In this document: piece by piece, positions 1 to 64,000 of the stretch
Layout: every line of letters starts with the position of its first letter
Numbering within the stretch: position 1 is the first letter of the stretch
Assembly (NCBI GenBank): GCA_018000835.1
Contig: JAGNJD010000009.1
Coordinates: 1 to 64,000, forward strand
Direction of reading: 5' to 3'
DNA: 64,000 bases
Source of the DNA: Candidatus Goldiibacteriota bacterium
GTDB taxonomy: Bacteria; Oederibacteriota; PGYV01; DSYL01
Program-made: the position numbers and the translations under genes
Notes under the pieces: generated by a model
What the model saw: the letters and a program-made list of their open reading frames with translations, nothing else
The model's database searches: none
What the model was told of the DNA's origin: nothing

Positions 1-267
1 GTATCAAATAATTCAAAAACCATTAATGAAGCAAACGAAAAAACAGGATATACCATAAAAAACGATGGTGATAGAACAAGAGCAGGTCTGTTAGGAGCAG
101 TAATTTATGGTTTGATAGTGGGCGGAATTGCGATATATATTTTTCCAAAGGCGAAAAGAGAAGAAGAAAGACTAATTTATACAGGAGCCGTTGTGTTGGC
201 ATCAATAGGAATATTTGGAGGCTTTCTTTTGGGCGAATGTATTTATGATAATTTATCAGAAAAATAA
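1..267 (+). CDS. membrane protein, 3' end only
   Basis: The reading frame is open from base 1 to a TAA at 265-267, so the 5' end lies outside the window. The 88 visible residues begin with a polar stretch and then hold two hydrophobic segments, around residues 30-49 (GAVIYGLIVGG) and 57-81 (GAVVLASIGIFGGFLLGE), separated by a short basic loop (PKAKREEER). This predicts a two-helix membrane hairpin. I do not recognise a family. The truncated lipase gene starts 24 bases downstream, so the two may have shared a transcript. Confidence 0.6.
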   Translation, partial: VSNNSKTINEANEKTGYTIKNDGDRTRAGLLGAVIYGLIVGGIAIYIFPKAKREEERLIYTGAVVLASIGIFGGFLLGECIYDNLSEK

Positions 268-291
268 ATTAATTATTGGGAGTTAAGACGA

Positions 292-735
292 ATGTTTAAA
301 AATAAGAATGTAATAAAAATTTTAATTATGATTATTTTATTGCTGATACAAAACAGAATTAAACTTAACTCAGAATATACTCCCCAACCAATACTATTAA
401 TTCATGGCCGCGGTATGCATTCAGGAAACAATTGGAATACAATAAAAAATGAAACGGGGGGAACTTTATTGGATTATTTATCGTCTTACGGAGTTGTTTA
501 TTATTATGATTCTTTTAGCTGTTCAGGATATGGCACGCTTGATACTTGGGGTAATGAATTAGTTAACTGGGTAAATAATTTTAGAACTGCATACGAAAAC
601 AGGCCAGAACATCCAGAATTTACAAAATTCAGATTTGTATCATATATCGCTGATGGATTGGCAAGCAGATGGTATTTATCAGACGAATCAAATCCACCTA
701 TTGAGAGATTAATAACACTTAATTCTCCACATTGA
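292..735 (+). pseudogene. truncated secreted lipase/esterase (alpha/beta hydrolase)
   Basis: 147 residues begin with a signal-peptide-like hydrophobic segment (residues 7-20). They continue with the oxyanion-loop motif LLIHGRG near residue 36 and reach the lipase-type strand LITLNSPH, where the frame stops. Lipases of this type normally continue with a glycine (PHxG) and a further 100 or more residues carrying the catalytic Asp and His, so the gene is cut off. The nucleophile elbow also looks degraded: where HSMGG would be expected before LASRWYL the sequence reads YIADG, which lacks the serine. The break coincides with the end of an opposite-strand transposase remnant, so an insertion probably truncated the gene. 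Family assignment is from motif recognition. Confidence 0.6.
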
Positions 736-1035
736 GGGAGCGGGACATAGATGGTAAACACTGTTTATATATTCTCTGTGAATCATATTGTCAGGAATAA
801 TCGGAGGCAACATACAAATTTCTCTACGTAAATCAGGATTTTTTTTCTTTAACAATATCCATGGAGTTTTGTTTTCTTTGTAAGCATCAGGTCTAACAAG
901 GTTAAAGAATAATTGATAGGTATATGTTTTATCAGGAAAATTTTGTAATGAAGAAAAATTTTCAATATCAAAGAACTCCATTTTATTCATAATTTTTAAT
1001 ATTTTATTAAGAGCATCCAGCATATCTTTATTCAT
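736..1035 (-). pseudogene. C-terminal remnant of a DDE (rve) transposase
   Basis: Read on the minus strand, this stretch encodes the conserved tail of IS481/IS3-like integrase-core transposases: FFNLVRPDAYKENKTPW followed by a PDL...MLPP segment. In this family that region lies just after the third catalytic acid. The catalytic core and N-terminal HTH are absent, so this is a fragment and not an active element. Its C-terminal end abuts the truncated lipase at about 735, and the sequence from 736 (TGAGGGAGCGGGACA) may be the element's end. Upstream, the frame runs into the direct repeat and tandem repeat block. IS family assignment is tentative. Confidence 0.55.
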
Positions 1036-1080
1036 TATTTTCAACCTTGCTATGTGTCCGCCATGTCTATCCTCATTCCC
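1025..1080. repeat. direct repeat, copy 1 (about 55 bp)
   Basis: This segment, containing ATGTGTCCGCCATGTCTATC, recurs at 1357-1411 with only a few differences. The two copies bracket the three tandem repeat units, so the block either inserted with a long duplication or arose by duplication of the IS remnant's edge. Confidence 0.75.
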
Positions 1081-1359
1081 AACCAAAGAGGGGAAATATT
1101 TTTTATCCCCCTTTGAAAAATGGGATGAAAGGGGGATTTGTATAAAATAAAATCTCCCCTGACCCCTCTTTTCCAAAGAGAGGAAATTACTTTTCTTCTT
1201 TTCCCCCTTTTGTAAAGTGGGACAAAGGGGGATTTGAAAGAATAAAAATCTCCCCTGACCCCTCTTTTCCAAAGAGGGGAAATCACTTTCTTAATCCCCC
1301 TTAGAAAAAGTAGGACAAAGGGGGAGATTTGAAGGAATAAAATCTCCCGTAGCCCCTCT
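1081..1359. repeat. three tandem ~92-bp GC-rich hairpin units
   Basis: Three imperfect units lie at about 1081-1171, 1172-1267 and 1268-1359. Each opens with CCAAAGAGGGGAAAT (or a one-base variant), contains an inner inverted repeat (TCCCCCTTTG ... AAAGGGGGA), and closes with CTCCCCTGACCCCTCTTT. The outer AAAGAGGGG and CCCCTCTTT arms are also complementary, so each unit can fold into a nested hairpin. C/G-run repeats of this kind are common in intergenic DNA of many bacteria. The open frames that cross the block on the minus strand are products of the repeat and not genes. Confidence 0.8.
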
Positions 1360-1411
1360 TTATTCATTATTTTCAGCCTTTTATGTGTCCGCCATGTCTA
1401 TCCTTATTCCC
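1357..1411. repeat. direct repeat, copy 2 (about 55 bp)
   Basis: This is the partner of the repeat at 1025-1080 and lies immediately after the third tandem unit. From here to 1604 I see no gene. The stretch is AT-rich leader sequence for the beta-propeller gene, ending in the ribosome binding site AAAAGGAGG at about 1592-1600. Confidence 0.75.
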
Positions 1412-1604
1412 ATAAAAATATAAAGATTGCTTGACAATTATTTATAATTGTTTAAAAATGCTTACGGATAGTGGCGGAGCATAAATAAAAATGATACATA
1501 CTTCTGGTTTCAAACGTCAAATTTACAGAAACAAACATAGCCTTAATATGTTGATTTTTTAATGAGCGGCAAAAAATCAATGTCTGGTAAGAAAAGGAGG
1601 CAAT

Positions 1605-2975
1605 ATGAAAAGAATATTGTGCGTTTTCATCCTGTTTTTAATTTCACTAAACGTTTACTCTGCAAATTACCTTTATGTGTCGTATAACCAGTCAAAAAAG
1701 ATATCCGTGATTGATACGTCTGCAAGCGAAGTTTTTAAGGAAATTATTCTGCCATGCACGGCAAGAAGGATGCAGTTGTCCCCTGATAACAAATATTTGT
1801 ATTTTACGGGTTACGATACAAATGCTGTTTACAGGATAACGACAAAGAATTTAACTCTTGACAATGATTTCGTGAGCGTAGGGACTGCACCGGTTGCCAT
1901 TGCCGTAAGTTCCGACAATAACAGAATTTACGTTGCAAATGAAAGATCGAAAAACATATCTATCATTAATGCCGCTGATTTTAATCTGCTGGAAGAGCCG
2001 ATTCAATTACCCGCGGCTCCTAAAGCCATAGTTTTATCAGAAGATGATAAAAAAGCATTCATTGGTTTATCGGAGCAATCAGGCATTGCCGTCTTTGATA
2101 CCGAAAAATTAAAAATAACGGGGATTATGCCTTTTAGTACTGAACCATGGGATATGTGCGTTTATGGAAACAGATTGTTTATTACGAATGAAGGGGTTGC
2201 CAGCATATCCGTCGTTGACGTTAAGAAAAACAAATTATTAAACGAAATCGTTACGACGGACGCCCCCAGAGGACTGGACATAATTGATAATCTGATTTAC
2301 GTTGGCGTATCAAATGGCGTTGATATTTTTGAAACCATAAGATACGAAAAACCAGCATCGGTAGGGTTGGATTATTCCACTTATGACGTTGTTGCGGGAA
2401 AGACGTCAACCGGAAAAATGGCATTTGTCGCTGGATATAATAAGAGTGAAAAAACGGGAAAAATTGCAGTTGTTGATGTTGAAATTAATGAAGTAACGTC
2501 TGAAATAGACGTTGATGGCTGGCCTATGTATCTGGAGATAAGAAAAGCAAAACCCACGCCAACGCCGACGGAAACCTATACTCCACTGCCAACGGATACG
2601 CCAACTCCAAAGCCGACTTTTACTCCACAACCTACGAATACGCCTAAACCCAAACCAAAGCCGACTCCGATACCGAAAAAGACAAAAAAACCTACGCCGG
2701 TTATAGAGAGTTCAATAATTAAAACTGATTTAAAGGGAAGAGTAATGCTTGACAACCAGCCTGTTAAAAAAGTAAAAATAAAGGCAATATATAAACATTC
2801 GGATAAATTGTATACCACGTATACTGACGATTCAGGAAGATTTATTTTTGAAAAAATACCAATAGGCGGTTATGTCGTTTCAGTTGAAGCAACTTATATA
2901 AAAGAAAAAGCGGTTACAATTACTTTAAACAAAGGTGAAAATCCGGATTTAATAATAAACGTAAAAAGACGTTAA
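1605..2975 (+). CDS. secreted YVTN-type beta-propeller protein with Pro/Thr linker
   Basis: 456 residues. A Sec signal peptide (about residues 1-19) is followed by a beta-propeller of YVTN/lactonase-type repeats to about residue 305, with blade motifs such as VIDTSASE, IYVANERSKNISIINA and VVDVKKNKLLNEI. A low-complexity linker (about 313-366) of TPTPTP/KPKP repeats follows, then a C-terminal carboxypeptidase regulatory-like Ig domain (about 372-456; VMLDNQPVKKVKI, YTDDSGRFIFEKIP). This is the architecture of an exported, probably cell-surface protein; its ligand or function is not evident. AAAAGGAGG lies just upstream of the ATG. It converges with the minus-strand sugar kinase, leaving only four bases between the stop codons. 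Confidence 0.8.
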   Translation: MKRILCVFILFLISLNVYSANYLYVSYNQSKKISVIDTSASEVFKEIILPCTARRMQLSPDNKYLYFTGYDTNAVYRITTKNLTLDNDFVSVGTAPVAIAVSSDNNRIYVANERSKNISIINAADFNLLEEPIQLPAAPKAIVLSEDDKKAFIGLSEQSGIAVFDTEKLKITGIMPFSTEPWDMCVYGNRLFITNEGVASISVVDVKKNKLLNEIVTTDAPRGLDIIDNLIYVGVSNGVDIFETIRYEKPASVGLDYSTYDVVAGKTSTGKMAFVAGYNKSEKTGKIAVVDVEINEVTSEIDVDGWPMYLEIRKAKPTPTPTETYTPLPTDTPTPKPTFTPQPTNTPKPKPKPTPIPKKTKKPTPVIESSIIKTDLKGRVMLDNQPVKKVKIKAIYKHSDKLYTTYTDDSGRFIFEKIPIGGYVVSVEATYIKEKAVTITLNKGENPDLIINVKRR

Positions 2976-2979
2976 TCTC

Positions 2980-3912
2980 CTAATAATCAAAAATTTTTAC
3001 TTTTTTAATGTTCATGCGGGCTTCGGCTGCGGTAAAAAAGCATGAACCAAAATGTTGTATGTTGGCCATTGCACAGGCAATTCCAAAACGGACAGATTCT
3101 TTTGTGTTTTTCCATGATTCAATACCAAAAGCAAATCCAGCAGTAAAAGCATCTCCGCATCCAACCGGAGAAACGACGTTTTTGTTTTGTATGGATGTGA
3201 AATAATAAGAACTGTCATTTTCAAAAAGAACGGCGCCTTTTTCATGTAAAGTAACGATAAGTGCTTTTAGATCGTATTTTTTTAATAAGTTAAAACATAA
3301 ATTTTTAATTCTGGATTTTTTGTTTAATTTTACGTTAAATGCAGATTCAAGTTCGTCAATGTTTTGTTTTATTACGGATGGCTTTGCCTTTATTGCGTGT
3401 TTTAAATACCTCGCAGAAGTATCAAGAATTGTATAATTTTTATTACAGATTTTTAACGCGTCATAATAAAAGTTTTCCGGTAATGAAACAGGCAGACTGC
3501 CGGAAAATATTACTATTTTTGACTTCTGCGATAATTTATTTAATTTTCCCCAAAAAAGTTTTATTGCATTTCCGGTTATTTTGAAAGAAGATTCACTGTT
3601 TATTATCGTTTCTCTTTTTGTTCTGGTTTCAGTAATTATTATGCAGGGCCTGTTTGCACCTTCGACTTTTACGAAATCGCATTTTACTTTGCATAATTCA
3701 AGAAAATTTTTCATTGAATCAAAATCATTTGAACCACAAAAGCCGGAAACCGTTACGTCCGTGCCTAACGTTGCCAGTGCCCGCGCAACATTGGTGCCTT
3801 TCCCACCCGGATAGGCTGCTATCCATGGAGTTCTGGTAACGCTTGAAAGCTTTAATCCGGGAAGCGGGATTACAATATCATTGGTTGAATTTAAATTTAT
3901 GGTAAGCATCAT
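2980..3912 (-). CDS. PfkB-family sugar kinase (1-phosphofructokinase type)
   Basis: 310 residues, normal length for the family. PfkB signature 1 is visible at residues 36-46 (GGKGTNVARAL). Signature 2 with the anion hole and catalytic base is VGCGDAFTAG at 250-259, with D254 as the expected base and the usual GAGD written GCGD. The N-terminus (LTINLNSTND) resembles the FruK/LacC/tagatose-6-phosphate kinase group more than ribokinase. It should phosphorylate a sugar or sugar phosphate with ATP in the cytosol; the exact substrate cannot be read from sequence. It is the last gene of a minus-strand operon; its ATG overlaps the upstream UbiA stop (ATGA), implying coupled translation. Confidence 0.78.
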   Translation of the reverse strand: MMLTINLNSTNDIVIPLPGLKLSSVTRTPWIAAYPGGKGTNVARALATLGTDVTVSGFCGSNDFDSMKNFLELCKVKCDFVKVEGANRPCIIITETRTKRETIINSESSFKITGNAIKLFWGKLNKLSQKSKIVIFSGSLPVSLPENFYYDALKICNKNYTILDTSARYLKHAIKAKPSVIKQNIDELESAFNVKLNKKSRIKNLCFNLLKKYDLKALIVTLHEKGAVLFENDSSYYFTSIQNKNVVSPVGCGDAFTAGFAFGIESWKNTKESVRFGIACAMANIQHFGSCFFTAAEARMNIKKVKIFDY

Positions 3913-4781
3913 TTTAAAAAATATATGATGATTATAATGGAGATAATCCAGAGAACTATGTTTACTATCATAGGAACGTCTTTTAAAAATATGTTTTCAG
4001 GACTACCTCCCAGATTTTTTTTATGTATTAGATATAAATACCGGAAAATTCCATACAAAACGAAAGGAATCGTCAATAAAAGGTAATTGTGTTTTGCTGC
4101 CGTCTCGGAGGTAAAAGTATATAAAGAATATGCGGATATCGTAGATGCAGTAGTAATGGAAATCATTTCGTCAAGTAAAGGAATTGAATATTCTTCAAGT
4201 ATTTTTCTGTGTTTTGTTGGCGATACCAAACTAAGCTCGTATCTTCTTTTTGCCAGAATTACAAAAAGAGCCAGCAGTGAAGTACAGACCAAAAGCCAGG
4301 GAGAAATTGCGACTTTTATTATTGCAGCCCCGGCAATTGCCCTTATGACGTAATTTATTGAAACGACAAGTATGTCGAGAATGACTATGTTTTTTAATTT
4401 TAAAGTATAGCATACGGATAGCAGAATGTAAATTAATGTGACAATGAAAAAATTTTTTTCCAGAAGAAACGAACCAGACAAGGAAAATACAAGCAATAGA
4501 ATTGAAATTAAAAAAGCAAAGGAAGGTTTAATTTTGCCCGATGCTATCGGCCTGTTTTTTTTGGCAGGATGATGACTGTCTTCTTCCGCATCTTTAATGT
4601 CATTAATGATATAGATACTGCTTGCTGCAAAACAAAAAAGTATAAAACCAACGACGGTTTTCAGAAATAAATTAAAATTTAAAAGATTGTTAGTGAATAT
4701 CAGAGCAATAAAAATGAGAAGATTTTTTATCCATTGTTTTACTCTTAATAATTCAAAAAATGTTTTTATTTTAACTTTCAT
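3909..4781 (-). CDS. UbiA-family prenyltransferase (decaprenyl-phosphate phosphoribosyltransferase-like)
   Basis: 290 residues, polytopic, with about eight or nine membrane helices. The first Mg-pyrophosphate motif is NDIKDAEED (residues 60-68), followed by HPAKKNRPIASG (71-82), the hallmark of the UbiA branch that contains actinobacterial DPPR synthase. A second polar loop contains AKRRYELSLV and HRKILEEY, also typical of that branch. UbiA enzymes move prenyl groups; the DPPR synthase branch instead transfers phosphoribose onto a polyprenyl phosphate at the membrane, feeding cell-surface pentose. Placement beside a sugar kinase and a lipoprotein fits an envelope-glycan role, but this is inference. 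It starts five bases after the lipoprotein stop. Confidence 0.82.
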   Translation of the reverse strand: MKVKIKTFFELLRVKQWIKNLLIFIALIFTNNLLNFNLFLKTVVGFILFCFAASSIYIINDIKDAEEDSHHPAKKNRPIASGKIKPSFAFLISILLLVFSLSGSFLLEKNFFIVTLIYILLSVCYTLKLKNIVILDILVVSINYVIRAIAGAAIIKVAISPWLLVCTSLLALFVILAKRRYELSLVSPTKHRKILEEYSIPLLDEMISITTASTISAYSLYTFTSETAAKHNYLLLTIPFVLYGIFRYLYLIHKKNLGGSPENIFLKDVPMIVNIVLWIISIIIIIYFLK

Positions 4782-4786
4782 TATTT

Positions 4787-5416
4787 TTATGGTGTGAGAT
4801 GAACGTTGTCAATATACAGAGTCACGTCTTTTTCTTCGTTTTTTGTATTTAAATATAAAGATAAAATTACAATTGCACCTGTATTTATTCTTGCTGCTTT
4901 TACTTCGTCAAGAGCGATTTCCAGTTTATTCCTTCCATTTTTTATCAATTTTGTCGTTATGTATTGATTCCCGTAATTATCAATTAATTTTATGAAAAAT
5001 TCTCTCTCCTTGTTATCCGGAACGTAAACGTCAACCCCAAATTTTTTATATTCGCTCCAGTTAGTTACTTTTAATCTGGTTAGCGTAGAAATGGATAAAG
5101 TCATGGCGGAAATCCATTGGTCTATTTTAGCAGTTTCCGTATTTGGTAAAAAATCGGCCGGGACGGAAAATATCGCCTGGGCTGAATATTTGCCGTTGGT
5201 TGCATATTTTTTGAATTGCTCAAGCTTTACAAATCCATTTGTTTCCCAGTCAAAGTCTCCGATGGCAGTATCGGATGGAGCCGTTTCAAAGCTGCAAAGA
5301 AGCCCCTTTTCTTTTAATAAAGTTTTTGTCGACTTTTTTGCATCACAACCCGTAATGATAACAAAAAAAGAAATAAAAAATACCGTCAAATTTTTCAATA
5401 AATCGTGTCGTTTCAC
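4787..5416 (-). CDS. lipoprotein with carbohydrate-binding-like C-terminal fold
   Basis: I place the start at the GTG at 5416 (complement), not at the ATG 39 bases upstream, because GGAGGG sits six bases before this GTG and the lipobox falls at the usual distance: FFVIITGC with C24 as the lipidated cysteine. The mature part (about 185 residues) has beta-rich stretches ending in DVTLYIDNVHLTP. That ending is typical of family 11/30-like carbohydrate-binding or glycosidase-associated modules. The function is unassigned. It is first in the operon with the UbiA and PfkB genes and has its own promoter at 5446-5475. Confidence 0.65.
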   Translation of the reverse strand: MKRHDLLKNLTVFFISFFVIITGCDAKKSTKTLLKEKGLLCSFETAPSDTAIGDFDWETNGFVKLEQFKKYATNGKYSAQAIFSVPADFLPNTETAKIDQWISAMTLSISTLTRLKVTNWSEYKKFGVDVYVPDNKEREFFIKLIDNYGNQYITTKLIKNGRNKLEIALDEVKAARINTGAIVILSLYLNTKNEEKDVTLYIDNVHLTP

Positions 5417-5445
5417 ATCAAGCCCTCCATCAAATATTTTAAAGT

Positions 5446-5475
5446 ATTTTATCAATATTTACATTATTTTGTCAA
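5446..5475 (-). promoter_or_regulatory. sigma70-type promoter for the lipoprotein-UbiA-PfkB operon
   Basis: On the minus strand, TTGACA (5475-5470) is followed after 18 bases by TAAAAT (5451-5446), with a TG one base before the -10 (extended -10). This lies 30 bases above the GTG start and between it and the rejected upstream ATG. The rest of the divergent spacer, 5476-5684, holds no gene that I can see. Confidence 0.65.
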
Positions 5476-5684
5476 TTGTTAAAAAAATGAAAAAGTAAAA
5501 AGTCCGTCATAATGGCATAAAAATTATTGCAGCCCGGTAAATTTAATGTAGGATGCAAACGCTTATAAATATAAATTCTTTTATTTTGATTGATAACTGT
5601 CCGGTCAAAGGTTTTATAAAAATAATTTTATTGTTATACAAATGTGTAACTGTTTCATTGCCAGCGGGCGCATTAAATTGTTAG

Positions 5685-5711
5685 TTGCAGAACTAATTTT
5701 TATGATATAAT
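5685..5711 (+). promoter_or_regulatory. extended -10 promoter for the diguanylate cyclase
   Basis: TATAAT at 5706-5711 is preceded by TG and one base (5703-5705), a strong extended -10. A weak TTGCAG lies 15 bases upstream. The -10 overlaps the most upstream ATG of the frame (5710), which rules that ATG out as the start codon. Confidence 0.5.
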
Positions 5712-5745
5712 GTTCCAAAATCGTTTCAAAAGAGGCATGAAAATA

Positions 5746-6993
5746 ATGGATAAAAATGTCATTATATTGATGAAAAAATATAAAATTGAGTTTGTAATCG
5801 TTTCATTCCTTATAATCATGTTTTTTCAGTTTTTTTATCGTGATAGTATGGCTGCTATTTATAAAAAAATCAATTTTGAAATATTAATGCTGATGTTGAT
5901 GTCCATTGTTTTCCTGGTTGCAATGGTCTCGTATCCCAAAATTTATAAATTCAAAATGCTTTTATCTGCTTTTGTCCTCGGTGCTTTTATCATTAATTTT
6001 ATAATACTGGACATAAATATGCCGTCTTCGTTAAAGATTATGGGCCTTTTAAATCCGCATACAAAATCAATCAAAATCCCGGATAATTTTGCATTAAAAT
6101 TTTTATTGACTTTACTCAATCTTAATTTTCTGTTCATAATCATATCAAATTCGTATGTTACGTATAATACCGGGAAAACGGTATCATGGACTATTCTTGC
6201 GGTTAATCTTGTTTTATATCAATCTATCGTTATGTTAATGCCTTTAAAACCTGTTCCTGAATTCGTGGTTTTTTTTAACAAATATAATTTATCAATCAAT
6301 ATTTTTCTTTTACTGCTGATTGTTTTGTTTTCGTTTTTTAACATTGAGGAAGAACATAATTATGGCAGCATTATAGTCGCATTATCTTTGATTGTTTTTT
6401 ACTGTAATTTGCAGATAAACTATATTGGTAAATTAAAATTAATGATGCCGATTATGAGCGTTTTGCTGATATGGGGCATGTTTGCACACTGGATTACTTG
6501 TCTTCAGCATAAAGCTCATTACGACCCTTTGTTAAAAATTTACAACAGACAATATATGAATTCAATAGCAGACGGGCTTATAGACGTAAAACTCGGAAAT
6601 AAATTTTCCGTCCTTATGTGTGACATTGACCATTTTAAGGAAGTAAATGATAACTACGGGCACATGGCAGGGGATGAAGTGTTATACAGAGTTGCACAAA
6701 TAATAAGGGAAGCGTCTCTCCCGGAAGGGGTTGCGTGCAGGTATGGAGGCGAAGAAATAATAATTTTTTTAAGAGACAAAACGGGTGACGATGCATATAG
6801 CAGGGCTGAGAAAATAAGGAAAACAATTAAAAAGACGTCAATGAAATTTAAAAGTAAAACAATCAAGGTTACTATGTCGATAGGCGTTGCTTCAACAAAA
6901 AATGGAATTTCAGATATCCACAAAGTCATAAAACGTGCCGACGAAAACGTATATAAGGCAAAAAAGGCGGGCAGAGACAAAGTGGTTATTTAA
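5746..6993 (+). CDS. membrane-bound diguanylate cyclase (GGDEF)
   Basis: 415 residues from the ATG at 5746, chosen because GAGG (5732-5735) is ten bases upstream and the promoter -10 overlaps the longer frame's ATG. The first ~240 residues are strongly hydrophobic, with about eight membrane helices. A C-terminal GGDEF domain follows: CDIDHFKEVNDNYGHMAGDE and the active-site RYGGEEI (GGEE at 334-337). The enzyme should make cyclic di-GMP from two GTP. No RxxD inhibitory I-site is visible five residues before GGEE (the stretch reads SLPEGVACRY), so product inhibition there looks absent. Both PilB ATPases later in the window have MshEN domains, a known c-di-GMP sensor. Confidence 0.85.
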   Translation: MDKNVIILMKKYKIEFVIVSFLIIMFFQFFYRDSMAAIYKKINFEILMLMLMSIVFLVAMVSYPKIYKFKMLLSAFVLGAFIINFIILDINMPSSLKIMGLLNPHTKSIKIPDNFALKFLLTLLNLNFLFIIISNSYVTYNTGKTVSWTILAVNLVLYQSIVMLMPLKPVPEFVVFFNKYNLSINIFLLLLIVLFSFFNIEEEHNYGSIIVALSLIVFYCNLQINYIGKLKLMMPIMSVLLIWGMFAHWITCLQHKAHYDPLLKIYNRQYMNSIADGLIDVKLGNKFSVLMCDIDHFKEVNDNYGHMAGDEVLYRVAQIIREASLPEGVACRYGGEEIIIFLRDKTGDDAYSRAEKIRKTIKKTSMKFKSKTIKVTMSIGVASTKNGISDIHKVIKRADENVYKAKKAGRDKVVI

Positions 6994-7023
6994 AGAAATT
7001 AAAAATTTTGGGAGAGAATAAAA

Positions 7024-7341
7024 ATGAAGATTACAACCGTTGCTGTTACCGTGGATAAAAAGTTATCGGCAGAAAGAATTGCAAGGGCACTGCTAAATAA
7101 AAGGTTGTGTGCGTGCGTAAACATAATAAAGAAAATTGAATCCCTGTACTGGTGGAAAGGCAAAGTTGAAAAAACGGACGAGTATTTATTGATAATAAAA
7201 ACGAAAAAAAACATGATTGATAAATTAATAAAGGAAACCAGAAAAATCCATCCTTACGCAGTTCCGGAAATAATATCTTTTGACGTTGATAAGGGAAATA
7301 AGGATTATTTAAAATGGGTTGTAAAGGAGACAACAAAGTGA
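7024..7341 (+). CDS. cutA: CutA-like divalent cation tolerance protein
   Basis: 105 residues, the full length of this small trimeric family. Recognisable blocks are the N-terminal strand with LLNKRLCACVNII, then SLYWWKGKVEKTDEYLLIIKT, then HPYAVPEIISFDVDKGNKDYLKWV. All three are diagnostic of CutA1. Its biochemical role (metal binding, stress tolerance) is poorly settled across bacteria. It is the first gene of an operon with pyruvate kinase, whose start overlaps its stop codon. GGGAGAG lies about eight bases before the ATG. Confidence 0.9.
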   Translation: MKITTVAVTVDKKLSAERIARALLNKRLCACVNIIKKIESLYWWKGKVEKTDEYLLIIKTKKNMIDKLIKETRKIHPYAVPEIISFDVDKGNKDYLKWVVKETTK

Positions 7342-8720
7342 TGAAAAAATTAAGAAAAACAAAAATAATAGCAACAATGGGACCTGGAATTTCTTCTTAT
7401 TCGTCCATCTGCAGATTGATAAAAAGCGGGGTTGATATTTTCCGCCTGAATTTTTCACATGGTGATTATGCTTTTTTCGACAGGGTTATAGGAAACATAA
7501 AAAAAGCAAGAAAAAAATTAAACAAACCTGTTGCAATTATGCAGGATCTACAGGGGCCAAAAATAAGAATTGGAAAACTTCCGTTGGAATTTTTCGTAAA
7601 AAGAGGAGAGGTACTGGTAATCAGAAATTCAAGCAAAAATTTGTCTAAAAAAGAGATTTACATTGACGTAAAAAATTTATATAAATACGTAAAAACAGGA
7701 CAAAAGATACTGATTAATGATGGTGTGGTTGAATTAAAAGTAAAAGAAATAAAAAACGAAGACATAATCTGCAAAGTAATTGCTGGAGGAGAAATTAAAT
7801 CAAGAAAAGGGGTTAATTTACCGCATATCAGAATTCCAATACCAGCCCTGACGCAAAAGGACAAAAGGGATTTGAAATTTGGATTACAAAACGGAATTGA
7901 TGCAGTCTGTCTTTCTTTTGTAAGGGATGCAGGAGATCTGAAAATTTTGAATAAATACGTAAGAGGAAAAAAGCCCGTTATAATTGCAAAAATAGAAAAA
8001 CCGGAAGCATTAAAACAGATAGACGAAATACTGGATTTATGCGATGGAATAATGGTTGCCCGAGGGGATCTGGCGGTAGAGGCGGGTTATAGCATAATTC
8101 CTTTTGCCCAGAAAATGCTCATTTCAAAGGCAAATAAAAAAGGAAAAATAGTGATTGTTGCAACACAGATGCTTGAATCAATGATAAACACACCTTTTCC
8201 CCAGCGTGCAGAAATAACCGACGTTTATAATGCCGTTATTGACGGAGCAGACGTGCTCATGCTTTCCGGAGAGACGTCCGTAGGAAAATATCCTTTTAAG
8301 ACGGTAAATGTCATGCATAAAATCATTATGAAAGCAGAGATGGGGAAAGAATATGATTGTAAACCAATGGAGACGATAAGAGCGGGCAGCCGCCGGTTAA
8401 AAAACGTGATTTCTTACTGCGCCGTAATAAGTTCCAGTAAATTAAACGCTTCCATAATTGCCGTCAAAACAAAAAACATTGATGACGTTTCGTTTGTGTC
8501 TGATTACAGACCTCAGAACAGCGTCGTTGCAATCACCGACGACGAAAATTTATACAATAAATTGTCGTTGATACATTCCGTTTATCCGGTACTGAGCGGT
8601 GATGATTTTCTAACGGAAATAAAAAAGATTTTTCCCGACGTAAAAAACGTTATTTACATGGATTTTTACGAAAAGAACAGGAGTTGTTCAAAACTTGAGT
8701 TGTATGAATTAAAAAAATGA
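7341..8720 (+). CDS. pyk: pyruvate kinase
   Basis: About 459 residues, near family length. The start is the ATG at 7341 (or the GTG at 7338), behind AAAGGAG at 7323-7329; the longer frame into cutA is not needed. Motifs appear in order: RLNFSHGDY, MQDLQGPKIRIG, the metal-binding IAKIEKPEAL (about residue 214), DGIMVARGDLAVE, and ATQMLESMINTPFPQRAEITDV, with the SGETSVGKYP loop near 308. It transfers phosphate from PEP to ADP, the last step of glycolysis. The C-terminal allosteric domain is present but short. Its stop overlaps the next gene's start (ATGA at 8717-8720). Confidence 0.95.
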   Translation: MKKLRKTKIIATMGPGISSYSSICRLIKSGVDIFRLNFSHGDYAFFDRVIGNIKKARKKLNKPVAIMQDLQGPKIRIGKLPLEFFVKRGEVLVIRNSSKNLSKKEIYIDVKNLYKYVKTGQKILINDGVVELKVKEIKNEDIICKVIAGGEIKSRKGVNLPHIRIPIPALTQKDKRDLKFGLQNGIDAVCLSFVRDAGDLKILNKYVRGKKPVIIAKIEKPEALKQIDEILDLCDGIMVARGDLAVEAGYSIIPFAQKMLISKANKKGKIVIVATQMLESMINTPFPQRAEITDVYNAVIDGADVLMLSGETSVGKYPFKTVNVMHKIIMKAEMGKEYDCKPMETIRAGSRRLKNVISYCAVISSSKLNASIIAVKTKNIDDVSFVSDYRPQNSVVAITDDENLYNKLSLIHSVYPVLSGDDFLTEIKKIFPDVKNVIYMDFYEKNRSCSKLELYELKK

Positions 8721-9838
8721 ACAGAAATCTGGATTTGAAAAAAAGTTTGATACTGTCTTTCCTGATTTTTCTATTTTTTATTTTGATTTTTGTCCTGACG
8801 GAAAAAAGGGGAAACGTTTTTCTAACCGGCAAAATTTTTTATTCCATTTTTCTTTTTATTCTGTCGTTTTTTGTTTTTTATACCGGAAAAATTTCGTTTT
8901 ACCGTTCAATTTTGTTTATAACGACGGCCGTTTCTTTTATTCTCGTTTATAAAACACGCCTATGGGGCGTAAGCAGAAGTTTTTTTCTGGCTCCGGCTGA
9001 AAATTCCCCGGAAGTCCCGGTATGCCATATAGCACTTGCTTCAAATTTTGCAATTACTTTTTTTGACCAGTTAAAAGCCGCATTTATTTATGGATGGGGG
9101 CAGTGGGGATTTTATACGATAGGAATTCTCTATGTTTTTTCAACGCTTGCAGTCGGACAGGCATTTTGTTCATGGGTTTGCTTTTATGGCGGCATAGATG
9201 AGACAATGAGTAAAATACCGCGTAAACAGGTTCTGAAAATAAACAACGTTCCAAAAATGGTAAGGGATTTTCCGGTCGGTTTCTGGATATTTTTGATGCT
9301 TGCATCAATTATTTTATTTGAGCCGTTTTTTTGTCTGTGGATTTGTCCTTTTAAATTAACTACTGCTTTTTTAAATAAAGGCGATCTGTTTGTCTATAAA
9401 ATGCAAATAATCATTTTTGTTTCTGTCGGAATTTTATTTCTGGTTGTTCTGCCTTTGTTGTCAAAAAAAAGAACATTTTGCTCTTTTATCTGTCCGTTTG
9501 GAGGTTTTATTTCGGTTGCGGGAAGAATAAATCCTTTTAAGGTATATCGTGACAAAAAAAAATGTGAAAAATGCGGAAAATGCATTGAGGTATGCCCGAA
9601 TTTTGCAATAACAAAAGATTACGAAGTAACTTCTTATTGCGTGAGATGCGGCAGGTGCATAGATAATTGCACAAAGAATGCAATTTTTCTTGGAATTAAA
9701 AGCGAGAACGAAAAGATACAAAAAGCAGGATATGTTATTTTCCTGCTTTGCGTATTTTTATTTTCCGGCGCCATATCGTCTTTTTTCGTTCCTGATGCAA
9801 TTGCAATTATTTTAAAATTAATAAAACTTGCAGGATAA
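8717..9838 (+). CDS. membrane polyferredoxin (NapH/CcoG-like 4Fe-4S protein)
   Basis: 373 residues. Several N-terminal membrane helices are interspersed with cysteine motifs typical of the NapH/MauN group: CSWVCFYGG, CLWICPFK and CSFICPFGG. Two classical 4Fe-4S ferredoxin sites follow, starting at C283 (CEKCGKCIEVCP) and C308 (CVRCGRCIDNC), and one final helix. In the first CxxxCP motif the proline is replaced by phenylalanine. Proteins of this group pass electrons between quinone or cytosolic donors and periplasmic or maturation partners; the partner here is not identified. Translation is probably coupled to pyk (ATGA overlap), and a thiol-relay-like membrane protein follows four bases downstream. 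Confidence 0.85.
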   Translation: MNRNLDLKKSLILSFLIFLFFILIFVLTEKRGNVFLTGKIFYSIFLFILSFFVFYTGKISFYRSILFITTAVSFILVYKTRLWGVSRSFFLAPAENSPEVPVCHIALASNFAITFFDQLKAAFIYGWGQWGFYTIGILYVFSTLAVGQAFCSWVCFYGGIDETMSKIPRKQVLKINNVPKMVRDFPVGFWIFLMLASIILFEPFFCLWICPFKLTTAFLNKGDLFVYKMQIIIFVSVGILFLVVLPLLSKKRTFCSFICPFGGFISVAGRINPFKVYRDKKKCEKCGKCIEVCPNFAITKDYEVTSYCVRCGRCIDNCTKNAIFLGIKSENEKIQKAGYVIFLLCVFLFSGAISSFFVPDAIAIILKLIKLAG

Positions 9839-9842
9839 AAGC

Positions 9843-10448
9843 ATGCCGGCCGATGTCGTTTCAGGGTTTCTCGTGGGATTATCATCGGGCATGTCATGCC
9901 TTGGAATATGCTCGCCGTATCTGATACCATTTCTATTGTCGGAAGAAAGAAACGTAAAACAAAATGTTTTTGTAATACTGGAATTCCTGTCAGGACGGTT
10001 TGTTGCATATTTTTTTGTGGGGCTGATTTCAGGCATTGCAGGCGTTGCTTTAAGTGAGTTGAGTATTTCAGGAAAAATCATAGGAGCATTAATGGCTATA
10101 ACCGGCATAATGCTGTTTTTATATTCTTCGGGGATTACAAATCTGATAAAAATTCATCCATTACGAAAAATTTCAATACGCATTCCTTTTAGTGCCGGAC
10201 TTGTAAGCGGTTTAAACATCTGCCCGCCTTTTGTAACCGCGGTTACCTATGCAATGTCGTTTCATAACGTTATTGTTTCAATAACGTATTTTTTGTTTTT
10301 CTTCCTGGGGACGGCAGTTTATCTGACGCCTTTTGCTTTTTCGGGATTAATAAGCAGGTTTGAGACGGCAAGGAATGCAGGCAGAATATCAGGGATTTTA
10401 ATTTCAGTTTTTGTTATAATAAACGGGATATTAATATTTTTTAAATAA
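9843..10448 (+). CDS. SafE/DsbD-gamma-like membrane protein
   Basis: 201 residues from the ATG at 9843, preferred over an upstream TTG because AGGA lies seven bases before it. About six membrane helices in two related halves carry paired cysteines: GMSCLGICSPYLIPFLL in the first and GLNICPPF in the second. This is the arrangement seen in the cytochrome-biogenesis/sulfite-exporter-like (CcdA, SafE) superfamily, where a helix-1/helix-4 cysteine pair can shuttle reducing power across the membrane. Adjacency to a polyferredoxin supports a transmembrane electron or thiol relay, but this is inference. TauE-type transport is the alternative. Confidence 0.75.
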   Translation: MPADVVSGFLVGLSSGMSCLGICSPYLIPFLLSEERNVKQNVFVILEFLSGRFVAYFFVGLISGIAGVALSELSISGKIIGALMAITGIMLFLYSSGITNLIKIHPLRKISIRIPFSAGLVSGLNICPPFVTAVTYAMSFHNVIVSITYFLFFFLGTAVYLTPFAFSGLISRFETARNAGRISGILISVFVIINGILIFFK

Positions 10449-10524
10449 ACGGATATTGTAAACAAATTATTGTTATCATACGTCAGAAGATATGACATTT
10501 TAAAAACACAAGAAGGAAGAAAAA

Positions 10525-11427
10525 ATGAAAAACAGATTATTTTTTGTTTTTTTGTTTCTGCTTTTATTTTTAACCGGCTTAAAAGCGTTAAACAATGAAG
10601 ATTATTCAATTGCATACATAAATGATTACGAAGGTGATTGTGAATTAAAAAGAAAAGGACAGAGCATGGGTGAAGCAATATTTGATATTTATATTCCTCT
10701 ATACGAAGGTGATATGGTTATTACGGGGTATGATTCCTATGTTGAAATTGTTTTTGACGATACAACGATCGTAAAATTAGACCCAAACAGCAAACTGGTC
10801 GTAAGGACTTTGAAAAGAGAAAAAGAAAATAAAACGGTAATTGAACTTATAAAAGGCAGGTTAATGGGAGTAATCAACAAGTTAAAAGGTAAGGAAGAAT
10901 TCGCGGTTAAAACCAAACTTGCAATGGCGGCCGTAAAAGGCACAGAACTCATTGTTGAAACTGGCGACGAAGATTCAGTCGGCGTTTTTGAAGGGCGGGT
11001 AGAAGTTGTAAGTTATAATGATGAAGGGAACGTAAAGAAAAAAATAATACTTAATAAAAATCAGGAAACAAAAATAGTAAAATACATAGGACCTGGAGAG
11101 CCCGGTAAATTGAGTAAAAATTACGTGAAAAGATACAAAGAAATAAAGGATATAAGGGAAAAGATAGAATACGTCAGAAAATTGAGAATGAAAGAGGAAA
11201 TAAAAGAATATAAATTAAAAAGAAGGCTTGATAGAATAGATAAATTAAGAATGATGAAAAATAATCCTGAAATTTATAAAAGTATGTCTCTGGAACAGAA
11301 AAAACTTGTTGATGAAATGATAAAACTTGAACCATATTATCAGGTACAACTTGATGAAGAAAAGAAAAAAGATAGAAAGACAAAGATAATGATGAAAAAA
11401 TATAAAGACGGCGAAGACGAAGAGTAA
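10525..11427 (+). CDS. secreted FecR-domain protein
   Basis: 300 residues. A signal peptide (about 1-22) is followed by a FecR/iron-dicitrate-regulator-like beta domain: YEGDCELKRKGQ, GDMVITGYDSYVEIVFDDTT, then KTKLAMAAVKGTELIVE and VGVFEGRVEVV. The last ~100 residues are a highly charged, probably helical Lys/Glu-rich tail. In many diderm phyla, stand-alone secreted FecR domains are not sigma regulators and their role is unknown. AGAAGGAAG lies just upstream of the ATG. It is the last gene before a 490-bp non-coding stretch. Confidence 0.8.
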   Translation: MKNRLFFVFLFLLLFLTGLKALNNEDYSIAYINDYEGDCELKRKGQSMGEAIFDIYIPLYEGDMVITGYDSYVEIVFDDTTIVKLDPNSKLVVRTLKREKENKTVIELIKGRLMGVINKLKGKEEFAVKTKLAMAAVKGTELIVETGDEDSVGVFEGRVEVVSYNDEGNVKKKIILNKNQETKIVKYIGPGEPGKLSKNYVKRYKEIKDIREKIEYVRKLRMKEEIKEYKLKRRLDRIDKLRMMKNNPEIYKSMSLEQKKLVDEMIKLEPYYQVQLDEEKKKDRKTKIMMKKYKDGEDEE

Positions 11428-11735
11428 AATGTTAATTATCAGATAGAAACCATTGTTGTCCTTAATTTAATTGAAGATTACAAGTGCCAAATGTCCTTAT
11501 GAGAAAGTAGAAAAACAAAATCTGCAATTCGGTTATCGATTTTTTTATTGTAGTTGATGTCCGCCAATCAATGAATTATTATAAAATCGGCGGTTGCAGG
11601 ATTGCTTTTTCCGGAATTGAAATGGGCTGATGCCATGGGCATGCTTTATGTAATCAGTCTGTTTCAGACCTTCAAAATCACCCCTGTAACCGCTACGTCC
11701 CTAATCAGGAAAGCGAGAATGAGTTACTCAAAAAA

Positions 11736-11840
11736 TGCAATCAAACCTTCCATTATAATTGATGCCTGCCCAATTAAAAATTTTATGAAAGTATATAACT
11801 TGAAAAGAATTATATAAAATTTATATTTTTTGCCGGATAG
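11736..11840 (+). repeat. dispersed AT-rich intergenic repeat, copy A
   Basis: The block shares ordered motifs with copies at 30382 and 33782: TGCAATCAA, TAATTGATGCCTGCC, ATTTTATGAAA, ATATAACTTGAAA, AATTATATAAAA, and a terminal TATTTTTTGCCGG. A shorter look-alike (AGTTGATGTCCGCC) is at about 11552. The whole spacer 11428-11860 shows no convincing gene; an open frame at 11602-11817 has no ribosome site and runs through this repeat. Confidence 0.55.
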
Positions 11841-11860
11841 GAGTGCAGTAAACATCATCC

Positions 11861-11889
11861 TTGTAAATTGGCGATTTTTATGTTATAAA
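11861..11889 (+). promoter_or_regulatory. promoter for ugd
   Basis: TTGTAA (11861-11866), a 17-base spacer, and TATAAA (11884-11889) preceded by TG and one base. GGAGG follows at 11911-11915, directly upstream of the ATG. Confidence 0.55.
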
Positions 11890-11918
11890 ATTAATAATTT
11901 TATTATACCGGAGGAAAT

Positions 11919-13205
11919 ATGAAAATTTGCGTTATTGGCATTGGTTATGTCGGCCTTGTAACCGGAGCGTGCCTTTCTGACCTTGGAAATAGCGTGATTT
12001 GCGTTGATATAGACAAAACAAAAATAGATAATTTAAAAAAAGGTATATTGCCCATTTATGAGCCGGGCCTTTCTGAACTCGTAAAGAGGAACAAAAGCAG
12101 GTTGAAATTTACTACAAACGTAAAAGAAGGCGTTCAAAAATCAGACGTGATTTTTATAGCCGTAGGCACGCCTCCAAAGGAAAATGGCGAGGCAGATTTA
12201 ACTTACGTAAAAGAAGTTGCAAAATCAACTGGAAAATTCATAAATGGTTATAAGATTATCGTTGATAAATCAACCGTCCCGGTTGGAATGGGGGACCTGG
12301 TTGAATCAATCATATCAGACGCAGGCAAAGATAATAAAAAATTTGACGTAGTATCCTGTCCGGAGTTTTTACGTGAAGGAAATGCCATACATGATTTTAT
12401 GAATCCTGACAGACTCATAATTGGTGCAAAAAACAAAACAGCAGCAAATAAAGTGGCCGAAATTTTCCAGCCCCTTAATACAAAGATAATGATTACCGAT
12501 TTACGGTCTGCCGAAATGATAAAGTATGCTTCAAATTCGTTTCTTGCAACAAAAATTTCGTTTATAAATGAAATTGCCAACATATGTGAAAAGGTTGGTG
12601 CAGACGTAGAAACTGTTGCAACCGGAATGGGACTTGATAAAAGAATAGGAAGGTCATTTTTAAATGCCGGTGCTGGATTTGGAGGTTCGTGTTTTCCCAA
12701 AGACGTTTCTGCACTTATAAACATTGCCCGCAGCGAAGATTATGAACCAATAATTTTAAAGGCAGTAATGGAAGTAAACAGGTTACAGAGAAAATCAATT
12801 TTGACTAAAATTAAAAAGATACTCGGAACGATAGAAGGCAGAACCATAGGGATACTGGGCATTTCCTTTAAACCTGAAACTGACGATATAAGAGATGCGG
12901 TTTCAATAGAAGTAATGACAATGCTGCTTGAAAAGGGATGCCGGATAAAAGCATACGATCCTGCAGCCATTGAAAATTCAAAAAAAGTCGTTAAAGGGGT
13001 AAAATACGTAAGAAATGCCTATGATGTTGCGGAAAATTCCGAATGCCTTGTCATTCTTACCGAATGGAATGAATTTAAAGAACTGGATCTGAAAAAAATA
13101 AAAAAATTAATGAAATTGCCTAATATTGTGGACGGCAGGAATATATACGATCCGGCAGTGGTTAAAAAATTTGGATTTAATTATATCGGGATAGGCAGAA
13201 ACTGA
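11919..13205 (+). CDS. ugd: UDP-glucose 6-dehydrogenase
   Basis: 428 residues, standard length. The N-terminal Rossmann motif is GIGYVGLVTGACL. CPEFLREGNAIHDFMNPDR marks substrate binding, and the catalytic cysteine lies in AGFGGSCFPKD. The central YASNSFLATKISFINE helix and C-terminal GISFKPETDDIRDA are also family hallmarks. It oxidises UDP-glucose twice with NAD to UDP-glucuronate, the precursor of acidic and pentose surface sugars. It has its own promoter, and a probable envelope-biogenesis operon follows 56 bases downstream. Confidence 0.95.
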   Translation: MKICVIGIGYVGLVTGACLSDLGNSVICVDIDKTKIDNLKKGILPIYEPGLSELVKRNKSRLKFTTNVKEGVQKSDVIFIAVGTPPKENGEADLTYVKEVAKSTGKFINGYKIIVDKSTVPVGMGDLVESIISDAGKDNKKFDVVSCPEFLREGNAIHDFMNPDRLIIGAKNKTAANKVAEIFQPLNTKIMITDLRSAEMIKYASNSFLATKISFINEIANICEKVGADVETVATGMGLDKRIGRSFLNAGAGFGGSCFPKDVSALINIARSEDYEPIILKAVMEVNRLQRKSILTKIKKILGTIEGRTIGILGISFKPETDDIRDAVSIEVMTMLLEKGCRIKAYDPAAIENSKKVVKGVKYVRNAYDVAENSECLVILTEWNEFKELDLKKIKKLMKLPNIVDGRNIYDPAVVKKFGFNYIGIGRN

Positions 13206-13261
13206 GCAATATAATGTTTAGTTAGATATTTCCAAAGAACATTAAAGGCAGGTGGATAAAA

Positions 13262-13549
13262 ATGTCAAATAAAGAACAAAAAAAGCAGGCACAGAAATCA
13301 GACGCGGGCAAAGACAAATTTACCATAAAGGATTATTTTTACATAAACGTTATTTTTTTTGCTTTTCTTTTTGTAATTGCCATCATTGTTTTCATAACAG
13401 CCGGAGGCAAATGGGATCCTGTAATGGAATCTGCGTTTGGTTTCATTTTTATCGTTTTTGGCGGCGGCTTTGTAGCGGTTTCAATATTTGATTATTTATA
13501 TGAAAAATATGCGGGTAAAAAAGATGAAAATCAGAATCAAAATCAGTAA
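13262..13549 (+). CDS. small two-helix membrane protein, unknown
   Basis: 95 residues. A charged, Lys/Gln-rich N-terminus is followed by two membrane helices (about residues 29-46, VIFFAFLFVIAIIVFI, and about 60-80, GFIFIVFGGGFVAVSIF) and a hydrophilic Asn/Gln tail. I do not recognise a family. AGGCAGGTGG lies upstream of the ATG. The next gene's likely start lies 26 bases inside its 3' end. Confidence 0.65.
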   Translation: MSNKEQKKQAQKSDAGKDKFTIKDYFYINVIFFAFLFVIAIIVFITAGGKWDPVMESAFGFIFIVFGGGFVAVSIFDYLYEKYAGKKDENQNQNQ

Positions 13550-14174
13550 TTTAATAATATGTGCGACAATCATGTTTTCTTTTTTGTATTCTTATGCCTT
13601 TTGCGAGGAACTTGTAGTTGATGAAGAAGCGGTGAAAAAACCGGCCGGAATTACCGTAACCACGGTTAATGTGCCGGCGCAGCAAAACGACGAAAAGATA
13701 AAATCAATTCAGAATTCAATACAGGAGATTAACGTCAAAATGAAGGAATTGGGGGAAACTATTATTGGAATAAAAGCAGAAATAAAGACGTTACAGGAGA
13801 AAATGTCGGCAACCGACGATTCCATTTTAAAGGAAATAAATAAATATAACGAACAAATGCAGACGATGGACGAAAATTATTCCCAACAGTTAAAAAAGGT
13901 TACGACGCTTGAGAAGAATTTTAATGAAACGCGGGATACCGTAAAATCAAGAGTCGATAAGATGCAAAGTTGGGACGATATCCTCGACGTTTTAAAGAAA
14001 GAAATATCAAATAACGAAATTGAAATAGCCAGATTGAAAAAAGAAATAAACGAATTAAAGAAACAATACGGCTATTCCGACAATGTTTTTAATTCGATAG
14101 CCATGTGGCCTTATACAGGTATTACGGCACTGATCGTTTCGATAATTGCTTTTATGGTTGCCGCGATAAAATAA
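13524..14174 (+). CDS. secreted coiled-coil protein with C-terminal membrane anchor
   Basis: 216 residues from the ATG at 13524. That start puts a signal peptide (hydrophobic LIICATIMFSFLYSYAFC) at the N-terminus; the longer frame adds only an implausible leader inside the previous gene. Residues from about 55 to 190 are rich in Glu/Lys/Gln heptads (for example IQEINVKMKELGETIIGIKA), predicting a long coiled coil. One helix (ITALIVSIIAFMVAAI) ends the protein. This suggests a periplasmic rod anchored in the inner membrane. No family is recognised. It overlaps the preceding small membrane protein, so the two may work together. Confidence 0.6.
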   Translation: MKIRIKISNLIICATIMFSFLYSYAFCEELVVDEEAVKKPAGITVTTVNVPAQQNDEKIKSIQNSIQEINVKMKELGETIIGIKAEIKTLQEKMSATDDSILKEINKYNEQMQTMDENYSQQLKKVTTLEKNFNETRDTVKSRVDKMQSWDDILDVLKKEISNNEIEIARLKKEINELKKQYGYSDNVFNSIAMWPYTGITALIVSIIAFMVAAIK

Positions 14175-14197
14175 TAGAAAATATAAAGGAGCAAAAG

Positions 14198-15058
14198 ATG
14201 TCAGGCAGCATGACTGGCTGGGGGACGTATAAATCAAACGAGATAAACGTTTCCATAAGAGGCCTTAATTCAAAATATAAAGAAATATTTCTTCATTTGC
14301 CGCAGGAATTATTTGATGCGGAGCCATACATTTATAAAATAGTAAATGAGAAGGTTTTGCGCGGGCGTATAGACGTTTTTATCAATTTTAACGTTGAGAA
14401 AGTCAAAAAAAAATACGTTATCAACGATTTTTTGTTTGCGGATACATACAAAAGAATCAAGGATTTGTTTGGACGTTTAAAAATAAGACAGGACGTTCCA
14501 ATGGAATATATATTAAGGGATGTAGAAGGCGTTGCAGCCACCCGGATGCTGCCGTCGGATAATCAGATATCAATGGAGAAAATCAAAGAGGCGGTAATTT
14601 ACGGACTTAATGATTTTGAAAAATCAAAAAGAAATGAAGGCAGACGGCTTATAAAAAATATAAAAACAAACGTCCTGAGAATGGAGCAGATCGTCAAGGA
14701 GTTAAAGATACGGTTTGCGGATTTAAGGCAGATTTATGCGGAAAAAGCAAAAGAAAAAATAAGGGAGTTATTTAAAAATGACAAGGATAAAAAATTTTTT
14801 GACATAAATGTTGTTGAAATTCTGGAAAAATATGAAATTACGGAAGAACTTGTGCGACTTAATTCCCACATAAAGCAATTGCTGCTGATGATAAAAGGCG
14901 ATTGTAACGGCAGGAAAATTGATTTTTTTGCCCAGGAAATTTACAGAGAAGCAAATACAATAACTTCAAAAATACAGGATGCAAGGGTCACGTCAATTGC
15001 CATTGAAATCAAGGAACGCTCCGAGAAAATACGTGAACAGGCACAGAACCTGGAATGA
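14198..15058 (+). CDS. yicC: YicC-family endoribonuclease
   Basis: 286 residues from the ATG at 14198, preceded by AAGGAG (14187-14192). The family-defining start SMTGWG is at residues 4-9; the longer frame upstream is spurious. Further family blocks are SIRGLNSKYKEIFLHLP, VLRGRIDVFINF and, near the C-terminus, KQLLLMIKGDCNGRKIDFFAQEIYREANTI. YicC proteins form oligomeric RNases implicated in small-RNA turnover. The order yicC-remA-gmk-rpoZ-coaBC seen here is conserved in many bacteria. Confidence 0.92.
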   Translation: MSGSMTGWGTYKSNEINVSIRGLNSKYKEIFLHLPQELFDAEPYIYKIVNEKVLRGRIDVFINFNVEKVKKKYVINDFLFADTYKRIKDLFGRLKIRQDVPMEYILRDVEGVAATRMLPSDNQISMEKIKEAVIYGLNDFEKSKRNEGRRLIKNIKTNVLRMEQIVKELKIRFADLRQIYAEKAKEKIRELFKNDKDKKFFDINVVEILEKYEITEELVRLNSHIKQLLLMIKGDCNGRKIDFFAQEIYREANTITSKIQDARVTSIAIEIKERSEKIREQAQNLE

Positions 15059-15074
15059 CAGGGGAAATAATTTA

Positions 15075-15332
15075 ATGCTTTTAAACGTCGGATTTGACAA
15101 TGCAGTCGTAATCGACAGAATAGTTTCCATCGTTGCGGTAAATTCCACGCCCGTAAAAAAAATGATAGATGAAGCAAAAAAAAACGGTTATTTAATAGAT
15201 GCAACTCATGGAAAAAAAATCAGGTCTGTCATAATAACGGACAGCAACCATTATGTTTTGTCTTCACTTCAGACGGAAACGCTGATGGCGAGATTCTCAG
15301 GAAAAGAAAAAAATCAGGAGAAAAAACAGTGA
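15075..15332 (+). CDS. remA: RemA-like regulator (DUF370)
   Basis: 85 residues from the ATG at 15075 (LLNVGFDNAVVIDRIVSIV), with AGGGG ahead of it; the longer frame reaching into yicC is not real. Blocks SAPIK-like STPVKKMIDEA, LIDATHGKKIRSVIITDSNH and LSSLQTETLMARF match RemA. In Bacillus, RemA is a ring-forming DNA-binding activator of biofilm matrix and osmolyte genes. In other phyla its targets are unknown, and its position beside gmk is conserved. The Gmk GTG overlaps its stop codon. Confidence 0.9.
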   Translation: MLLNVGFDNAVVIDRIVSIVAVNSTPVKKMIDEAKKNGYLIDATHGKKIRSVIITDSNHYVLSSLQTETLMARFSGKEKNQEKKQ

Positions 15333-15913
15333 GAAACAAAGGCTTGATATTTATAGTTTCAGCGCCATCCGGGACCGGTAAAACGACGGTTATAAAAAAA
15401 TTTATAAAACGTCATAAAAAGGATTTTGTTTTATCAATTTCTGTTACGACAAGACGCCCGAGAAAAAATGAGAAAAATGGCAGGGACTATTATTTTATTT
15501 CAATGAAAAAGTTCAAAGAATACATAAAAAAAGGCATGTTCCTGGAATACGCCAGGATTTTGGATAATTATTATGGAACGTTAAAAGCAACGGTGATAAA
15601 ATCAATAAATAAAGGTTTAAATGTTATTATGGACATTGACGTCCAGGGTGCGGCAAAAATAAGCAGAAAAACTGAGGATTGCATAAAGATATTTTTAAGG
15701 CCGCCTTCTTTAAAAGAATTAAAAAGCCGGCTTTTTAAAAGAAAAACCGAATCAAAGGAAGAGGCAATAAAACGCATTAAACTTGCAAAAAAAGAATTGA
15801 AAGAACAGAAAAAATATGATTATATAATAACAAACAAGAACATTGACGACGTGGTTAAGATTCTTGATGCAATATATAGTTTTGAAAAATTTAAAAAAAA
15901 ATATATAAAATAA
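15329..15913 (+). CDS. gmk: guanylate kinase
   Basis: 194 residues starting with GTG that overlaps the remA stop (GTGA), behind CAGGAG. The P-loop is SAPSGTGKTT near residue 11, followed by SVTTRRPRKNEKNGRDYYF (GMP binding) and the FLEYARILDNYYGT segment, all canonical. It phosphorylates GMP to GDP. An insertion-free standard length supports normal function. The omega subunit gene follows 12 bases later. Confidence 0.95.
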   Translation: MRNKGLIFIVSAPSGTGKTTVIKKFIKRHKKDFVLSISVTTRRPRKNEKNGRDYYFISMKKFKEYIKKGMFLEYARILDNYYGTLKATVIKSINKGLNVIMDIDVQGAAKISRKTEDCIKIFLRPPSLKELKSRLFKRKTESKEEAIKRIKLAKKELKEQKKYDYIITNKNIDDVVKILDAIYSFEKFKKKYIK

Positions 15914-15925
15914 CAGGAGGAAAAA

Positions 15926-16153
15926 ATGGATAATTTTGGTTATACGACACTTGATCTGAAAAAGAAAGCCGGAAACAAATATGCGGCGGTCATTATAATT
16001 GCAAACAGGGCAAAACAACTTCGTGAAAATCCTGCCGATACCGACGAAGAGAACAGACGTTTAAAACCCACCATCGTTGCATTAAAGGAATTTATGCAGG
16101 ATAAATTAAAATTCCCGGAGTTTGACGTTACAAAAATAAATATTGATGATTAA
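15926..16153 (+). CDS. rpoZ: RNA polymerase omega subunit
   Basis: 75 residues containing the omega signature: KKKAGNKYAAVIIIANRAKQL followed by KPTIVALKEF. Omega helps fold and hold the beta-prime subunit. AGGAGG lies just upstream of the ATG (15908-15924). Its stop overlaps the coaBC start, so the pair is probably translationally coupled. Confidence 0.92.
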   Translation: MDNFGYTTLDLKKKAGNKYAAVIIIANRAKQLRENPADTDEENRRLKPTIVALKEFMQDKLKFPEFDVTKINIDD

Positions 16154-17342
16154 AATTAATCAAAAAAAAATTCTTCTTGGAATTACCGGGAGTATCGCCG
16201 CCTATAAATCATGCGATTTAATACGGCTCCTTCAAAACAATGGTTTTGAAGTCGTTTGTATCATGACTTCTTCTGCAACGAAATTTATTACTCCGCTTAC
16301 GTTAAAATCATTATCCGGCAACGACGTTTTTATAAATATGTTCCCTGATTCCGATGACTCCGGAACCGCAACTTTACACATAGACCTTGCAAGGGATTGT
16401 GAATTGATACTCGTTGCTCCTGCTACGGCAAACATAATAGGAAAAACAGCATCAGGCATAGCGGATGACCTTTTAAGTGCCGTCATTATGGCAACGGACA
16501 AAAAAGTAATTTTTGCTCCTGCAATGAATACAAACATGTGGCATAATAAAATCGTCCAGGGAAATGTAAATAAATTAAAAAGTATGGGATATGTTTTTGT
16601 AGGCCCCACAAGCGGAAAACTAGCCTGTGGTGATGTCGGGGAAGGGCACATAGCGGATCCTGAATTAATAAAAGATGCCGTTTTGTCTGCCGTAAAAAAA
16701 AAGACCTTAAATAACAAAACTTTCCTTATAACGTCGGGCCCCACCCGGGAATACATTGATAGAATAAGGTTTATTTCAAATCCATCATCCGGAAAAACCG
16801 GGTATTATCTTGCAAAAGAAGCAATGAAACGCGGAGCCGGAATTATTTTTATCACGGGGGAATCAGATTATATTCCGGAAGCAGACATAGTAGAAAAGGT
16901 TCAATCGGCAGAAGAAATGATGGTACAGGTGAAAAAACATTTTAAAGAAGCAGACGTAATAATAGGTGCTGCTGCTGTGGGTGACTTTACACCGGAAGGC
17001 AGTTTTAAAGACCAGAAAATAAAAAGGGAAAAACCTTTTCATCTTACGTTAAAACCAACAAAAGATATTTTATTTGAAATCGGGAAAAACAAGGGCAACA
17101 AATTTGTTGTGGGATTTTCTGCTGAAACAGGAGATTCTCTTAAAAGGACAAAAGAAAAAATTAAGAATAAAAATCTTGATATGATTGTTTTTAACGACGT
17201 TTCAAAAAAAGGGATGGGTTTTAATTCAGACGTGAACGAAATAAAAATACTGGATAAAAAGGGTAAAATTTTATTTTCCGGAAAAGGAACGAAAGAAAAT
17301 CTCGCAATGCAGATAATGGACAGGATTGAAGGATTTTTATGA
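16146..17342 (+). CDS. coaBC: bifunctional CoaBC (phosphopantothenoylcysteine synthetase/decarboxylase)
   Basis: 398 residues from the ATG at 16146, inside the rpoZ stop. The N-terminal flavin decarboxylase half shows GITGSIAAYKSCDLIR, PAMNTNMW and the ACGDVGEGHI loop. The C-terminal synthetase half shows ITSGPTREYIDRIRFISNPSSGK, IGAAAVGDFTP and KPTKDIL. The protein makes phosphopantothenoylcysteine and decarboxylates it to 4'-phosphopantetheine for coenzyme A. Both halves appear complete. The subtilisin gene overlaps its stop codon (ATGA at 17339-17342). Confidence 0.95.
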   Translation: MIKINQKKILLGITGSIAAYKSCDLIRLLQNNGFEVVCIMTSSATKFITPLTLKSLSGNDVFINMFPDSDDSGTATLHIDLARDCELILVAPATANIIGKTASGIADDLLSAVIMATDKKVIFAPAMNTNMWHNKIVQGNVNKLKSMGYVFVGPTSGKLACGDVGEGHIADPELIKDAVLSAVKKKTLNNKTFLITSGPTREYIDRIRFISNPSSGKTGYYLAKEAMKRGAGIIFITGESDYIPEADIVEKVQSAEEMMVQVKKHFKEADVIIGAAAVGDFTPEGSFKDQKIKREKPFHLTLKPTKDILFEIGKNKGNKFVVGFSAETGDSLKRTKEKIKNKNLDMIVFNDVSKKGMGFNSDVNEIKILDKKGKILFSGKGTKENLAMQIMDRIEGFL

Positions 17343-18952
17343 AAATTAGAAATTTTATTTTTTTGTTTTTTTTTATATTTTTTTACTGTTTTGCCTTTTG
17401 CGATGCCCGGCAGATAAAAGATAATCCGTCTTTTGACGACAAAATACTCGTTGAATATAAAAGCGATTTTAACGAAAATGATAAAAATCAATTTTATGAT
17501 TTATATAACGTAAAGCCCGATTCGTTACAAAGAGCGGTGGAGTATCTTAAAATAAATTATGAACTCTCCGAGATGCCTTCAAAATTAAACGGAATTCCTT
17601 TTATAAGATATAAGGTAAAAAACAGGGATAACGTAATAAATACAGTAGAAAAATTAAAAAAACTTTCATTTGTTCGATATGCACAACCGGATTATATAAG
17701 GTCTGCTTTATATACGCCTATAATACCTCCTGCCGGTCCAAATGACTGGTTTTATCAGAATGGGGAACAATACGGTTTTAATCTTGTAAAAGCAGACCAG
17801 GCATTTACGTGGGGATTTATTAATCCTGATGAAAACAGAACGGTAATTGTTGCTATTCTTGATACCGGTGCCAGGGTAACGCATCAGGATTTTACCGGTA
17901 TGATAACGACCGGCTATAACGTGCTTAATCCGGAGAATCCGCCTGATGATGACGGGATTGATGGGGGGCACGGCACACATGTCGCAGGCATTATTTCTGC
18001 AAGGACGAATGATAACTTAATGCATCCTCCGAAAACTATGGCAGGCGCTGCATATACGCATTCGTCATGGACGGCAAAAGTTTTATTAATGCCGATAAAA
18101 GTCCTCGCATCAAATGGAGATGGATACGATTCCGACGTATACGCTGGCGTTAAATGGGCGGTTGATAATGGTGCAAGAGTTTTAAATTACAGTTTTGGAG
18201 GTTATGATCCAAGTCAGGTTTTGCAGAATGCTATAAATTATGCAGCAGAGCATGACTGCATCAACGTTGGTGCGGCAGGAAACGATTCCATCAATGCTTA
18301 TTATCCTGCTTCATATTCAAACGTCATAAGCGTTGCATCCTGTGATAAAAATGATGCCAGGTCTTATTTTTCAAATTATGGAAAAATAGACGTGACCGCA
18401 CCCGGTGAAAATATTCTCAGTACGGGTAACGTTTCAGATTATGACTATTCTTCAGGTGATGGCACGTCGTTTTCCGCACCCTATGTTTCTGCGCTTGCTG
18501 CAATGTTAATGTTAAAATACGACAGTGCATCGCCGGAAATTATAAGAAAGTTGATTGAACAAACTGCCGATGACATAGATGCAGCCGGTTACGATAAATA
18601 CACCGGATGGGGAAGGATAAATTTTGTAAAAGCGTTTGCCCGGAATTTTAACGTAGCACAGGAAATTGCTACTTATAACTGGCCAAATCCTTTTTCTCCC
18701 GAAGGGGACATATATACGAACATTACGTTTGTGATTAATGAAGCCGCTGACGTAAAGATAACGATTTTTGATGCAGCAGGAGACGTCGTATGGAAAAAAG
18801 ACGTATCTGCTTCTGAAATTACGCCCGGTTATAATTACATAAGATGGGATGGAAAAAATTTAAAAGGTAAAACCGTTGCAAACGGGACTTATTTTTACGT
18901 CGTTAAATCGCAATCAACAAATGGCAAAAACAAGATACTTGTATTACATTAA
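17339..18952 (+). CDS. secreted subtilisin-like serine protease with FlgD-type Ig domain
   Basis: 537 residues. A signal peptide (about 1-20) and an inhibitor-like propeptide (about 30-120) precede a complete S8 catalytic domain: D175 in AILDTGA, H211 in GGHGTHVAG and S377 in GTSFSAP, with AAGNDS for the oxyanion Asn. The C-terminal ~95 residues (NWPNPFSPEG, VKITIFDAAGDVV, GKTVANGTYFYVVK) form a FlgD/T9SS-like Ig domain common in secreted proteins of diderm candidate phyla. It should be an active exported protease. It starts within the coaBC stop and is followed directly by a PorV-like barrel. Confidence 0.9.
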   Translation: MKIRNFIFLFFFIFFYCFAFCDARQIKDNPSFDDKILVEYKSDFNENDKNQFYDLYNVKPDSLQRAVEYLKINYELSEMPSKLNGIPFIRYKVKNRDNVINTVEKLKKLSFVRYAQPDYIRSALYTPIIPPAGPNDWFYQNGEQYGFNLVKADQAFTWGFINPDENRTVIVAILDTGARVTHQDFTGMITTGYNVLNPENPPDDDGIDGGHGTHVAGIISARTNDNLMHPPKTMAGAAYTHSSWTAKVLLMPIKVLASNGDGYDSDVYAGVKWAVDNGARVLNYSFGGYDPSQVLQNAINYAAEHDCINVGAAGNDSINAYYPASYSNVISVASCDKNDARSYFSNYGKIDVTAPGENILSTGNVSDYDYSSGDGTSFSAPYVSALAAMLMLKYDSASPEIIRKLIEQTADDIDAAGYDKYTGWGRINFVKAFARNFNVAQEIATYNWPNPFSPEGDIYTNITFVINEAADVKITIFDAAGDVVWKKDVSASEITPGYNYIRWDGKNLKGKTVANGTYFYVVKSQSTNGKNKILVLH

Positions 18953-18966
18953 ACGGGAAATGACAA

Positions 18967-19932
18967 ATGAATAAAAAAATTATTTTATTCCTGTTATTCA
19001 ATGCGATAATTTTTAACGTTTATTGTGATTATGGCGGAGAACCGCTCGCTTATCTGAAATTAAAAGCAGGTGCAAGGGCAACTGCCATGGGAGGCGCATG
19101 GACGTCTTTATCCAATAATCTTTCCGGAATATTATATAATCCTGCCGGAATAATAAATCTGGACGGATTTGAATTATTTGCAGAAACATACCTGATGAGT
19201 TTTGGAAGGAGTGTTAATTTTATTTCTACCGGTAAACCTTTATCAATAGGCAATAATTATTATACCCTTGCTCTGTCGTGGTTTAATTATTCGGCAGGCC
19301 CCGTTGAAAAGCGGATTACCAGTTCTCCGGATCCGTTAAAACTCATATCTGACGTATCACATTTATTTTATTTTACCATGGCAATGAAACTGGCTAAAAA
19401 CGTAAATCTGGGTGGAAATTTCAAATTTTTATACCAGTCCATAGATGAAAGAACGGCAAAAGGATTTGGTTTTGATCTGGGGTTTTTAATTAAAATCACA
19501 GATAATCTTAACTTTGGTTTGTCCGTCATGAACGTATCAACGTATTTGAACTGGGATAAAAATCCATATACTGAAACCGCACCCGTAATTATCAACGGAG
19601 GCATTTCCTACGATTTTAAATCGGTAATGAACGTAAAAAAATTTGACGTTCTTATAGCGCTTGATTCGTTATACGATACGTATGGATATTTTTTATTAAA
19701 ACCCGGTATGGAAATAAAAGTAAACGATTTTTTTTATTTAAGGACGGGTTTTGACAAAACGTTTACATTTGGAACCGGGTTCAAATTTAAACCATCGGAG
19801 ATTTTTATCGTTAAACTGGATTATGCTCTGTCATGCGATGCGATATTGCAGGATAGTTTAAACAACAGGATCGGTTTGATCGTGGATTATATTTTTCCGC
19901 ACTGGAAAAATGAAGAAACGCAATTAAAATGA
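18967..19932 (+). CDS. PorV/PorQ-family outer membrane beta-barrel
   Basis: 321 residues. After a signal peptide comes the family signature LKAGARATAMGGAWTS...NPAGI. Alternating beta-strand segments of a FadL/PorV-like barrel run through to the C-terminus (IGLIVDYIF near the end). In Bacteroidota, PorV helps type IX secretion hand over cargo. Here it directly follows a protease with a sorting-domain-like C-terminus, but no other type IX component is visible, so a secretion role is only suggestive. Overlap with the next gene's upstream ATG implies one operon. Confidence 0.8.
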   Translation: MNKKIILFLLFNAIIFNVYCDYGGEPLAYLKLKAGARATAMGGAWTSLSNNLSGILYNPAGIINLDGFELFAETYLMSFGRSVNFISTGKPLSIGNNYYTLALSWFNYSAGPVEKRITSSPDPLKLISDVSHLFYFTMAMKLAKNVNLGGNFKFLYQSIDERTAKGFGFDLGFLIKITDNLNFGLSVMNVSTYLNWDKNPYTETAPVIINGGISYDFKSVMNVKKFDVLIALDSLYDTYGYFLLKPGMEIKVNDFFYLRTGFDKTFTFGTGFKFKPSEIFIVKLDYALSCDAILQDSLNNRIGLIVDYIFPHWKNEETQLK

Positions 19933-19940
19933 AGGAAACG

Positions 19941-21104
19941 ATGAAGAAAAAAAAAGACAACATATTATTCCTTGAATATTTTCCTTTTCTTGGCGGAGGG
20001 CAGAGGATAACCTTAAAAATAGCCGAATCCCTGAAAGAAGAATTTAACGTCAGATTTTTATGTTTTAACGACGGGCTGGTTTTAAACGAACTGAAAAAAA
20101 TGGGCATCCCATATGATGTTATGAAAGCGCCGGGAAACGCAAAATTAAGGTATTTTTACCGTTCAATCCCTTTTTATTTCAGGTTCAAAAAGTATTTAAT
20201 GGAAAATGACGTGAAACTTATTTATTGCAACAGTTATTTCACCGCAAAACTTGCAACGTTTGTTTCAAAAAAAACAAAAATTCCGGTTATATGGCATAAA
20301 CACGTAATAATAGAAAATAAAAAAGATTCATACCTTGCAGGCCAGATAAGAAAAATATCGGGATATGTTGATAAAATAATATGCGTATCGCAAGCCGTAA
20401 AACGATCAATGCAAAGAATAGGAGTTGATGAAAAAAAGTTATGCATTGTTTATAATGGCATAAATGTTCCGTTAAAAAAGGAAACCAAAAATACAATAAG
20501 AAAGAAATACGGGTTAAACAATTTTTTTGTTGCTGGAAGCATTGGCTTTTTGAGGAGAAACAAAGGTTTTAAATTATTGATAAAAGCGGCGACGATTGTA
20601 AAACGAAAAAAAAGCAATATAAAATTTTTTATTGCGGGTAAATCCGACGGGGATTTTGAATACGAACGGGAATTAAAATCGCTGGTGGAAGAAAACGACC
20701 TTAAAGACAGCGTAATATTTGGCGGTTATATTGACTGGTTTGAATGTATGGATGCATTTGACGTTTTTGTTCTGCCTTCTTATGCAGAACCATTTGGACT
20801 CGTAACCGTGGAAGCAGGCGCCTGTGGCATACCGGTTGTTGCATTTGCGACGGGTGGGACTCCGGAAATAATCAAAGACGGCGTAAACGGGTTTCTTGCA
20901 AAAGAAGTATCGGCAGAAAAACTTGCTGAAAAAATAATTTTCGCATATAATAAAAGAAAACGATTGAAAGCGATGGGGCAAAAGGCAAAAAAGATTATTA
21001 AGGAAAAATTCAGTGAAAAGAAGATGCAAAAAAAAGTTTTGAATATTATCAGAAAGGTTATAAATGAAAAGGAAAAATATCTCGGCGGTAATAATTACAA
21101 ATAA
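19941..21104 (+). CDS. glycosyltransferase family 4-like
   Basis: About 387 residues. I favour the ATG at 19941, with AAGGAA just upstream; an ATG at 19929 overlapping the previous stop is possible. The GT-B fold is shown by the N-terminal FPFLGGGQR donor-side loop, the interdomain GSIGFLRRNKGFKLLIKA and the C-terminal nucleotide-sugar motif EPFGLVTVEAGACGIPVVA. It should transfer a sugar from a nucleotide donor onto a cell-surface glycan or lipid; donor and acceptor cannot be deduced. The following GT2 gene overlaps its end by 41 bases. Confidence 0.85.
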   Translation: MKKKKDNILFLEYFPFLGGGQRITLKIAESLKEEFNVRFLCFNDGLVLNELKKMGIPYDVMKAPGNAKLRYFYRSIPFYFRFKKYLMENDVKLIYCNSYFTAKLATFVSKKTKIPVIWHKHVIIENKKDSYLAGQIRKISGYVDKIICVSQAVKRSMQRIGVDEKKLCIVYNGINVPLKKETKNTIRKKYGLNNFFVAGSIGFLRRNKGFKLLIKAATIVKRKKSNIKFFIAGKSDGDFEYERELKSLVEENDLKDSVIFGGYIDWFECMDAFDVFVLPSYAEPFGLVTVEAGACGIPVVAFATGGTPEIIKDGVNGFLAKEVSAEKLAEKIIFAYNKRKRLKAMGQKAKKIIKEKFSEKKMQKKVLNIIRKVINEKEKYLGGNNYK

Positions 21105-21873
21105 CGAAGAAAAAATAATTGCAAGATGTCTTGATTCGTTGTCATGGGTTGATGAAATTGTAGTTGTGGATTCCGGCAGCACCGATAATACGGTTGCCAT
21201 AAGCAAAAGGCATAATGCAAGGGTTTTTTATAAGAAATGGCAGGGTTATTCCCTACAGAAAAATTTTGCACTTTCAAAAGCAAAAGGAAAATGGATATTA
21301 GCGATAGATGCAGATGAACTTATAACAGATGAATTAAGAGATGAAATAAAGCAGACCATTAATACCGATAATGGGGAATATGACGGATATGAGGCAAAAC
21401 GTAAAAATTATTATTACGGAAGGTTTATCAGATTCGGGGGATTATATCCTGATTATCACGTTTTGTTATTCCGTAAAGGCAGGGGAAAATTCAGCAGGAA
21501 AGAAGTCCACGAAGGAGTTGCATTAAAAGGGAAAAAGACGAAATTAAACGGAGCAACGCTTCATTTTACGAATGACGCGATAGCAGAGCACGTAGAAAAA
21601 GTTAATAAATATACCGAACTTGAAGCAATACAAAACGTAAAAAATTCAAAAACGCCGACCGGATATTCCATTTTCATGAAACCGTTTTACAATTTCATAA
21701 AAAATTATTTTTTAAAATTTGGTTTTCTGGACGGCTTTCATGGCCTTGTTTTTCACGTTATTTCATCAATGTATCTGTTTATACAGGAGATAAAGACGGC
21801 CGAAAAAATGAATTTACTCGGTTTAAATTTTACCGGAAGTTTATTCAAGCGGGCAAAAGGCATGGGGCGGTAA
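21064..21873 (+). CDS. glycosyltransferase family 2 (WaaE/KdtX-like)
   Basis: 269 residues. The GT-A fold starts with ISAVIITNNEEKIIARCLDS, then DEIVVVDSGSTDNTV, the QKNFALSKAKGKWILAIDADE donor/metal block and KEVHEGV. A C-terminal hydrophobic stretch is typical of the WaaE/KdtX lipopolysaccharide-core beta-glucosyltransferase group. Its start lies inside the previous glycosyltransferase, so expression is coupled. It likely adds a hexose to lipid A core or a related envelope glycan, by family analogy. Confidence 0.85.
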   Translation: MKRKNISAVIITNNEEKIIARCLDSLSWVDEIVVVDSGSTDNTVAISKRHNARVFYKKWQGYSLQKNFALSKAKGKWILAIDADELITDELRDEIKQTINTDNGEYDGYEAKRKNYYYGRFIRFGGLYPDYHVLLFRKGRGKFSRKEVHEGVALKGKKTKLNGATLHFTNDAIAEHVEKVNKYTELEAIQNVKNSKTPTGYSIFMKPFYNFIKNYFLKFGFLDGFHGLVFHVISSMYLFIQEIKTAEKMNLLGLNFTGSLFKRAKGMGR

Positions 21874-21898
21874 AATTTTCAATTTTTAATTGTCATAA

Positions 21899-21968
21899 CT
21901 GCAATCAATTCTTTCCATCCTGATTTTACGTTTATCCTATCAAAAAACTGTATTTTTTTACCAAATAA
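21899..21968 (+). repeat. dispersed AT-rich intergenic repeat, copy C (partial)
   Basis: The segment carries CTGCAATCAATTCTTTCC at its start and CTGTATTTTTTTACC at its end. Both match the edges of the copy at 30382, while the middle is shortened. Confidence 0.45.
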
Positions 21969-22018
21969 AAGCGATACAATTGATATATAATTAATACAAA
22001 ATTACTATTGAATTTAAA

Positions 22019-22076
22019 TTAACGTAAAATTAACAATTCTTTTATATGGATTTAATAATAATAAATTATGTATAAT
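22019..22076 (+). promoter_or_regulatory. Pho-box-like repeats and -10 upstream of phoB
   Basis: TTAACG (22019-22024) and TTAACA (22030-22035) repeat with an 11-bp period. A weaker TTGAAT is one period upstream. TATAAT follows at 22071-22076. The same 11-bp TTAAC-type repeats precede the porin and pstS genes, which suggests that the response regulator autoregulates. Confidence 0.5.
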
Positions 22077-22102
22077 AATAAAAATAACAAGGAGCATTAA
22101 AC

Positions 22103-22792
22103 ATGGATAAACTGATATTTGTCGTGGACGACGAAAAAGACATCAGAGAACTTGTTTCGGTAAATTTGAAAAAATATGGTTTTAAATCAAAAGAATTTTC
22201 TGACGGGAGTTCAATGCTTGTAGCACTTCCCAGAATAAAACCGGATTTAATAATACTTGACGTAATGATGCCTGGAATGGATGGGATTGAAATAACCAAA
22301 AAATTAAAATCGGACAAAAATTATAACGATATTCCAATTATTATTCTGACTGCTAAAACCGATGAAACGGATAAAATAGTAGGGCTTGAAATGGGAGCGG
22401 ACGATTACGTATCAAAGCCATTTTCTCCAAAAGAACTTATTGCAAGAATAAAAGCCGTTTTAAGAAGATTTTCAAAAAACGTTGACGAGCGGCAAAAGAT
22501 TGTTAAATATAAAAATATAACGATTGATGAGCAAAGAGTGGAGGTCTTGATGAATAACAAACCACTTAAACTTACTGCAACGGAATATAATATATTAAGA
22601 ATTTTAATAGAAAATAAAGACAGAGTTTGTTCCCGGGACTATCTGATGAGTAATTTGTGGGGAGATGAAAAAATAGTTATCGACAGGACGATAGACGTTC
22701 ACATAAAACATTTACGCGATAAATTGGGCCCGAACGGCAAAATGATAAAAAATATTAGAGGGTTCGGATATAAAATATCAAATGAAAAATAA
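22103..22792 (+). CDS. phoB: PhoB/OmpR-family response regulator
   Basis: 229 residues. The receiver domain has the acidic pocket VDDEKD, the phosphoacceptor D53 in LDVMMPGMDG, and K in SKPFSPKEL. The winged-helix output domain ends with TIDVHIKHLRDKLG and IRGFGYKI. The gene precedes a PhoR-like kinase (11-base overlap) and sits beside pstSCAB-phoU, so phosphate control is the natural assignment. AAGGAG is upstream of the ATG. It should bind the TTAAC repeats seen at three promoters here. Confidence 0.88.
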   Translation: MDKLIFVVDDEKDIRELVSVNLKKYGFKSKEFSDGSSMLVALPRIKPDLIILDVMMPGMDGIEITKKLKSDKNYNDIPIIILTAKTDETDKIVGLEMGADDYVSKPFSPKELIARIKAVLRRFSKNVDERQKIVKYKNITIDEQRVEVLMNNKPLKLTATEYNILRILIENKDRVCSRDYLMSNLWGDEKIVIDRTIDVHIKHLRDKLGPNGKMIKNIRGFGYKISNEK

Positions 22793-24515
22793 ATTATTTT
22801 ATAAAATTTTTTTAAATTATATTTTAATTCTCTTTTTTTTTATAGTCATATTCGTCATAATATCCCTGAATTTTTCCAAAAAATTATACATCAACAGTCT
22901 TGAAGAAATCCTAAAAGATACTTCGTATCTGATAAATGAAAACATAAAAATTTACGTGAAAAATGAAAAATTTAATGAAATAGATAAAATTGTAAAAGAC
23001 ATTTCAAAAAACATTAACGTCAGAATTACAATAATAATGCATGACGGCGTAGTCGTGGCTGATTCGGATAAAAAACCATCTGAAATGGAAAATCATCTGA
23101 CCAGACCCGAAATTCAGGAATCAATAAAAAACGGAAACGGTAAATTTATAAGATACAGCACTACGGTTAAGGCCGATATGCTATATTTTTCAAGAAAATT
23201 CCATCAAGAGGATAAGGATTTGGATTATTTTATAAGGACCAGCTTTTACCTGAAAAATGTAAATAAAGGTTTTGCAGATTTAAGAAATAAAATTTTGTTG
23301 TCCGCCATTTTAATATTCCTGATATTTTTAATTATAATTTATTTTTATTCAAAAAAAATGTATAAACCGGTTGGCGATTTAAAAATAGCAACTGCAAAAA
23401 TTGCTCATGGGGATTTTGAACATAAGGTTATACTTTATCAAAACGATGAATTCAAGGATTTGGCGGATAATTTTAATGTTATGGCAGACGAGATAAAAAA
23501 ACTTTTTACCCAATTGCAGGAAAAACAGGAGCAACTTAAAATCATAATAAAATCAATTAATGAAGGAATTTTGATGATAGATGATTTTGGAAAAATAGTT
23601 TTTGTAAATCAAAAATTTAACGACGTTGTTTCAAGCGAATGCAGGGAATCAAAATTCTATTGGGAATTTTTACTACCACACGAACTTATAAAGATGATTG
23701 AAAGAACGAGAAATGATAAAACATATACGTTTGAAAGTATGGAAATAAAGGGCAGGACGCTTTTATGCAGTGTAAATTATCTGAAAGATTACAATAAAAC
23801 AATGATTTTATTATATGACGTATCAAAAGTAAAAGAACTGGAAACGTTAAAAAAAGATCTGATCGCAAACGTCTCTCATGAAATAAAAACGCCCCTGACC
23901 GCCATAAAAGGTTTTACTGAAACGGCAATGGAAGAGACAAAAGACAAAAACATTTTACATTATCTTGAAATAATAAACGTGAACGCCGGACGATTAATAA
24001 ACATTGTTGGTGACCTGCTTGTCTTGTCAAAATTGGAACAGCCCGGCATAAAAATCAGCGTGGAGGAAGTAAACATACGGGAAGTTCTGGAAAATGTTGG
24101 AAAATTGTTTTTAAAAAGGATAAAAGAAAAGAAATTAAAATTCAACGTCATCATTAACGATGACGTTCCAAAAATCAAATCCGATGTTTTTATGTTAGAA
24201 CAAATGTTTATTAATTTGATTGACAATGCAATTAAATACACTGAAAAAGGTGGAATAAAAGTAGAAATTTACATCAAAGATAAAAACGGCGTTGCTATAG
24301 AAGTATCCGATACCGGCATTGGCATACCAGAAGAACATATTCATAGAATTTTTGACAGATTTTATGTTGTGGATAAATCCCGCTCAAAAGCAACGGGTGG
24401 AACAGGACTTGGCCTTTCCATAGTTAAACACATAGTCACTTTATTAAACGGACAAATTACCGTTCAAAGTAAAATAAATGAAGGAACGAAATTCGTAATA
24501 ATTTTTCCGGTTTAA
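22782..24515 (+). CDS. phoR: PhoR-like sensor histidine kinase
   Basis: 577 residues. One helix at the N-terminus, an extracytoplasmic region to about 165 and a second helix (about 168-190) are followed by HAMP, a PAS domain (GILMIDDFGKIVFVNQKF) and HisKA with H366 in NVSHEIKTPLTAIKGF. The HATPase has NAIKYTE, DTGIGIPEEH and GGTGLGLSIVKH. PhoR kinases autophosphorylate and pass phosphate to PhoB under low phosphate, restrained by the Pst transporter and PhoU. Both of those are encoded just downstream. It overlaps the end of phoB. Confidence 0.88.
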   Translation: MKNKLFYKIFLNYILILFFFIVIFVIISLNFSKKLYINSLEEILKDTSYLINENIKIYVKNEKFNEIDKIVKDISKNINVRITIIMHDGVVVADSDKKPSEMENHLTRPEIQESIKNGNGKFIRYSTTVKADMLYFSRKFHQEDKDLDYFIRTSFYLKNVNKGFADLRNKILLSAILIFLIFLIIIYFYSKKMYKPVGDLKIATAKIAHGDFEHKVILYQNDEFKDLADNFNVMADEIKKLFTQLQEKQEQLKIIIKSINEGILMIDDFGKIVFVNQKFNDVVSSECRESKFYWEFLLPHELIKMIERTRNDKTYTFESMEIKGRTLLCSVNYLKDYNKTMILLYDVSKVKELETLKKDLIANVSHEIKTPLTAIKGFTETAMEETKDKNILHYLEIINVNAGRLINIVGDLLVLSKLEQPGIKISVEEVNIREVLENVGKLFLKRIKEKKLKFNVIINDDVPKIKSDVFMLEQMFINLIDNAIKYTEKGGIKVEIYIKDKNGVAIEVSDTGIGIPEEHIHRIFDRFYVVDKSRSKATGGTGLGLSIVKHIVTLLNGQITVQSKINEGTKFVIIFPV

Positions 24516-24623
24516 AGTCATTGATGCCCGGTTAATATAATAGAAAGATTGTTGCATTTTCCCGTAACAGAAAAAAACCAATCAACTAATGATTTTTACA
24601 ATATCCATCACGTCTATTATTCC

Positions 24624-24677
24624 TTAACAAAAAATTAATTCAGAAAAAATATTATTTTAATTTGCATTTTATATAAT
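24624..24677 (+). promoter_or_regulatory. Pho-box-like repeats and -10 upstream of the porin
   Basis: TTAACA (24624-24629) and TTAATT (24635-24640) lie one 11-bp period apart, with TATAAT at 24672-24677. No good -35 hexamer is visible, consistent with an activator-dependent promoter. Confidence 0.45.
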
Positions 24678-24713
24678 TTTTCCAGAAACAAAAAAAATAA
24701 AATTAATAAAAAG

Positions 24714-24733
24714 AGGAGGTGATGGACATGTGA
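24714..24733 (+). promoter_or_regulatory. perfect Shine-Dalgarno with start-stop mini-ORF in the porin leader
   Basis: AGGAGGTGAT (24714-24723), fully complementary to the 16S rRNA 3' end, is followed by ATG at 24728 and immediately by TGA. The porin's own AAGGAGG and ATG lie about 55 bases further on. Confidence 0.4.
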
Positions 24734-24787
24734 TAAAAAGATAAAGATCGTTCATTGTAAAAAAAATAATTTAAAAGGAGGAAAAGG

Positions 24788-25906
24788 ATGAGAAAAAAAG
24801 TAGCAATATTTGTTTTACTGTTAATTTTTATGAACGTGGCTGGTGGTATCGGTGCAGACGTAAGCACAAAATTTTATGGTTATCAATGGATGAGATATAC
24901 AGATGTGATTTATGGAGCAGATGCACAAGGCGAGTCGGCGTTTTCAATTCCAAGAACGTATTTAAGATGGAAAATAGAAGATAAAGATGCCGGCTGGCTT
25001 GGTGAAATAACGCTTGATATTAATAATGTAAAAAGCGGACAGGAGGTGTCGGCAAGTTCTGCAAATACAGGGGCAACAGATGCGGACGGCTCCGGAACTA
25101 CGATAACATCCACACATACGCACACTTATGACAAAGCAACTGGAAAAATTGATTTTGCAATCTTTCCAAAATATGCATACGTTGATTTTATGAACATACC
25201 ATATTTAAAGGATTTTGACGTTAAATTAAGGGTTGGTCAGCAAAAGAATTACTTTGGAACGGTTGAATTATGGGAATATCCATTAATTGAAAAAACAATG
25301 ACCGATTTACGGAAAGTAATAAGCAGTGCAGACATGGGCGTTGCTTTACTTGGAGAAATTCCGGATGGATACGGATCATATGAGATTGCAATGCATAATG
25401 GCAGCGGATATAAATTACTGGATACAAACGTTGAAAAACAGTGGAGCGCGAGTCTTATGATATTACCACTGACAGGACTGATGGTTCGCGGATCGTACAT
25501 GATTAACAATTCAGCGGCGTATGGAAAGCCAGCGAAAACCAAAAAAGCATCGGACTTCGTTGTTCAGTATAAAATAGGACCGGCTACTATACTGGGTGAA
25601 TACGTTGTTTCAACAGATCCTTCCGCCGGTGGTAGTGGTAAATCCGGTTGTTCCGTTGGTTATATGTTTTTTGGACAGATTGACGTTTTTGAATGGCTGC
25701 AATTTGCAATAAGGTATGATAACTGGAATCAGGATACGTATATTGCAAACGACGAATTAAATCTCTATATTGCAGGCATAAATTTAAAAATCAACGCAAA
25801 CAATCTACTCCAGTTAAACTATGAATTGGAACAGCCACAGCACGGCGGTTATTTACCGGTAAAACATAAAAATACATGGATGGCACAATTAAAATGGTCG
25901 TGGTAA
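24788..25906 (+). CDS. outer membrane porin of the Pho regulon
   Basis: 372 residues with a signal peptide (about 1-23). Amphipathic strands, an internal low-complexity Thr/His loop (TSTHTHTYD), a conserved-looking strand with LRVGQQKNYFGTVELWEY and a C-terminal aromatic strand (TWMAQLKWSW) are all typical of trimeric porins. The terminal Trp fits the outer-membrane insertion signal. Position between phoR and pstS and a Pho-box-like promoter point to phosphate or polyphosphate uptake across the outer membrane, like OprP/OprO. Homology to those exact families is not demonstrable by eye. Confidence 0.75.
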   Translation: MRKKVAIFVLLLIFMNVAGGIGADVSTKFYGYQWMRYTDVIYGADAQGESAFSIPRTYLRWKIEDKDAGWLGEITLDINNVKSGQEVSASSANTGATDADGSGTTITSTHTHTYDKATGKIDFAIFPKYAYVDFMNIPYLKDFDVKLRVGQQKNYFGTVELWEYPLIEKTMTDLRKVISSADMGVALLGEIPDGYGSYEIAMHNGSGYKLLDTNVEKQWSASLMILPLTGLMVRGSYMINNSAAYGKPAKTKKASDFVVQYKIGPATILGEYVVSTDPSAGGSGKSGCSVGYMFFGQIDVFEWLQFAIRYDNWNQDTYIANDELNLYIAGINLKINANNLLQLNYELEQPQHGGYLPVKHKNTWMAQLKWSW

Positions 25907-25909
25907 AAA

Positions 25910-25963
25910 TTAACCAAAAATTAACTTAAACTTAAATTTATTTTAATTTTTTATTTGTAACAT
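25910..25963 (+). promoter_or_regulatory. four-repeat Pho-box-like array upstream of pstS
   Basis: TTAACC (25910), TTAACT (25921), TTAAAT (25932) and TTAATT (25943) recur exactly every 11 bp. They are followed by TGTAACAT, whose TAACAT (25958-25963) is a plausible -10. This is the best-developed of the three arrays and lies directly after the porin stop codon. Confidence 0.6.
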
Positions 25964-25995
25964 TTTAACAAAAACGGAAAAGGAGGAAAAATAAA

Positions 25996-26967
25996 ATGAA
26001 CAAATTTTTTAAGATGTTTTTGACGCTGGTTGTTTTGACCGGTTTTAACGTGAATTTGTTTTCGGATTCGATGATAAAAATAGACGGTTCAAGTACTGTT
26101 TATCCCATAACAGAAGCGATAGCAGAAGAATTTCAGAAGATGCATAAAAATATAAAAGTAGTTGTAGGCATTTCCGGAACGGGTGGTGGAATGAAAAAGT
26201 TTACAACTGGTAGCATAGATATATGCAATGCTTCAAGGCCGATTAAATCGAGCGAACAAAAGCAAGCAAGATTGAACGGCGTTGATTATATAGAATTGCC
26301 AATAGCTTATGACGGAATATCGGTTGTAGTAAGCAGGGATAACCAGTTTGTGGATTATCTGACGGTTGCCGAATTGAAGAAGCTATGGCATCCCTCATCA
26401 CAGAATAATGTTACGAAATGGAATCAGATAAGAGACGGTTTCCCGGCAGAAAAAATAAAATTGTACGGACCAGGTACGGATTCCGGGACCTTTGAATATT
26501 TTACGGAAGCAATTTGCGGAGCAGCAGGAAAAAGCAGGGGAGATTACACCCCGAGTGAAGACGATAATGTTCTGGTTCAGGGCATTACCGGTGACAGATA
26601 TGCATTGGGTTATTTTGGGCTTGCTTACTACGAAGAAAACCAGGATAAATTAAAAGTCGTAAAAATAGATAATGGCAAAGGATCCGTTGCTCCTTCTTAT
26701 GAAACCGTTCAAAATGGTACGTATCAGCCGCTTTCAAGGCCTTTGTTTATATACATAAACAGTGGTTCGGCAAACAAAGAAGAAGTCCACAAATTTGTTG
26801 AGTTTTATCTGAAAAATGTCGGAAAAATAGCCAAAGAAGTTGGTTACATTGCATTGCCGGACAAAATTTATGAACTCGCGTTAAAGAGATTTAAAGAAAA
26901 GAAAACGGGGTCGGTTTTTAAAGGAATAAAAATAGGAGTAACCGCGGAGGAACTTTTAAGTAAATGA
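25996..26967 (+). CDS. pstS: phosphate ABC transporter substrate-binding protein
   Basis: 323 residues, signal peptide about 1-23. Phosphate-binding loops are visible: DGSSTVYPITEAIAEEF, GISGTGGGMKKF, DICNASRPIK and GPGTDSGTFEYF. It captures phosphate in the periplasm for PstCA. It heads the pst operon behind a Pho-box array and AAAAGGAGG. The pstC start overlaps its stop by four bases. Confidence 0.93.
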   Translation: MNKFFKMFLTLVVLTGFNVNLFSDSMIKIDGSSTVYPITEAIAEEFQKMHKNIKVVVGISGTGGGMKKFTTGSIDICNASRPIKSSEQKQARLNGVDYIELPIAYDGISVVVSRDNQFVDYLTVAELKKLWHPSSQNNVTKWNQIRDGFPAEKIKLYGPGTDSGTFEYFTEAICGAAGKSRGDYTPSEDDNVLVQGITGDRYALGYFGLAYYEENQDKLKVVKIDNGKGSVAPSYETVQNGTYQPLSRPLFIYINSGSANKEEVHKFVEFYLKNVGKIAKEVGYIALPDKIYELALKRFKEKKTGSVFKGIKIGVTAEELLSK

Positions 26968-27854
26968 AAATAAATAAAAATAAAATCACAGAAAAAATTA
27001 CGGAGGGGGCGTTTTTTTTAAGCGCCTCCCTTTCCGTATTTGTAACAATTGGAATAATTATGATACTTTTGTTTGAAACGATAGAATTTTTCAGGGAAGT
27101 TTCAATCGTTGAATTCTTTACAGATACACAGTGGACGCCGCTTTTTGAAGATAAACATTTTGGCATTTTACCGCTTTTAAATGCAACCATATTAACAAGT
27201 TTAATTGCAATGATAATTTCTATATCATTTGGACTTACCATAGCAGTTTACATCAGTGAATATTTAAGTCCGGAAAAGAGAATGATATTAAAACCAATAC
27301 TGGAAATACTCGCAACCATACCAACGGTTGTTTATGGATATTTTGCACTTTTGTTTATAACGCCTTTGCTTCGTAAAATTTTCCCGGACATATCAACTTT
27401 TAATGCACTGTCACCTGGCATTGTCATGGGGTTTATGATAATACCGATTATAGCAACGATGAGCGATGATGCCATGCAGGCAGTCCCCAAATGGCTGAGG
27501 GAGGGTGGTTATGCACTGGCTGCAAATAAATTTCAGGTGACAACCGGCGTTGTAATTCCTTCCGCACTATCAGGTATTATGGCATCTTTTATTCTCGGAA
27601 TTTCGCGGGCAATAGGTGAAACAATGATAGTTACAATTGCAGCAGGACAAATGCCAAATTTAACTTTCAACGTCATGGAACCAATGGAAACAATCACTGC
27701 ATACATTGTCCAGGTCAGTCTCGGCGATACCCCGACAGGTTCAATTGAGTTCAGGACGATTTTTGCAACAGGCATGACACTTTTCGTTTTGACATTTATT
27801 TTAAACGTAATCAGTTATTTTTTAAAAAGTAAATACAGGGAAAGGTACAGATGA
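26964..27854 (+). CDS. pstC: phosphate ABC transporter permease PstC
   Basis: 296 residues, six membrane helices. The family's conserved segments include EILATIPTVVYGYFAL and the cytoplasmic coupling loop REGGYALAANKFQVTTGVVIPSALSGI followed by SRAIGETMIV. It forms the channel with PstA. ATGA overlap with pstS indicates coupled translation. A strong hairpin with a T-rich loop lies within its first 25 codons. Confidence 0.92.
   Translation: MKINKNKITEKITEGAFFLSASLSVFVTIGIIMILLFETIEFFREVSIVEFFTDTQWTPLFEDKHFGILPLLNATILTSLIAMIISISFGLTIAVYISEYLSPEKRMILKPILEILATIPTVVYGYFALLFITPLLRKIFPDISTFNALSPGIVMGFMIIPIIATMSDDAMQAVPKWLREGGYALAANKFQVTTGVVIPSALSGIMASFILGISRAIGETMIVTIAAGQMPNLTFNVMEPMETITAYIVQVSLGDTPTGSIEFRTIFATGMTLFVLTFILNVISYFLKSKYRERYR
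26999..27036 (+). promoter_or_regulatory. hairpin inside the 5' end of pstC
   Basis: ACGGAGGGGGCG (26999-27010, allowing the preceding bases) can pair with CGCC..CCCT..CCGT (27023-27036) across a T8-containing loop, with only small bulges. Such a structure just after pstS could lower expression of the membrane genes relative to the binding protein. It may also be coincidental. Confidence 0.35.
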
Positions 27855-27857
27855 CAC

Positions 27858-28760
27858 ATGAAAGAAGAAAAAATAATTAATAAAATAAGAGACGTTTTTT
27901 TTCCTGTCGCAGGATTATTGGCTGTTATTATAAGCCTGGGCATTCTTTTTGTTCTAATAATAGACGTTTTTAAGGATGGATTTATGCGGCTTGATTTTCA
28001 ATTTCTTACCAGTTATCCGTCAAGGAAGGCGGAAAAAGCAGGCATTTTGTCTGCATGGGTAGGAACCATATGGATTATGAGCATAACTGCATTTTTGATA
28101 TTCCCAATTGGTGTTGCTGCCGGCATTTATCTTGAAGAATATGCAAAATCCGGAAAATTAAGAGATTTTCTTGAAATCAATATATCAAATCTTGCCGGAG
28201 TTCCTTCCATAATATATGGATTACTTGGATTGCAGGTCTTTGTTTATTTTTTCAGGCTTGACAGAAGCGTACTTGCAGGCGCTCTTACGCTATCGCTCGT
28301 TGTTTTACCAATAGTCATAGTTGCAACCAGGGAATCGTTAAAAGCCGTCCCATTATCACTGAGAGAAGCATCTTTTGCATTAGGTGCCACAAAACTGCAA
28401 ACGATTATTTTTCAGGTTTTACCTTCCGCATTTTCAGGCATTCTAAGTGGAGTCATACTTGCAATGTCGCGGGCAATAGGCGAAACGGCTCCACTTATTA
28501 CCATAGGCGCATTAACTTACATTGCGTTTTTACCAACCGGACCTTTTACAACCGAATTTCCATTTATAACGTTGCAGGGCTTAAAAGATTATTTCACCGT
28601 TTTACCAATACAAATTTTCAACTGGATTTCAAGACCACAAAAGGCATTTCATGCAAACGCGGCTGCAGGAATACTGATATTGCTTATAATCTCGCTTTTT
28701 ATAAATTTTCTCGCAGTTTATCTGAGAATAAAATTTGAAAAACATTCAGGGAGAAAATAA
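27858..28760 (+). CDS. pstA: phosphate ABC transporter permease PstA
   Basis: 300 residues, six membrane helices, with the ABC coupling loop PLSLREASFALGATKLQTI and the SRAIGETAPLITIGA segment characteristic of PstA. NLAGVPSIIYGLLGL matches the conserved pore helix. It pairs with PstC and docks PstB. It begins three bases after the pstC stop. Confidence 0.92.
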   Translation: MKEEKIINKIRDVFFPVAGLLAVIISLGILFVLIIDVFKDGFMRLDFQFLTSYPSRKAEKAGILSAWVGTIWIMSITAFLIFPIGVAAGIYLEEYAKSGKLRDFLEINISNLAGVPSIIYGLLGLQVFVYFFRLDRSVLAGALTLSLVVLPIVIVATRESLKAVPLSLREASFALGATKLQTIIFQVLPSAFSGILSGVILAMSRAIGETAPLITIGALTYIAFLPTGPFTTEFPFITLQGLKDYFTVLPIQIFNWISRPQKAFHANAAAGILILLIISLFINFLAVYLRIKFEKHSGRK

Positions 28761-28762
28761 AA

Positions 28763-29526
28763 ATGGAAGAAAGTGTAAAAATAGAAGCAAAAGATTTTAA
28801 CGCATATTATGGTAAAAAAAATGCGTTAAAAACGTCAATTTAAAAATATACTCAAATAAAATAACGGCGATAATAGGTCCATCCGGTTGTGGAAAATCAA
28901 CTTTTTTGCGTTCATTAAACAGAATGAACGATTTGATAGAAAACTTTTCTGTCAACGGTGAATTGTTGATTGACAAAGAAAATATATATAAAAAAGACGT
29001 AGACGTAATTTATTTAAGAAAAAAGGTTGGCATGGTATTTCAAAAACCGAATCCGTTTCCAAAATCAATTTTTGAGAACATAGCATACGGTCTGAAAATT
29101 CACAAATTATATCGGGATAACGACGAATTACATCAAAAAATTGAAAATAGTTTAAAAGAAGTGGCTTTGTGGGACGAGGTAAAGGAGGATTTGAATAAAA
29201 ATGCTTTTGATTTATCCGGCGGGCAGCAGCAAAGATTATGCATTGCAAGAGCACTCGTAATACAGCCCGAAATAATTTTAATGGATGAACCAACGGCATC
29301 ACTGGACCCGATATCAACTGCAAAAATAGAAGAATTGATAAGAAAATTAAAAAAACAATATACGATAGTGATAGTCACGCATAACATGCAGCAGGCAGCA
29401 AGGGTGTCTGATTACAGCATTTTTTTTATGCAGGGAGAGATGGTGGAATATGACGTAACGTCGAAAATTTTTACTACGCCTTCAAACAAAATAACGGAAG
29501 AATATATTACCGGAAGATTTGGATAA
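28763..29526 (+). CDS. pstB: phosphate ABC transporter ATPase PstB, frameshifted
   Basis: Two frames together give a full PstB. Frame one starts at ATG 28763 ([20 protein letters not shown]) and stops after 26 codons. The rest continues in the -1 frame from about 28831 ([15 protein letters not shown]), then Walker [10 protein letters not shown], the family LRSLNRMND, signature LSGGQQQR and Walker [12 protein letters not shown]. One missing A in the run at 28828-28832 explains the break. This could be a sequencing or assembly error, a true mutation, or slippage; the rest of the protein is perfectly conserved, so an error or a recent event is likeliest. The operon context (pstA before, phoU after) is intact. 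Confidence 0.9.
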
Positions 29527-29542
29527 AAAAAGGAGATAAAAA

Positions 29543-30202
29543 ATGGAAAGAAAATTTGATGAAGAATTACAGGAATTGAAAAAGATGATATTTGAAATGC
29601 TTTCCCTTGTTAACGAACTGATGGAAAATGCGGTAACCGCGTTAATTCAAAAGAATGAAAAACTTGCAGAAGAGGTTGAAAAAAGGGACGAAGAAGTTGA
29701 TGATTATGAAAATAAGATAGATAAATTCTGCCTGGAACTTCTTGTTAAATACCAGCCGGCAGCAATTGACCTGCGATTTATAACTTCTATAATGAAAATA
29801 AATAATGATGTGGAAAGAATAGGTGACCTTACGACCACAATTGCCCATAAAGCAGGGATAATAACGAGACAGCATCCGGCGGAAATACCGGCAAAAATAA
29901 ACGAAATAAGCAAAGAAATACAAAAAATGTTAAAAGGCGTTACGGCTTCATTGATGGATGTAAATCCTGAAAAAGCATTGACAATTTGCGTAAACGACAG
30001 ATCCATAGATGAAATGTACGTAGAAACTTTCAGGCAGATAATGGCGTTTATGATGGAAAATAAATTAAATGTAAAAGCAGGAATTGAATTGATTCTTTCA
30101 ATCAAAAATCTGGAAAGAATCGCAGACCATTTAACCAATATTGCAGAAGACATAGTATATATGGCAAAAGGAGAATCAATAAAACACAAAAAAGAAGTTT
30201 GA
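29543..30202 (+). CDS. phoU: phosphate signalling regulator PhoU
   Basis: 219 residues, two repeats of a three-helix bundle. The metal-binding motifs EEVEKRDEEVDDYENKID (first half) and SIDEMYVETFRQ (second half), plus FITSIMKINNDVERIGD and IKNLERIADHLTNIAEDIVY, are the PhoU hallmarks. It links Pst transport state to PhoR and represses the Pho response when phosphate is plentiful. It is the last gene of the operon, behind AAAAAGGAG. Confidence 0.93.
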   Translation: MERKFDEELQELKKMIFEMLSLVNELMENAVTALIQKNEKLAEEVEKRDEEVDDYENKIDKFCLELLVKYQPAAIDLRFITSIMKINNDVERIGDLTTTIAHKAGIITRQHPAEIPAKINEISKEIQKMLKGVTASLMDVNPEKALTICVNDRSIDEMYVETFRQIMAFMMENKLNVKAGIELILSIKNLERIADHLTNIAEDIVYMAKGESIKHKKEV

Positions 30203-30381
30203 TAAATTATAAATCACCATGCTGGATGAATAACAAAATATAAAAATTCATTTCTGCTGTTGCTCAGACGCAGGAATCTTATTTTTTTCTTTTAGAGATC
30301 CGGTGAAATAGCCATTGCATTTTTTTGCAATAAAAGCATGCAGGATTATCAACTAAAAAAATTAAATTTTTGGTTTTGTAA

Positions 30382-30484
30382 CTGCAATCAATCCTTTTGT
30401 TCTAATTGATGTCTGCGAGTCAAAATATTTCATAAAAACATATAATTTAAAAATAATTATATAAAACCTGTATTTTTTTACAAA
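30382..30484 (+). repeat. dispersed AT-rich intergenic repeat, copy B
   Basis: Motifs in order are CTGCAATCAATCCTT, TAATTGATGTCTGCG, ATTTCATAAAAACATATAAT, AATTATATAAAACC and TGTATTTTTTTAC. They match copies near 11736 and 33782. The 30203-30381 spacer also holds an ATTGCA..TGCAAT inverted repeat at about 30315-30332 but no gene. Confidence 0.55.
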
Positions 30485-30571
30485 ATTGGAATTATCATCA
30501 TCCCATATTACCTTACAATATATAATATTAAAAAAATGTATGGTAATGAGGTGCTGTTGTGGCGGTAAATA

Positions 30572-30823
30572 TTGCGTAAAGAACTAAAGAATGCGGAAAC
30601 CGTGAAGGCAGAATATAAAAAGACATTGAATGCACCATCAAAAGGCGCATTGATCAGAAAAATAATTAATAGCAGGGAATACTGCTGCATAATGATAAGG
30701 AAAGGGGAAAAGACACGTTTTAAATATGCCGGAAAGCCGGATAAGAAAAAAATTAAAAGATATAATGAAGCGAAAATGCCCGGGGCAAAATACAGAAATT
30801 TGTCACAACAAAAATGCGGATAA
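30572..30823 (+). CDS. small basic hypothetical protein, doubtful
   Basis: 83 codons beginning with TTG and lacking a well-placed ribosome site. The product is very basic, and the stretch GALIRKIINSREYCCIMIRKGEK faintly recalls the Cys-containing DUF6788-type leader proteins of IS66-like elements. This is too weak to assert. It may be a degraded gene or chance open frame between phoU and the penicillin-binding protein. Confidence 0.22.
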   Translation: MRKELKNAETVKAEYKKTLNAPSKGALIRKIINSREYCCIMIRKGEKTRFKYAGKPDKKKIKRYNEAKMPGAKYRNLSQQKCG

Positions 30824-30870
30824 AATATTTAAAAGTGGTTTTACGAATATTTTTTATGCATAAAAAATTC

Positions 30871-30901
30871 TTGTCTACGTAAAATAATGTGTTATTATAA
30901 T
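30871..30901 (+). promoter_or_regulatory. promoter for the penicillin-binding protein gene
   Basis: TTGTCT (30871-30876) and TATAAT (30896-30901) are separated by 19 bases. The -10 falls inside the most upstream part of the open frame, supporting the downstream start at 30929, which has AAGGAGG ahead of it. Confidence 0.45.
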
Positions 30902-30928
30902 TCAGTTATAATTGAGAAGGAGGATTAC

Positions 30929-32752
30929 ATGAACGTATTTAAGCCTATTGATTATTTATCCGGCAGTAATTATTACAAAAAGAAACGCGTAAGACTTATA
31001 ATATTAATATTAATCGGCGTTGTCCTTTGCTGTTGTATTTTTTATTTTTTTGGAAAAAATTTAAGGCATTTTATTTGCATTAAAAGCGGAGTTTCAAATT
31101 TTGAAAAGGGTAAAATATCCTATGCAATGTCTGATTTTAACAAGGCATTGAACATAAAACCAAATTCACCTCTTGCACTGGACGGACTTGGACTTGTTTA
31201 CGTTAAACAAGGCGATTTTGAAAAAGCAATGAAGACATACGTAGAAGCAATATCTGCCGGTTTAAAGCCAAACAACGTCATAAATCATACAAAATACGGG
31301 AACGTATATCTGGACAATGGCATTTACGAAAAAGCAGAACTGGAATTTACACAGGCAATAAGGTTAAAAAGCACTGATTTCAGCGCACTTTTCGGGCTTG
31401 GCTGTTGTTATCATGCGTATGGAAATTTAAATCAGGCAATTAATTATTATACAAAAGCGTTGACATATAATCCCAAATTTACTGCAGCAAGAAAAAATTT
31501 GTCAATTGCCGAAGATGAAAAAAACAAAGGGTCAATATATTATTTATTTGACAGAAATGGTGAACCACTTGCAAGATATAATTTACTTGCCGGGGAAAAC
31601 AAGAAAACTTATATGCTTGATTTTAAAGCAGCGCACGTAATAGGATTTGACAGCGAAAAACACGGGAAATATGGCATTGAAAAATACATAGAACAATATG
31701 CACAGGGAAATAAAATATATCTTACCATTGATTCCAACGTCCAGCAGACTGTTGCAAGGACAATGGGATGGTATAAAGGGGCAATAGTAATATTAAATCC
31801 GTCAACGGGTGAAATACTTGCGATGTATAGCCAGCCGACATTTAACCCTAATAACGTTGACAAGGATTGGAGCAAAATAATACATAATGCCAATAAACCG
31901 CTTATCAACAGGGCTGTTGAAAAGTTATACGAGCCTGGTTCTATCACAAAAATCATAACTATATCAGCATTTTATGAGAACGGCTTAAAAGAAGATTCTA
32001 TATTTCCTATCCGTTGTGCTGGCTCAACCATGTTTGCAAACAAATCTTTCTGGTGCTGGGATAAACACGGCAGGGTTAAGTCAATAGAACAAACAATAGA
32101 GTCATCCTGTAACATTGCAAGTGCTTTTCTTGGTTTTGCAGTCGGTATAAATTCTTTGTCGGAATATGCAGCGCGTTTTGGCTTTAATAAAGAACTTGAT
32201 ATAGGATTTTTTGACCCCATCAGAAACGTAAAAATTTCAATTCCTGTCAGTAAAAGCATTTTTCCTATGGAAGCAAAAGATAAATATGAACTTGCTATGA
32301 TTGCGAGCGGCTTAACTCCTGCAAAAAACAATCCATATCTCATTACGCCTCTTCAGGCAGCAATAATTTCACAGATAATAGCAAACAACGGTATCTTTGT
32401 TAATCCTTACATAATAAAAGAAATAAGAAATATCAATGGAAAATTATTATATAAAAATACGTCCACGGATTTTAAAAGAGTAATATCGCCTTCCACGGAC
32501 GTTAAAATAAAATCTCTTATGGAAAAGGTTGTCCAGGACGGAATAGGTAAAAAAGCAAAGGTGAAAGGCATTTCAATCGCAGGGAAAACAGGGACGTCAG
32601 GAAACGGTAAGGGCTTGAATGCATGGTTTATTTCATTTGCCCCTTCTGATAATCCCCGGTATGCAATGGCTATTGTCTGTGATGAAGAAGGAAAAGGCAT
32701 GACAATAGCGGCACCCATAGCATCCGAAATTTATAAAACGTTATTAAAATAA
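30929..32752 (+). CDS. TPR-containing class B penicillin-binding protein (transpeptidase)
   Basis: 607 residues from ATG 30929 behind AAGGAGG. One N-terminal membrane helix (about 26-45) is followed by three or four TPR motifs (about 55-200; for example DFNKALNIKPNSPLALDGLGLVY) and a transpeptidase domain with all three active-site motifs: S338-ITK, S393-CN and KTGTS at 553-557. It should cross-link peptidoglycan on the periplasmic side. Class B PBPs normally carry a dimerisation or pedestal domain here; TPRs in that place are unusual and suggest protein-protein recruitment. The deacetylase gene begins at the very next base after its stop. Confidence 0.88.
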   Translation: MNVFKPIDYLSGSNYYKKKRVRLIILILIGVVLCCCIFYFFGKNLRHFICIKSGVSNFEKGKISYAMSDFNKALNIKPNSPLALDGLGLVYVKQGDFEKAMKTYVEAISAGLKPNNVINHTKYGNVYLDNGIYEKAELEFTQAIRLKSTDFSALFGLGCCYHAYGNLNQAINYYTKALTYNPKFTAARKNLSIAEDEKNKGSIYYLFDRNGEPLARYNLLAGENKKTYMLDFKAAHVIGFDSEKHGKYGIEKYIEQYAQGNKIYLTIDSNVQQTVARTMGWYKGAIVILNPSTGEILAMYSQPTFNPNNVDKDWSKIIHNANKPLINRAVEKLYEPGSITKIITISAFYENGLKEDSIFPIRCAGSTMFANKSFWCWDKHGRVKSIEQTIESSCNIASAFLGFAVGINSLSEYAARFGFNKELDIGFFDPIRNVKISIPVSKSIFPMEAKDKYELAMIASGLTPAKNNPYLITPLQAAIISQIIANNGIFVNPYIIKEIRNINGKLLYKNTSTDFKRVISPSTDVKIKSLMEKVVQDGIGKKAKVKGISIAGKTGTSGNGKGLNAWFISFAPSDNPRYAMAIVCDEEGKGMTIAAPIASEIYKTLLK

Positions 32753-33484
32753 ATGAACCTTCCCATACTTTTATATCGTAAAATAACAGATGAAAACGAG
32801 CGGATGGATGACAATTTTTCCATTTCACCGGCGGATTTTAAAAGTCAGATGGAATTTTTAAAAAGCAGTGGATATACGTCAATCTCTCAAAACGATCTTT
32901 TAAATCATGTTATTAATAAAAAAAGGTTGCCTCCAAAAAGCATTATGATAACGTTTGATAATTCTTACGAATGCCTTTTATCCGTTGTAAAACCGGTTCT
33001 TGACAGTGCAGGATTTAAGGCAGTTGTATTTGTTGCATCAAAATCAATAGGAATGTATAATTTCTGGGATAATCCTGACGAAAAAACAAGAGTCCCTTGT
33101 CTTGATAAAAATAGTTTACTTTCATTGATTAAACAGGGATGGGAAATCGGTTCCCATTCTTTAACCCATGCACATCTTACGAAGATTACGGAAGAAAAAA
33201 TTATAAAAGAAATATATGGCTCTAAGTTTGATTTAGAACAGATTTTGCAGACAAACGTTATTTCTTTTGCTTATCCTTATGGTGAATATAACGATGCAAT
33301 AAAAAATATTGTCATTAAAGCAGGATATAAACTCGGCTTTTCAATAACATCTCCGTCTTTTACCGTTACCGGAGATCCGTTTATGATGAGAAGAATATTG
33401 ATTCAAAAATCTGATTCCATGGACTTGTTCAAAAGGAAAATATCAAATCTGGATTTATTATACAGGGGAATGACGAAAAAATAA
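32753..33484 (+). CDS. NodB-type polysaccharide deacetylase with altered metal site
   Basis: 243 residues, no signal peptide evident. NodB motifs are: motif 1 TFDNS (67-71), motif 2 HSLTH (135-139), and motif 3 FAYPYGEYN. Canonical motif 1 is TFDDG; here the second aspartate, normally a zinc ligand, is N70. D69, the catalytic base, and both motif 2 histidines remain, so activity may be reduced, changed or lost. Family members remove N- or O-acetyl groups from peptidoglycan, chitin-like or exopolysaccharide chains. Zero-base spacing to the PBP gene implies joint cell-wall work. Confidence 0.8.
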   Translation: MNLPILLYRKITDENERMDDNFSISPADFKSQMEFLKSSGYTSISQNDLLNHVINKKRLPPKSIMITFDNSYECLLSVVKPVLDSAGFKAVVFVASKSIGMYNFWDNPDEKTRVPCLDKNSLLSLIKQGWEIGSHSLTHAHLTKITEEKIIKEIYGSKFDLEQILQTNVISFAYPYGEYNDAIKNIVIKAGYKLGFSITSPSFTVTGDPFMMRRILIQKSDSMDLFKRKISNLDLLYRGMTKK

Positions 33485-33546
33485 AAGATTTATCTCTTTC
33501 ATATCGTTGCTGCCCGGTAAACTTAAAATAATTAGCAATTGAAAAT

Positions 33547-33775
33547 TTATTGGAACAGCATTCATAAAATATCTCAGTGAGATATTTTATGAATGCATAC
33601 ATTAAAAATGTTTTATCTACTTTGCCAAGAGGGTTCCAAGGGAGCTGCGGAATATCACTGGTATTCCTCGTCCCTTGGTCAATCAACGAAGTCCCGTAAA
33701 GATAATTTCTACGGGACGAAGTTGATTGAATTTTTTGTGGGAGCCTCGGGCTTTAGCCCGAGGGGGTCCCACTTA
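33547..33775 (+). repeat. multi-hairpin intergenic element, copy R1
   Basis: One of three near-identical copies (others at 42756 and 58561). Its parts in order are: an uninterrupted 39-nt palindrome at about 33558-33596 (arms starting GCATTCATAAAATATCTCA), a nested stem CCAAGGGA..TCCCTTGG, the short stem CAATCAA..TTGATTG, and a terminal hairpin GTGGGA-CTCGGGC-GCCCGAG-TCCCAC. Relative to the other copies, R1 lacks a 27-nt hairpin in the first palindrome and has an extra 24-nt hairpin at 33692-33715 flanked by ACGAAG duplications. The GTGG-plus-hairpin end resembles REP sequences mobilised by RAYT transposases. Confidence 0.85.
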
Positions 33776-33781
33776 ATCGTA

Positions 33782-33893
33782 TTCAATCCCTGTAATATGA
33801 TGGCGGTTTACCCAAACAATAGATTTCATAAAAACATATAATCTGAAAGGAATTATATGAAATCAGTGTTTTTTACCGGGCAGGAGTGAACTT
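33782..33893 (+). repeat. dispersed AT-rich intergenic repeat, copy D
   Basis: Contains TTCATAAAAACATATAAT, CTGAAAGGAATTATAT and GTGTTTTTTACCGG, matching copies A and B in the same order. It sits between element R1 and the promoter at 33940. No gene is visible in 33485-33939. Confidence 0.5.
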
Positions 33894-33939
33894 TATACCA
33901 CGTTATATTCATAATTGCATATTGTAAAATTTGCCATTA

Positions 33940-33968
33940 TTGACATTAATCATTTATTATTATACTAT
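33940..33968 (+). promoter_or_regulatory. promoter of the pilB operon
   Basis: A perfect TTGACA (33940-33945) is followed by TATACT at 33961 (15-base spacer) or TACTAT at 33963 (17-base spacer). Transcription from here would exclude the ATG at 33915 and supports the GTG start at 33996. Confidence 0.6.
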
Positions 33969-33995
33969 ATAAGCAAAGGCAAAATGGAGGTATGC

Positions 33996-35105
33996 GTGTT
34001 TAAGAGGCTTTTATTTTTAATAAATTTAATATTGTTTTTAAATTTAACGGTTTTTGCAGACGATTTATATTACGTTGGTTTCCTTGGTAACTCGGAAAAC
34101 GCATCAACCGATTCACTTCTAACGGGTCTAGAGGTATCTTTAAATATTGAAGATGAAAATTACGTAAATGGACGGATTAAACCGGTATTTTTTGACGAAA
34201 ATTCAGAAAATGTCATAAGTGACATAAAAGACACTCAAAATTTGCTTGCCATAATAGGTTGTTTTAACGAAAAGCATAAAAAAATAATTGAAGCAATAAA
34301 TGACGTCCCTTTGATTTCAATTTCAAAAGATTTCATTGATTTTAATTATTTAAACAAACCAAATGTTTTTCGGATATGTCCGAGTGAAGTCCAGTTAGCG
34401 CGCGACCTTGCAAGATTTGCAGTTGCCATACTTGACAAAAGGCATTATGCAGTGGTTTATACAGACGGTGTTACGGATTTTTTGAAGGCGGCAGAAGAAT
34501 TTTCAGAAACAGTAAAGAGAAATGGTGCAAAGGTTGATTATTTTAGAAGCGTTGAACCGCAAAGAAAAGATTTTACGAACATTTTATTACGTTTAAGGGA
34601 TTTAAAAGTTCAGGCGATTTTTTTTATTGGCACGCTGGAGCAGTCAATAAATTTTGCCAAACAATCCTACGAAATGAAAACAGGGGCATTGTTTATGTCT
34701 ACAAACACAATCGGGAACAGACTTTTTATTAAAAAATTACAAAATGAAGCTGAAAAATCCTGCTATGCCGACATCTCGCCGGATAATCTTTATAAATTAA
34801 AAAAATTCAGGCCATTTTTAACCGAATATTATAAAACCAATAAAAATATTGATAAGCATCTTGCTTATCTTTACGATGCTGCTACGATTGTCAAATTATG
34901 TTATAATAAAAATTTAAAAGATAAAGATAATTTATTAAATTGTTTTAAAGAGACGTTTTATGATGGAATTACCGGGCAAATTAATTTTAATGATTATGGT
35001 TTAAGAAAAACAGTTAATAGTTTTTTTTACATAATAGTAAAAAGAGAAATATTGTATAGAAAATTAACAGACCAGGAATATAAAAAGTTTATGGAGGCGA
35101 AATAA
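33996..35105 (+). CDS. type 1 periplasmic binding protein (LivJ/ABC substrate-binding-like)
   Basis: 369 residues from the GTG at 33996, chosen because GGAGG lies five bases upstream and the signal peptide (FKRLLFLINLILFLNLTVFA) then starts correctly. The fold is that of Leu/Ile/Val-binding proteins: LLAIIGCFNEKHKKIIEAI, VPLISISK, FRICPSEVQLARDLARFA, YAVVYTDG, RDLKVQAIFFIG and the late HLAYLYDAATIV. It should bind a small ligand in the periplasm. No ABC permease or ATPase is nearby; two PilB ATPases follow three bases later, so it may be a sensor rather than a transporter component. Confidence 0.78.
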   Translation: MFKRLLFLINLILFLNLTVFADDLYYVGFLGNSENASTDSLLTGLEVSLNIEDENYVNGRIKPVFFDENSENVISDIKDTQNLLAIIGCFNEKHKKIIEAINDVPLISISKDFIDFNYLNKPNVFRICPSEVQLARDLARFAVAILDKRHYAVVYTDGVTDFLKAAEEFSETVKRNGAKVDYFRSVEPQRKDFTNILLRLRDLKVQAIFFIGTLEQSINFAKQSYEMKTGALFMSTNTIGNRLFIKKLQNEAEKSCYADISPDNLYKLKKFRPFLTEYYKTNKNIDKHLAYLYDAATIVKLCYNKNLKDKDNLLNCFKETFYDGITGQINFNDYGLRKTVNSFFYIIVKREILYRKLTDQEYKKFMEAK

Positions 35106-35108
35106 CCG

Positions 35109-36815
35109 ATGGCCAAGAGGCTGGGAGAATTACTTTTAGATGAGAATCTCGTGACCGAAGAGCAGATAAAAAAGGCACTGGAAGAACAGCAAAAAACAGG
35201 CGAGCCACTCGGTAGAATTTTAGTAAGAATGGGATTTATTACCGAAGATGCATTGTTTTATTTCATTGCAATACAGTATGGTTTGGAATACGTGGACATC
35301 AGCAACATAGAAATAGAGCAAAGCTCGGTTGACATAATAAAAAAGGAGATTGCAGAGGAATTAAACATCATCCCGATAGAAGCATCCAATAATAGAATAG
35401 TTTTTGCCACGTCCGAACCCGACGAACATTTATTAACCAGGATACAAGAGCGGATTGTTTTGCCGACCGACAAGATAAAATTTGTCATTACGTCAGAATC
35501 AAATATGAGAAATGCTTTAAGCACTTATTATGGAGTATCGGAAAAATTTAAAGAAGATACAAAATTGCAGGAAATATTTAAAGATAATGCAAAAGAAGGA
35601 GCGATAGAAGATGAAGACGTAAGTATTGAAGATGATAATATTACTGAGGATTCAGCCCCCGTGATAAAACTTACAAACGCATTTATTTCAGAAGCCGTAA
35701 AAAAAAGAGCGTCTGATATTCATTTAAATCCATATCTGAAAAATATGGTCGTCCGTTACAGAATAGACGGTGTTTTACAGACCCAGAAGTCACCGCCAAA
35801 ACATTTCAGGGATGCAATTGTTTCAAGAATAAAAGTCATGGCGAAAATGGACATTATGGAAAAAAGAGCAGCACAGGATGGCCGCATAAAGATAAAAGTC
35901 CAGAATAAAATTATTGATTTGCGAGTTTCTGTCCTGCCGACCATTTATGGGGAAAACGTAGTAATGCGTATACTTGACCAGGAAGGACTTATGCTTGACC
36001 TGACAAAACTTGGATTTGAACCTTTTGAGCTTGAAATATATAAAGAAGCTATTCAGTCTCCTTATGGTTTAATACTTCATACAGGACCAACTGGCAGTGG
36101 GAAAACGACAACGTTATATTCAGCTCTTTCAACTGTTAACGATGTTTCAAAAAATATTATAACGCTTGAAGATCCTGTGGAATACCAGTTGCCGGGCATA
36201 GTCCAGATACAGATAAATCATGAAATTGGTTTTGATTTTTCATCAGCATTACGGGCAGTTTTAAGGCAGGATCCGAATATTATAATGGTCGGAGAAATAC
36301 GTGATTCTGAAACTGCAGACATCGCCATAAAAGCAGCATTAACCGGGCATTTGTTATTTTCAACTCTTCATACAAATGATGCACCTTCAACAATAATAAG
36401 ATTGATTGATATGGGCGTTGACCCTGTTTATGTTGGTTCTGCTGTCCGGCTTATAGTTGCACAACGTCTTTTAAGAAAGATATGCCCGAATTGTAAAAAA
36501 GAATACGAACCTAATGAGGATGAACTTCAAAAAATACAGATAAAAAGAGAACAAATTGAAGAAAAAGTATATGTTGGTGAAGGGTGCCCCAATTGTAGTG
36601 GCTCTGGTTACAAGGGAAGGATAGCAATATATGAAATATTACCCATGACGCAGACAATATCGGACATGGTCTTTCGCCGGGCTAATTTAAGTGAGTTAAC
36701 AGAACAGGCAATAAAAGAAGGAATGAGACCATTACGCAGCGTTGCAATAGAAAAATGGAAACACGGAATAACTACGATAGATGAAATTATAAGAGTAACG
36801 ACAGAGGGAGATTAA
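35109..36815 (+). CDS. pilB: type IV pilus/type II secretion assembly ATPase PilB (first copy)
   Basis: 568 residues. The N-terminal MshEN domain has the c-di-GMP-type motif RLGELLLDENLVTEEQIKKA and a second LGRILVRMGFI. The ATPase core has Walker A GPTGSGKTTT (from residue 326), Walker B with IIMVGEIRDSETADIA and the His box GHLLFSTLHTND. The zinc-binding CM motif uses C459, C462, C493 and C496. It should power pilin polymerisation or pseudopilus assembly at the inner membrane. A paralogue follows 25 bases downstream, while pilC, pilin and prepilin peptidase genes are not in the window. Confidence 0.9.
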   Translation: MAKRLGELLLDENLVTEEQIKKALEEQQKTGEPLGRILVRMGFITEDALFYFIAIQYGLEYVDISNIEIEQSSVDIIKKEIAEELNIIPIEASNNRIVFATSEPDEHLLTRIQERIVLPTDKIKFVITSESNMRNALSTYYGVSEKFKEDTKLQEIFKDNAKEGAIEDEDVSIEDDNITEDSAPVIKLTNAFISEAVKKRASDIHLNPYLKNMVVRYRIDGVLQTQKSPPKHFRDAIVSRIKVMAKMDIMEKRAAQDGRIKIKVQNKIIDLRVSVLPTIYGENVVMRILDQEGLMLDLTKLGFEPFELEIYKEAIQSPYGLILHTGPTGSGKTTTLYSALSTVNDVSKNIITLEDPVEYQLPGIVQIQINHEIGFDFSSALRAVLRQDPNIIMVGEIRDSETADIAIKAALTGHLLFSTLHTNDAPSTIIRLIDMGVDPVYVGSAVRLIVAQRLLRKICPNCKKEYEPNEDELQKIQIKREQIEEKVYVGEGCPNCSGSGYKGRIAIYEILPMTQTISDMVFRRANLSELTEQAIKEGMRPLRSVAIEKWKHGITTIDEIIRVTTEGD

Positions 36816-36840
36816 CATATTAAAATACAGGAAAAAATAA

Positions 36841-38601
36841 ATGGATGACATAAAAAAATTAGGCAAAATTTTATTAGAAGAAGGAATGATAACGGAAGAC
36901 CAGCTTGAGTCTGCCATTACCGAGCAAACCAAGACAAGTGAACCGTTGGGGACCGTGCTTTTAAAACTTGGTTACATTACAGAGGACGTATTATATCATT
37001 TCCTTGCAATGCAGGTTGGCACGAAATTCATAGACGTCAGCATATTGCAAATTGACGATGAAGTTATAAAACTAATTGACGTTAATCTGGCAAGAAAATA
37101 CAGCATAATACCAATTGATAAAAAACCAGGTAAAATAATTTTTGCCACATCCAATCCCCTTGATCCGTCTCTTATAATGAACCTGAAATATGAAATAAAA
37201 ACGGCAGGAGATGTGGAATTAAATTTCGTTGTAACTACTGATACAGCTTTACAGGCTGCTATAGCAAAATATTATGAAGCATCATCTATTTTACAGGAAA
37301 CATACGATGCCATAGGGGTTATAGATGAAGACATTACAATTATTGAAGAAAAAAAGGTAAAAGACGATGATGTAACAGATTCGGATATAGAAAGATCAGA
37401 TAGTCCGGTTGTTAAATATGTTAATTATCTTATTGAAGATGCTGCTATAAAAAGAGCATCGGATGTTCATATTACTCCTTTTGAAAAAAAGATTCTCCTG
37501 CGATATCGTATAGACGGGTGTCTTGTTGAAATGCCGCCGCCAAAAATTCAATGGAGAAAGGCTTTAACTTCCAGAATAAAATTAATGGCAGGAATGAATA
37601 TAATAGAAAAAAGAAGACCACAGGATGGAAGAATGAAACATACGTTATCAAACAAAACGACCGTGGATTTACGCGTATCCGTTATTCCTTCAATCTGGGG
37701 AGAAAATATTGTTATGCGTGTCATTAATCAAGATTCACAAAATCTGGAGCTTAAAGATCTTGGTATGTTTGATTTTCAGATGAAAGCTCTTGAAAAAGCA
37801 TTATCATATCCTTATGGCATGGTTCTGATAACCGGACCGACTGGCAGCGGTAAAACGACAACTGTTTATGCAGCATTAACCCATATAAATGACCCGCATG
37901 ATAATATAATGACAGTAGAGGACCCGGTTGAATACAGATTGCCACATATTATTCAGATACAGGTAAATCCAGAAGCAAACCTTACGTTTGCAAACGTTTT
38001 AAGGTCGTTTTTAAGACAGGACCCTGATGTAATGGTAGTTGGAGAAATTCGTGATGATGAAACAGCTTCAATCGCAGTAAAAGCGGCACTAACCGGGCAT
38101 CTTGTTCTTTCTACTTTACATACAAACGATGCTCCTACAACCGTTTCACGTCTTGTTGATATGGGTATAGATCCAATATATGTTGGTTCTTCTGTTCTGA
38201 TAACTATTGCACAGCGTCTGGTAAGAAGGGTTTGTGAGCATTGCAAGGAAAAAATAAAAGAAATAGATTATGTTAAGGCAAAAAAATGGGGGATTCCTCC
38301 CGAAATTCTGGAAGATGGTGAATATTATGAAGGCGCTGGTTGCCCGAATTGTCATTATACAGGATATAAAGGAAGAATAGCAGCATATGAAGTTTTACCA
38401 ATGAATACAGCCATAAGGGAAATAATATTTAAAAAAGGGACCTTAAATGATTTAAAAAGAGAAGCATGGCGTCAGGGAATGGTTACAATAAGAGAATCGG
38501 CAATACAATTAATGAAGCAGGGTATTACAACCCTTGATGAAGTTGTAAGAGAAACATTGCAGGATAAACCATTGGCCGAATATATTTTAAAAAAGGCCTG
38601 A
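36841..38601 (+). CDS. pilB: type IV pilus/type II secretion assembly ATPase PilB (second copy)
   Basis: 586 residues, same domain order as its neighbour. MshEN has KLGKILLEEGMITEDQL and LGTVLLKLGYI. Walker A GPTGSGKTTT starts at residue 332, with VMVVGEIRDDETASIA, GHLVLSTLHTND, and the zinc motif CEHC...CPNC. The two copies are clearly diverged (different linker and C-terminal tail, here ending LAEYILKKA), so this is an old duplication rather than a recent one. They may serve alternative pilus or secretion machines, or form a mixed motor. Confidence 0.9.
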   Translation: MDDIKKLGKILLEEGMITEDQLESAITEQTKTSEPLGTVLLKLGYITEDVLYHFLAMQVGTKFIDVSILQIDDEVIKLIDVNLARKYSIIPIDKKPGKIIFATSNPLDPSLIMNLKYEIKTAGDVELNFVVTTDTALQAAIAKYYEASSILQETYDAIGVIDEDITIIEEKKVKDDDVTDSDIERSDSPVVKYVNYLIEDAAIKRASDVHITPFEKKILLRYRIDGCLVEMPPPKIQWRKALTSRIKLMAGMNIIEKRRPQDGRMKHTLSNKTTVDLRVSVIPSIWGENIVMRVINQDSQNLELKDLGMFDFQMKALEKALSYPYGMVLITGPTGSGKTTTVYAALTHINDPHDNIMTVEDPVEYRLPHIIQIQVNPEANLTFANVLRSFLRQDPDVMVVGEIRDDETASIAVKAALTGHLVLSTLHTNDAPTTVSRLVDMGIDPIYVGSSVLITIAQRLVRRVCEHCKEKIKEIDYVKAKKWGIPPEILEDGEYYEGAGCPNCHYTGYKGRIAAYEVLPMNTAIREIIFKKGTLNDLKREAWRQGMVTIRESAIQLMKQGITTLDEVVRETLQDKPLAEYILKKA

Positions 38602-38617
38602 TAAATAGGAGAAAAAA

Positions 38618-39820
38618 ATGGAGCAGAATACTTTATACAATGAAGCAAAGAATTTTTTCCAGATTTTTGAACCAAAAGGCGAAATAATAAACGTAATAAA
38701 GGTTCCCGGGAGCATTCAGATATTGGGAGAAGTTACAAATTTTAATCAGGGTAAAGTCATATCAACAAATATTGGCAAAAGTGCAATAATAATGGCGCAA
38801 AAAAGAAGGGAAGGCGACAGGGTTGTTAATTTTTATTCCAAAAAATATGATGAAAAAATAAAGATGACTTTAAATGACCCGCAGTCAAAAGAAGAGCATG
38901 GCTGGGCAAATTTTATTGCTTCAACCCTGTTTATGCTGGAAGGAACGTCAAAAAAGGTTTTTGGGATGAACGTTTATATTGATAGTGATATACCGGATTT
39001 ATTTGATGCCAACTCAATAGAGTCGCTGGAAATAGGAATATTGTATCTTGCTTCAAAATTTTCCGACTGGCAGTTAAAAGGTGCCGAAATGGCGCAGATT
39101 TGTGCAGAAGGGGAAAAACGATTTCTGGGGCGCGACAAAAATTACGTCAAATACATTCCTGCAATTTTCGGAAAAAAATCCATGATAACGTTATTTAATT
39201 CAAATACCAATCTGGAAGAAAATATTAACTTTGACATGAAAAATAACGTATTTTTAACGCTAAGTTCCGGAGTTAAAAAAAAGCACGTAGAAGAAAAAAG
39301 AGCAAACATATTAAAAGAAGTTGAAGATGCAATATTAATCATGCAAAGAGCAGGTGCAAAGTTTTCAAAACTTAATGAATTATCAATGGAGCAATTTGAC
39401 GAATATAGAAACAAATTATCAGTGCAGCAAAGAAAACGTTGTGCTTATTTTATTTCAGAAAATGAAAGAGTTGAAAAAGCAGGACAATGTTTATTAAAAA
39501 ATGACATTGATGGTTTTGCTGCCATACTAAATGATTCCCAGAAAAACATAAAGAACAGGCTTGAAATACTTGAAGAAGAAAACGAAATTCTTCTTGACAT
39601 AATACAGGATTTTTCTGAAATACGGGCAGCGCGGCTTGTTAATATGGGAATTGACGGGACTGTGCTGTTGCTTGTTGATAAAAATAAAAAAGATGAAATT
39701 GAATCAAGAATAAAAAAGACGTTTCTCGCAAGAACCGGTCTTGATCTGTATTCGGAAACGTTTGGTCTTGATAACCAGATTGAAGAATTTCAGATAGACG
39801 TTAAAGAGTTTAAAAAATGA
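38618..39820 (+). CDS. galactokinase-like GHMP protein, catalytic motifs lost (pseudokinase)
   Basis: 400 residues, galactokinase length and layout. The substrate motif is VPGSIQILGEVTNF (29-42) against the usual APGRVNLIGEHTDY. The P-loop GLSSSAAL is replaced by DLFDANSIESL (127-137). The catalytic MDQ is VKY (177-179) within GRDKNYVKYIPAIFGKK. The C-terminal GGGFGG loop is LVNMGIDGTV (around 341-350). SENERVEKA remains as a clear family marker. All sites needed for ATP and galactose phosphorylation are therefore gone, and the frame is intact and long, so a ligand-binding or regulatory role is likely. It sits between pilB and mtaB, overlapping the latter by four bases. Confidence 0.72.
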   Translation: MEQNTLYNEAKNFFQIFEPKGEIINVIKVPGSIQILGEVTNFNQGKVISTNIGKSAIIMAQKRREGDRVVNFYSKKYDEKIKMTLNDPQSKEEHGWANFIASTLFMLEGTSKKVFGMNVYIDSDIPDLFDANSIESLEIGILYLASKFSDWQLKGAEMAQICAEGEKRFLGRDKNYVKYIPAIFGKKSMITLFNSNTNLEENINFDMKNNVFLTLSSGVKKKHVEEKRANILKEVEDAILIMQRAGAKFSKLNELSMEQFDEYRNKLSVQQRKRCAYFISENERVEKAGQCLLKNDIDGFAAILNDSQKNIKNRLEILEEENEILLDIIQDFSEIRAARLVNMGIDGTVLLLVDKNKKDEIESRIKKTFLARTGLDLYSETFGLDNQIEEFQIDVKEFKK

Positions 39821-41058
39821 AAATTGCATTACATACATATGGATGTAAGGTCAATAGTTATGAAAGTGAAGTAATAAGACAGCAGATAAAAAATTCAAAT
39901 CTGGAAATGTCAGACGAAGATGCCGATGTCCACATTATCAATACATGCACGGTAACGAAGAAGATAGACAAAGAAATCTTTCGTAAAATCAAACAACTAA
40001 AAAAAAACGGGAAAAAGGTAATATTAACCGGTTGTCTTGTTGAAAGAACGGATAAAGAAGCAGAGGATATCTTTTCTTTTGCCGATGAAATAATATCAAA
40101 TGACAAAAAATTCAGAATGGACGGGATTATCGGCAGTAAATGCAGCAACGACGTGATTTTATCGGATTTTTCCGGCAAAGACAGGGCTTATATTAAAGTT
40201 GAAGACGGTTGTGACAATTATTGTTCCTATTGTGAGGTCCCTTATGTCCGCGGCGACGTAATAAAGAGCCGTGAAATTAATGACGTAAAAAAGGAATTCA
40301 TAAATTTAGTAAATGCAGGTTTTAATGAAATCGTTTTAACCGGAGTTAATCTTGGATTTTATGGCAAAGAAAGCAATGGAGAGAAAAATTTACATAAACT
40401 TCTTTTAAATTTATCCGGGATAAACAATGACGTCAGGATTAGAATGAGTTCCATAGGACCAAAAGAATTAAGTGACGACGTCATAAATCTCATTGCAGAA
40501 TCAGATGGAAAAATCTGTCCTCACGTCCATCTCCCGCTTCAGAGCGGCGACGAAAAAATTTTAAGATTAATGAACAGGAATTATTCGTTAAAAGAATGTG
40601 AAGAAAAAATAGAGAAAATAATTTCAAAGATTCCTTTGTGTGCAATAACGACGGATGTGATAGCCGGTTTCCCGGGTGAAGGTGAGATGGAGTTTAAGAA
40701 CACGTATGAATTTATCAAAAACAATCCCTTTTCAAGATTACACGTATTTCCGTTCTCAAAAAGACCTGATACGGCAGCGTCAGAGATGAGGGAACAGGTT
40801 GACGACGAAACAAAAAAGCATAGGGTAAATAAACTTTTGCGTCTCGGGAAAATGAAAGAAAAGGAGTTTGCAGAAAAAAATTCAGGGCTTATAAGAAAAG
40901 TCCTCGTTGAAAAAGACAGAAAAGACGGGAAATTATCAGGTTATACGGATAATTATATCAGGGTAAAATTTGATGCTGGTTACGATTTAACCGGAAAATT
41001 GGCAGGCGTTAAATTGATGGAATATAAGGAAGGTTTTGTTTGTGGCCAGGCAACGTAA
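39817..41058 (+). CDS. mtaB: tRNA t6A37 methylthiotransferase MtaB (radical SAM)
   Basis: 413 residues. The N-terminal UPF0004 domain has TYGCKVNSYES and further cluster cysteines (NTCTV, TGCLVER). The radical SAM motif is C132-x3-C136-x2-C139 in DGCDNYCSYC, followed by PYVRGDVIKSR and HLPLQSGDEKILRLMNR. A short C-terminal TRAM-like domain ends the protein. It adds a methylthio group to t6A37 of tRNAs reading ANN codons. YGCKVN points to MtaB rather than MiaB or RimO. Confidence 0.9.
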   Translation: MKIALHTYGCKVNSYESEVIRQQIKNSNLEMSDEDADVHIINTCTVTKKIDKEIFRKIKQLKKNGKKVILTGCLVERTDKEAEDIFSFADEIISNDKKFRMDGIIGSKCSNDVILSDFSGKDRAYIKVEDGCDNYCSYCEVPYVRGDVIKSREINDVKKEFINLVNAGFNEIVLTGVNLGFYGKESNGEKNLHKLLLNLSGINNDVRIRMSSIGPKELSDDVINLIAESDGKICPHVHLPLQSGDEKILRLMNRNYSLKECEEKIEKIISKIPLCAITTDVIAGFPGEGEMEFKNTYEFIKNNPFSRLHVFPFSKRPDTAASEMREQVDDETKKHRVNKLLRLGKMKEKEFAEKNSGLIRKVLVEKDRKDGKLSGYTDNYIRVKFDAGYDLTGKLAGVKLMEYKEGFVCGQAT

Positions 41059-41079
41059 AAAGAAAAGGAGGCAAGATTC

Positions 41080-41424
41080 ATGCAGGATTGTTTGTTTTGC
41101 AAAATTATAAAAGGAGAAATAAAATCCAGAAAAGTTTTTGAAAATGAAAACGTTTATGCATTTGAGGACGTCAATCCTACTGCACCGGTTCATATACTGA
41201 TTATACCAAAAAAGCATTTTGCTTCATTAAACGAAATGACGCAGGAGGATAAAAATCTCGTCGGTGAGATGTGTATGGTTGCAAAAGACGTTGCAAAAGA
41301 CAAAAAAATTGACAAAACAGGATACAGGGTGGTTTTTAACACAGGACCGGATGCAGGGCAGGCGGTTTTTCATATACATCTTCATTTACTCGGGGGAAGA
41401 AAATTTTCATGGCCTGCAGGATAA
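41080..41424 (+). CDS. HIT-family nucleotide hydrolase (HinT-like)
   Basis: 114 residues. It begins DCLFCKIIKGEI (zinc cysteines), has AFEDVNPTAPVHILIIPKKH in the middle, and the catalytic triad HIHLHLLGG near the C-terminus. HinT proteins hydrolyse AMP-lysine and other nucleoside phosphoramidates. AGGAGG lies upstream of the ATG. It is embedded in the pilB-mtaB operon. Confidence 0.92.
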   Translation: MQDCLFCKIIKGEIKSRKVFENENVYAFEDVNPTAPVHILIIPKKHFASLNEMTQEDKNLVGEMCMVAKDVAKDKKIDKTGYRVVFNTGPDAGQAVFHIHLHLLGGRKFSWPAG

Positions 41425-41434
41425 AGCGTATAAC

Positions 41435-42595
41435 ATGAAAATTACACCTTTGTGTGACGTTTTTGGAAAATGCGGGGGATGTAAATTCCAGGACGTAGAA
41501 TATTCTGCCCAGATTGCAATAAAAAAAAATGACATATATGAATTATTAAACAGGTCGGGCATCTCATGGCCAAAAGAAAGAATAAAAATATTTTTTAAAA
41601 ACGAATATTATTACAGGAACAGGATGGATCTGATTTTATCCGAAGATGGATGCGGCCTGCGGGAAAAAGGTAAATTTTATAAAATCGTAAATTTTAACAG
41701 ATGCCATATAGCATCCGAAAAAATAAACCGGTTATTATCAGAAGTAAATTTGTGGATGAGGGACAACGTACAAAAAGAAGAAATATTTGACATAAGAAAA
41801 AAAACCGGGAATCTCAGGTATTGCGTTATCAGGGCGGGAATTTTTACCGACGATAATTCAATCATGTTTATTCTCAATAAAGATGCTGAAAAGGAAAAAA
41901 CGGAACGGATGATTGACAAAATCCGATTATTTACGCAAAGGACAAATTCAAAAAACGTTTTATGTGGTTTCGTTAAACATAATACCGACGTAAGCATAAC
42001 CGACGATTTTTTTATATTAAAAGGGACAGAATTCATAAACGAAAAAATTTTTAACGTAAATTATCGTTATCATTCCCAGGGATTTTTCCAGAGCAACCCA
42101 GGCGTAACCACAGATATGTTATTTTACATAAAAGATAAAATAAAGGAAAAATATGATTTGCTTTTTGACATGTTTGGCGGAATTGGAACTTTTGGCATTT
42201 TTTTATCCGATTTTGCAAAAGACGTGATTGTTTTTGACAACAATAAGTATGCCGATGTCTATGCAAAAAAAAACATTGAAATAAACGGGAAGCAAAACAT
42301 AATTTTTGTAAAAGACGACATTCAAAATGTGGGCGGTTTAACGTCGTCCGTTAAAGACAAAAAGTCAGTTTTCATAATTGACCCGCCAAGGGCGGGTCTG
42401 CATAAAAGAGCAATAAAATTTATTCTTGATACGCTTCCTGAAAAAATATTTTACATATCATGTAACCCCGTAAAGTTTGTTGAAGATTTCAAAAACATTG
42501 ATAAAAAATACAGTTTAATTGATTTTGCATTATTTGACATGTTCCCGCAGACCCCGCACGTAGAAAGTATTGCAGAACTGGAATTAAAAAGATAA
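41435..42595 (+). CDS. RNA uracil-C5 methyltransferase (TrmA/RlmC/RlmD family)
   Basis: 386 residues from ATG 41435; the longer frame reads through the HIT gene and is spurious. The N-terminal iron-sulfur motif is C7-x5-C13-x2-C16 (FGKCGGCKFQD), followed by YYRNRMDL, FFQSNPGVTTDML, SAM-binding DMFGGIGTFGIFLS, DPPRAGL and the catalytic ISCNPVKF. The Fe-S cluster suggests an RlmD/RlmCD-like enzyme acting on 23S rRNA, but tRNA U54 cannot be excluded. There is no TRAM domain at the N-terminus. It is the last gene of the operon that starts at 33996. Confidence 0.88.
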   Translation: MKITPLCDVFGKCGGCKFQDVEYSAQIAIKKNDIYELLNRSGISWPKERIKIFFKNEYYYRNRMDLILSEDGCGLREKGKFYKIVNFNRCHIASEKINRLLSEVNLWMRDNVQKEEIFDIRKKTGNLRYCVIRAGIFTDDNSIMFILNKDAEKEKTERMIDKIRLFTQRTNSKNVLCGFVKHNTDVSITDDFFILKGTEFINEKIFNVNYRYHSQGFFQSNPGVTTDMLFYIKDKIKEKYDLLFDMFGGIGTFGIFLSDFAKDVIVFDNNKYADVYAKKNIEINGKQNIIFVKDDIQNVGGLTSSVKDKKSVFIIDPPRAGLHKRAIKFILDTLPEKIFYISCNPVKFVEDFKNIDKKYSLIDFALFDMFPQTPHVESIAELELKR

Positions 42596-42674
42596 TTTAT
42601 TTTCCATATCACTGTCCGCTAAATATAGTAGAAGGATTAAATAATAAATGGAAGATTACAAATGGGGGGAAAAG

Positions 42675-42719
42675 AAGACGACAAATCCCCCTTAGTCCCC
42701 CTTTTACAAAAGGGGAAAA
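42675..42719. repeat. short C/G-run repeat
   Basis: AAATCCCCCTTAGTCCCCCT followed by TTTACAAAAGGGGAAAA is related to the inner arm of the tandem units at 1081-1359. It is a single, partial copy. Confidence 0.5.
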
Positions 42720-42755
42720 ACTATCATTGTAAGCGTTAGCAAAACAATCCGTAGT

Positions 42756-42981
42756 TTATTGGAACAGCATTCAGAAAACCCCAAACTTCAGTTTGGGGAA
42801 TAAAATATCTCAGTGAGATATTTTATGAATGCACACATTAAAAATGTTTTATCTACTTTGCCAAGAGGGTTCCAAGGGAGCTGCGGAATATCACTGGTAT
42901 TCCTCGTCCCTTGGTCAATCAACGAAGTTGATTGAATTTTTTGTGGGAGCCTCGGGCTTTAGCCCGAGGGGGTCCCACTTA
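42756..42981 (+). repeat. multi-hairpin intergenic element, copy R2
   Basis: 226 bp, nearly identical to R3 at 58561. A 27-nt hairpin (42774-42800; arms CCCCAAACT and AGTTTGGGG) interrupts the left arm of the leading palindrome that is intact in R1. The CAATCAACGAAGTTGATTG stem is uninterrupted here. The element fills most of the 486-bp gap between the RNA methyltransferase gene and tRNA-Val and contains no credible gene. Confidence 0.85.
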
Positions 42982-43041
42982 AAAATAAATAACACCTTAA
43001 AAAAAATTACCAAACAGGGATGATATGCCACCTGTTTTTTA

Positions 43042-43070
43042 TTGAAAATTGCCTGATTTAAGTGTAAAAT
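43042..43070 (+). promoter_or_regulatory. promoter for tRNA-Val and the hyp genes
   Basis: TTGAAA (43042-43047), 17 bases, TAAAAT (43065-43070). The predicted start is a few bases before the tRNA. Confidence 0.6.
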
Positions 43071-43081
43071 TAACTATAAAC

Positions 43082-43158
43082 GGGCTGGTAACTCAGCTGG
43101 TTAGAGTGTCATCTTCACAGGATGGAAGTCGCTGGTTCAAATCCAGTCCAGCCCACCA
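43082..43158 (+). tRNA. tRNA-Val (anticodon CAC)
   Basis: 77 nt with encoded CCA. The acceptor stem is GGGCTGG/CCAGCCC. The D arm contains AGCTGGTTA, the anticodon stem TCATC/GATGG closes the loop TTCACAG (anticodon CAC, reading GUG), and the T arm is GCTGG-TTCAAAT-CCAGT. All stems pair, with one or two G-T wobbles. Confidence 0.93.
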
Positions 43159-43206
43159 GACAGGTATTATAGTAAATAAAAATAAAACACGGAGGTGATG
43201 GATAAT

Positions 43207-43275
43207 ATGTGTAAAACGTGCGGTTGCGGAACAAAAACCAAAAAAACGAAGAAAAGTAAAAAAACAAAAAAATAA
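43207..43275 (+). CDS. 22-residue Cys-rich peptide matching the HypB nickel-binding N-terminus
   Basis: The peptide starts MCKTCGCG and continues with a Lys/Thr-only tail. GGAGGTGAT (43191-43199), a full match to the anti-Shine-Dalgarno, lies seven bases before this ATG; an in-frame ATG at 43198 is too close to it. In E. coli HypB the first residues (MCTTCGCG) form a high-affinity nickel site. The HypB encoded two genes downstream lacks that segment. The peptide therefore looks like a separately encoded HypB N-terminal metal site, directly before hypA. The start choice and the strong ribosome site are seen in sequence; the nickel role is inference. It was too short for ordinary gene calling. 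Confidence 0.65.
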   Translation: MCKTCGCGTKTKKTKKSKKTKK

Positions 43276-43277
43276 AA

Positions 43278-43622
43278 ATGCATGAGGTTGCAATAGCAGA
43301 GGAAATAAAAAACGTTGTCATTCAGAAATTAAATGAAAACAAAGGTAAAAAAGTAAAAGGCATAAAGTTGTTAATTGGAGAGATAACTTCAATTGTGCCC
43401 GAAGCATTAAAATTTGCCTTTAACGTTGTTTCAAAAGGATCTCCCATGGAAAACGCATTGATTCATATAAAAGTTTTAAAAGCAAAAGCGTTTTGCAGGA
43501 ATTGTTCAAAAAAATTTAAAGTAAACGACTATTATTTTATATGTCCTGCCTGTCATTCTTCCGACGTTGAAATTATGCAGGGAAGAGAAATGATAATTCA
43601 AACGATAGAAATGGAGATATGA
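43278..43622 (+). CDS. hypA: hydrogenase/urease nickel insertion protein HypA
   Basis: 114 residues. The N-terminal MHE nickel ligand motif and the zinc site C73-x2-C76 ... C89-x2-C92 (CRNC and CPAC) are intact, and GEITSIVPEALKFAFNVVSKG is the family core. HypA delivers nickel together with HypB to [NiFe] hydrogenase or urease. It begins two bases after the small Cys-rich peptide and ends right before hypB. Confidence 0.93.
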   Translation: MHEVAIAEEIKNVVIQKLNENKGKKVKGIKLLIGEITSIVPEALKFAFNVVSKGSPMENALIHIKVLKAKAFCRNCSKKFKVNDYYFICPACHSSDVEIMQGREMIIQTIEMEI

Positions 43623-44291
43623 ATGGCGACTATAGATGTTTATGAAAACATAATGAAAAAAAACGACGAAATAGCAGAGTATAACAAGAAAATGATAAAA
43701 AATGGATTATGTATTAATATTATGAGTTCTCCCGGTTCGGGGAAAACAACGTTGCTAGAAGCGTCGTTAAAAATTTTAAAGAAGAAATATAAAATAGCGG
43801 TAATTGAAGGTGACATTTCGACGTCAAATGATGCGTTAAGAATAAAAAGATGCGGGGTTTTTGCCTATCAGATAAAAACCGAAAATTATGGCGGCGGTTG
43901 TCATCTTGACGCAAAGATGATAAAAGAGGCGCTAAATAAAATCGTAAAAAAAGACAATTACGATTTTTTTATCGTTGAAAACGTAGGAAATCTGATCTGT
44001 CCTGCTGATTTTAATCTCGGGGAAGACAAAAAAGCAGTAGTTTTATCAGTAACGGAAGGATCCGATAAACCGTTGAAATATCCTTTGATGTTTAAAATTG
44101 CAGATGTTTTGGTATTAAATAAAACGGATCTTTTGCCTTACGTTGATTTTAATTTAAAAAGTTTTGAGAAAAACGTAAAGAGAATAAACAATAAATTAAA
44201 GATAATCAAACTTTCTGCAAAGACGGGCGAAAACATAAATGAATGGATAGAACAATTAAAAACGTGGTATATGGAAAAAAATATTTTTTGA
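43623..44291 (+). CDS. hypB: nickel-insertion GTPase HypB, lacking the N-terminal CxxCGC
   Basis: 222 residues. G1 is SSPGSGKTTL, then GDISTSNDALRI, GGGCHLDAKM (G-domain metal Cys/His), ENVGNLICPADFNLGED, and the NKTDLL specificity motif. The protein starts directly at the helix before G1, with no N-terminal CxxCGC nickel site or His-rich stretch. HypB uses GTP hydrolysis to hand nickel to HypA and the client enzyme. No hydrogenase or other hyp gene is in the window, so the client lies elsewhere. Confidence 0.93.
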   Translation: MATIDVYENIMKKNDEIAEYNKKMIKNGLCINIMSSPGSGKTTLLEASLKILKKKYKIAVIEGDISTSNDALRIKRCGVFAYQIKTENYGGGCHLDAKMIKEALNKIVKKDNYDFFIVENVGNLICPADFNLGEDKKAVVLSVTEGSDKPLKYPLMFKIADVLVLNKTDLLPYVDFNLKSFEKNVKRINNKLKIIKLSAKTGENINEWIEQLKTWYMEKNIF

Positions 44292-44298
44292 GGTTGAT

Positions 44299-46446
44299 AT
44301 GGCCGTTGAAAGCATAAAAAAGGATTCAGATTTTGATTCGTCCAGATTGTTTAATATGTCCGTATGGGAGGGCATACAATATAAATTTGCAAAGGATATG
44401 GGTATTGCCATAAAAGTAATGAGCGAAAACGGCAATATAAATATTGAAGAATCCAATTTCAGTGATTTTTATCAGATTTTATTGTCATCGCCAAAAGGTC
44501 AGAAATACGTTGACATTGACATCAATTCCTTTGATAAAGAAGCGCAGTTTGTCAATTTATATGCCGACTGCGTTTATTATAATACTTCAACTTATTTTTA
44601 TGGGGAAAAATTTCACATTCTGGTAGGTATAAGAAACAGAACGCCTAATCCTTCCATCGTAAAAAAATTAAGCGAGGAACTCGAACTTGATTACGACAAA
44701 CTTCTAAAAGCATATAATTCAATTCCAACTTTTAATGAAGAACGTCTTATAAGCCTTTCTGATTTTATCGTTGATTTGTTTAATATTGTAGTTGAACTCT
44801 CGGTCCAGGAATATACCACGCAGATGGCAAACGTACAAAAGGAAGAAGAAATTGCAAAAATGAGTGCATTGATGGAGGCAAGCATAATAATAAATTCAAC
44901 AAGAAACCTAGATGAATTGTTAAAAATAATCATGCAATCTGCAGAAAAAGTCATGCAGGCAGAAGCATCTTCGGTTTTTTTGATAGATAGTGAAAAAAAT
45001 GAATTGTATTTTGAAATGGCAACAGGCCCAAAAGAAGAAGAATTAAAAAAAATAAGATTAAAAATGGGCGAAGGGATTGCCGGATGGGTTGCTTATACAG
45101 GGGAAGCACTTTTGGTTCCTGACGTTTCAAAAGATCCGAGATTTGCAAAAAGAGTTGATGAACAAACAAAGTTTATAACGAGGTCTGTTATATGTGTTCC
45201 TTTAAAAGTCCGTAACCAGACAATAGGCGTTGTTCAGGTTTTGAACAAGATATCTGGACAAAGTTTTGCAAAAAGTGAAATAAAATTTCTTGAGGCACTT
45301 GCCTCGCAGGCGGCAATTGCAATTGAAAATACCAATCTTTATGAACATCTGGAAGAAAGGGCCGAACAATTAAATAAGGAATTAAAGGAAGCAAACGTCA
45401 ATCTTTCAATAGAAAAACTCAGAATAGAATCGATCATCCAGTCAATGGAAGATGCGGTTATTGCAATTGATAAAAGTAATAAAGTTGTTCTTGTTAACAG
45501 GATTGCGGAGAAAATATTCAATATAGATGCAGCCCATGCATTTGGAGTGGAGATAACGAATTTCAAAATAAATCAGACCGTAATAGATAATTTCAGGATA
45601 GTCCTTGATTCAAAAATTACCATGAAAAATGAAGTAAAATTTCATTTTGGCAACAAGGAACACATTTTTGCAGCCGTTTTTACCCCCATTGTGGATGAAA
45701 AAAAAGAAGCCGCTGGTTCTGTTGCCGTATTCAGGGACATAACGGAAATAAAGGAACTTGATAAAATGAAATCGGAATTTTTAAACATGGTATCACATGA
45801 ATTGCGCACGCCATTAACTCCAATCCAGGCATACAGCGAACTTATGCTCATAAGAAATATGGACAGTGAAAAAGTAAAAAGTTATGCTGAAATAATAAAC
45901 AAGGAAACCCAGAGACTGGGTTCATTAATTGGCGATTTGCTTGACCTGTCAAGGATTGAATCCGGGAAAGGATTAAGTCTTACATTGGAAGAGTTGGATT
46001 TTGTAAGTTTCCTGCAAGAAATTTATGAAATGTATAAAAATACGTCGCCAAAACATAAAATTATTTTGACAGTTCCGGGAAAAAGTGAGATAATATTATT
46101 TGACAAAAATAAACTTTCACAGGTTATGATTAATTTGTTATCTAATGCCATTAAATATTCTCCGGATGGTGGAAACATCGAAATAATAATGGAAGATAAA
46201 AATGACAGAATATATGTCACGGTCCGGGACAATGGTATAGGCATATTAAAGGAAGATTTACCACGTATTTTTGAAAAATTTTACAGAGTTCAGAGCGATG
46301 CGGTACGGAAAATAAGCGGAACGGGTATTGGTTTGCCAATAGTTAAATACATCATAGAACTGCATAACGGTAACATTGAGGTAAAAAGTGAATCTGGAAA
46401 GGGGAGCGAATTTACTTTTTATATCCCTAAAATAAAACCGACCTAA
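44299..46446 (+). CDS. cytosolic sensor histidine kinase (PocR-like, GAF, PAS, HisKA, HATPase)
   Basis: 715 residues, no membrane helices. Residues ~20-170 resemble a PocR-type ligand domain (WEGIQYKFAKDMGIAIKVM, NIEESNFSDFYQIL), without the usual cysteines. Next come a GAF domain (~190-345; SALMEASIIINSTRNLDEL, GEGIAGWVAYTGE), a coiled-coil linker, PAS (~380-480), HisKA with H500 in NMVSHELRTPLTPIQ, and a full HATPase (NAIKYSPDGG, DNGIGI, GTGIGLPIVKYI). A single-domain response regulator follows 15 bases later as the likely partner. The signal sensed is unknown. Confidence 0.85.
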   Translation: MAVESIKKDSDFDSSRLFNMSVWEGIQYKFAKDMGIAIKVMSENGNINIEESNFSDFYQILLSSPKGQKYVDIDINSFDKEAQFVNLYADCVYYNTSTYFYGEKFHILVGIRNRTPNPSIVKKLSEELELDYDKLLKAYNSIPTFNEERLISLSDFIVDLFNIVVELSVQEYTTQMANVQKEEEIAKMSALMEASIIINSTRNLDELLKIIMQSAEKVMQAEASSVFLIDSEKNELYFEMATGPKEEELKKIRLKMGEGIAGWVAYTGEALLVPDVSKDPRFAKRVDEQTKFITRSVICVPLKVRNQTIGVVQVLNKISGQSFAKSEIKFLEALASQAAIAIENTNLYEHLEERAEQLNKELKEANVNLSIEKLRIESIIQSMEDAVIAIDKSNKVVLVNRIAEKIFNIDAAHAFGVEITNFKINQTVIDNFRIVLDSKITMKNEVKFHFGNKEHIFAAVFTPIVDEKKEAAGSVAVFRDITEIKELDKMKSEFLNMVSHELRTPLTPIQAYSELMLIRNMDSEKVKSYAEIINKETQRLGSLIGDLLDLSRIESGKGLSLTLEELDFVSFLQEIYEMYKNTSPKHKIILTVPGKSEIILFDKNKLSQVMINLLSNAIKYSPDGGNIEIIMEDKNDRIYVTVRDNGIGILKEDLPRIFEKFYRVQSDAVRKISGTGIGLPIVKYIIELHNGNIEVKSESGKGSEFTFYIPKIKPT

Positions 46447-46461
46447 AAAGGAGGAACGTTT

Positions 46462-46878
46462 ATGGCGGAAAAAAAGAAAATAGTAGTGGCAGATGATGAG
46501 CCTTTTATTTTATCGGCGTTACAAGATACATTATCAGAACAATACAGCGTTTATTCTGCGACTAATGGTAAAATTGCAATTGAGGAAGTGAGAAACGTAA
46601 AACCAGATCTGATAATTCTTGATATTATGATGCCTGAAATGGATGGACTTGAGGCATGTAAAATTTTAAAAAGAGACAAAGAAACGTCTGGAACACCAAT
46701 TATACTTTTGACTGCAAAAGGTCAGATTACGGACATAGAAAAAGGTTTTAAATCAGGCGCAGATGCTTACGTAGTTAAACCTTTTTCTCCGGCAAGATTA
46801 ATAGAGAAAGTTGAAGAAATTTTTGAAAAGGTTGAAATGAGAAAAAAGATTATTGAAGATAAGAAAAAAAATGTCTGA
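46462..46878 (+). CDS. stand-alone response regulator receiver
   Basis: 138 residues, a receiver domain only: VADDEPF acidic pair, D54 in LDIMMPEMDG, T/S in LLTAKG, and K in VVKPFSPARL. A charged C-terminal tail follows. No DNA-binding or enzymatic output is attached, so it acts by protein contact or phosphorelay. AAAAGGAGG precedes the ATG. It is the likely target of the kinase encoded immediately upstream. Confidence 0.9.
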   Translation: MAEKKKIVVADDEPFILSALQDTLSEQYSVYSATNGKIAIEEVRNVKPDLIILDIMMPEMDGLEACKILKRDKETSGTPIILLTAKGQITDIEKGFKSGADAYVVKPFSPARLIEKVEEIFEKVEMRKKIIEDKKKNV

Positions 46879-46954
46879 TTGAAATATTAATATTTCTTTT
46901 ATCAAACAAAACTCACAATTTTATTTAATTATTCTATTTAAAATATTATATTAA

Positions 46955-46968
46955 GTGAAATAATTCAC
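46955..46968. promoter_or_regulatory. GTGA-N6-TCAC palindrome, upstream site
   Basis: GTGAAATAATTCAC is a CRP/FNR-family-like half-site arrangement, centred 88 bp before an identical-format site at 47043. It lies upstream of the aminotransferase promoter. Confidence 0.4.
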
Positions 46969-46998
46969 AAATTTATATATTTTTTTTAAAAAAAACTA

Positions 46999-47029
46999 TT
47001 GACAAAAAAATATTTTTGTGATATATATA
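46999..47029 (+). promoter_or_regulatory. promoter of the aminotransferase-serA operon
   Basis: A perfect TTGACA (46999-47004) is followed after 17 bases by the AT-rich -10 TATATA (47022-47027). Confidence 0.55.
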
Positions 47030-47042
47030 AATCTAAAACATA

Positions 47043-47056
47043 GTGAAAAAAATCAC
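47043..47056. promoter_or_regulatory. GTGA-N6-TCAC palindrome, downstream operator
   Basis: TAGTGA-AAAAAA-TCACTA (47041-47058) is a perfect inverted repeat just downstream of the predicted transcription start and before AAGGAGG. A regulator bound here would block transcription. Confidence 0.45.
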
Positions 47057-47080
47057 TAAAAACTAAAAGGAGGTAGTAAG

Positions 47081-48238
47081 ATGAAGAAAAAATACATTAT
47101 GGCACCAGGTCCTACCGAAGTCCCGCCAGAAGTCCTGGCAGAAGCATCCAAACCAGTTATGCATCACAGAACGCCGCAATTCAGGAAAATTCTGGCAGAA
47201 GTAATTGAAAACATGCAGTACGTATTAGGAACCAAAAGAAACATTTATATCATGGCGTCGTCCGGAACGGGCGCCATGGAGGCGGCAGTTTCTAATACCG
47301 TAAATCCGGGTGATAAAGTAATAGTTGCAAGCATAGGTAATTTTGGAGACAGATGGGAAAACATTGCTAAATGTTACGGAGCCAACATAGTAAAAATAGC
47401 ACCGGAATGGGGATATGCCATAAAACCGGACGAATTAAAAAAGGTACTTGACGAAAATCCGGATGCAGTTGCCGTTTTTACGACTTTAAACGAAACTTCA
47501 ACCGGAGTTTATAACGACATAGAAGCATTTGCCAAATTAACTGCAAATCATAAAGCAATACTTGTGGTTGACGGAATATCCGGCATTGGTGCCCAGCCGT
47601 TTTATATGGACAAATGGGGAGTTGACTTAATAGTGGTAGGTTCCCAGAAAGGATTAATGATACCACCGGGGCTTGCCTACGTCGCATGCAGTGAGAAAGC
47701 CTGGAAAGTGGTAGAGCAGTGCAAATCACCAAAATTTTATTTTGATTTAAAAAGATATGAAAAATCGCTAACGAAAGAAAAAATGCCGGATACTCCATGG
47801 ACCGCTGCAGTTTCTTTGATATCACAGCAGGCAGCGGCACTGAGATTAATAAAGGAAGAAGGACTTGAAAATATCTGGGAACGTCACAGAAAATTATCAA
47901 GAGCAGTTCGTGAAGGAATAAAAGCACTTGGATTAAAACCCTTTGCAAAAGAGAATCCGGCTGTTGTTTTGTGCGCCGTTGATGTTCCGGAAGGCATTGA
48001 CGGGAAGGCACTTGTAAAAAAGATTCGTGATGATTATGGAATATCAATGATTGGAGGGCAGGGAAAACTTGAAGGCAAGATATTCAGAATAGGGACTCTT
48101 GGTTATACCGACAGATTTGACCCTATAATAGGACTCGCGGCAGTTGAAATGGCAATTACGGAGATGGGAGGAAAGGTTGAGATAGGCAAGGGAGTTAAAA
48201 GAGCAATGGAAGTATTACTGGAAGAAAAATATCAATAA
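47081..48238 (+). CDS. class V aminotransferase (serine/phosphoserine-type)
   Basis: 385 residues. The N-terminus has APGPTEVPPEVL, then MHHRTPQFR, SSGTGAMEA, TLNETSTGVYND and VDGISGIGA. PLP attaches to K190 in GSQKGLMIPPG. This is the alanine-glyoxylate/serine-pyruvate aminotransferase group. Lying 13 bases before serA, it most likely does the SerC step (3-phosphohydroxypyruvate to phosphoserine), as AGAT-type enzymes do in several lineages; serine-glyoxylate exchange is the alternative. Its promoter carries two GTGA-N6-TCAC palindromes. Confidence 0.88.
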   Translation: MKKKYIMAPGPTEVPPEVLAEASKPVMHHRTPQFRKILAEVIENMQYVLGTKRNIYIMASSGTGAMEAAVSNTVNPGDKVIVASIGNFGDRWENIAKCYGANIVKIAPEWGYAIKPDELKKVLDENPDAVAVFTTLNETSTGVYNDIEAFAKLTANHKAILVVDGISGIGAQPFYMDKWGVDLIVVGSQKGLMIPPGLAYVACSEKAWKVVEQCKSPKFYFDLKRYEKSLTKEKMPDTPWTAAVSLISQQAAALRLIKEEGLENIWERHRKLSRAVREGIKALGLKPFAKENPAVVLCAVDVPEGIDGKALVKKIRDDYGISMIGGQGKLEGKIFRIGTLGYTDRFDPIIGLAAVEMAITEMGGKVEIGKGVKRAMEVLLEEKYQ

Positions 48239-48251
48239 GGAGGAGAAAAAT

Positions 48252-49847
48252 ATGTATAAAATTTTAGTAAGCGATAAACTGGCAGAAGATGCCATAAACA
48301 TGTTAAAAAAAGAAAAAGACATTGAATGCGTTGTAAAGACGGGAATGGACGAGAACCAGCTTACGGAAGAATTACCAAATTATGATGCGCTGATAATAAG
48401 AAGCGGAACAAAAGTTACGGCTAAAACATTATCCAAAGTAACGAAATTAAAAATAATAGGAAGGGCTGGCGTAGGAGTTGACAACGTAGACATGCAGGCA
48501 GCGACCTCAAAAGGCATCATCGTAATGAATACGCCGGATGCAAATACGTTATCAACCGCAGAACAGACGATTACGTTGATACTTGGTTTGGCAAGAAATC
48601 TGCCGCAGGCGGACGCTTCTTTAAAAGCAAAAAAATGGGAAAGAAACAAATTCGTAGGAACTGAATTATACGGAAAAACAATCGGTATAATCGGTCTTGG
48701 AAGAATAGGAACTGAAGTTGCAAAAAGGATGCTCGCATTTGGAATGAAAGTCATAGCGCACGACCCTTTTGTAACGAAGGAAAAAGCAGATGCCCTTGGC
48801 ATAGAAATAGGCACGATTCAGGATGTCATTAAAAGAGCAGACGTTTTAACCATCCACGTTCCAAAAACCAAAGAAACGACAAACATGATTACTGCAAAAG
48901 AAATTGAAATGATGAAAGACGGCGTAATGGTCGTTAATTGTGCCCGCGGAGGCATTATTAATGAAAAGGACATAGCAGATGCCATTGCAAAAGGCAAGGT
49001 TAAGAAAGCAGCTTTTGACGTTTACGAAAAAGAACCTCCGTTTGACAGCCCGTTGTTTAACGTTGACCCCGATAAAATAATTCTGACACCCCATCTTGGT
49101 GCTTCTACGGTAGAAGCGCAGGAGAACGTTGGCAGGGTTATCGTTGAGCAGGTAATAGAAGCACTCCGCGGTGGGATGATTAAAAATGCGTTAAACATAC
49201 CTGCGATTGAGCCTGAACTTCTGAAAGAGATGCAGCCGTATCTTAATTTAAACGAAATTCTTGGGAGTTTCTGTGCCCAGATGATTGATGGGAACGTAAA
49301 AAGCATTATAGTTGAATATAGTGGCGACGTAACGAAATACAACCTCGCCATACTTACGATTGCAGCCGTAAAGGGAATGTTGTATCCTGTTTTAGGCGAT
49401 AGCATAAATTACGTAAATACCAAATTTATTGCACAGGAAAGAGGCATAGAAATAATTGAAAAGACGACCAACATAAAAACCGATTATCCGAATTTAATCA
49501 GCGTATCAATTGTAAGCGATAAGGAAAAAAGAAGCGTATACGGCATTCTTTCTGTTAATAAAGAAGCAAGGATAGAGATGATAGATAAATTTGAACTGGA
49601 AATCATTCCTGAAAGGAACATGATTGTTTACAAAAACGAAGATAAGCCTGGAGTTATTGGAAGACTTGGAACCATACTCGGTTCAAACAACATAAATATT
49701 GCGTCATTTTCACTTGGCAGAAGTAAAGAAGAAAAAATAGCGCTTGGCGTTTTAACGGTTGACAGCGAAGTTCCAAAAAATGTTATAGACAGTATAAAAA
49801 ACATGGACGACATAATTGATGTAAAAAGCATAACGTTAAATCTGTAA
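48252..49847 (+). CDS. serA: D-3-phosphoglycerate dehydrogenase
   Basis: 531 residues, the long form. The NAD domain has GRAGVGVDNVD, GLGRIGTEVAKRM and NCARGGIINE, with the catalytic region TPHLGASTVEAQENVG. It is followed by the allosteric-substrate-binding domain and a C-terminal ACT domain (NEDKPGVIGRLGTILGSNNI, from about residue 455). It oxidises 3-phosphoglycerate, the first step of serine synthesis; the ACT domain usually binds serine as a feedback inhibitor. It forms an operon with the preceding aminotransferase. Confidence 0.94.
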   Translation: MYKILVSDKLAEDAINMLKKEKDIECVVKTGMDENQLTEELPNYDALIIRSGTKVTAKTLSKVTKLKIIGRAGVGVDNVDMQAATSKGIIVMNTPDANTLSTAEQTITLILGLARNLPQADASLKAKKWERNKFVGTELYGKTIGIIGLGRIGTEVAKRMLAFGMKVIAHDPFVTKEKADALGIEIGTIQDVIKRADVLTIHVPKTKETTNMITAKEIEMMKDGVMVVNCARGGIINEKDIADAIAKGKVKKAAFDVYEKEPPFDSPLFNVDPDKIILTPHLGASTVEAQENVGRVIVEQVIEALRGGMIKNALNIPAIEPELLKEMQPYLNLNEILGSFCAQMIDGNVKSIIVEYSGDVTKYNLAILTIAAVKGMLYPVLGDSINYVNTKFIAQERGIEIIEKTTNIKTDYPNLISVSIVSDKEKRSVYGILSVNKEARIEMIDKFELEIIPERNMIVYKNEDKPGVIGRLGTILGSNNINIASFSLGRSKEEKIALGVLTVDSEVPKNVIDSIKNMDDIIDVKSITLNL

Positions 49848-49866
49848 AAATTTTTTGACTACGATT

Positions 49867-49915
49867 ATCTGCTGGCCGCTTTTTACCGACTGATAGTAAT
49901 TGGCAGCCAGCAGAT
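49867..49915. terminator. inverted repeat after serA
   Basis: ATCTGCTGGC (49867-49876) pairs perfectly with GCCAGCAGAT (49906-49915) around a 29-base loop. There is no clear T-run after it, so it may be an operator or processing site rather than an intrinsic terminator. Confidence 0.35.
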
Positions 49916-49925
49916 ACCCTTTGCT

Positions 49926-49954
49926 TTGACATATTTTAATTCTGATGTTATTAT
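49926..49954 (+). promoter_or_regulatory. promoter of the nifS-nadA-mnmA operon
   Basis: TTGACA (49926-49931), 17 bases, then TATTAT (49949-49954) preceded by TG and one base. This is one of the best sigma70-like promoters in the window. Confidence 0.65.
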
Positions 49955-49980
49955 GTCATCAGGTCAGCAGAGGTGAAATA

Positions 49981-50079
49981 ATGAAAATGTTAAAAAAAGA
50001 TAGACGTCCATTTCCGATTTATTACGTTTTTTCATTTACCGGAGTTAATAATTTAAAATATGCGTTTTACAGGAAATAA
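49981..50079 (+). CDS. possible 32-residue leader peptide upstream of nifS
   Basis: An ATG behind AGAGGTGA encodes a basic, aromatic-rich peptide (MKMLKKDRRPFPIYYVF...). It ends 14 bases before the nifS ATG and starts about 20 bases after the predicted transcription start. It matches no family I know. It could be a regulatory leader or a small protein, or an accidental frame. Confidence 0.35.
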   Translation: MKMLKKDRRPFPIYYVFSFTGVNNLKYAFYRK

Positions 50080-50093
50080 TCCGGAGTTTTAAA

Positions 50094-51284
50094 ATGAAAA
50101 AATATCTTTATCTTGACAATGCAGCAACTACCCCCGTAGAACCGGAAGTGTTAAAAGTTATGGAGCCATATTACACGGAAAAATTTGCAAATCCATCCGG
50201 CATTTGTTCTTTTTCACGGGAAATAAAAAGAGACATTGAAGAAGCACGGGAAAAAATTGCAGAATTTTTAAATTGCAGGTCATCCGAAATAATTTTTACC
50301 GGAAGCGGCTCGGAAGCAGATAACATGGCTATAAAAGGCATTGCATTTGCAAATCGGGAAAAAGGCAGACACATAATAACGTCCAGAATAGAGCATCACG
50401 CAGTTTTAAATGCATGTCAATATCTTGAAAAATCCGGCTATTCAGTTACTTATCTTCCGGTTGACAAATATGGCCTGATAGACGTTGCTGATTTTAAAAA
50501 GGCAATTAAAAAAGATACAATACTTGCAAGTATAATGCTGGTAAACAACGAAATAGGAACCATAGAACCTATAAAGGAACTTGCAAAAGTTGCAAAAGAA
50601 AACGGTATATGTTTTCACACAGATGCCGTGCAGGCAGCAGGAAAGATAAAACTGGACGTAAAAGACATCGGTGTAGATTTATTGTCCATTGCCGCACACA
50701 AATTTTATGGTCCAAAAGGAATCGGCATGCTATACATAAAAGACGGAACAAAAATATGTCCGTTGATTCATGGCGGACGCCAGGAAAAAAACAGACGGGC
50801 AGGGACGGAAAACGTTCCGGGTATTATAGGAATGGGTAAGGCAGCAGAACTGTCAGGAAAATTTTTGTCAGATACTGAAAATAGTTTAAGAATAAAAAAA
50901 TTACGCGATGCTTTACAAAAAAAAATACTTAAAAAAATACCTGACGTAATAATAAACGGTCATCCTGAAAAAAGAGCGGATAACTTACTGAACGTATGCA
51001 TAAAATGCGTTGACGGCGAGTCAACGCTGATTCATCTGGATTTTGAAGGAATATGCGCGTCTTCCGGCTCTGCATGTTCATCCGGGATGTCAACTCCTTC
51101 TCACGTTTTACTTGCGACTGGTCTATCGCATGAAACGGCACAGGGGTGCATACGATTTTCGTTTGGAAAATTTAATGACGAAAACGACGTAAAAAAAGTA
51201 ATGGATGTTCTGCCGCAAATAGTTGAAAAATTAAGAAATACGTCGCCTTTACGAAAACAAAAGGCAAAAGGAGAGAAAAAATGA
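50094..51284 (+). CDS. cysteine desulfurase (NifS/IscS type)
   Basis: 396 residues. It begins YLDNAATTPVEPEV and has EHHAVLNACQYLE, HTDAVQAAGK, PLP lysine K203 in AAHKFYGPKG, and the persulfide cysteine C328 in SSGSACSSG. The desulfurase releases sulfur from cysteine as an enzyme-bound persulfide. The next two genes both need sulfur or iron-sulfur clusters: NadA has a 4Fe-4S cluster and MnmA thiolates tRNA. It therefore probably serves both. Its stop overlaps the nadA start. Confidence 0.93.
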   Translation: MKKYLYLDNAATTPVEPEVLKVMEPYYTEKFANPSGICSFSREIKRDIEEAREKIAEFLNCRSSEIIFTGSGSEADNMAIKGIAFANREKGRHIITSRIEHHAVLNACQYLEKSGYSVTYLPVDKYGLIDVADFKKAIKKDTILASIMLVNNEIGTIEPIKELAKVAKENGICFHTDAVQAAGKIKLDVKDIGVDLLSIAAHKFYGPKGIGMLYIKDGTKICPLIHGGRQEKNRRAGTENVPGIIGMGKAAELSGKFLSDTENSLRIKKLRDALQKKILKKIPDVIINGHPEKRADNLLNVCIKCVDGESTLIHLDFEGICASSGSACSSGMSTPSHVLLATGLSHETAQGCIRFSFGKFNDENDVKKVMDVLPQIVEKLRNTSPLRKQKAKGEKK

Positions 51285-52189
51285 ACAACCAGGAATTAAT
51301 TCAAAAGATAAAAACCATAAAAGAAAAGAAAAATGCGGTCATCGTATCGCATAATTATCAAAGACCTGAGGTGCAGGATATAGCCGACATCACGGGCGAT
51401 TCACTTGAACTGTCGCGTAAAACTGCTGCTGCAAAGGAAAAAATAATAGTTTTCTGCGGAGTCAGATTTATGGCTGAAACGGCAAAAATTTTATCGCCTG
51501 AAAAAAAAGTATTGATACCGGCAGAGGATGCAGGATGTCAGCTTGCAGATTGCATAACTCCGGAGGAAGTTGATGAATACAGGAAAAAATATCCCGATGC
51601 AACAATCGTAGGTTACGTGAATACGACTGCAGCAGTAAAAGTAAAACTTGATTACTGCGTTACGTCGGCAAATGCAGTAGACGTCGTCAAAAAAATAAAT
51701 TCAAAAAAAATAGTTTTTTTACCCGATAAAAATCTCGGGCTGTGGGTTAGGAAAAACGTTCCGGAAAAGGAAATAATCGTCCATGACGGAAGATGTTACG
51801 TTCATAACAAATTTTTAAAAGAGGACGTAATGAACATGAAAAAAACATATCCTGACGCAAAGATACTTACACATCCGGAGTGTTCGCCGGAAGTGCTGGA
51901 ATTGTCCGACGTCATAGCATCAACATCAGGAATGCTGAAATACGTAAAAGAAAGCGGGGCAAAACGGTTTATAATAGGCACGGAGGAAGGGATGATACAC
52001 AGGTTAAAAAAAGAAAGGCCGGATGCAGAATTTTATTCACTTGGTAATGCACAGATTTGTTTTAGCATGAAATTAATTACGTTGCAGGACGTGTATAATT
52101 CCCTTGACAAGGAGATGATTGAAATAAAATTACCGGATGAAATTATCCAGAAGGCAAAAAAGCCAATAGACAGGATGGTGGAGTTATAA
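51281..52189 (+). CDS. nadA: quinolinate synthase A
   Basis: 302 residues. SHNYQRPEVQDIADITGDSLELSR, C59 in FCGVRFMAETAKIL, PEDAGC-type AEDAGCQLADC, HPECSPEV and GNAQICFSM supply the three 4Fe-4S cysteines in conserved settings. It condenses iminoaspartate with dihydroxyacetone phosphate to quinolinate for NAD synthesis. nadB and nadC are not in the window. It overlaps the desulfurase gene by four bases. Confidence 0.94.
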   Translation: MNNQELIQKIKTIKEKKNAVIVSHNYQRPEVQDIADITGDSLELSRKTAAAKEKIIVFCGVRFMAETAKILSPEKKVLIPAEDAGCQLADCITPEEVDEYRKKYPDATIVGYVNTTAAVKVKLDYCVTSANAVDVVKKINSKKIVFLPDKNLGLWVRKNVPEKEIIVHDGRCYVHNKFLKEDVMNMKKTYPDAKILTHPECSPEVLELSDVIASTSGMLKYVKESGAKRFIIGTEEGMIHRLKKERPDAEFYSLGNAQICFSMKLITLQDVYNSLDKEMIEIKLPDEIIQKAKKPIDRMVEL

Positions 52190-52274
52190 ATACAGGTGTC
52201 AAATTAACGGATATACCATTTTAGGAAACGGAAAAAGTTTAAAATTACATTAAAAACCGGAGACGTCAAATTAG

Positions 52275-53315
52275 ATGAAAAAAGTTTTTTTAGGAATGAG
52301 CGGAGGGGTTGATTCGTCGGTTGCAGCATTACTTTTAAAAAAGCAGGGATACTACGTAGAAGGCATAACGTTAAAATTGATTGACGATTACGATGACGAA
52401 AACATTTTAATTGCAAAAAAAAACTGCGATGATGCAGGTATAAAACATCACGTATTTGATTTAAGGAAAGAATTCAAAAAAAAAGTAATTGATTATTTCA
52501 TTTCTGATTATTTACGGGGAAAAACGCCGAATCCATGTGCCGTTTGCAATGAAGAAATAAAATTTGCTTTTCTAATGAAAGAAATGAAGAAATTTGATTT
52601 TGATTACATTGCAACCGGCCATTATGCAAATATAAGGAAAACAAAAAACGGATATTTTTTAACAAAAGGCAGGGATTTAAAAAAAACCCAGGAATATTTT
52701 CTCGCACGTCTGAAAAAGGAATATTTACAACGTATTATTTTTCCTCTTGGCGGATTAACAAAGGATGAAGTAAAAAAAAATGCTTTAAAAAACAAACTTC
52801 AGATTGCAGAAAAAGAAAGTCAGGAGGCCTGTTTTTTAAAAAGAAATGAGACGCCGTTTGAATTTATAAAGAAGAACGAAAGAGAAAAAAAATTTAAAAC
52901 CGGACTTTATACAAAGGACGGAAAAAAAATAAAAGATCTGGAGTATTCATATTATAAATATACGATAGGACAGAGAAAAGGACTGGGCGTTGGTGGCGGA
53001 GAGCCTCTTTACGTAACCGGAATTGATGCAAAGGACGAAAAAGTAATTGTTGGAAACCGTTCCGATGTATTTAAAAAAAGTTTTATTGCGGATAGATTAA
53101 ATTTTTTCATTGACGTAAAAAAAGAAAAATTCAGGGCAGACGTAAAAATAAGATATCTACATAAACAATCACCTGCATGGATTGAAATTTTTGACGATAC
53201 GGCAAAGGTAATTTTTGACGAGCCGCAATTTGCCATAACGCCGGGCCAGATTGCAGTGTTTTATAAAAAAGACGCAGTCCTTGGGTCCGGGTTTATAGCA
53301 GATACGGATTTATGA
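52275..53315 (+). CDS. mnmA: tRNA-specific 2-thiouridylase MnmA
   Basis: 346 residues. The PP-loop is GMSGGVDSSVAALLL, then TPNPCAVCNEEIKF (catalytic Cys), ATGHYA, SQEACFL (second Cys), and the C-terminal YTIGQRKGLGVGGGEPLYV. It thiolates U34 of Lys, Glu and Gln tRNAs using sulfur relayed from a desulfurase, here presumably the NifS-type enzyme two genes upstream. Codons are otherwise ordinary. Its stop overlaps the ATG of a decayed downstream frame. Confidence 0.94.
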   Translation: MKKVFLGMSGGVDSSVAALLLKKQGYYVEGITLKLIDDYDDENILIAKKNCDDAGIKHHVFDLRKEFKKKVIDYFISDYLRGKTPNPCAVCNEEIKFAFLMKEMKKFDFDYIATGHYANIRKTKNGYFLTKGRDLKKTQEYFLARLKKEYLQRIIFPLGGLTKDEVKKNALKNKLQIAEKESQEACFLKRNETPFEFIKKNEREKKFKTGLYTKDGKKIKDLEYSYYKYTIGQRKGLGVGGGEPLYVTGIDAKDEKVIVGNRSDVFKKSFIADRLNFFIDVKKEKFRADVKIRYLHKQSPAWIEIFDDTAKVIFDEPQFAITPGQIAVFYKKDAVLGSGFIADTDL

Positions 53316-53580
53316 CATTCAACGAACCAGCCGGAAACAGCAACATAAACGATCAAAATGCAACTCCAATATGCACTATTACTTCTACAATAGACCATGA
53401 TGTTGATAGTGATTCTGATGGAATCGCAGATATTGCTGACAATTGCCCAAACTCTGACCCCCTGACCGGGCGATAATGATTAAATGGTGTAGGCAATGGC
53501 TGTGACAATTGCCAAACATTGCAAATCCGGGCCAGGCAGACGCAGATATAGATAACGCAGGCAAAAAAATCAGTAAATCA
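53312..53580 (+). pseudogene. fragment of a thrombospondin type-3 repeat protein
   Basis: An ATG overlapping the mnmA stop opens a 54-codon frame containing DSDSDGIADIADNCPNSDP, a calcium-binding TSP3 repeat. After a stop at 53474, another frame gives NGVGNGCDNC, and a further shift gives IANPGQADADIDNAG. Together these read as two consecutive TSP3 repeats broken by frameshifts. The original protein was probably a large secreted one; signal peptide and neighbours are gone. Confidence 0.6.
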
Positions 53581-53584
53581 GTCA

Positions 53585-53848
53585 AAATGTCCTGAGTTCA
53601 TAAACAATTTAATAAAAAATAATTCAACGCACTTTCATAAACTCAGAACACGACGTAGCGGCTCTACGATATTCATAGACGTTCATATAAAAGTTAATCC
53701 CAATATGACGGTTGCGGAGTCACATGAAATTACATTTAACCTTGATAAAGACCTGCATAATGCATATGGAGATGTGAACGTCCTTGTACACGTGGAACCT
53801 TATAAAGAAGAAGAGCAGCAAAAGGATACGACATTAAGCATGAGTTAA
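53585..53848 (+). pseudogene. C-terminal fragment of a CDF cation-efflux transporter
   Basis: The open frame encodes FHKLRTRRSGSTIFIDVHIK, then AESHEI and VNVLVHVEPYKEEE. This is the cytoplasmic ferredoxin-like domain of cation diffusion facilitator (zinc/iron exporter) proteins. The transmembrane domain that should precede it is missing, replaced by TSP3 debris, so the junction marks a deletion or rearrangement. No start codon with a ribosome site is evident. Confidence 0.65.
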
Positions 53849-53959
53849 TAATATTTGATTTGATCCGCAAAGCCTGATTAAAGCACGGTAATTTTACTGA
53901 TAATTGGAAATTTATGTAAATGCAATCACATATTCCGGTAAAATATAGCGCCTATGTAT

Positions 53960-55141
53960 TTATGATTTTGAAATAATCTCAAAAGCCCTGTTGTATTTCT
54001 CGTTAAGTTCCTTTGAAAAAATTTTCCAGTTGAAATGTTTTTCCGCAGTTTTTCTGGCATTATAGCCCATCTGTTTTACTAAACCAGGCCGGGATAAAAG
54101 GAACAATGATTTTTTTGCAACATCATCCGGGGAATATTCCATCGTCATTCCGATTTTGTGTTTTTTTATTAATTCAGTAACGTCTCCTACGGGATTTGCC
54201 AGAATCGGTTTCCCTGCAGCCATATAATCCCCGACTTTTATCGGATTTCTCCCGCGATTTGCTGGTGTATCCTTCAGAGGTAGATAACATATATCAATTA
54301 TGGAAATTAATTCGGGTATCAAATCAGGTTTAACTTTACCTGTTATTAATATATCATTTTTAAAAGGATGGTCATTTATTTTTTTATCCCATCTTTTTTC
54401 CAGTGGACCAACTATGAGCAATATAACATCCTCTCTTCTTTTTCTAACAAGTGCAAATCCATCAATAATAATGCCTAAATCTGCTTGACCAAAACCTACA
54501 AAACCAAGTATTGTTTTATTTTTATCAATTTTAAATTTTCTTTTTAGATTTAGAATTTTATTTTTTGAAAGTGGTTTAATTTTTTCTATATCCGCGCCTG
54601 ATGGTATGTGAAAAATTTTTTCCTGAGATATTTTTAAATCAGTAGTTCTTTTTTTTAACGCAAGGGAAGCTGTTGTTACATAATCAGATTTTTTAATTAT
54701 ATATTCTTCCAAAAATTCTTCTATCATTGTTTCAGGTGTTGCCCTGTATTCTGAATTAATGCCGCCCTTGCCCCACCAGTCATCCCAGTCGGCAAAATGG
54801 ATTGTTTTTTTATGAAAGAATTTTGCTTTTAATAAAGGGAAATACACTGTTGGTTTATGCGCAAAGGTGTGGATTAAGTCGTATTTATTGAAAACACAGT
54901 GTTTTGTTCTATATATAATATCAGCAGGCCCCCAGCCGCCGCGAGTTCTGTCAAGAAATTTAGGGGCTTCTATTATCCTGACGCCGTCTTCCACGTAAGA
55001 AACCGACGTAAATAATTTTTCCGGAGACAAAGTTATCAGAGTTACGTTATGGCCAAACTTTACAATTTGTTTTGCAAAATTGAATGCCCTGAAATAAGTG
55101 CCTTCACCTTTTATATTATGATTTAAATAAAGTATTTTCAT
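53960..55141 (-). CDS. glycosyltransferase family 4-like
   Basis: 393 residues, GT-B fold. The N-terminal loop is NHNIKGEGTYFRAFNFA, the linker GFVGFGQADLGIIIDGFALV, and the C-terminal donor-site region DTPANRGRNPIKVGDYMAAGKPILAN. It likely transfers a sugar to a surface glycan; donor and acceptor are unknown. It stands alone on the minus strand after the decayed region, with about 150 bases of AT-rich spacer before the PorV-OmpA gene that lies upstream of it on the same strand. Confidence 0.82.
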   Translation of the reverse strand: MKILYLNHNIKGEGTYFRAFNFAKQIVKFGHNVTLITLSPEKLFTSVSYVEDGVRIIEAPKFLDRTRGGWGPADIIYRTKHCVFNKYDLIHTFAHKPTVYFPLLKAKFFHKKTIHFADWDDWWGKGGINSEYRATPETMIEEFLEEYIIKKSDYVTTASLALKKRTTDLKISQEKIFHIPSGADIEKIKPLSKNKILNLKRKFKIDKNKTILGFVGFGQADLGIIIDGFALVRKRREDVILLIVGPLEKRWDKKINDHPFKNDILITGKVKPDLIPELISIIDICYLPLKDTPANRGRNPIKVGDYMAAGKPILANPVGDVTELIKKHKIGMTMEYSPDDVAKKSLFLLSRPGLVKQMGYNARKTAEKHFNWKIFSKELNEKYNRAFEIISKS

Positions 55142-55297
55142 ATAACCATCATATTAAAAAATAATTTTTTTTTCAAATGAATTATAGAATTATAAATGAA
55201 AAATTCAGAACTTTATGGACTGTTTAAAAACCTTTTTTATATGGTATAAATGCAATCTATTATGCCGGATGCTTTTAAATTTTCGTTTTGACGTGGA

Positions 55298-57265
55298 TTA
55301 TTTATAAATCGTTGATTTTATGATAATCTCAACTCTTCTGTTTTTTGCCCTGCCTTCCGGGGTATCGTTAGTTGCTATTGGTTTTGTATCTGCGTATCCT
55401 TCCGTTTTTATTCTTTTTTCGTTTACGTTAAGCAGATTGACCATGAAAAATTTAACGGCGTCTGCACGGGCTTTTGACAGTTCAAAATTATCTTTATATT
55501 TTATGCCGGCCGGCTGCAGATTATCCGTATGCCCCGAAACAATGATTTCCGAATCGGGATATTTATTTATCGTTTTTTTCATCTCTTTTAAAATACTATA
55601 AGCCGAAATTTTTACGTCTGCAAGTCCCAGGTCAAACAAAGCATCTGACGAATAAGTTAATTTTATTTCTTTTAGCAATACGACCTGGGATTGCGGAGGC
55701 GTTTGTGCTTTGTTACCAACCGAATCGGTCGTCATTAAACTATAATAATAAATCTGTCCGGTTTCAACGTATTCCCCTGAATTGCCTTTCCCGTCCCAGA
55801 TTATTGAAAGAGGCGGATCACCGTTTCCGCCCGTAGAATAAAATACTTTTTTGTTGCCATCCCATATAACGAACTGCCATTTTGCAACTTTGTTTTTGTC
55901 GTTTGCATAAAAAGTAAACGTAGCAGGAATTATGAGTGCTTCATTCTGTCCCGGTTTTAACAATTTTGGCTCTGCATCTACTCTCATTTCAGGTGGCGTA
56001 TTGTCTATCTCTACAGGAATTTTGTTTGATTCAGACGTTCCTGTTTCATAAGACGTCTCAAGTGATGCAAGGTAGACGCCGTCAGATAAGGCAGCACCAT
56101 TAACAAGACCATCCCACCGGATTTCTTTTTCAGAGGCAGAATGTAGTGATAATTTTGTTATTATAGTTTTACCTTCATGGTCGAAAATATTAATTACCAT
56201 TGAATTTATTTTTTCTTTTGATTTTAAGATTGGACTAAAAGTTACATTGTCAAGAAAAGAATCGTTGTTTGGAGAAAATATACGTGGAGATACCTCAAGT
56301 TTTACCGGTGGAGATCCCCATGAATAAAGCAGGGAAAATCTGTGCGTATTACCAAGTTCATCATATTTTACAAAAGCATAATCAAACTCCATGTTTTTGT
56401 ATCGGACTCCTGCACCGAAAGTGGGCTGATTAAATGCACCAAATTTGTATCCTGCACGCAGGGCAAAAAGATTGTGAATCCAGTATTCAAACCCCAGACT
56501 ATACAGATTGTCATAATCCGGTTGTAGCATTATCTGTAAAGCAAGAAGTAATTTATTTGAAAACAAATCAAACTGGTCAGAAATACCCGTTTTTAAAATT
56601 TTAGGCGGCTCAAATCCTACTTTATCCATTTTTAATTCAGAACCCAGATTTGATAAATTCAGACCGGCACGTAAAAGATGACCTTTTGATTCATATTTAT
56701 ATATGAAGCCAGCGTCTGTAGTTACGTTTGCACCTGAGGATTTGTCAATGTTTTCCGCCGTATATTTTATTGAGATGCCGCCGGACAGATTTTTATAAAT
56801 TTCAAGGCCATAACCAAGTATGATTGAATAATCGTAGGGCGAAAATTTATAAAGTTTGTAAAGGTCAAAGTTAGTCGTTGCAAGGTCTGTCGGGTCATAA
56901 GAAGGGAGTTCGGACGTTTTATCCATTTCATCCACCTGGAACCATGCAAAAGCAAGACCTAATTTTCCGGTTTCAAAGAAAGGCACAGGGGTAACGATTG
57001 AAAAAAATTCGTAATTAATGTTCTGAAACCAGCCGATGTGCGTTAATTGCACTTCAAATCCGGGTATGTATGAAAGGCCTGCCGGATTATAGTAAAGGCC
57101 GTAAGTCCCTTCCGATATTGATGCAAATGCTTCACCCATTCCAACTGCACGTGCAAAAGGAGGAATTTTAATAAAATTTGAACTTGTGGTTCCCACAAGT
57201 TCAATCCCTGCAAAAGAATAAAAACAAATCATTATGAATAAAATTGTTATAGATGTTCTTTTCAT
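55298..57265 (-). CDS. PorV/PorQ-like barrel fused to Ig-like and OmpA domains
   Basis: 655 residues. A signal peptide precedes a PorV-type barrel (~20-325; ARAVGMGEAFASISEGTYGLYYNPAGL). Next is a FlgD-like Ig domain (~330-425; SPRIFSPNNDSFLDNVTFSP, EIRWDGLVNGAALSDGVY), a second Ig-like segment, and a C-terminal OmpA domain (~545-655; IIVSGHTDN, NFELSKARADAVKFFMV, RRVEIII). The OmpA part should bind peptidoglycan while the barrel sits in the outer membrane, so this protein may link the two layers and act as an anchoring or secretion pore. The combination is complete, with no frameshift. Confidence 0.82.
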   Translation of the reverse strand: MKRTSITILFIMICFYSFAGIELVGTTSSNFIKIPPFARAVGMGEAFASISEGTYGLYYNPAGLSYIPGFEVQLTHIGWFQNINYEFFSIVTPVPFFETGKLGLAFAWFQVDEMDKTSELPSYDPTDLATTNFDLYKLYKFSPYDYSIILGYGLEIYKNLSGGISIKYTAENIDKSSGANVTTDAGFIYKYESKGHLLRAGLNLSNLGSELKMDKVGFEPPKILKTGISDQFDLFSNKLLLALQIMLQPDYDNLYSLGFEYWIHNLFALRAGYKFGAFNQPTFGAGVRYKNMEFDYAFVKYDELGNTHRFSLLYSWGSPPVKLEVSPRIFSPNNDSFLDNVTFSPILKSKEKINSMVINIFDHEGKTIITKLSLHSASEKEIRWDGLVNGAALSDGVYLASLETSYETGTSESNKIPVEIDNTPPEMRVDAEPKLLKPGQNEALIIPATFTFYANDKNKVAKWQFVIWDGNKKVFYSTGGNGDPPLSIIWDGKGNSGEYVETGQIYYYSLMTTDSVGNKAQTPPQSQVVLLKEIKLTYSSDALFDLGLADVKISAYSILKEMKKTINKYPDSEIIVSGHTDNLQPAGIKYKDNFELSKARADAVKFFMVNLLNVNEKRIKTEGYADTKPIATNDTPEGRAKNRRVEIIIKSTIYK

Positions 57266-57417
57266 ATCTCCCTTTCTTTAACCGATTCTGTATTAAAGAT
57301 AGCATAAAAACATGATAAAAACAAGATTAAATAAAAAATCGTCAGATTATGTTGGGTAGTCGGATTCAGCGTTGCCTCCATTAAATTTACCGGAAGGTAG
57401 CGGCAATAAACAAATTG

Positions 57418-57445
57418 TTGACTAAAAAAAATAAAAAGGTAAAAT
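57418..57445 (+). promoter_or_regulatory. promoter for the mechanosensitive channel gene
   Basis: TTGACT (57418-57423), 16 bases, TAAAAT (57440-57445). The gene starts 30 bases downstream with GTG. Confidence 0.5.
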
Positions 57446-57474
57446 GAAAAAAAAAACGGAAAGGACTTTTAACT

Positions 57475-58527
57475 GTGGACCCAATAAAAAAGTTTTTTAC
57501 GGAAAATTTTTCGGGAAATGTATGGTTGAGATTGCTTGTTTTTGCTTTAATAATAGTAATTGGTTTTGTCCTGGTCTTTGTCGTAAAAAAAATATACAGG
57601 GCTATTATTAAAAAGGAAGAAGAAAAAAAATCGACGATATTTCAGTTTTTTGATGTAGCATTTGATAAGACGATAATTCCGTTGTTATACATCGGCATAT
57701 TTTACGTTGCTTTTTTGTATCTTAACCTCGGTGCAAAAGTTGACAGATACTTGCAAATTATATTCATCGTCCTGGCAACATTTTTTGGGCTGAAATTTTT
57801 CGCAAATTTAATATCGTTTTTAATTGAAATCTATTTCATCAGAAAAGAAAAAGACGCAGCCAAGGTAAAAAATTTAAAAAGCATTTTAATAATACTAAAA
57901 GTTTTAATCTGGGGACTTGGATTTATTTTAATTCTTGACAACCTTGGTTATAAGGTTTCTACCGTATTAGCCGGACTTGGAATAGGCGGTATTGCAATTG
58001 CCCTTGCGGCACAGACGATATTCGGGGATTTATTTTCGTATTTCATAATAATTTTTGACAAACCATTTGAAGTGGGTGATTTTATAATCGTCGGCGATTT
58101 ATTCGGAACCGTGGAAAACCTGGGACTGAAAACCACAAGATTAAGAAGTATAAGCGGTGAAGAACTCATCCTTTCAAATTCGGATTTAACGAATTCCCGC
58201 GTAAAAAATTATAAAAGGATGTATAATCGCAGGGCCGTTTTTTCAATCGGCGTTACCTATGATACGCCCCTTGAAAAACTAAAACAAATACCCGTAATTA
58301 TTAAAAATATAATTACTTCATTAAAAAATACAAAATTTGACAGGGCACATTTTTTTCAATATGGTTCGTCAGCCCTGATTTTTGAAGTGGTATATTTTGT
58401 GGAAGGAAGCGATTATAACAAATACATGGATATCCAGCAGGAAATAAACTTCAGGATAAAAGAAGAATTTGATAATTTAAAAATTGAGTTTGCTTATCCT
58501 ACGCAGACGTTATACATTCATAAATAA
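57475..58527 (+). CDS. MscS-family mechanosensitive channel
   Basis: 350 residues with a GTG start. Three or four membrane helices are followed by the pore helix segment STVLAGLGIGGIAIALAAQT, then IFGDLFSYFIIIFDKPFEVGD and the beta-domain ENLGLKTTRLRSISGEELILSNSDL, both MscS hallmarks. The C-terminal alpha/beta vestibule is present. It should open under membrane tension to release solutes on hypo-osmotic shock. Followed by repeat R3. Confidence 0.9.
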   Translation: MDPIKKFFTENFSGNVWLRLLVFALIIVIGFVLVFVVKKIYRAIIKKEEEKKSTIFQFFDVAFDKTIIPLLYIGIFYVAFLYLNLGAKVDRYLQIIFIVLATFFGLKFFANLISFLIEIYFIRKEKDAAKVKNLKSILIILKVLIWGLGFILILDNLGYKVSTVLAGLGIGGIAIALAAQTIFGDLFSYFIIIFDKPFEVGDFIIVGDLFGTVENLGLKTTRLRSISGEELILSNSDLTNSRVKNYKRMYNRRAVFSIGVTYDTPLEKLKQIPVIIKNIITSLKNTKFDRAHFFQYGSSALIFEVVYFVEGSDYNKYMDIQQEINFRIKEEFDNLKIEFAYPTQTLYIHK

Positions 58528-58560
58528 AGTTCGTTATGAACTTTTATGAAAGACGTAATA

Positions 58561-58786
58561 TTATTGGAACAGCATTCAGAAAACCCCAAACTTCAGTTTG
58601 AGGAATAAAATATCTCAGTGAGATATTTTATGAATGCACACATTAAAAATGTTTTATCTACTTTGCCAAGAGGGTTCCAAGGGAGCTGCGGAATATCACT
58701 GGTATTCCTCGTCCCTTGGTCAATCAACGAAGTTGATTGAATTTTTTGTGGGAGCCTCGGGCTTTAGCCCGAGGGGGTCCCACTTA
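58561..58786 (+). repeat. multi-hairpin intergenic element, copy R3
   Basis: 226 bp, identical to R2 apart from one visible change in the inserted hairpin (GTTTGAGG for GTTTGGGG). It lies between the MscS gene and tatA, in the same orientation relative to both genes as R1 and R2 are to theirs. Confidence 0.85.
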
Positions 58787-58818
58787 TGGAACATCTTTAA
58801 AGATAAAGGAGGCATACC

Positions 58819-58986
58819 ATGAACATAGGAATGGGTGAAGTGATTTTAATCCTTGTCGTTATTTTACTGATTTTCGGGGCCGCACGATTGCCTGAAATAG
58901 GTAAAGCACTTGGCAAGGGCATAAAGGAGTTTAAAAAGGAAGTTAAGGATATCGGGGGAGATGATAACGTAAAAAAGAAAAAATAA
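58819..58986 (+). CDS. tatA: Sec-independent translocase protein TatA/TatE
   Basis: 55 residues. A short N-terminal stretch, one membrane helix (GEVILILVVILLIFG), the hinge AARLPEIGKALGKGIKEFKK that typifies TatA, and a charged tail. AAAGGAGG precedes the ATG. Together with TatC, encoded eight bases downstream, it exports folded proteins with twin-arginine signals. No tatB-like gene is seen, so this is a minimal TatAC system. Confidence 0.93.
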   Translation: MNIGMGEVILILVVILLIFGAARLPEIGKALGKGIKEFKKEVKDIGGDDNVKKKK

Positions 58987-58994
58987 AGAATTTT

Positions 58995-59708
58995 ATGAAA
59001 AATAAAAAATTAAAAAAGGGGAGTTATCTTTATCATCTTGAAGAATTCAGGATAGTCTTGATTTCAATATTTATTATTCTTCTTGTTTCGTTCGTTTTTT
59101 CAATGACCTTTGCCGAAAAGATTGTAATTTTGCTTCAGGAACCGATAAAACAAACAGGGGTAAAGTTAAGTTATTTCAGCCCGGAAGAAAAATTTTTAAC
59201 ATATTTAAAAATTGGTTTTGTTTCGGCAATTTTTATATCCCTACCATTTGCAATAATACTGCTTGGCCGGTTTGTTTATCCTGCATTAAAAAAAAATGAG
59301 AGGAAATATTTTTACATTTTTCTGTTTTTGTTGCCGGTGATTTTTTATGCCGGCGGATTTTTTGCATATAAAATAATTTTTCCTTTTGCAATACGGTTTT
59401 TTTATAACTTTGCGGGCGGAGTAACATTAATACCAGTATGGGGCATTTCAAATTATTTTAACCTTTTAATAACGTTAATTACAGGCACGGGCATTGTGTT
59501 TTTGCTGCCTTTGCCTTTAATTTTTCTGATTAAAGCAGGCGTCATAAGTGTTGAAACAATCAACAGGTTAAGGTTTTACATAATCGTGGTTATACTGATA
59601 ATTGCAGCTGTTTTTTCTCCGCCTGACGTTTTATCACAGATACTCGTTGCAATTCCTTTATATTTATTGTTTGAAATATCCGTTATAATAGGGAAACTGA
59701 TGAAATAA
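58995..59708 (+). CDS. tatC: Sec-independent translocase protein TatC
   Basis: 237 residues, six membrane helices. It shows the N-terminal YLYHLEEFR (usual HLxELR), the periplasmic loop LSYFSPEEKFLTYLKIGFV (usual sPxExF), and later FLPLPLIF and AVFSPPDVLSQ motifs. TatC recognises the RR signal peptide. Two probable substrates are encoded immediately after it. Confidence 0.92.
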   Translation: MKNKKLKKGSYLYHLEEFRIVLISIFIILLVSFVFSMTFAEKIVILLQEPIKQTGVKLSYFSPEEKFLTYLKIGFVSAIFISLPFAIILLGRFVYPALKKNERKYFYIFLFLLPVIFYAGGFFAYKIIFPFAIRFFYNFAGGVTLIPVWGISNYFNLLITLITGTGIVFLLPLPLIFLIKAGVISVETINRLRFYIIVVILIIAAVFSPPDVLSQILVAIPLYLLFEISVIIGKLMK

Positions 59709-59718
59709 GGAGATTAAA

Positions 59719-60648
59719 ATGAACAGAAGAAAATTTTTAAAAGAGACGTTAAAATATAGTTTGACGGCATCAATTGCTTTAACCGGCGTTGATAAATTAT
59801 TTGCCGCTGGCGAAACGCTGGTAAAGGATAGCATGATAAAAACTCCCGACCTTATAGCCATAAAAGGCTCAACCCCCGGGAAAATGTTTGAAAAGGGCAT
59901 TATGGCAATGGGCGGCATGACGAAATTCGTAAAAAAAGGACAAAAGGTTCTGGTAAAGCCAAATATCGGATGGGACGTCGCACCCGGACTTGCAGCAAAT
60001 ACGAATCCTGAACTCGTGTCAACGATTATCAGGCATTGCTATGATGCAGGAGCAAAAAAAGTTTGCGTTTTTGACCATCCGTGTGATAACTGGCAAAAGA
60101 CGTATAAAAATAGCGGGATTGAATATGCAGTGAAACAGGCAGGTGGCATAATGGCGCCGGGCAGTTCAAAATCAGATTATCAGAAGGTAAACGTTCCCGG
60201 CGGGAAAACGCTGAAATCAGCAGACGTTCATGAATTACTCATATCTTCCGACGTTTTTATCAACGTCCCGATATTGAAAAATCATGGTTCCACAAAAATC
60301 ACGATTGGAATGAAAAATCTGATGGGATGCGTGTGGGACAGACGATACTGGCACATAACAAACCTGCAGCAGTGCATCGCTGATTTTGCGGCATACAGGA
60401 AACCGGATTTAACCGTCGTTGATGCCTATAATGTTATGGTGGAAAACGGACCGCGCGGCACGGGGAGTTCAGACGTCGTTAAAATGCAAAGCCAGATAAT
60501 TTCAACTGACATAGTTGCAGCAGACGCTGCTGCAACTAAAATTTTTGGGATGGAGCCATCGGACATAAAATACATAAAGATGGCAGATGAAAAAGGTCTC
60601 GGCAACTTAAATCTGGATAAAATAAACGTAAAAAAAATTTATCTTTAA
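59719..60648 (+). CDS. DUF362 iron-sulfur-associated protein with Tat signal
   Basis: 309 residues. It starts NRRKFLKETLKYSLTASIALTG, a clear twin-arginine signal. The DUF362 core follows: VLVKPNIGWDVAPG, FDHPCDNW, VNVPILKNHGSTKITIGMKNLMG, and DAYNVMVENGPRG. The domain is found in proteins thought to handle Fe-S clusters or quinones, but its chemistry is not established. Tat export implies it folds in the cytosol, perhaps with a cofactor. The polyferredoxin gene follows nine bases later. Confidence 0.85.
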   Translation: MNRRKFLKETLKYSLTASIALTGVDKLFAAGETLVKDSMIKTPDLIAIKGSTPGKMFEKGIMAMGGMTKFVKKGQKVLVKPNIGWDVAPGLAANTNPELVSTIIRHCYDAGAKKVCVFDHPCDNWQKTYKNSGIEYAVKQAGGIMAPGSSKSDYQKVNVPGGKTLKSADVHELLISSDVFINVPILKNHGSTKITIGMKNLMGCVWDRRYWHITNLQQCIADFAAYRKPDLTVVDAYNVMVENGPRGTGSSDVVKMQSQIISTDIVAADAAATKIFGMEPSDIKYIKMADEKGLGNLNLDKINVKKIYL

Positions 60649-60657
60649 CGTAAATCA

Positions 60658-62193
60658 ATGAACAAATTAAAAATATTGAGAATAGTCGTATCTCTGACGT
60701 TTTTTGTATTTTTTATTTTTTTATTTTCCGGGATAGTCCCGTATGATTTCTTTCTGACAAAATGGCTCGTCCATCTGCAACTGATACCTGCTTTAATAAA
60801 TTCCATTGTAAACCATTCCTTTATTTTTGTTTTAATTTTAATCGCCGTTTTAACCCTTGTCTTTGGCAGGGTTTATTGTTCTGTTTTGTGTCCTTTCGGG
60901 ACGCTGCAGGACGTTTTTATTTTTTTAAAATATAAATTTGCACGAAATAAGTTTTATAAAAAACAGAAAAATCATAAAATTTTCAGATACGTTTTTGTCG
61001 CCGTTTTATTCGTGGTTTTCTTTTCTGGCAGCGTAACTTTATTGTCCATATTTGAGCCATATTCAAATTTCGGGAGAATAACGAACGAAGTCATAAAACC
61101 TGCCGTGTATTTTATAAACAATCTGATTTCTTCGGTTTTGCAGAAATTTGACCTTTATTCCGTAAAAAAAACAGAAATGCACGGCTTTAACCGCAAATCG
61201 TTTTTTTATTCGCTTGTCATTTTCATTTTAATCGGCGGACTTTCTTTTTTTAAGGGGCGATTTTTTTGCAATACGCTTTGTCCGGCAGGGGCGTTGCTCG
61301 GATTAATTTCAAAATTTTCCGTTTTCAGAATAAAAATTTCGAAAGAAAAATGCAATTCCTGCGGCCTGTGCTCAAACGTCTGTAAGGCAGGATGCATTGA
61401 CTGCGGGGCAAAGAAAATAGACAACGAAACGTGCATTTATTGTTTTAACTGCCTTGATTCGTGCAAAAAAGACGGCATAAAATATTCATACGGTTTTTTT
61501 AAACGTAAAACCGATAAGACGGACGAAACGAAGAGAGATTTTCTGGCAAAAACTATGACTGGAATAATTACGTTTGCAATTGCAACGTCTCCGGTCAAGG
61601 TATTTGCAAATTCAATTCTGATAAAAAAGAAAACCCCGGTTATTTTACCCCCCGGGGCGCAGAGTATGGATAATTTCAGGAAAAAATGCACGTCCTGCCA
61701 TTTATGCGTAGCATCCTGCCCCACAAAAGTTTTAACTCCGGCTTTTAACGGAACCGGTTTAAAAAGTTTTCTGCAGCCGGAAATGAATTATTCAAAATCG
61801 TATTGCTTATATGACTGCAACGTCTGCTCGCAGGTATGCCCGACCGGCGCGATAAGACCGATGCCCGTTGAGAAGAAAAAAAGAATACAGATTGGCGTTG
61901 CAAAATTCATACAAAAAAACTGCGTAGTTTATGAAAATGAAACTGATTGCGGAATATGCAACGAATATTGCCCTACAAAAGCGGTTATTTTGGTACCTTA
62001 TAAAAACGGACTTGGGATTCCTTTTGTGCGGGAAAATATATGCATCGGATGCGGTGCCTGCGAAAATGCATGTCCTGCATTGCCTAACAAGGCAATTTAC
62101 GTGGAAGGAAAAGTAAGACATGATACTGCGCAGATGCCTGAAACCGGAAAGCAGAAAAAAAAGACAGAAGAACAGACGGAATTTCCTTTTTAA
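60658..62193 (+). CDS. membrane polyferredoxin with internal Tat-like signal
   Basis: 511 residues. The N-terminal half is a NapH-like membrane domain with CSVLCPFGTL, CNTLCPAGALL and cytosolic ferredoxin motifs CNSCGLCSNVCKAGCIDC and CIYCFNCLDSC. A second segment follows: KRDFLAK at 292-298 and a hydrophobic stretch (about 302-319; GIITFAIATSPVKVFA), resembling a Tat signal with KR. Four more 4Fe-4S motifs (CTSCHLCVASCP, CNVCSQVCP, CGICNEYCP, CIGCGACENACP) come after it. The protein probably threads its helices by Sec and exports the C-terminal cluster domain by Tat. It likely passes electrons to the DUF362 partner outside. Confidence 0.85.
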   Translation: MNKLKILRIVVSLTFFVFFIFLFSGIVPYDFFLTKWLVHLQLIPALINSIVNHSFIFVLILIAVLTLVFGRVYCSVLCPFGTLQDVFIFLKYKFARNKFYKKQKNHKIFRYVFVAVLFVVFFSGSVTLLSIFEPYSNFGRITNEVIKPAVYFINNLISSVLQKFDLYSVKKTEMHGFNRKSFFYSLVIFILIGGLSFFKGRFFCNTLCPAGALLGLISKFSVFRIKISKEKCNSCGLCSNVCKAGCIDCGAKKIDNETCIYCFNCLDSCKKDGIKYSYGFFKRKTDKTDETKRDFLAKTMTGIITFAIATSPVKVFANSILIKKKTPVILPPGAQSMDNFRKKCTSCHLCVASCPTKVLTPAFNGTGLKSFLQPEMNYSKSYCLYDCNVCSQVCPTGAIRPMPVEKKKRIQIGVAKFIQKNCVVYENETDCGICNEYCPTKAVILVPYKNGLGIPFVRENICIGCGACENACPALPNKAIYVEGKVRHDTAQMPETGKQKKKTEEQTEFPF

Positions 62194-62302
62194 ATTAAAC
62201 CTAAAAAGCATCCAATGGAGGGGATAAAAATTTTATAAAAATATGTATTTATTGTCGGTTGTTTTGAATTTTTTAGTGCGATTTTAGAACCAAACATCAA
62301 TA

Positions 62303-62331
62303 ATGACAAATTATTTATTTTGCAGTATAAT
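62303..62331 (+). promoter_or_regulatory. promoter for malQ
   Basis: ATGACA (62303-62308), 17 bases, TATAAT (62326-62331). GGAGA precedes the ATG at 62365. Confidence 0.6.
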
Positions 62332-62364
62332 TGTTTAAATTACTTTAATTCACCGGAGAAAAAC

Positions 62365-64000
62365 ATGAATTATAATTATTCCGATTTTTATAAAAGTTTT
62401 TTAAATTCAAAATTATCCAGGCAGTGGCAGAAAATAGGCATAAGAAGACGTGCAGGAGTTCTTGCCCCGCTTTTTTGTCTTTATTCCGATGATTCAACCG
62501 GCATTGGTGAGATACCAGACATCTGTATGCTGGTGGAATGGTGTAAAAAAACCGGATTAAGCATAATTCAACTACTGCCGTTAAATGATACCGGATTTAA
62601 TTTTACCCCTTATGATAGTCAGACAACCTTTGGCATTGACCCCATGTATTTGTCGCTGGATAAAATAGAGGGTGTTGACGTCTCTGATTTTATAGTTGAC
62701 GTTGAAAAGTTAAGGACGAGGTTTACCTTTCCAAAAACAAACGTGAATTATGACATAAAACAGGAAAAATTAAAGATTTTATGGAAAATGTTTAAGACAG
62801 TAAAAACAGTTTCAGTCCATTGTGAGGATTTTGAGGAAAAAAACAAGTACTGGATAACGGATTATGCATTGTTTAAGGTTTTAAAGGAAAAATATGGACA
62901 GAAATCATGGGAAGAATGGGAGGAAAAATACAAATTCAGGAAAGCAGATGCTCTCAAAGATGTATATAATAATGAAAAAGAGATGGTGGATTTTTATATA
63001 TGGCTGCAGTGGCAGCTTTTTTTGCAGATGAAAGTCGTAAAAGCATATGCAGAAATAAACGGGGTTTTTATTCTTGGCGACCTTCCTTTTCTTGTTTCAC
63101 GCGATTCTGCCGACGTCTGGGCTCATCAGAATTATTTTAAACTAAATCTTTCATCCGGTGCGCCTCCTGACATGTATTTTGCAAAAGGGCAACGCTGGGG
63201 TATGCCTCCTTACAACTGGAATGCAATGGAAAAAAATAAATTTGATTATGTTAAACAAAAAGTGAAATATGCTGAAAATTTTTATCATATGTATCGCATA
63301 GATCATTTTGTCGGACTTTTCAGATTGTGGACGATTGACGTCAATGAGCCGGCAGAAACATATGGATTAAATGGTAAGTTTGACCCGACTGACGAAAAAA
63401 CGTGGAAAGAGCATGGACAAAAAATTTTAAAAAACATGACTGATGATGTTGATATGCTGCCGTGTGCAGAAGACCTCGGCGTGGTGCCGAAATGTTCCTA
63501 TGAGACGCTTGACGAATTTTCAATACCGGGTATTGACGTGCAGAGATGGAAAAGGGACTGGGGTAAAACTTATGATTTCATAGAGCCGAATGAATACAGG
63601 CCAAATTCCATTGCCACAATCTCAACGCACGATATGTCACCGTTCGTTTTATGGTGGGAGGAAGAAGCAGGAACGGTTGATAAATATCTTGTCCAGAAAT
63701 GGTGCGCCGAGCATGATTTTAATTATGATTCCATAGTAAACGCTCTTTTTGCTTTAACAAAATCAACCGATAAAAGGTTAAGATGGAAAAAAAGGATTGA
63801 CTCGCCGGAAAAAGTACTTGAAATACTTAATATGCCGCGGGAAAAAGCATGGATGTTTTATGATGCCTATCTTGAGTCGTATTCTGAAAAAGAAAAATTT
63901 TGGAAATATCTTAAAAACACAGGGGAACCGCCGGAAGATGCCACAAAACAACTTTTATCCCAAGCGTTAAATGCATGTTCTGCTTCAAGGTCTATTTATT
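62365..64000 (+). CDS. malQ: 4-alpha-glucanotransferase (GH77), 3' end cut by window
   Basis: 545 codons are visible. The N-terminus RAGVLAPLFCLYSDDSTGIGEIPD and IIQLLPLNDTG are typical of amylomaltase. Later blocks are GDLPFLVSRDSADVW, APPDMYFAKGQRWGMPPYNW, the nucleophile motif MYRIDHFVGLFRLW, the acid/base AEDLGVVP, and ISTHDM. It rearranges alpha-1,4 glucans, freeing glucose in maltose or glycogen metabolism. The gene runs off the end of the window. Confidence 0.93.
   Translation, partial: MNYNYSDFYKSFLNSKLSRQWQKIGIRRRAGVLAPLFCLYSDDSTGIGEIPDICMLVEWCKKTGLSIIQLLPLNDTGFNFTPYDSQTTFGIDPMYLSLDKIEGVDVSDFIVDVEKLRTRFTFPKTNVNYDIKQEKLKILWKMFKTVKTVSVHCEDFEEKNKYWITDYALFKVLKEKYGQKSWEEWEEKYKFRKADALKDVYNNEKEMVDFYIWLQWQLFLQMKVVKAYAEINGVFILGDLPFLVSRDSADVWAHQNYFKLNLSSGAPPDMYFAKGQRWGMPPYNWNAMEKNKFDYVKQKVKYAENFYHMYRIDHFVGLFRLWTIDVNEPAETYGLNGKFDPTDEKTWKEHGQKILKNMTDDVDMLPCAEDLGVVPKCSYETLDEFSIPGIDVQRWKRDWGKTYDFIEPNEYRPNSIATISTHDMSPFVLWWEEEAGTVDKYLVQKWCAEHDFNYDSIVNALFALTKSTDKRLRWKKRIDSPEKVLEILNMPREKAWMFYDAYLESYSEKEKFWKYLKNTGEPPEDATKQLLSQALNACSASRSIY

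Follow-up and report, generated by a model that had tools for sequence, protein, structure and literature searches.

A micro-ORF of 22 codons that directly precedes hypA in a Goldbacteria genome is, by comparative evidence, a real gene, and the same comparison indicates that its peptide is kept under amino-acid selection. Its product is probably a Ni(II)-binding peptide that stands alone and works in trans with HypA and HypB, and translation of the micro-ORF would also drive that of hypA. This is the best explanation on the basis of the position and conservation of the micro-ORF, the selection on its amino acids, its linkage to hyp genes, the absence of the motif from HypB, and the presence of hydrogenases and hypFCDE in the genome. 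From sequence we infer the translation of the peptide, nickel binding and transfer, the partner, the role of the tail and the coupling to hypA. The window (the whole stretch of DNA analysed, 64,000 nucleotides) contains the following features at this place; G001, G004, G005 and G009 are related genomes, and G000 is the genome of the window itself.

43082..43158, + strand: tRNA-Val (CAC), detected by ARAGORN, immediately 5' of the micro-ORF; same placement in G001, G004 and G009
43191..43199, + strand: Shine-Dalgarno site GGAGGTGAT, 7 nt 5' of the micro-ORF ATG
43207..43275, + strand: micro-ORF of 22 codons plus TAA, encoding MCKTCGCGTKTKKTKKSKKTKK; proposed stand-alone nickel-binding peptide; kept in G001, G004, G009 and G005
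43278..43622, + strand: hypA (TIGR00100, E=1.4e-29, above cut-off), starting 2 nt past the micro-ORF stop
43623..44291, + strand: hypB without the N-terminal CxxCGC (TIGR00073, E=1.3e-76, 257 bits), directly after hypA
44299..46446, + strand: sensor histidine kinase of the GAF/PAS type; synteny with hypAB in four genomes
46462..46878, + strand: response regulator, named from its sequence; syntenic

The first-pass annotation had described a tiny gene with an MCKTCGCG start and a very strong ribosome site just before hypA, and the description was borne out. The reading frame begins ATG TGT AAA ACG TGC GGT TGC GGA and closes with TAA, and its Shine-Dalgarno site, complementary to the anti-Shine-Dalgarno, matches GGAGGTGAT at 9 of 9 nt, compared with a longest match of 6 nt among the 57 window ORFs of at least 100 aa. 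An alternative in-frame ATG at 43198 overlaps this ribosome site, and in G001 the Met preceding Cys2 is the first possible start in the frame. ATG-C-x-x-C-G-C is found a single time in the 2.3-Mb genome, and the reversed pattern, used as control, turns up about once per 30 genomes; therefore the probability that chance alone placed such a motif in frame, next to hypA and downstream of a perfect ribosome site is negligible.

The HypB encoded downstream starts with MATIDVYENIMKK and lacks CxxCGC, although its G-domain retains the metal-site segments GGGCHLDA and LICPADF. No second hypB above cut-off is present in the assembly (2.32 Mb, 94.5% complete), and a HypB with the fused motif, whose presence would have spoken against the proposal, was looked for elsewhere in it and not found; the earlier statement that HypB lacks the motif here thus holds for the sole hypB detected. 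The peptide is separated from the HypB GTPase domain by a stop codon and by hypA. It resembles the NCBIfam model HypB_prefix_1 (NF053667) in a profile search (E=0.0015 for the window peptide), with scores of 19.9 and 17.8 bits that stay below the curated cut-off of 30 bits, and Pfam gave no match for the two micro-ORF peptides scanned. By these criteria, lacking a fused GTPase and scoring below cut-off, the predicted micro-ORF product is outside the HypB family.

Conservation among relatives, the lack of which would have argued against the peptide, was investigated in 45 genomes of the phylum and by reading upstream of hypA. The micro-ORF is present in five genomes from three families of one order, that is, in the genome of the window and in four further Goldbacteria genomes, with the peptides MCKTCGCGVTKKTKKKKKVKK (G001), MCKNCGCGVNKKKKKK (G009), MCKTCGCGLKKKKKK (G004) and MCGVCECGCGCGDVKRKKAGKTVKKLKGRSKAGKTIKGKKKKQDA (G005). 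All five start with ATG, preceded 6-9 nt upstream by GGAGG or a longer match, and hypA starts at most 12 nt beyond the micro-ORF end, or inside it with 8 nt of overlap. Cysteines at positions 2, 5 and 7 (M-C-x-x-C-x-C) are present in all five peptides, and residues 1-8 are MCK[TN]CGCG in four of them; the copy in G005, the most distant one, begins MCGVCECGCGC and has Glu at position 6. The peptides are 15-45 residues long, with a tail that is Lys-rich in every case and otherwise varies freely in length and sequence. HypA is 42-69% identical among these genomes, and its third codon positions 29-58%, so that silent sites have largely been randomised. In codons 2-8 of the four closest copies, five of the six changes affect the third base of the codon (binomial P=0.018), and a single amino-acid difference (T/N) is seen. 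In 200,000 simulated sets carrying an equal number of random changes, the amino acids were never preserved to the same degree; this simulation treats the lineages as independent, and the binomial test is the simpler of the two. The independent micro-ORF sequences number only five, apparently all from uncultured bacteria.

The gene order tRNA-Val, micro-ORF, hypA, hypB, sensor kinase, response regulator is shared by G000, G001, G004 and G009, which represent two families (the name of the kinase rests on the window copy, that of the regulator on its sequence). The sensor kinase and response regulator 3' of hypAB may hint at a signalling link to hydrogen or nickel metabolism. The order in G005 is hypD-hypE-micro-hypA-hypB, so that more than a single operon connects the micro-ORF with hydrogenase maturation, and its association with hyp genes extends beyond one lineage. 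In the genome of the window, which has both [NiFe]-hydrogenase and other hyp genes, contig C6 carries hypF, hypC, hypD and the start of hypE (hypC and hypE were recognised by eye). Two [NiFe]-hydrogenase large subunits were found, each with both CxxC pairs (CGVC/CFGC and CGIC/CLSC), and their best matches are to Vhu/Shy-type models, below cut-off. An ISLre2-like transposase-type ORF was noticed by inspection of the sequence 5' of the second hydrogenase cluster (G000:C67, 1898-3130 of the fetched stretch).

To describe the distribution, 84,980 species were scanned for MCxxCGC followed within 12-72 nt by ATGCAYGAR, the hypA-type start. The scan gave 14 places, three of which are a micro-ORF with hypA, all in close relatives of the window and in Goldbacteria only. 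The other 11 were rejected: nine are ordinary fused HypBs with an internal MHE and two are unrelated frames. The exact motif misses the G005 copy, which was found by reading upstream of hypA, so that the negative result for other genomes is strongest where the exact motif is concerned. A broader scan for a ribosome site with MCxxCGC returned mostly fused HypBs and lost true cases, including that of the window, through a required last base; no count from it is used here. Among 145 fetched loci with HypB, from a 385-genome sample and members of the phylum, 27 have the fused motif and 118 do not. Two duplicate fetches and G017, whose fused-type N-terminus (MCKDCGCEEEE..., followed by a His-rich part) is cut off by the end of another contig, were left out of the latter, giving 115. 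The micro-ORF is present at five of these 115 loci and absent at 110, hypA lying within the fetched stretch in about 90. Within these scans and samples, the search suggested in the first-pass annotation, for MCxxCGC micro-ORFs 5' of hypA where HypB is motif-less, led to Goldbacteria only.

In a tree of 142 HypBs, the five HypBs accompanied by a micro-ORF form one clade (100/99) together with that of G007, a genome with the order hypE-hypA-hypB in which the micro-ORF is absent. The micro-ORF is therefore old in the lineage, and it is dispensable, since G007 does without it; one origin in that lineage and one loss is the simplest reading of the tree. The remaining HypBs of the phylum are scattered, as expected of genes moving between lineages. 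The motif-less HypB is the commoner form both in the sample and in the phylum. That the peptide is HypB's own N-terminus split off, as had been proposed, is unsupported, because the close HypB relatives are motif-less and because the fused motif always stands at the beginning of hypB, while this ORF lies in front of hypA.

In E. coli HypB, Ni(II) is coordinated by the N-terminal amine together with Cys2, Cys5 and Cys7, with a sub-picomolar Kd (PMC7055735). Since the amine is a ligand, the distance of the cysteines from the N-terminus matters, and a free nickel-binding peptide serving HypA and HypB in trans is proposed because the exact HypB ligands and their N-terminal spacing are preserved. 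The amine and the three cysteines would hold Ni(II) in the manner of residues 1-7 of E. coli HypB, in a separate molecule. The peptide would probably store nickel for the HypA/HypB pair or donate it to this pair, in which HypB has only the G-domain metal site, and the nickel would be destined for the two [NiFe]-hydrogenases of the genome. The Lys-rich tail probably serves electrostatic docking or localisation; speculatively, it could dock acidic partner surfaces or nucleic acid. The very strong ribosome site would make the peptide abundant, and ribosomes finishing the micro-ORF would be carried onto hypA, whose own Shine-Dalgarno match in the window is only 2 nt, with no evident ribosome site. 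Because hypA is without a ribosome site in all five genomes, its translation probably depends on the micro-ORF, and with coupled translation the peptide would be produced no less often than HypA. The earlier idea that the nickel site is tuned independently through its own translation rate is to be corrected in this sense, peptide and HypA being probably coupled. Whether a free, gene-encoded metallopeptide of 15-45 residues provides a high-affinity nickel site of the maturation machinery, acting in trans on a motif-less HypB as a minimal nickel chaperone translationally coupled to HypA, appears to us evenly balanced. Most of the sampled HypBs manage without the N-terminal motif, which counts against the proposal.

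It was also considered that the peptide is active towards metals or thiols and does not donate nickel to HypA/HypB, having instead a role in nickel or zinc storage, detoxification or redox chemistry. Sites of three cysteines also bind Zn, Cu or Fe, so CxxCxC is compatible with several metals, and MCxxCGCG starts also occur on small proteins unlinked to hyp genes; because of these proteins, such a start alone is no proof of a nickel or HypB function. However, the linkage of the micro-ORF to hypA-hypB is constant and extends to a place inside the hypDEAB cluster of G005, and in genomes of the phylum without hypB the motif matches are few and no comparable ORF with a ribosome site was found, which makes a non-donor role unlikely. 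One small protein of this kind is a 55-aa stand-alone protein in G341 (2004-2171 of the fetched stretch), MCYTCGCGMTADDMGDNRNITDKTI...KKKLAKKK, with a good ribosome site, in a genome whose own HypB is motif-less; it scores as well as the micro-ORF peptide against HypB_prefix_1. As a general family this MCYTCGCGM protein was rejected, being rare (3 of 385 genomes) and away from hyp genes in the stretch read. Near 222000 of G301:C8, a 37-aa Cys-rich ORF, MCNCCGCGSKMDYKCDDCGKTSKVPKECCGKQMKKQK, has a ribosome site, and the neighbouring gene starts with MDQITKEMTIMEVVN.

Alternatively, the micro-ORF could encode a regulatory nascent peptide, which would use Cys2, Cys5 and Cys7 to detect nickel, the supply of cysteine or the redox state while it is being translated, and would regulate hypAB expression in cis. 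The ORF is short, lies directly before hypA, is rich in Cys and Lys codons, and is likely to be translationally coupled, all of which would suit such a device. A chain of 15-22 residues, however, is still inside the ribosome tunnel at the stop codon, the 2-12 nt between ORF and hypA leave no room for an attenuator, and no attenuator- or terminator-like site was found in the 2-nt gap of the window; RNA folding gave only a weak signal (z=-1.8), and the tail is free to vary in length and sequence. We regard this as quite unlikely. It is also quite unlikely that the micro-ORF is a translational-coupling leader only, its strong ribosome site and short frame loading hypA and its peptide inert. The ribosome-site match of hypA, just 2-3 nt in all five genomes, and the closeness of its start to the micro-ORF end agree with a leader, but selection retains exactly MCxxC-x-C before hypA despite silent codon changes, such a leader is absent from G007 and from the other loci with a motif-less HypB, and coupling is compatible with a functional peptide. 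A functionless chance ORF, which the very short frame and low-complexity tail might suggest, is hardly credible, given that the frame is conserved in five genomes, with a ribosome site and silent substitutions.

The proposed nickel-binding peptide was compared with known systems. The N-terminal site of E. coli HypB (MCTTCGCG; HypB_prefix_1), where Ni(II) binding is square-planar, has the same spacing of Cys2, Cys5 and Cys7 from Met and belongs to the same pathway, and the micro-ORF keeps Gly6 in four of the five copies and Gly8 in all. In contrast to that site, the peptide is encoded by a separate gene before hypA, has no covalent G-domain, and continues with a Lys-rich tail where HypB is His-rich or acidic. 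HypB of Helicobacter pylori is of the type without the N-terminal motif; like the window HypB, this type has the G-domain only, and the roughly 110 sampled loci of the type, unlike the window, have no accompanying MCxxCGC peptide. CooT, involved in the maturation of CO dehydrogenase, is a small separate Ni-binding protein that uses Cys2 (PMC6006190). It resembles the micro-ORF peptide as a small separate accessory with Cys2 right after Met1, and differs as a folded 7.1-kDa beta-structure that forms a dimer with one Ni, lacks CxxCGC and serves another enzyme; peptides of 15-45 residues are outside the CooT type, a ~7-kDa beta-fold with Cys2. Hpn and Hpn-2 of gastric Helicobacter bind nickel and contact both HypA and HypB (PMC4671568). 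They are likewise small, compositionally biased and often missed by annotation, but they are His/Gln-rich, with micromolar sites and no N-terminal Cys triad. The first-pass annotation knew of no described example, and no description of a stand-alone HypB CXXCGC peptide was found in the open-access literature, most subscription journals lying outside the search.

The micro-ORF may thus be described as a micro-gene of the hyp system that the comparison indicates to be real and conserved, that is undescribed as far as searched, and for which the mechanism is plausible. Some HypBs carry a sub-picomolar N-terminal site and most lack one, and a natural arrangement with the site on a separate peptide offers a direct test of why this is so and of whether the site has to be part of the GTPase. 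If the proposal is true, the peptide would rank among the smallest metallochaperones; standard gene calling misses genes this short, and the same search could reveal other Cys-rich micro-ORFs abutting metallochaperone genes. Upstream of the tRNA-Val, positions 42755-42981 are occupied by an interspersed repeat of about 226 bp with internal inverted repeats, of which the genome has about 40 copies, about 80-100% identical; further copies lie on the same contig near 33564 and 58561, and several are at contig ends.
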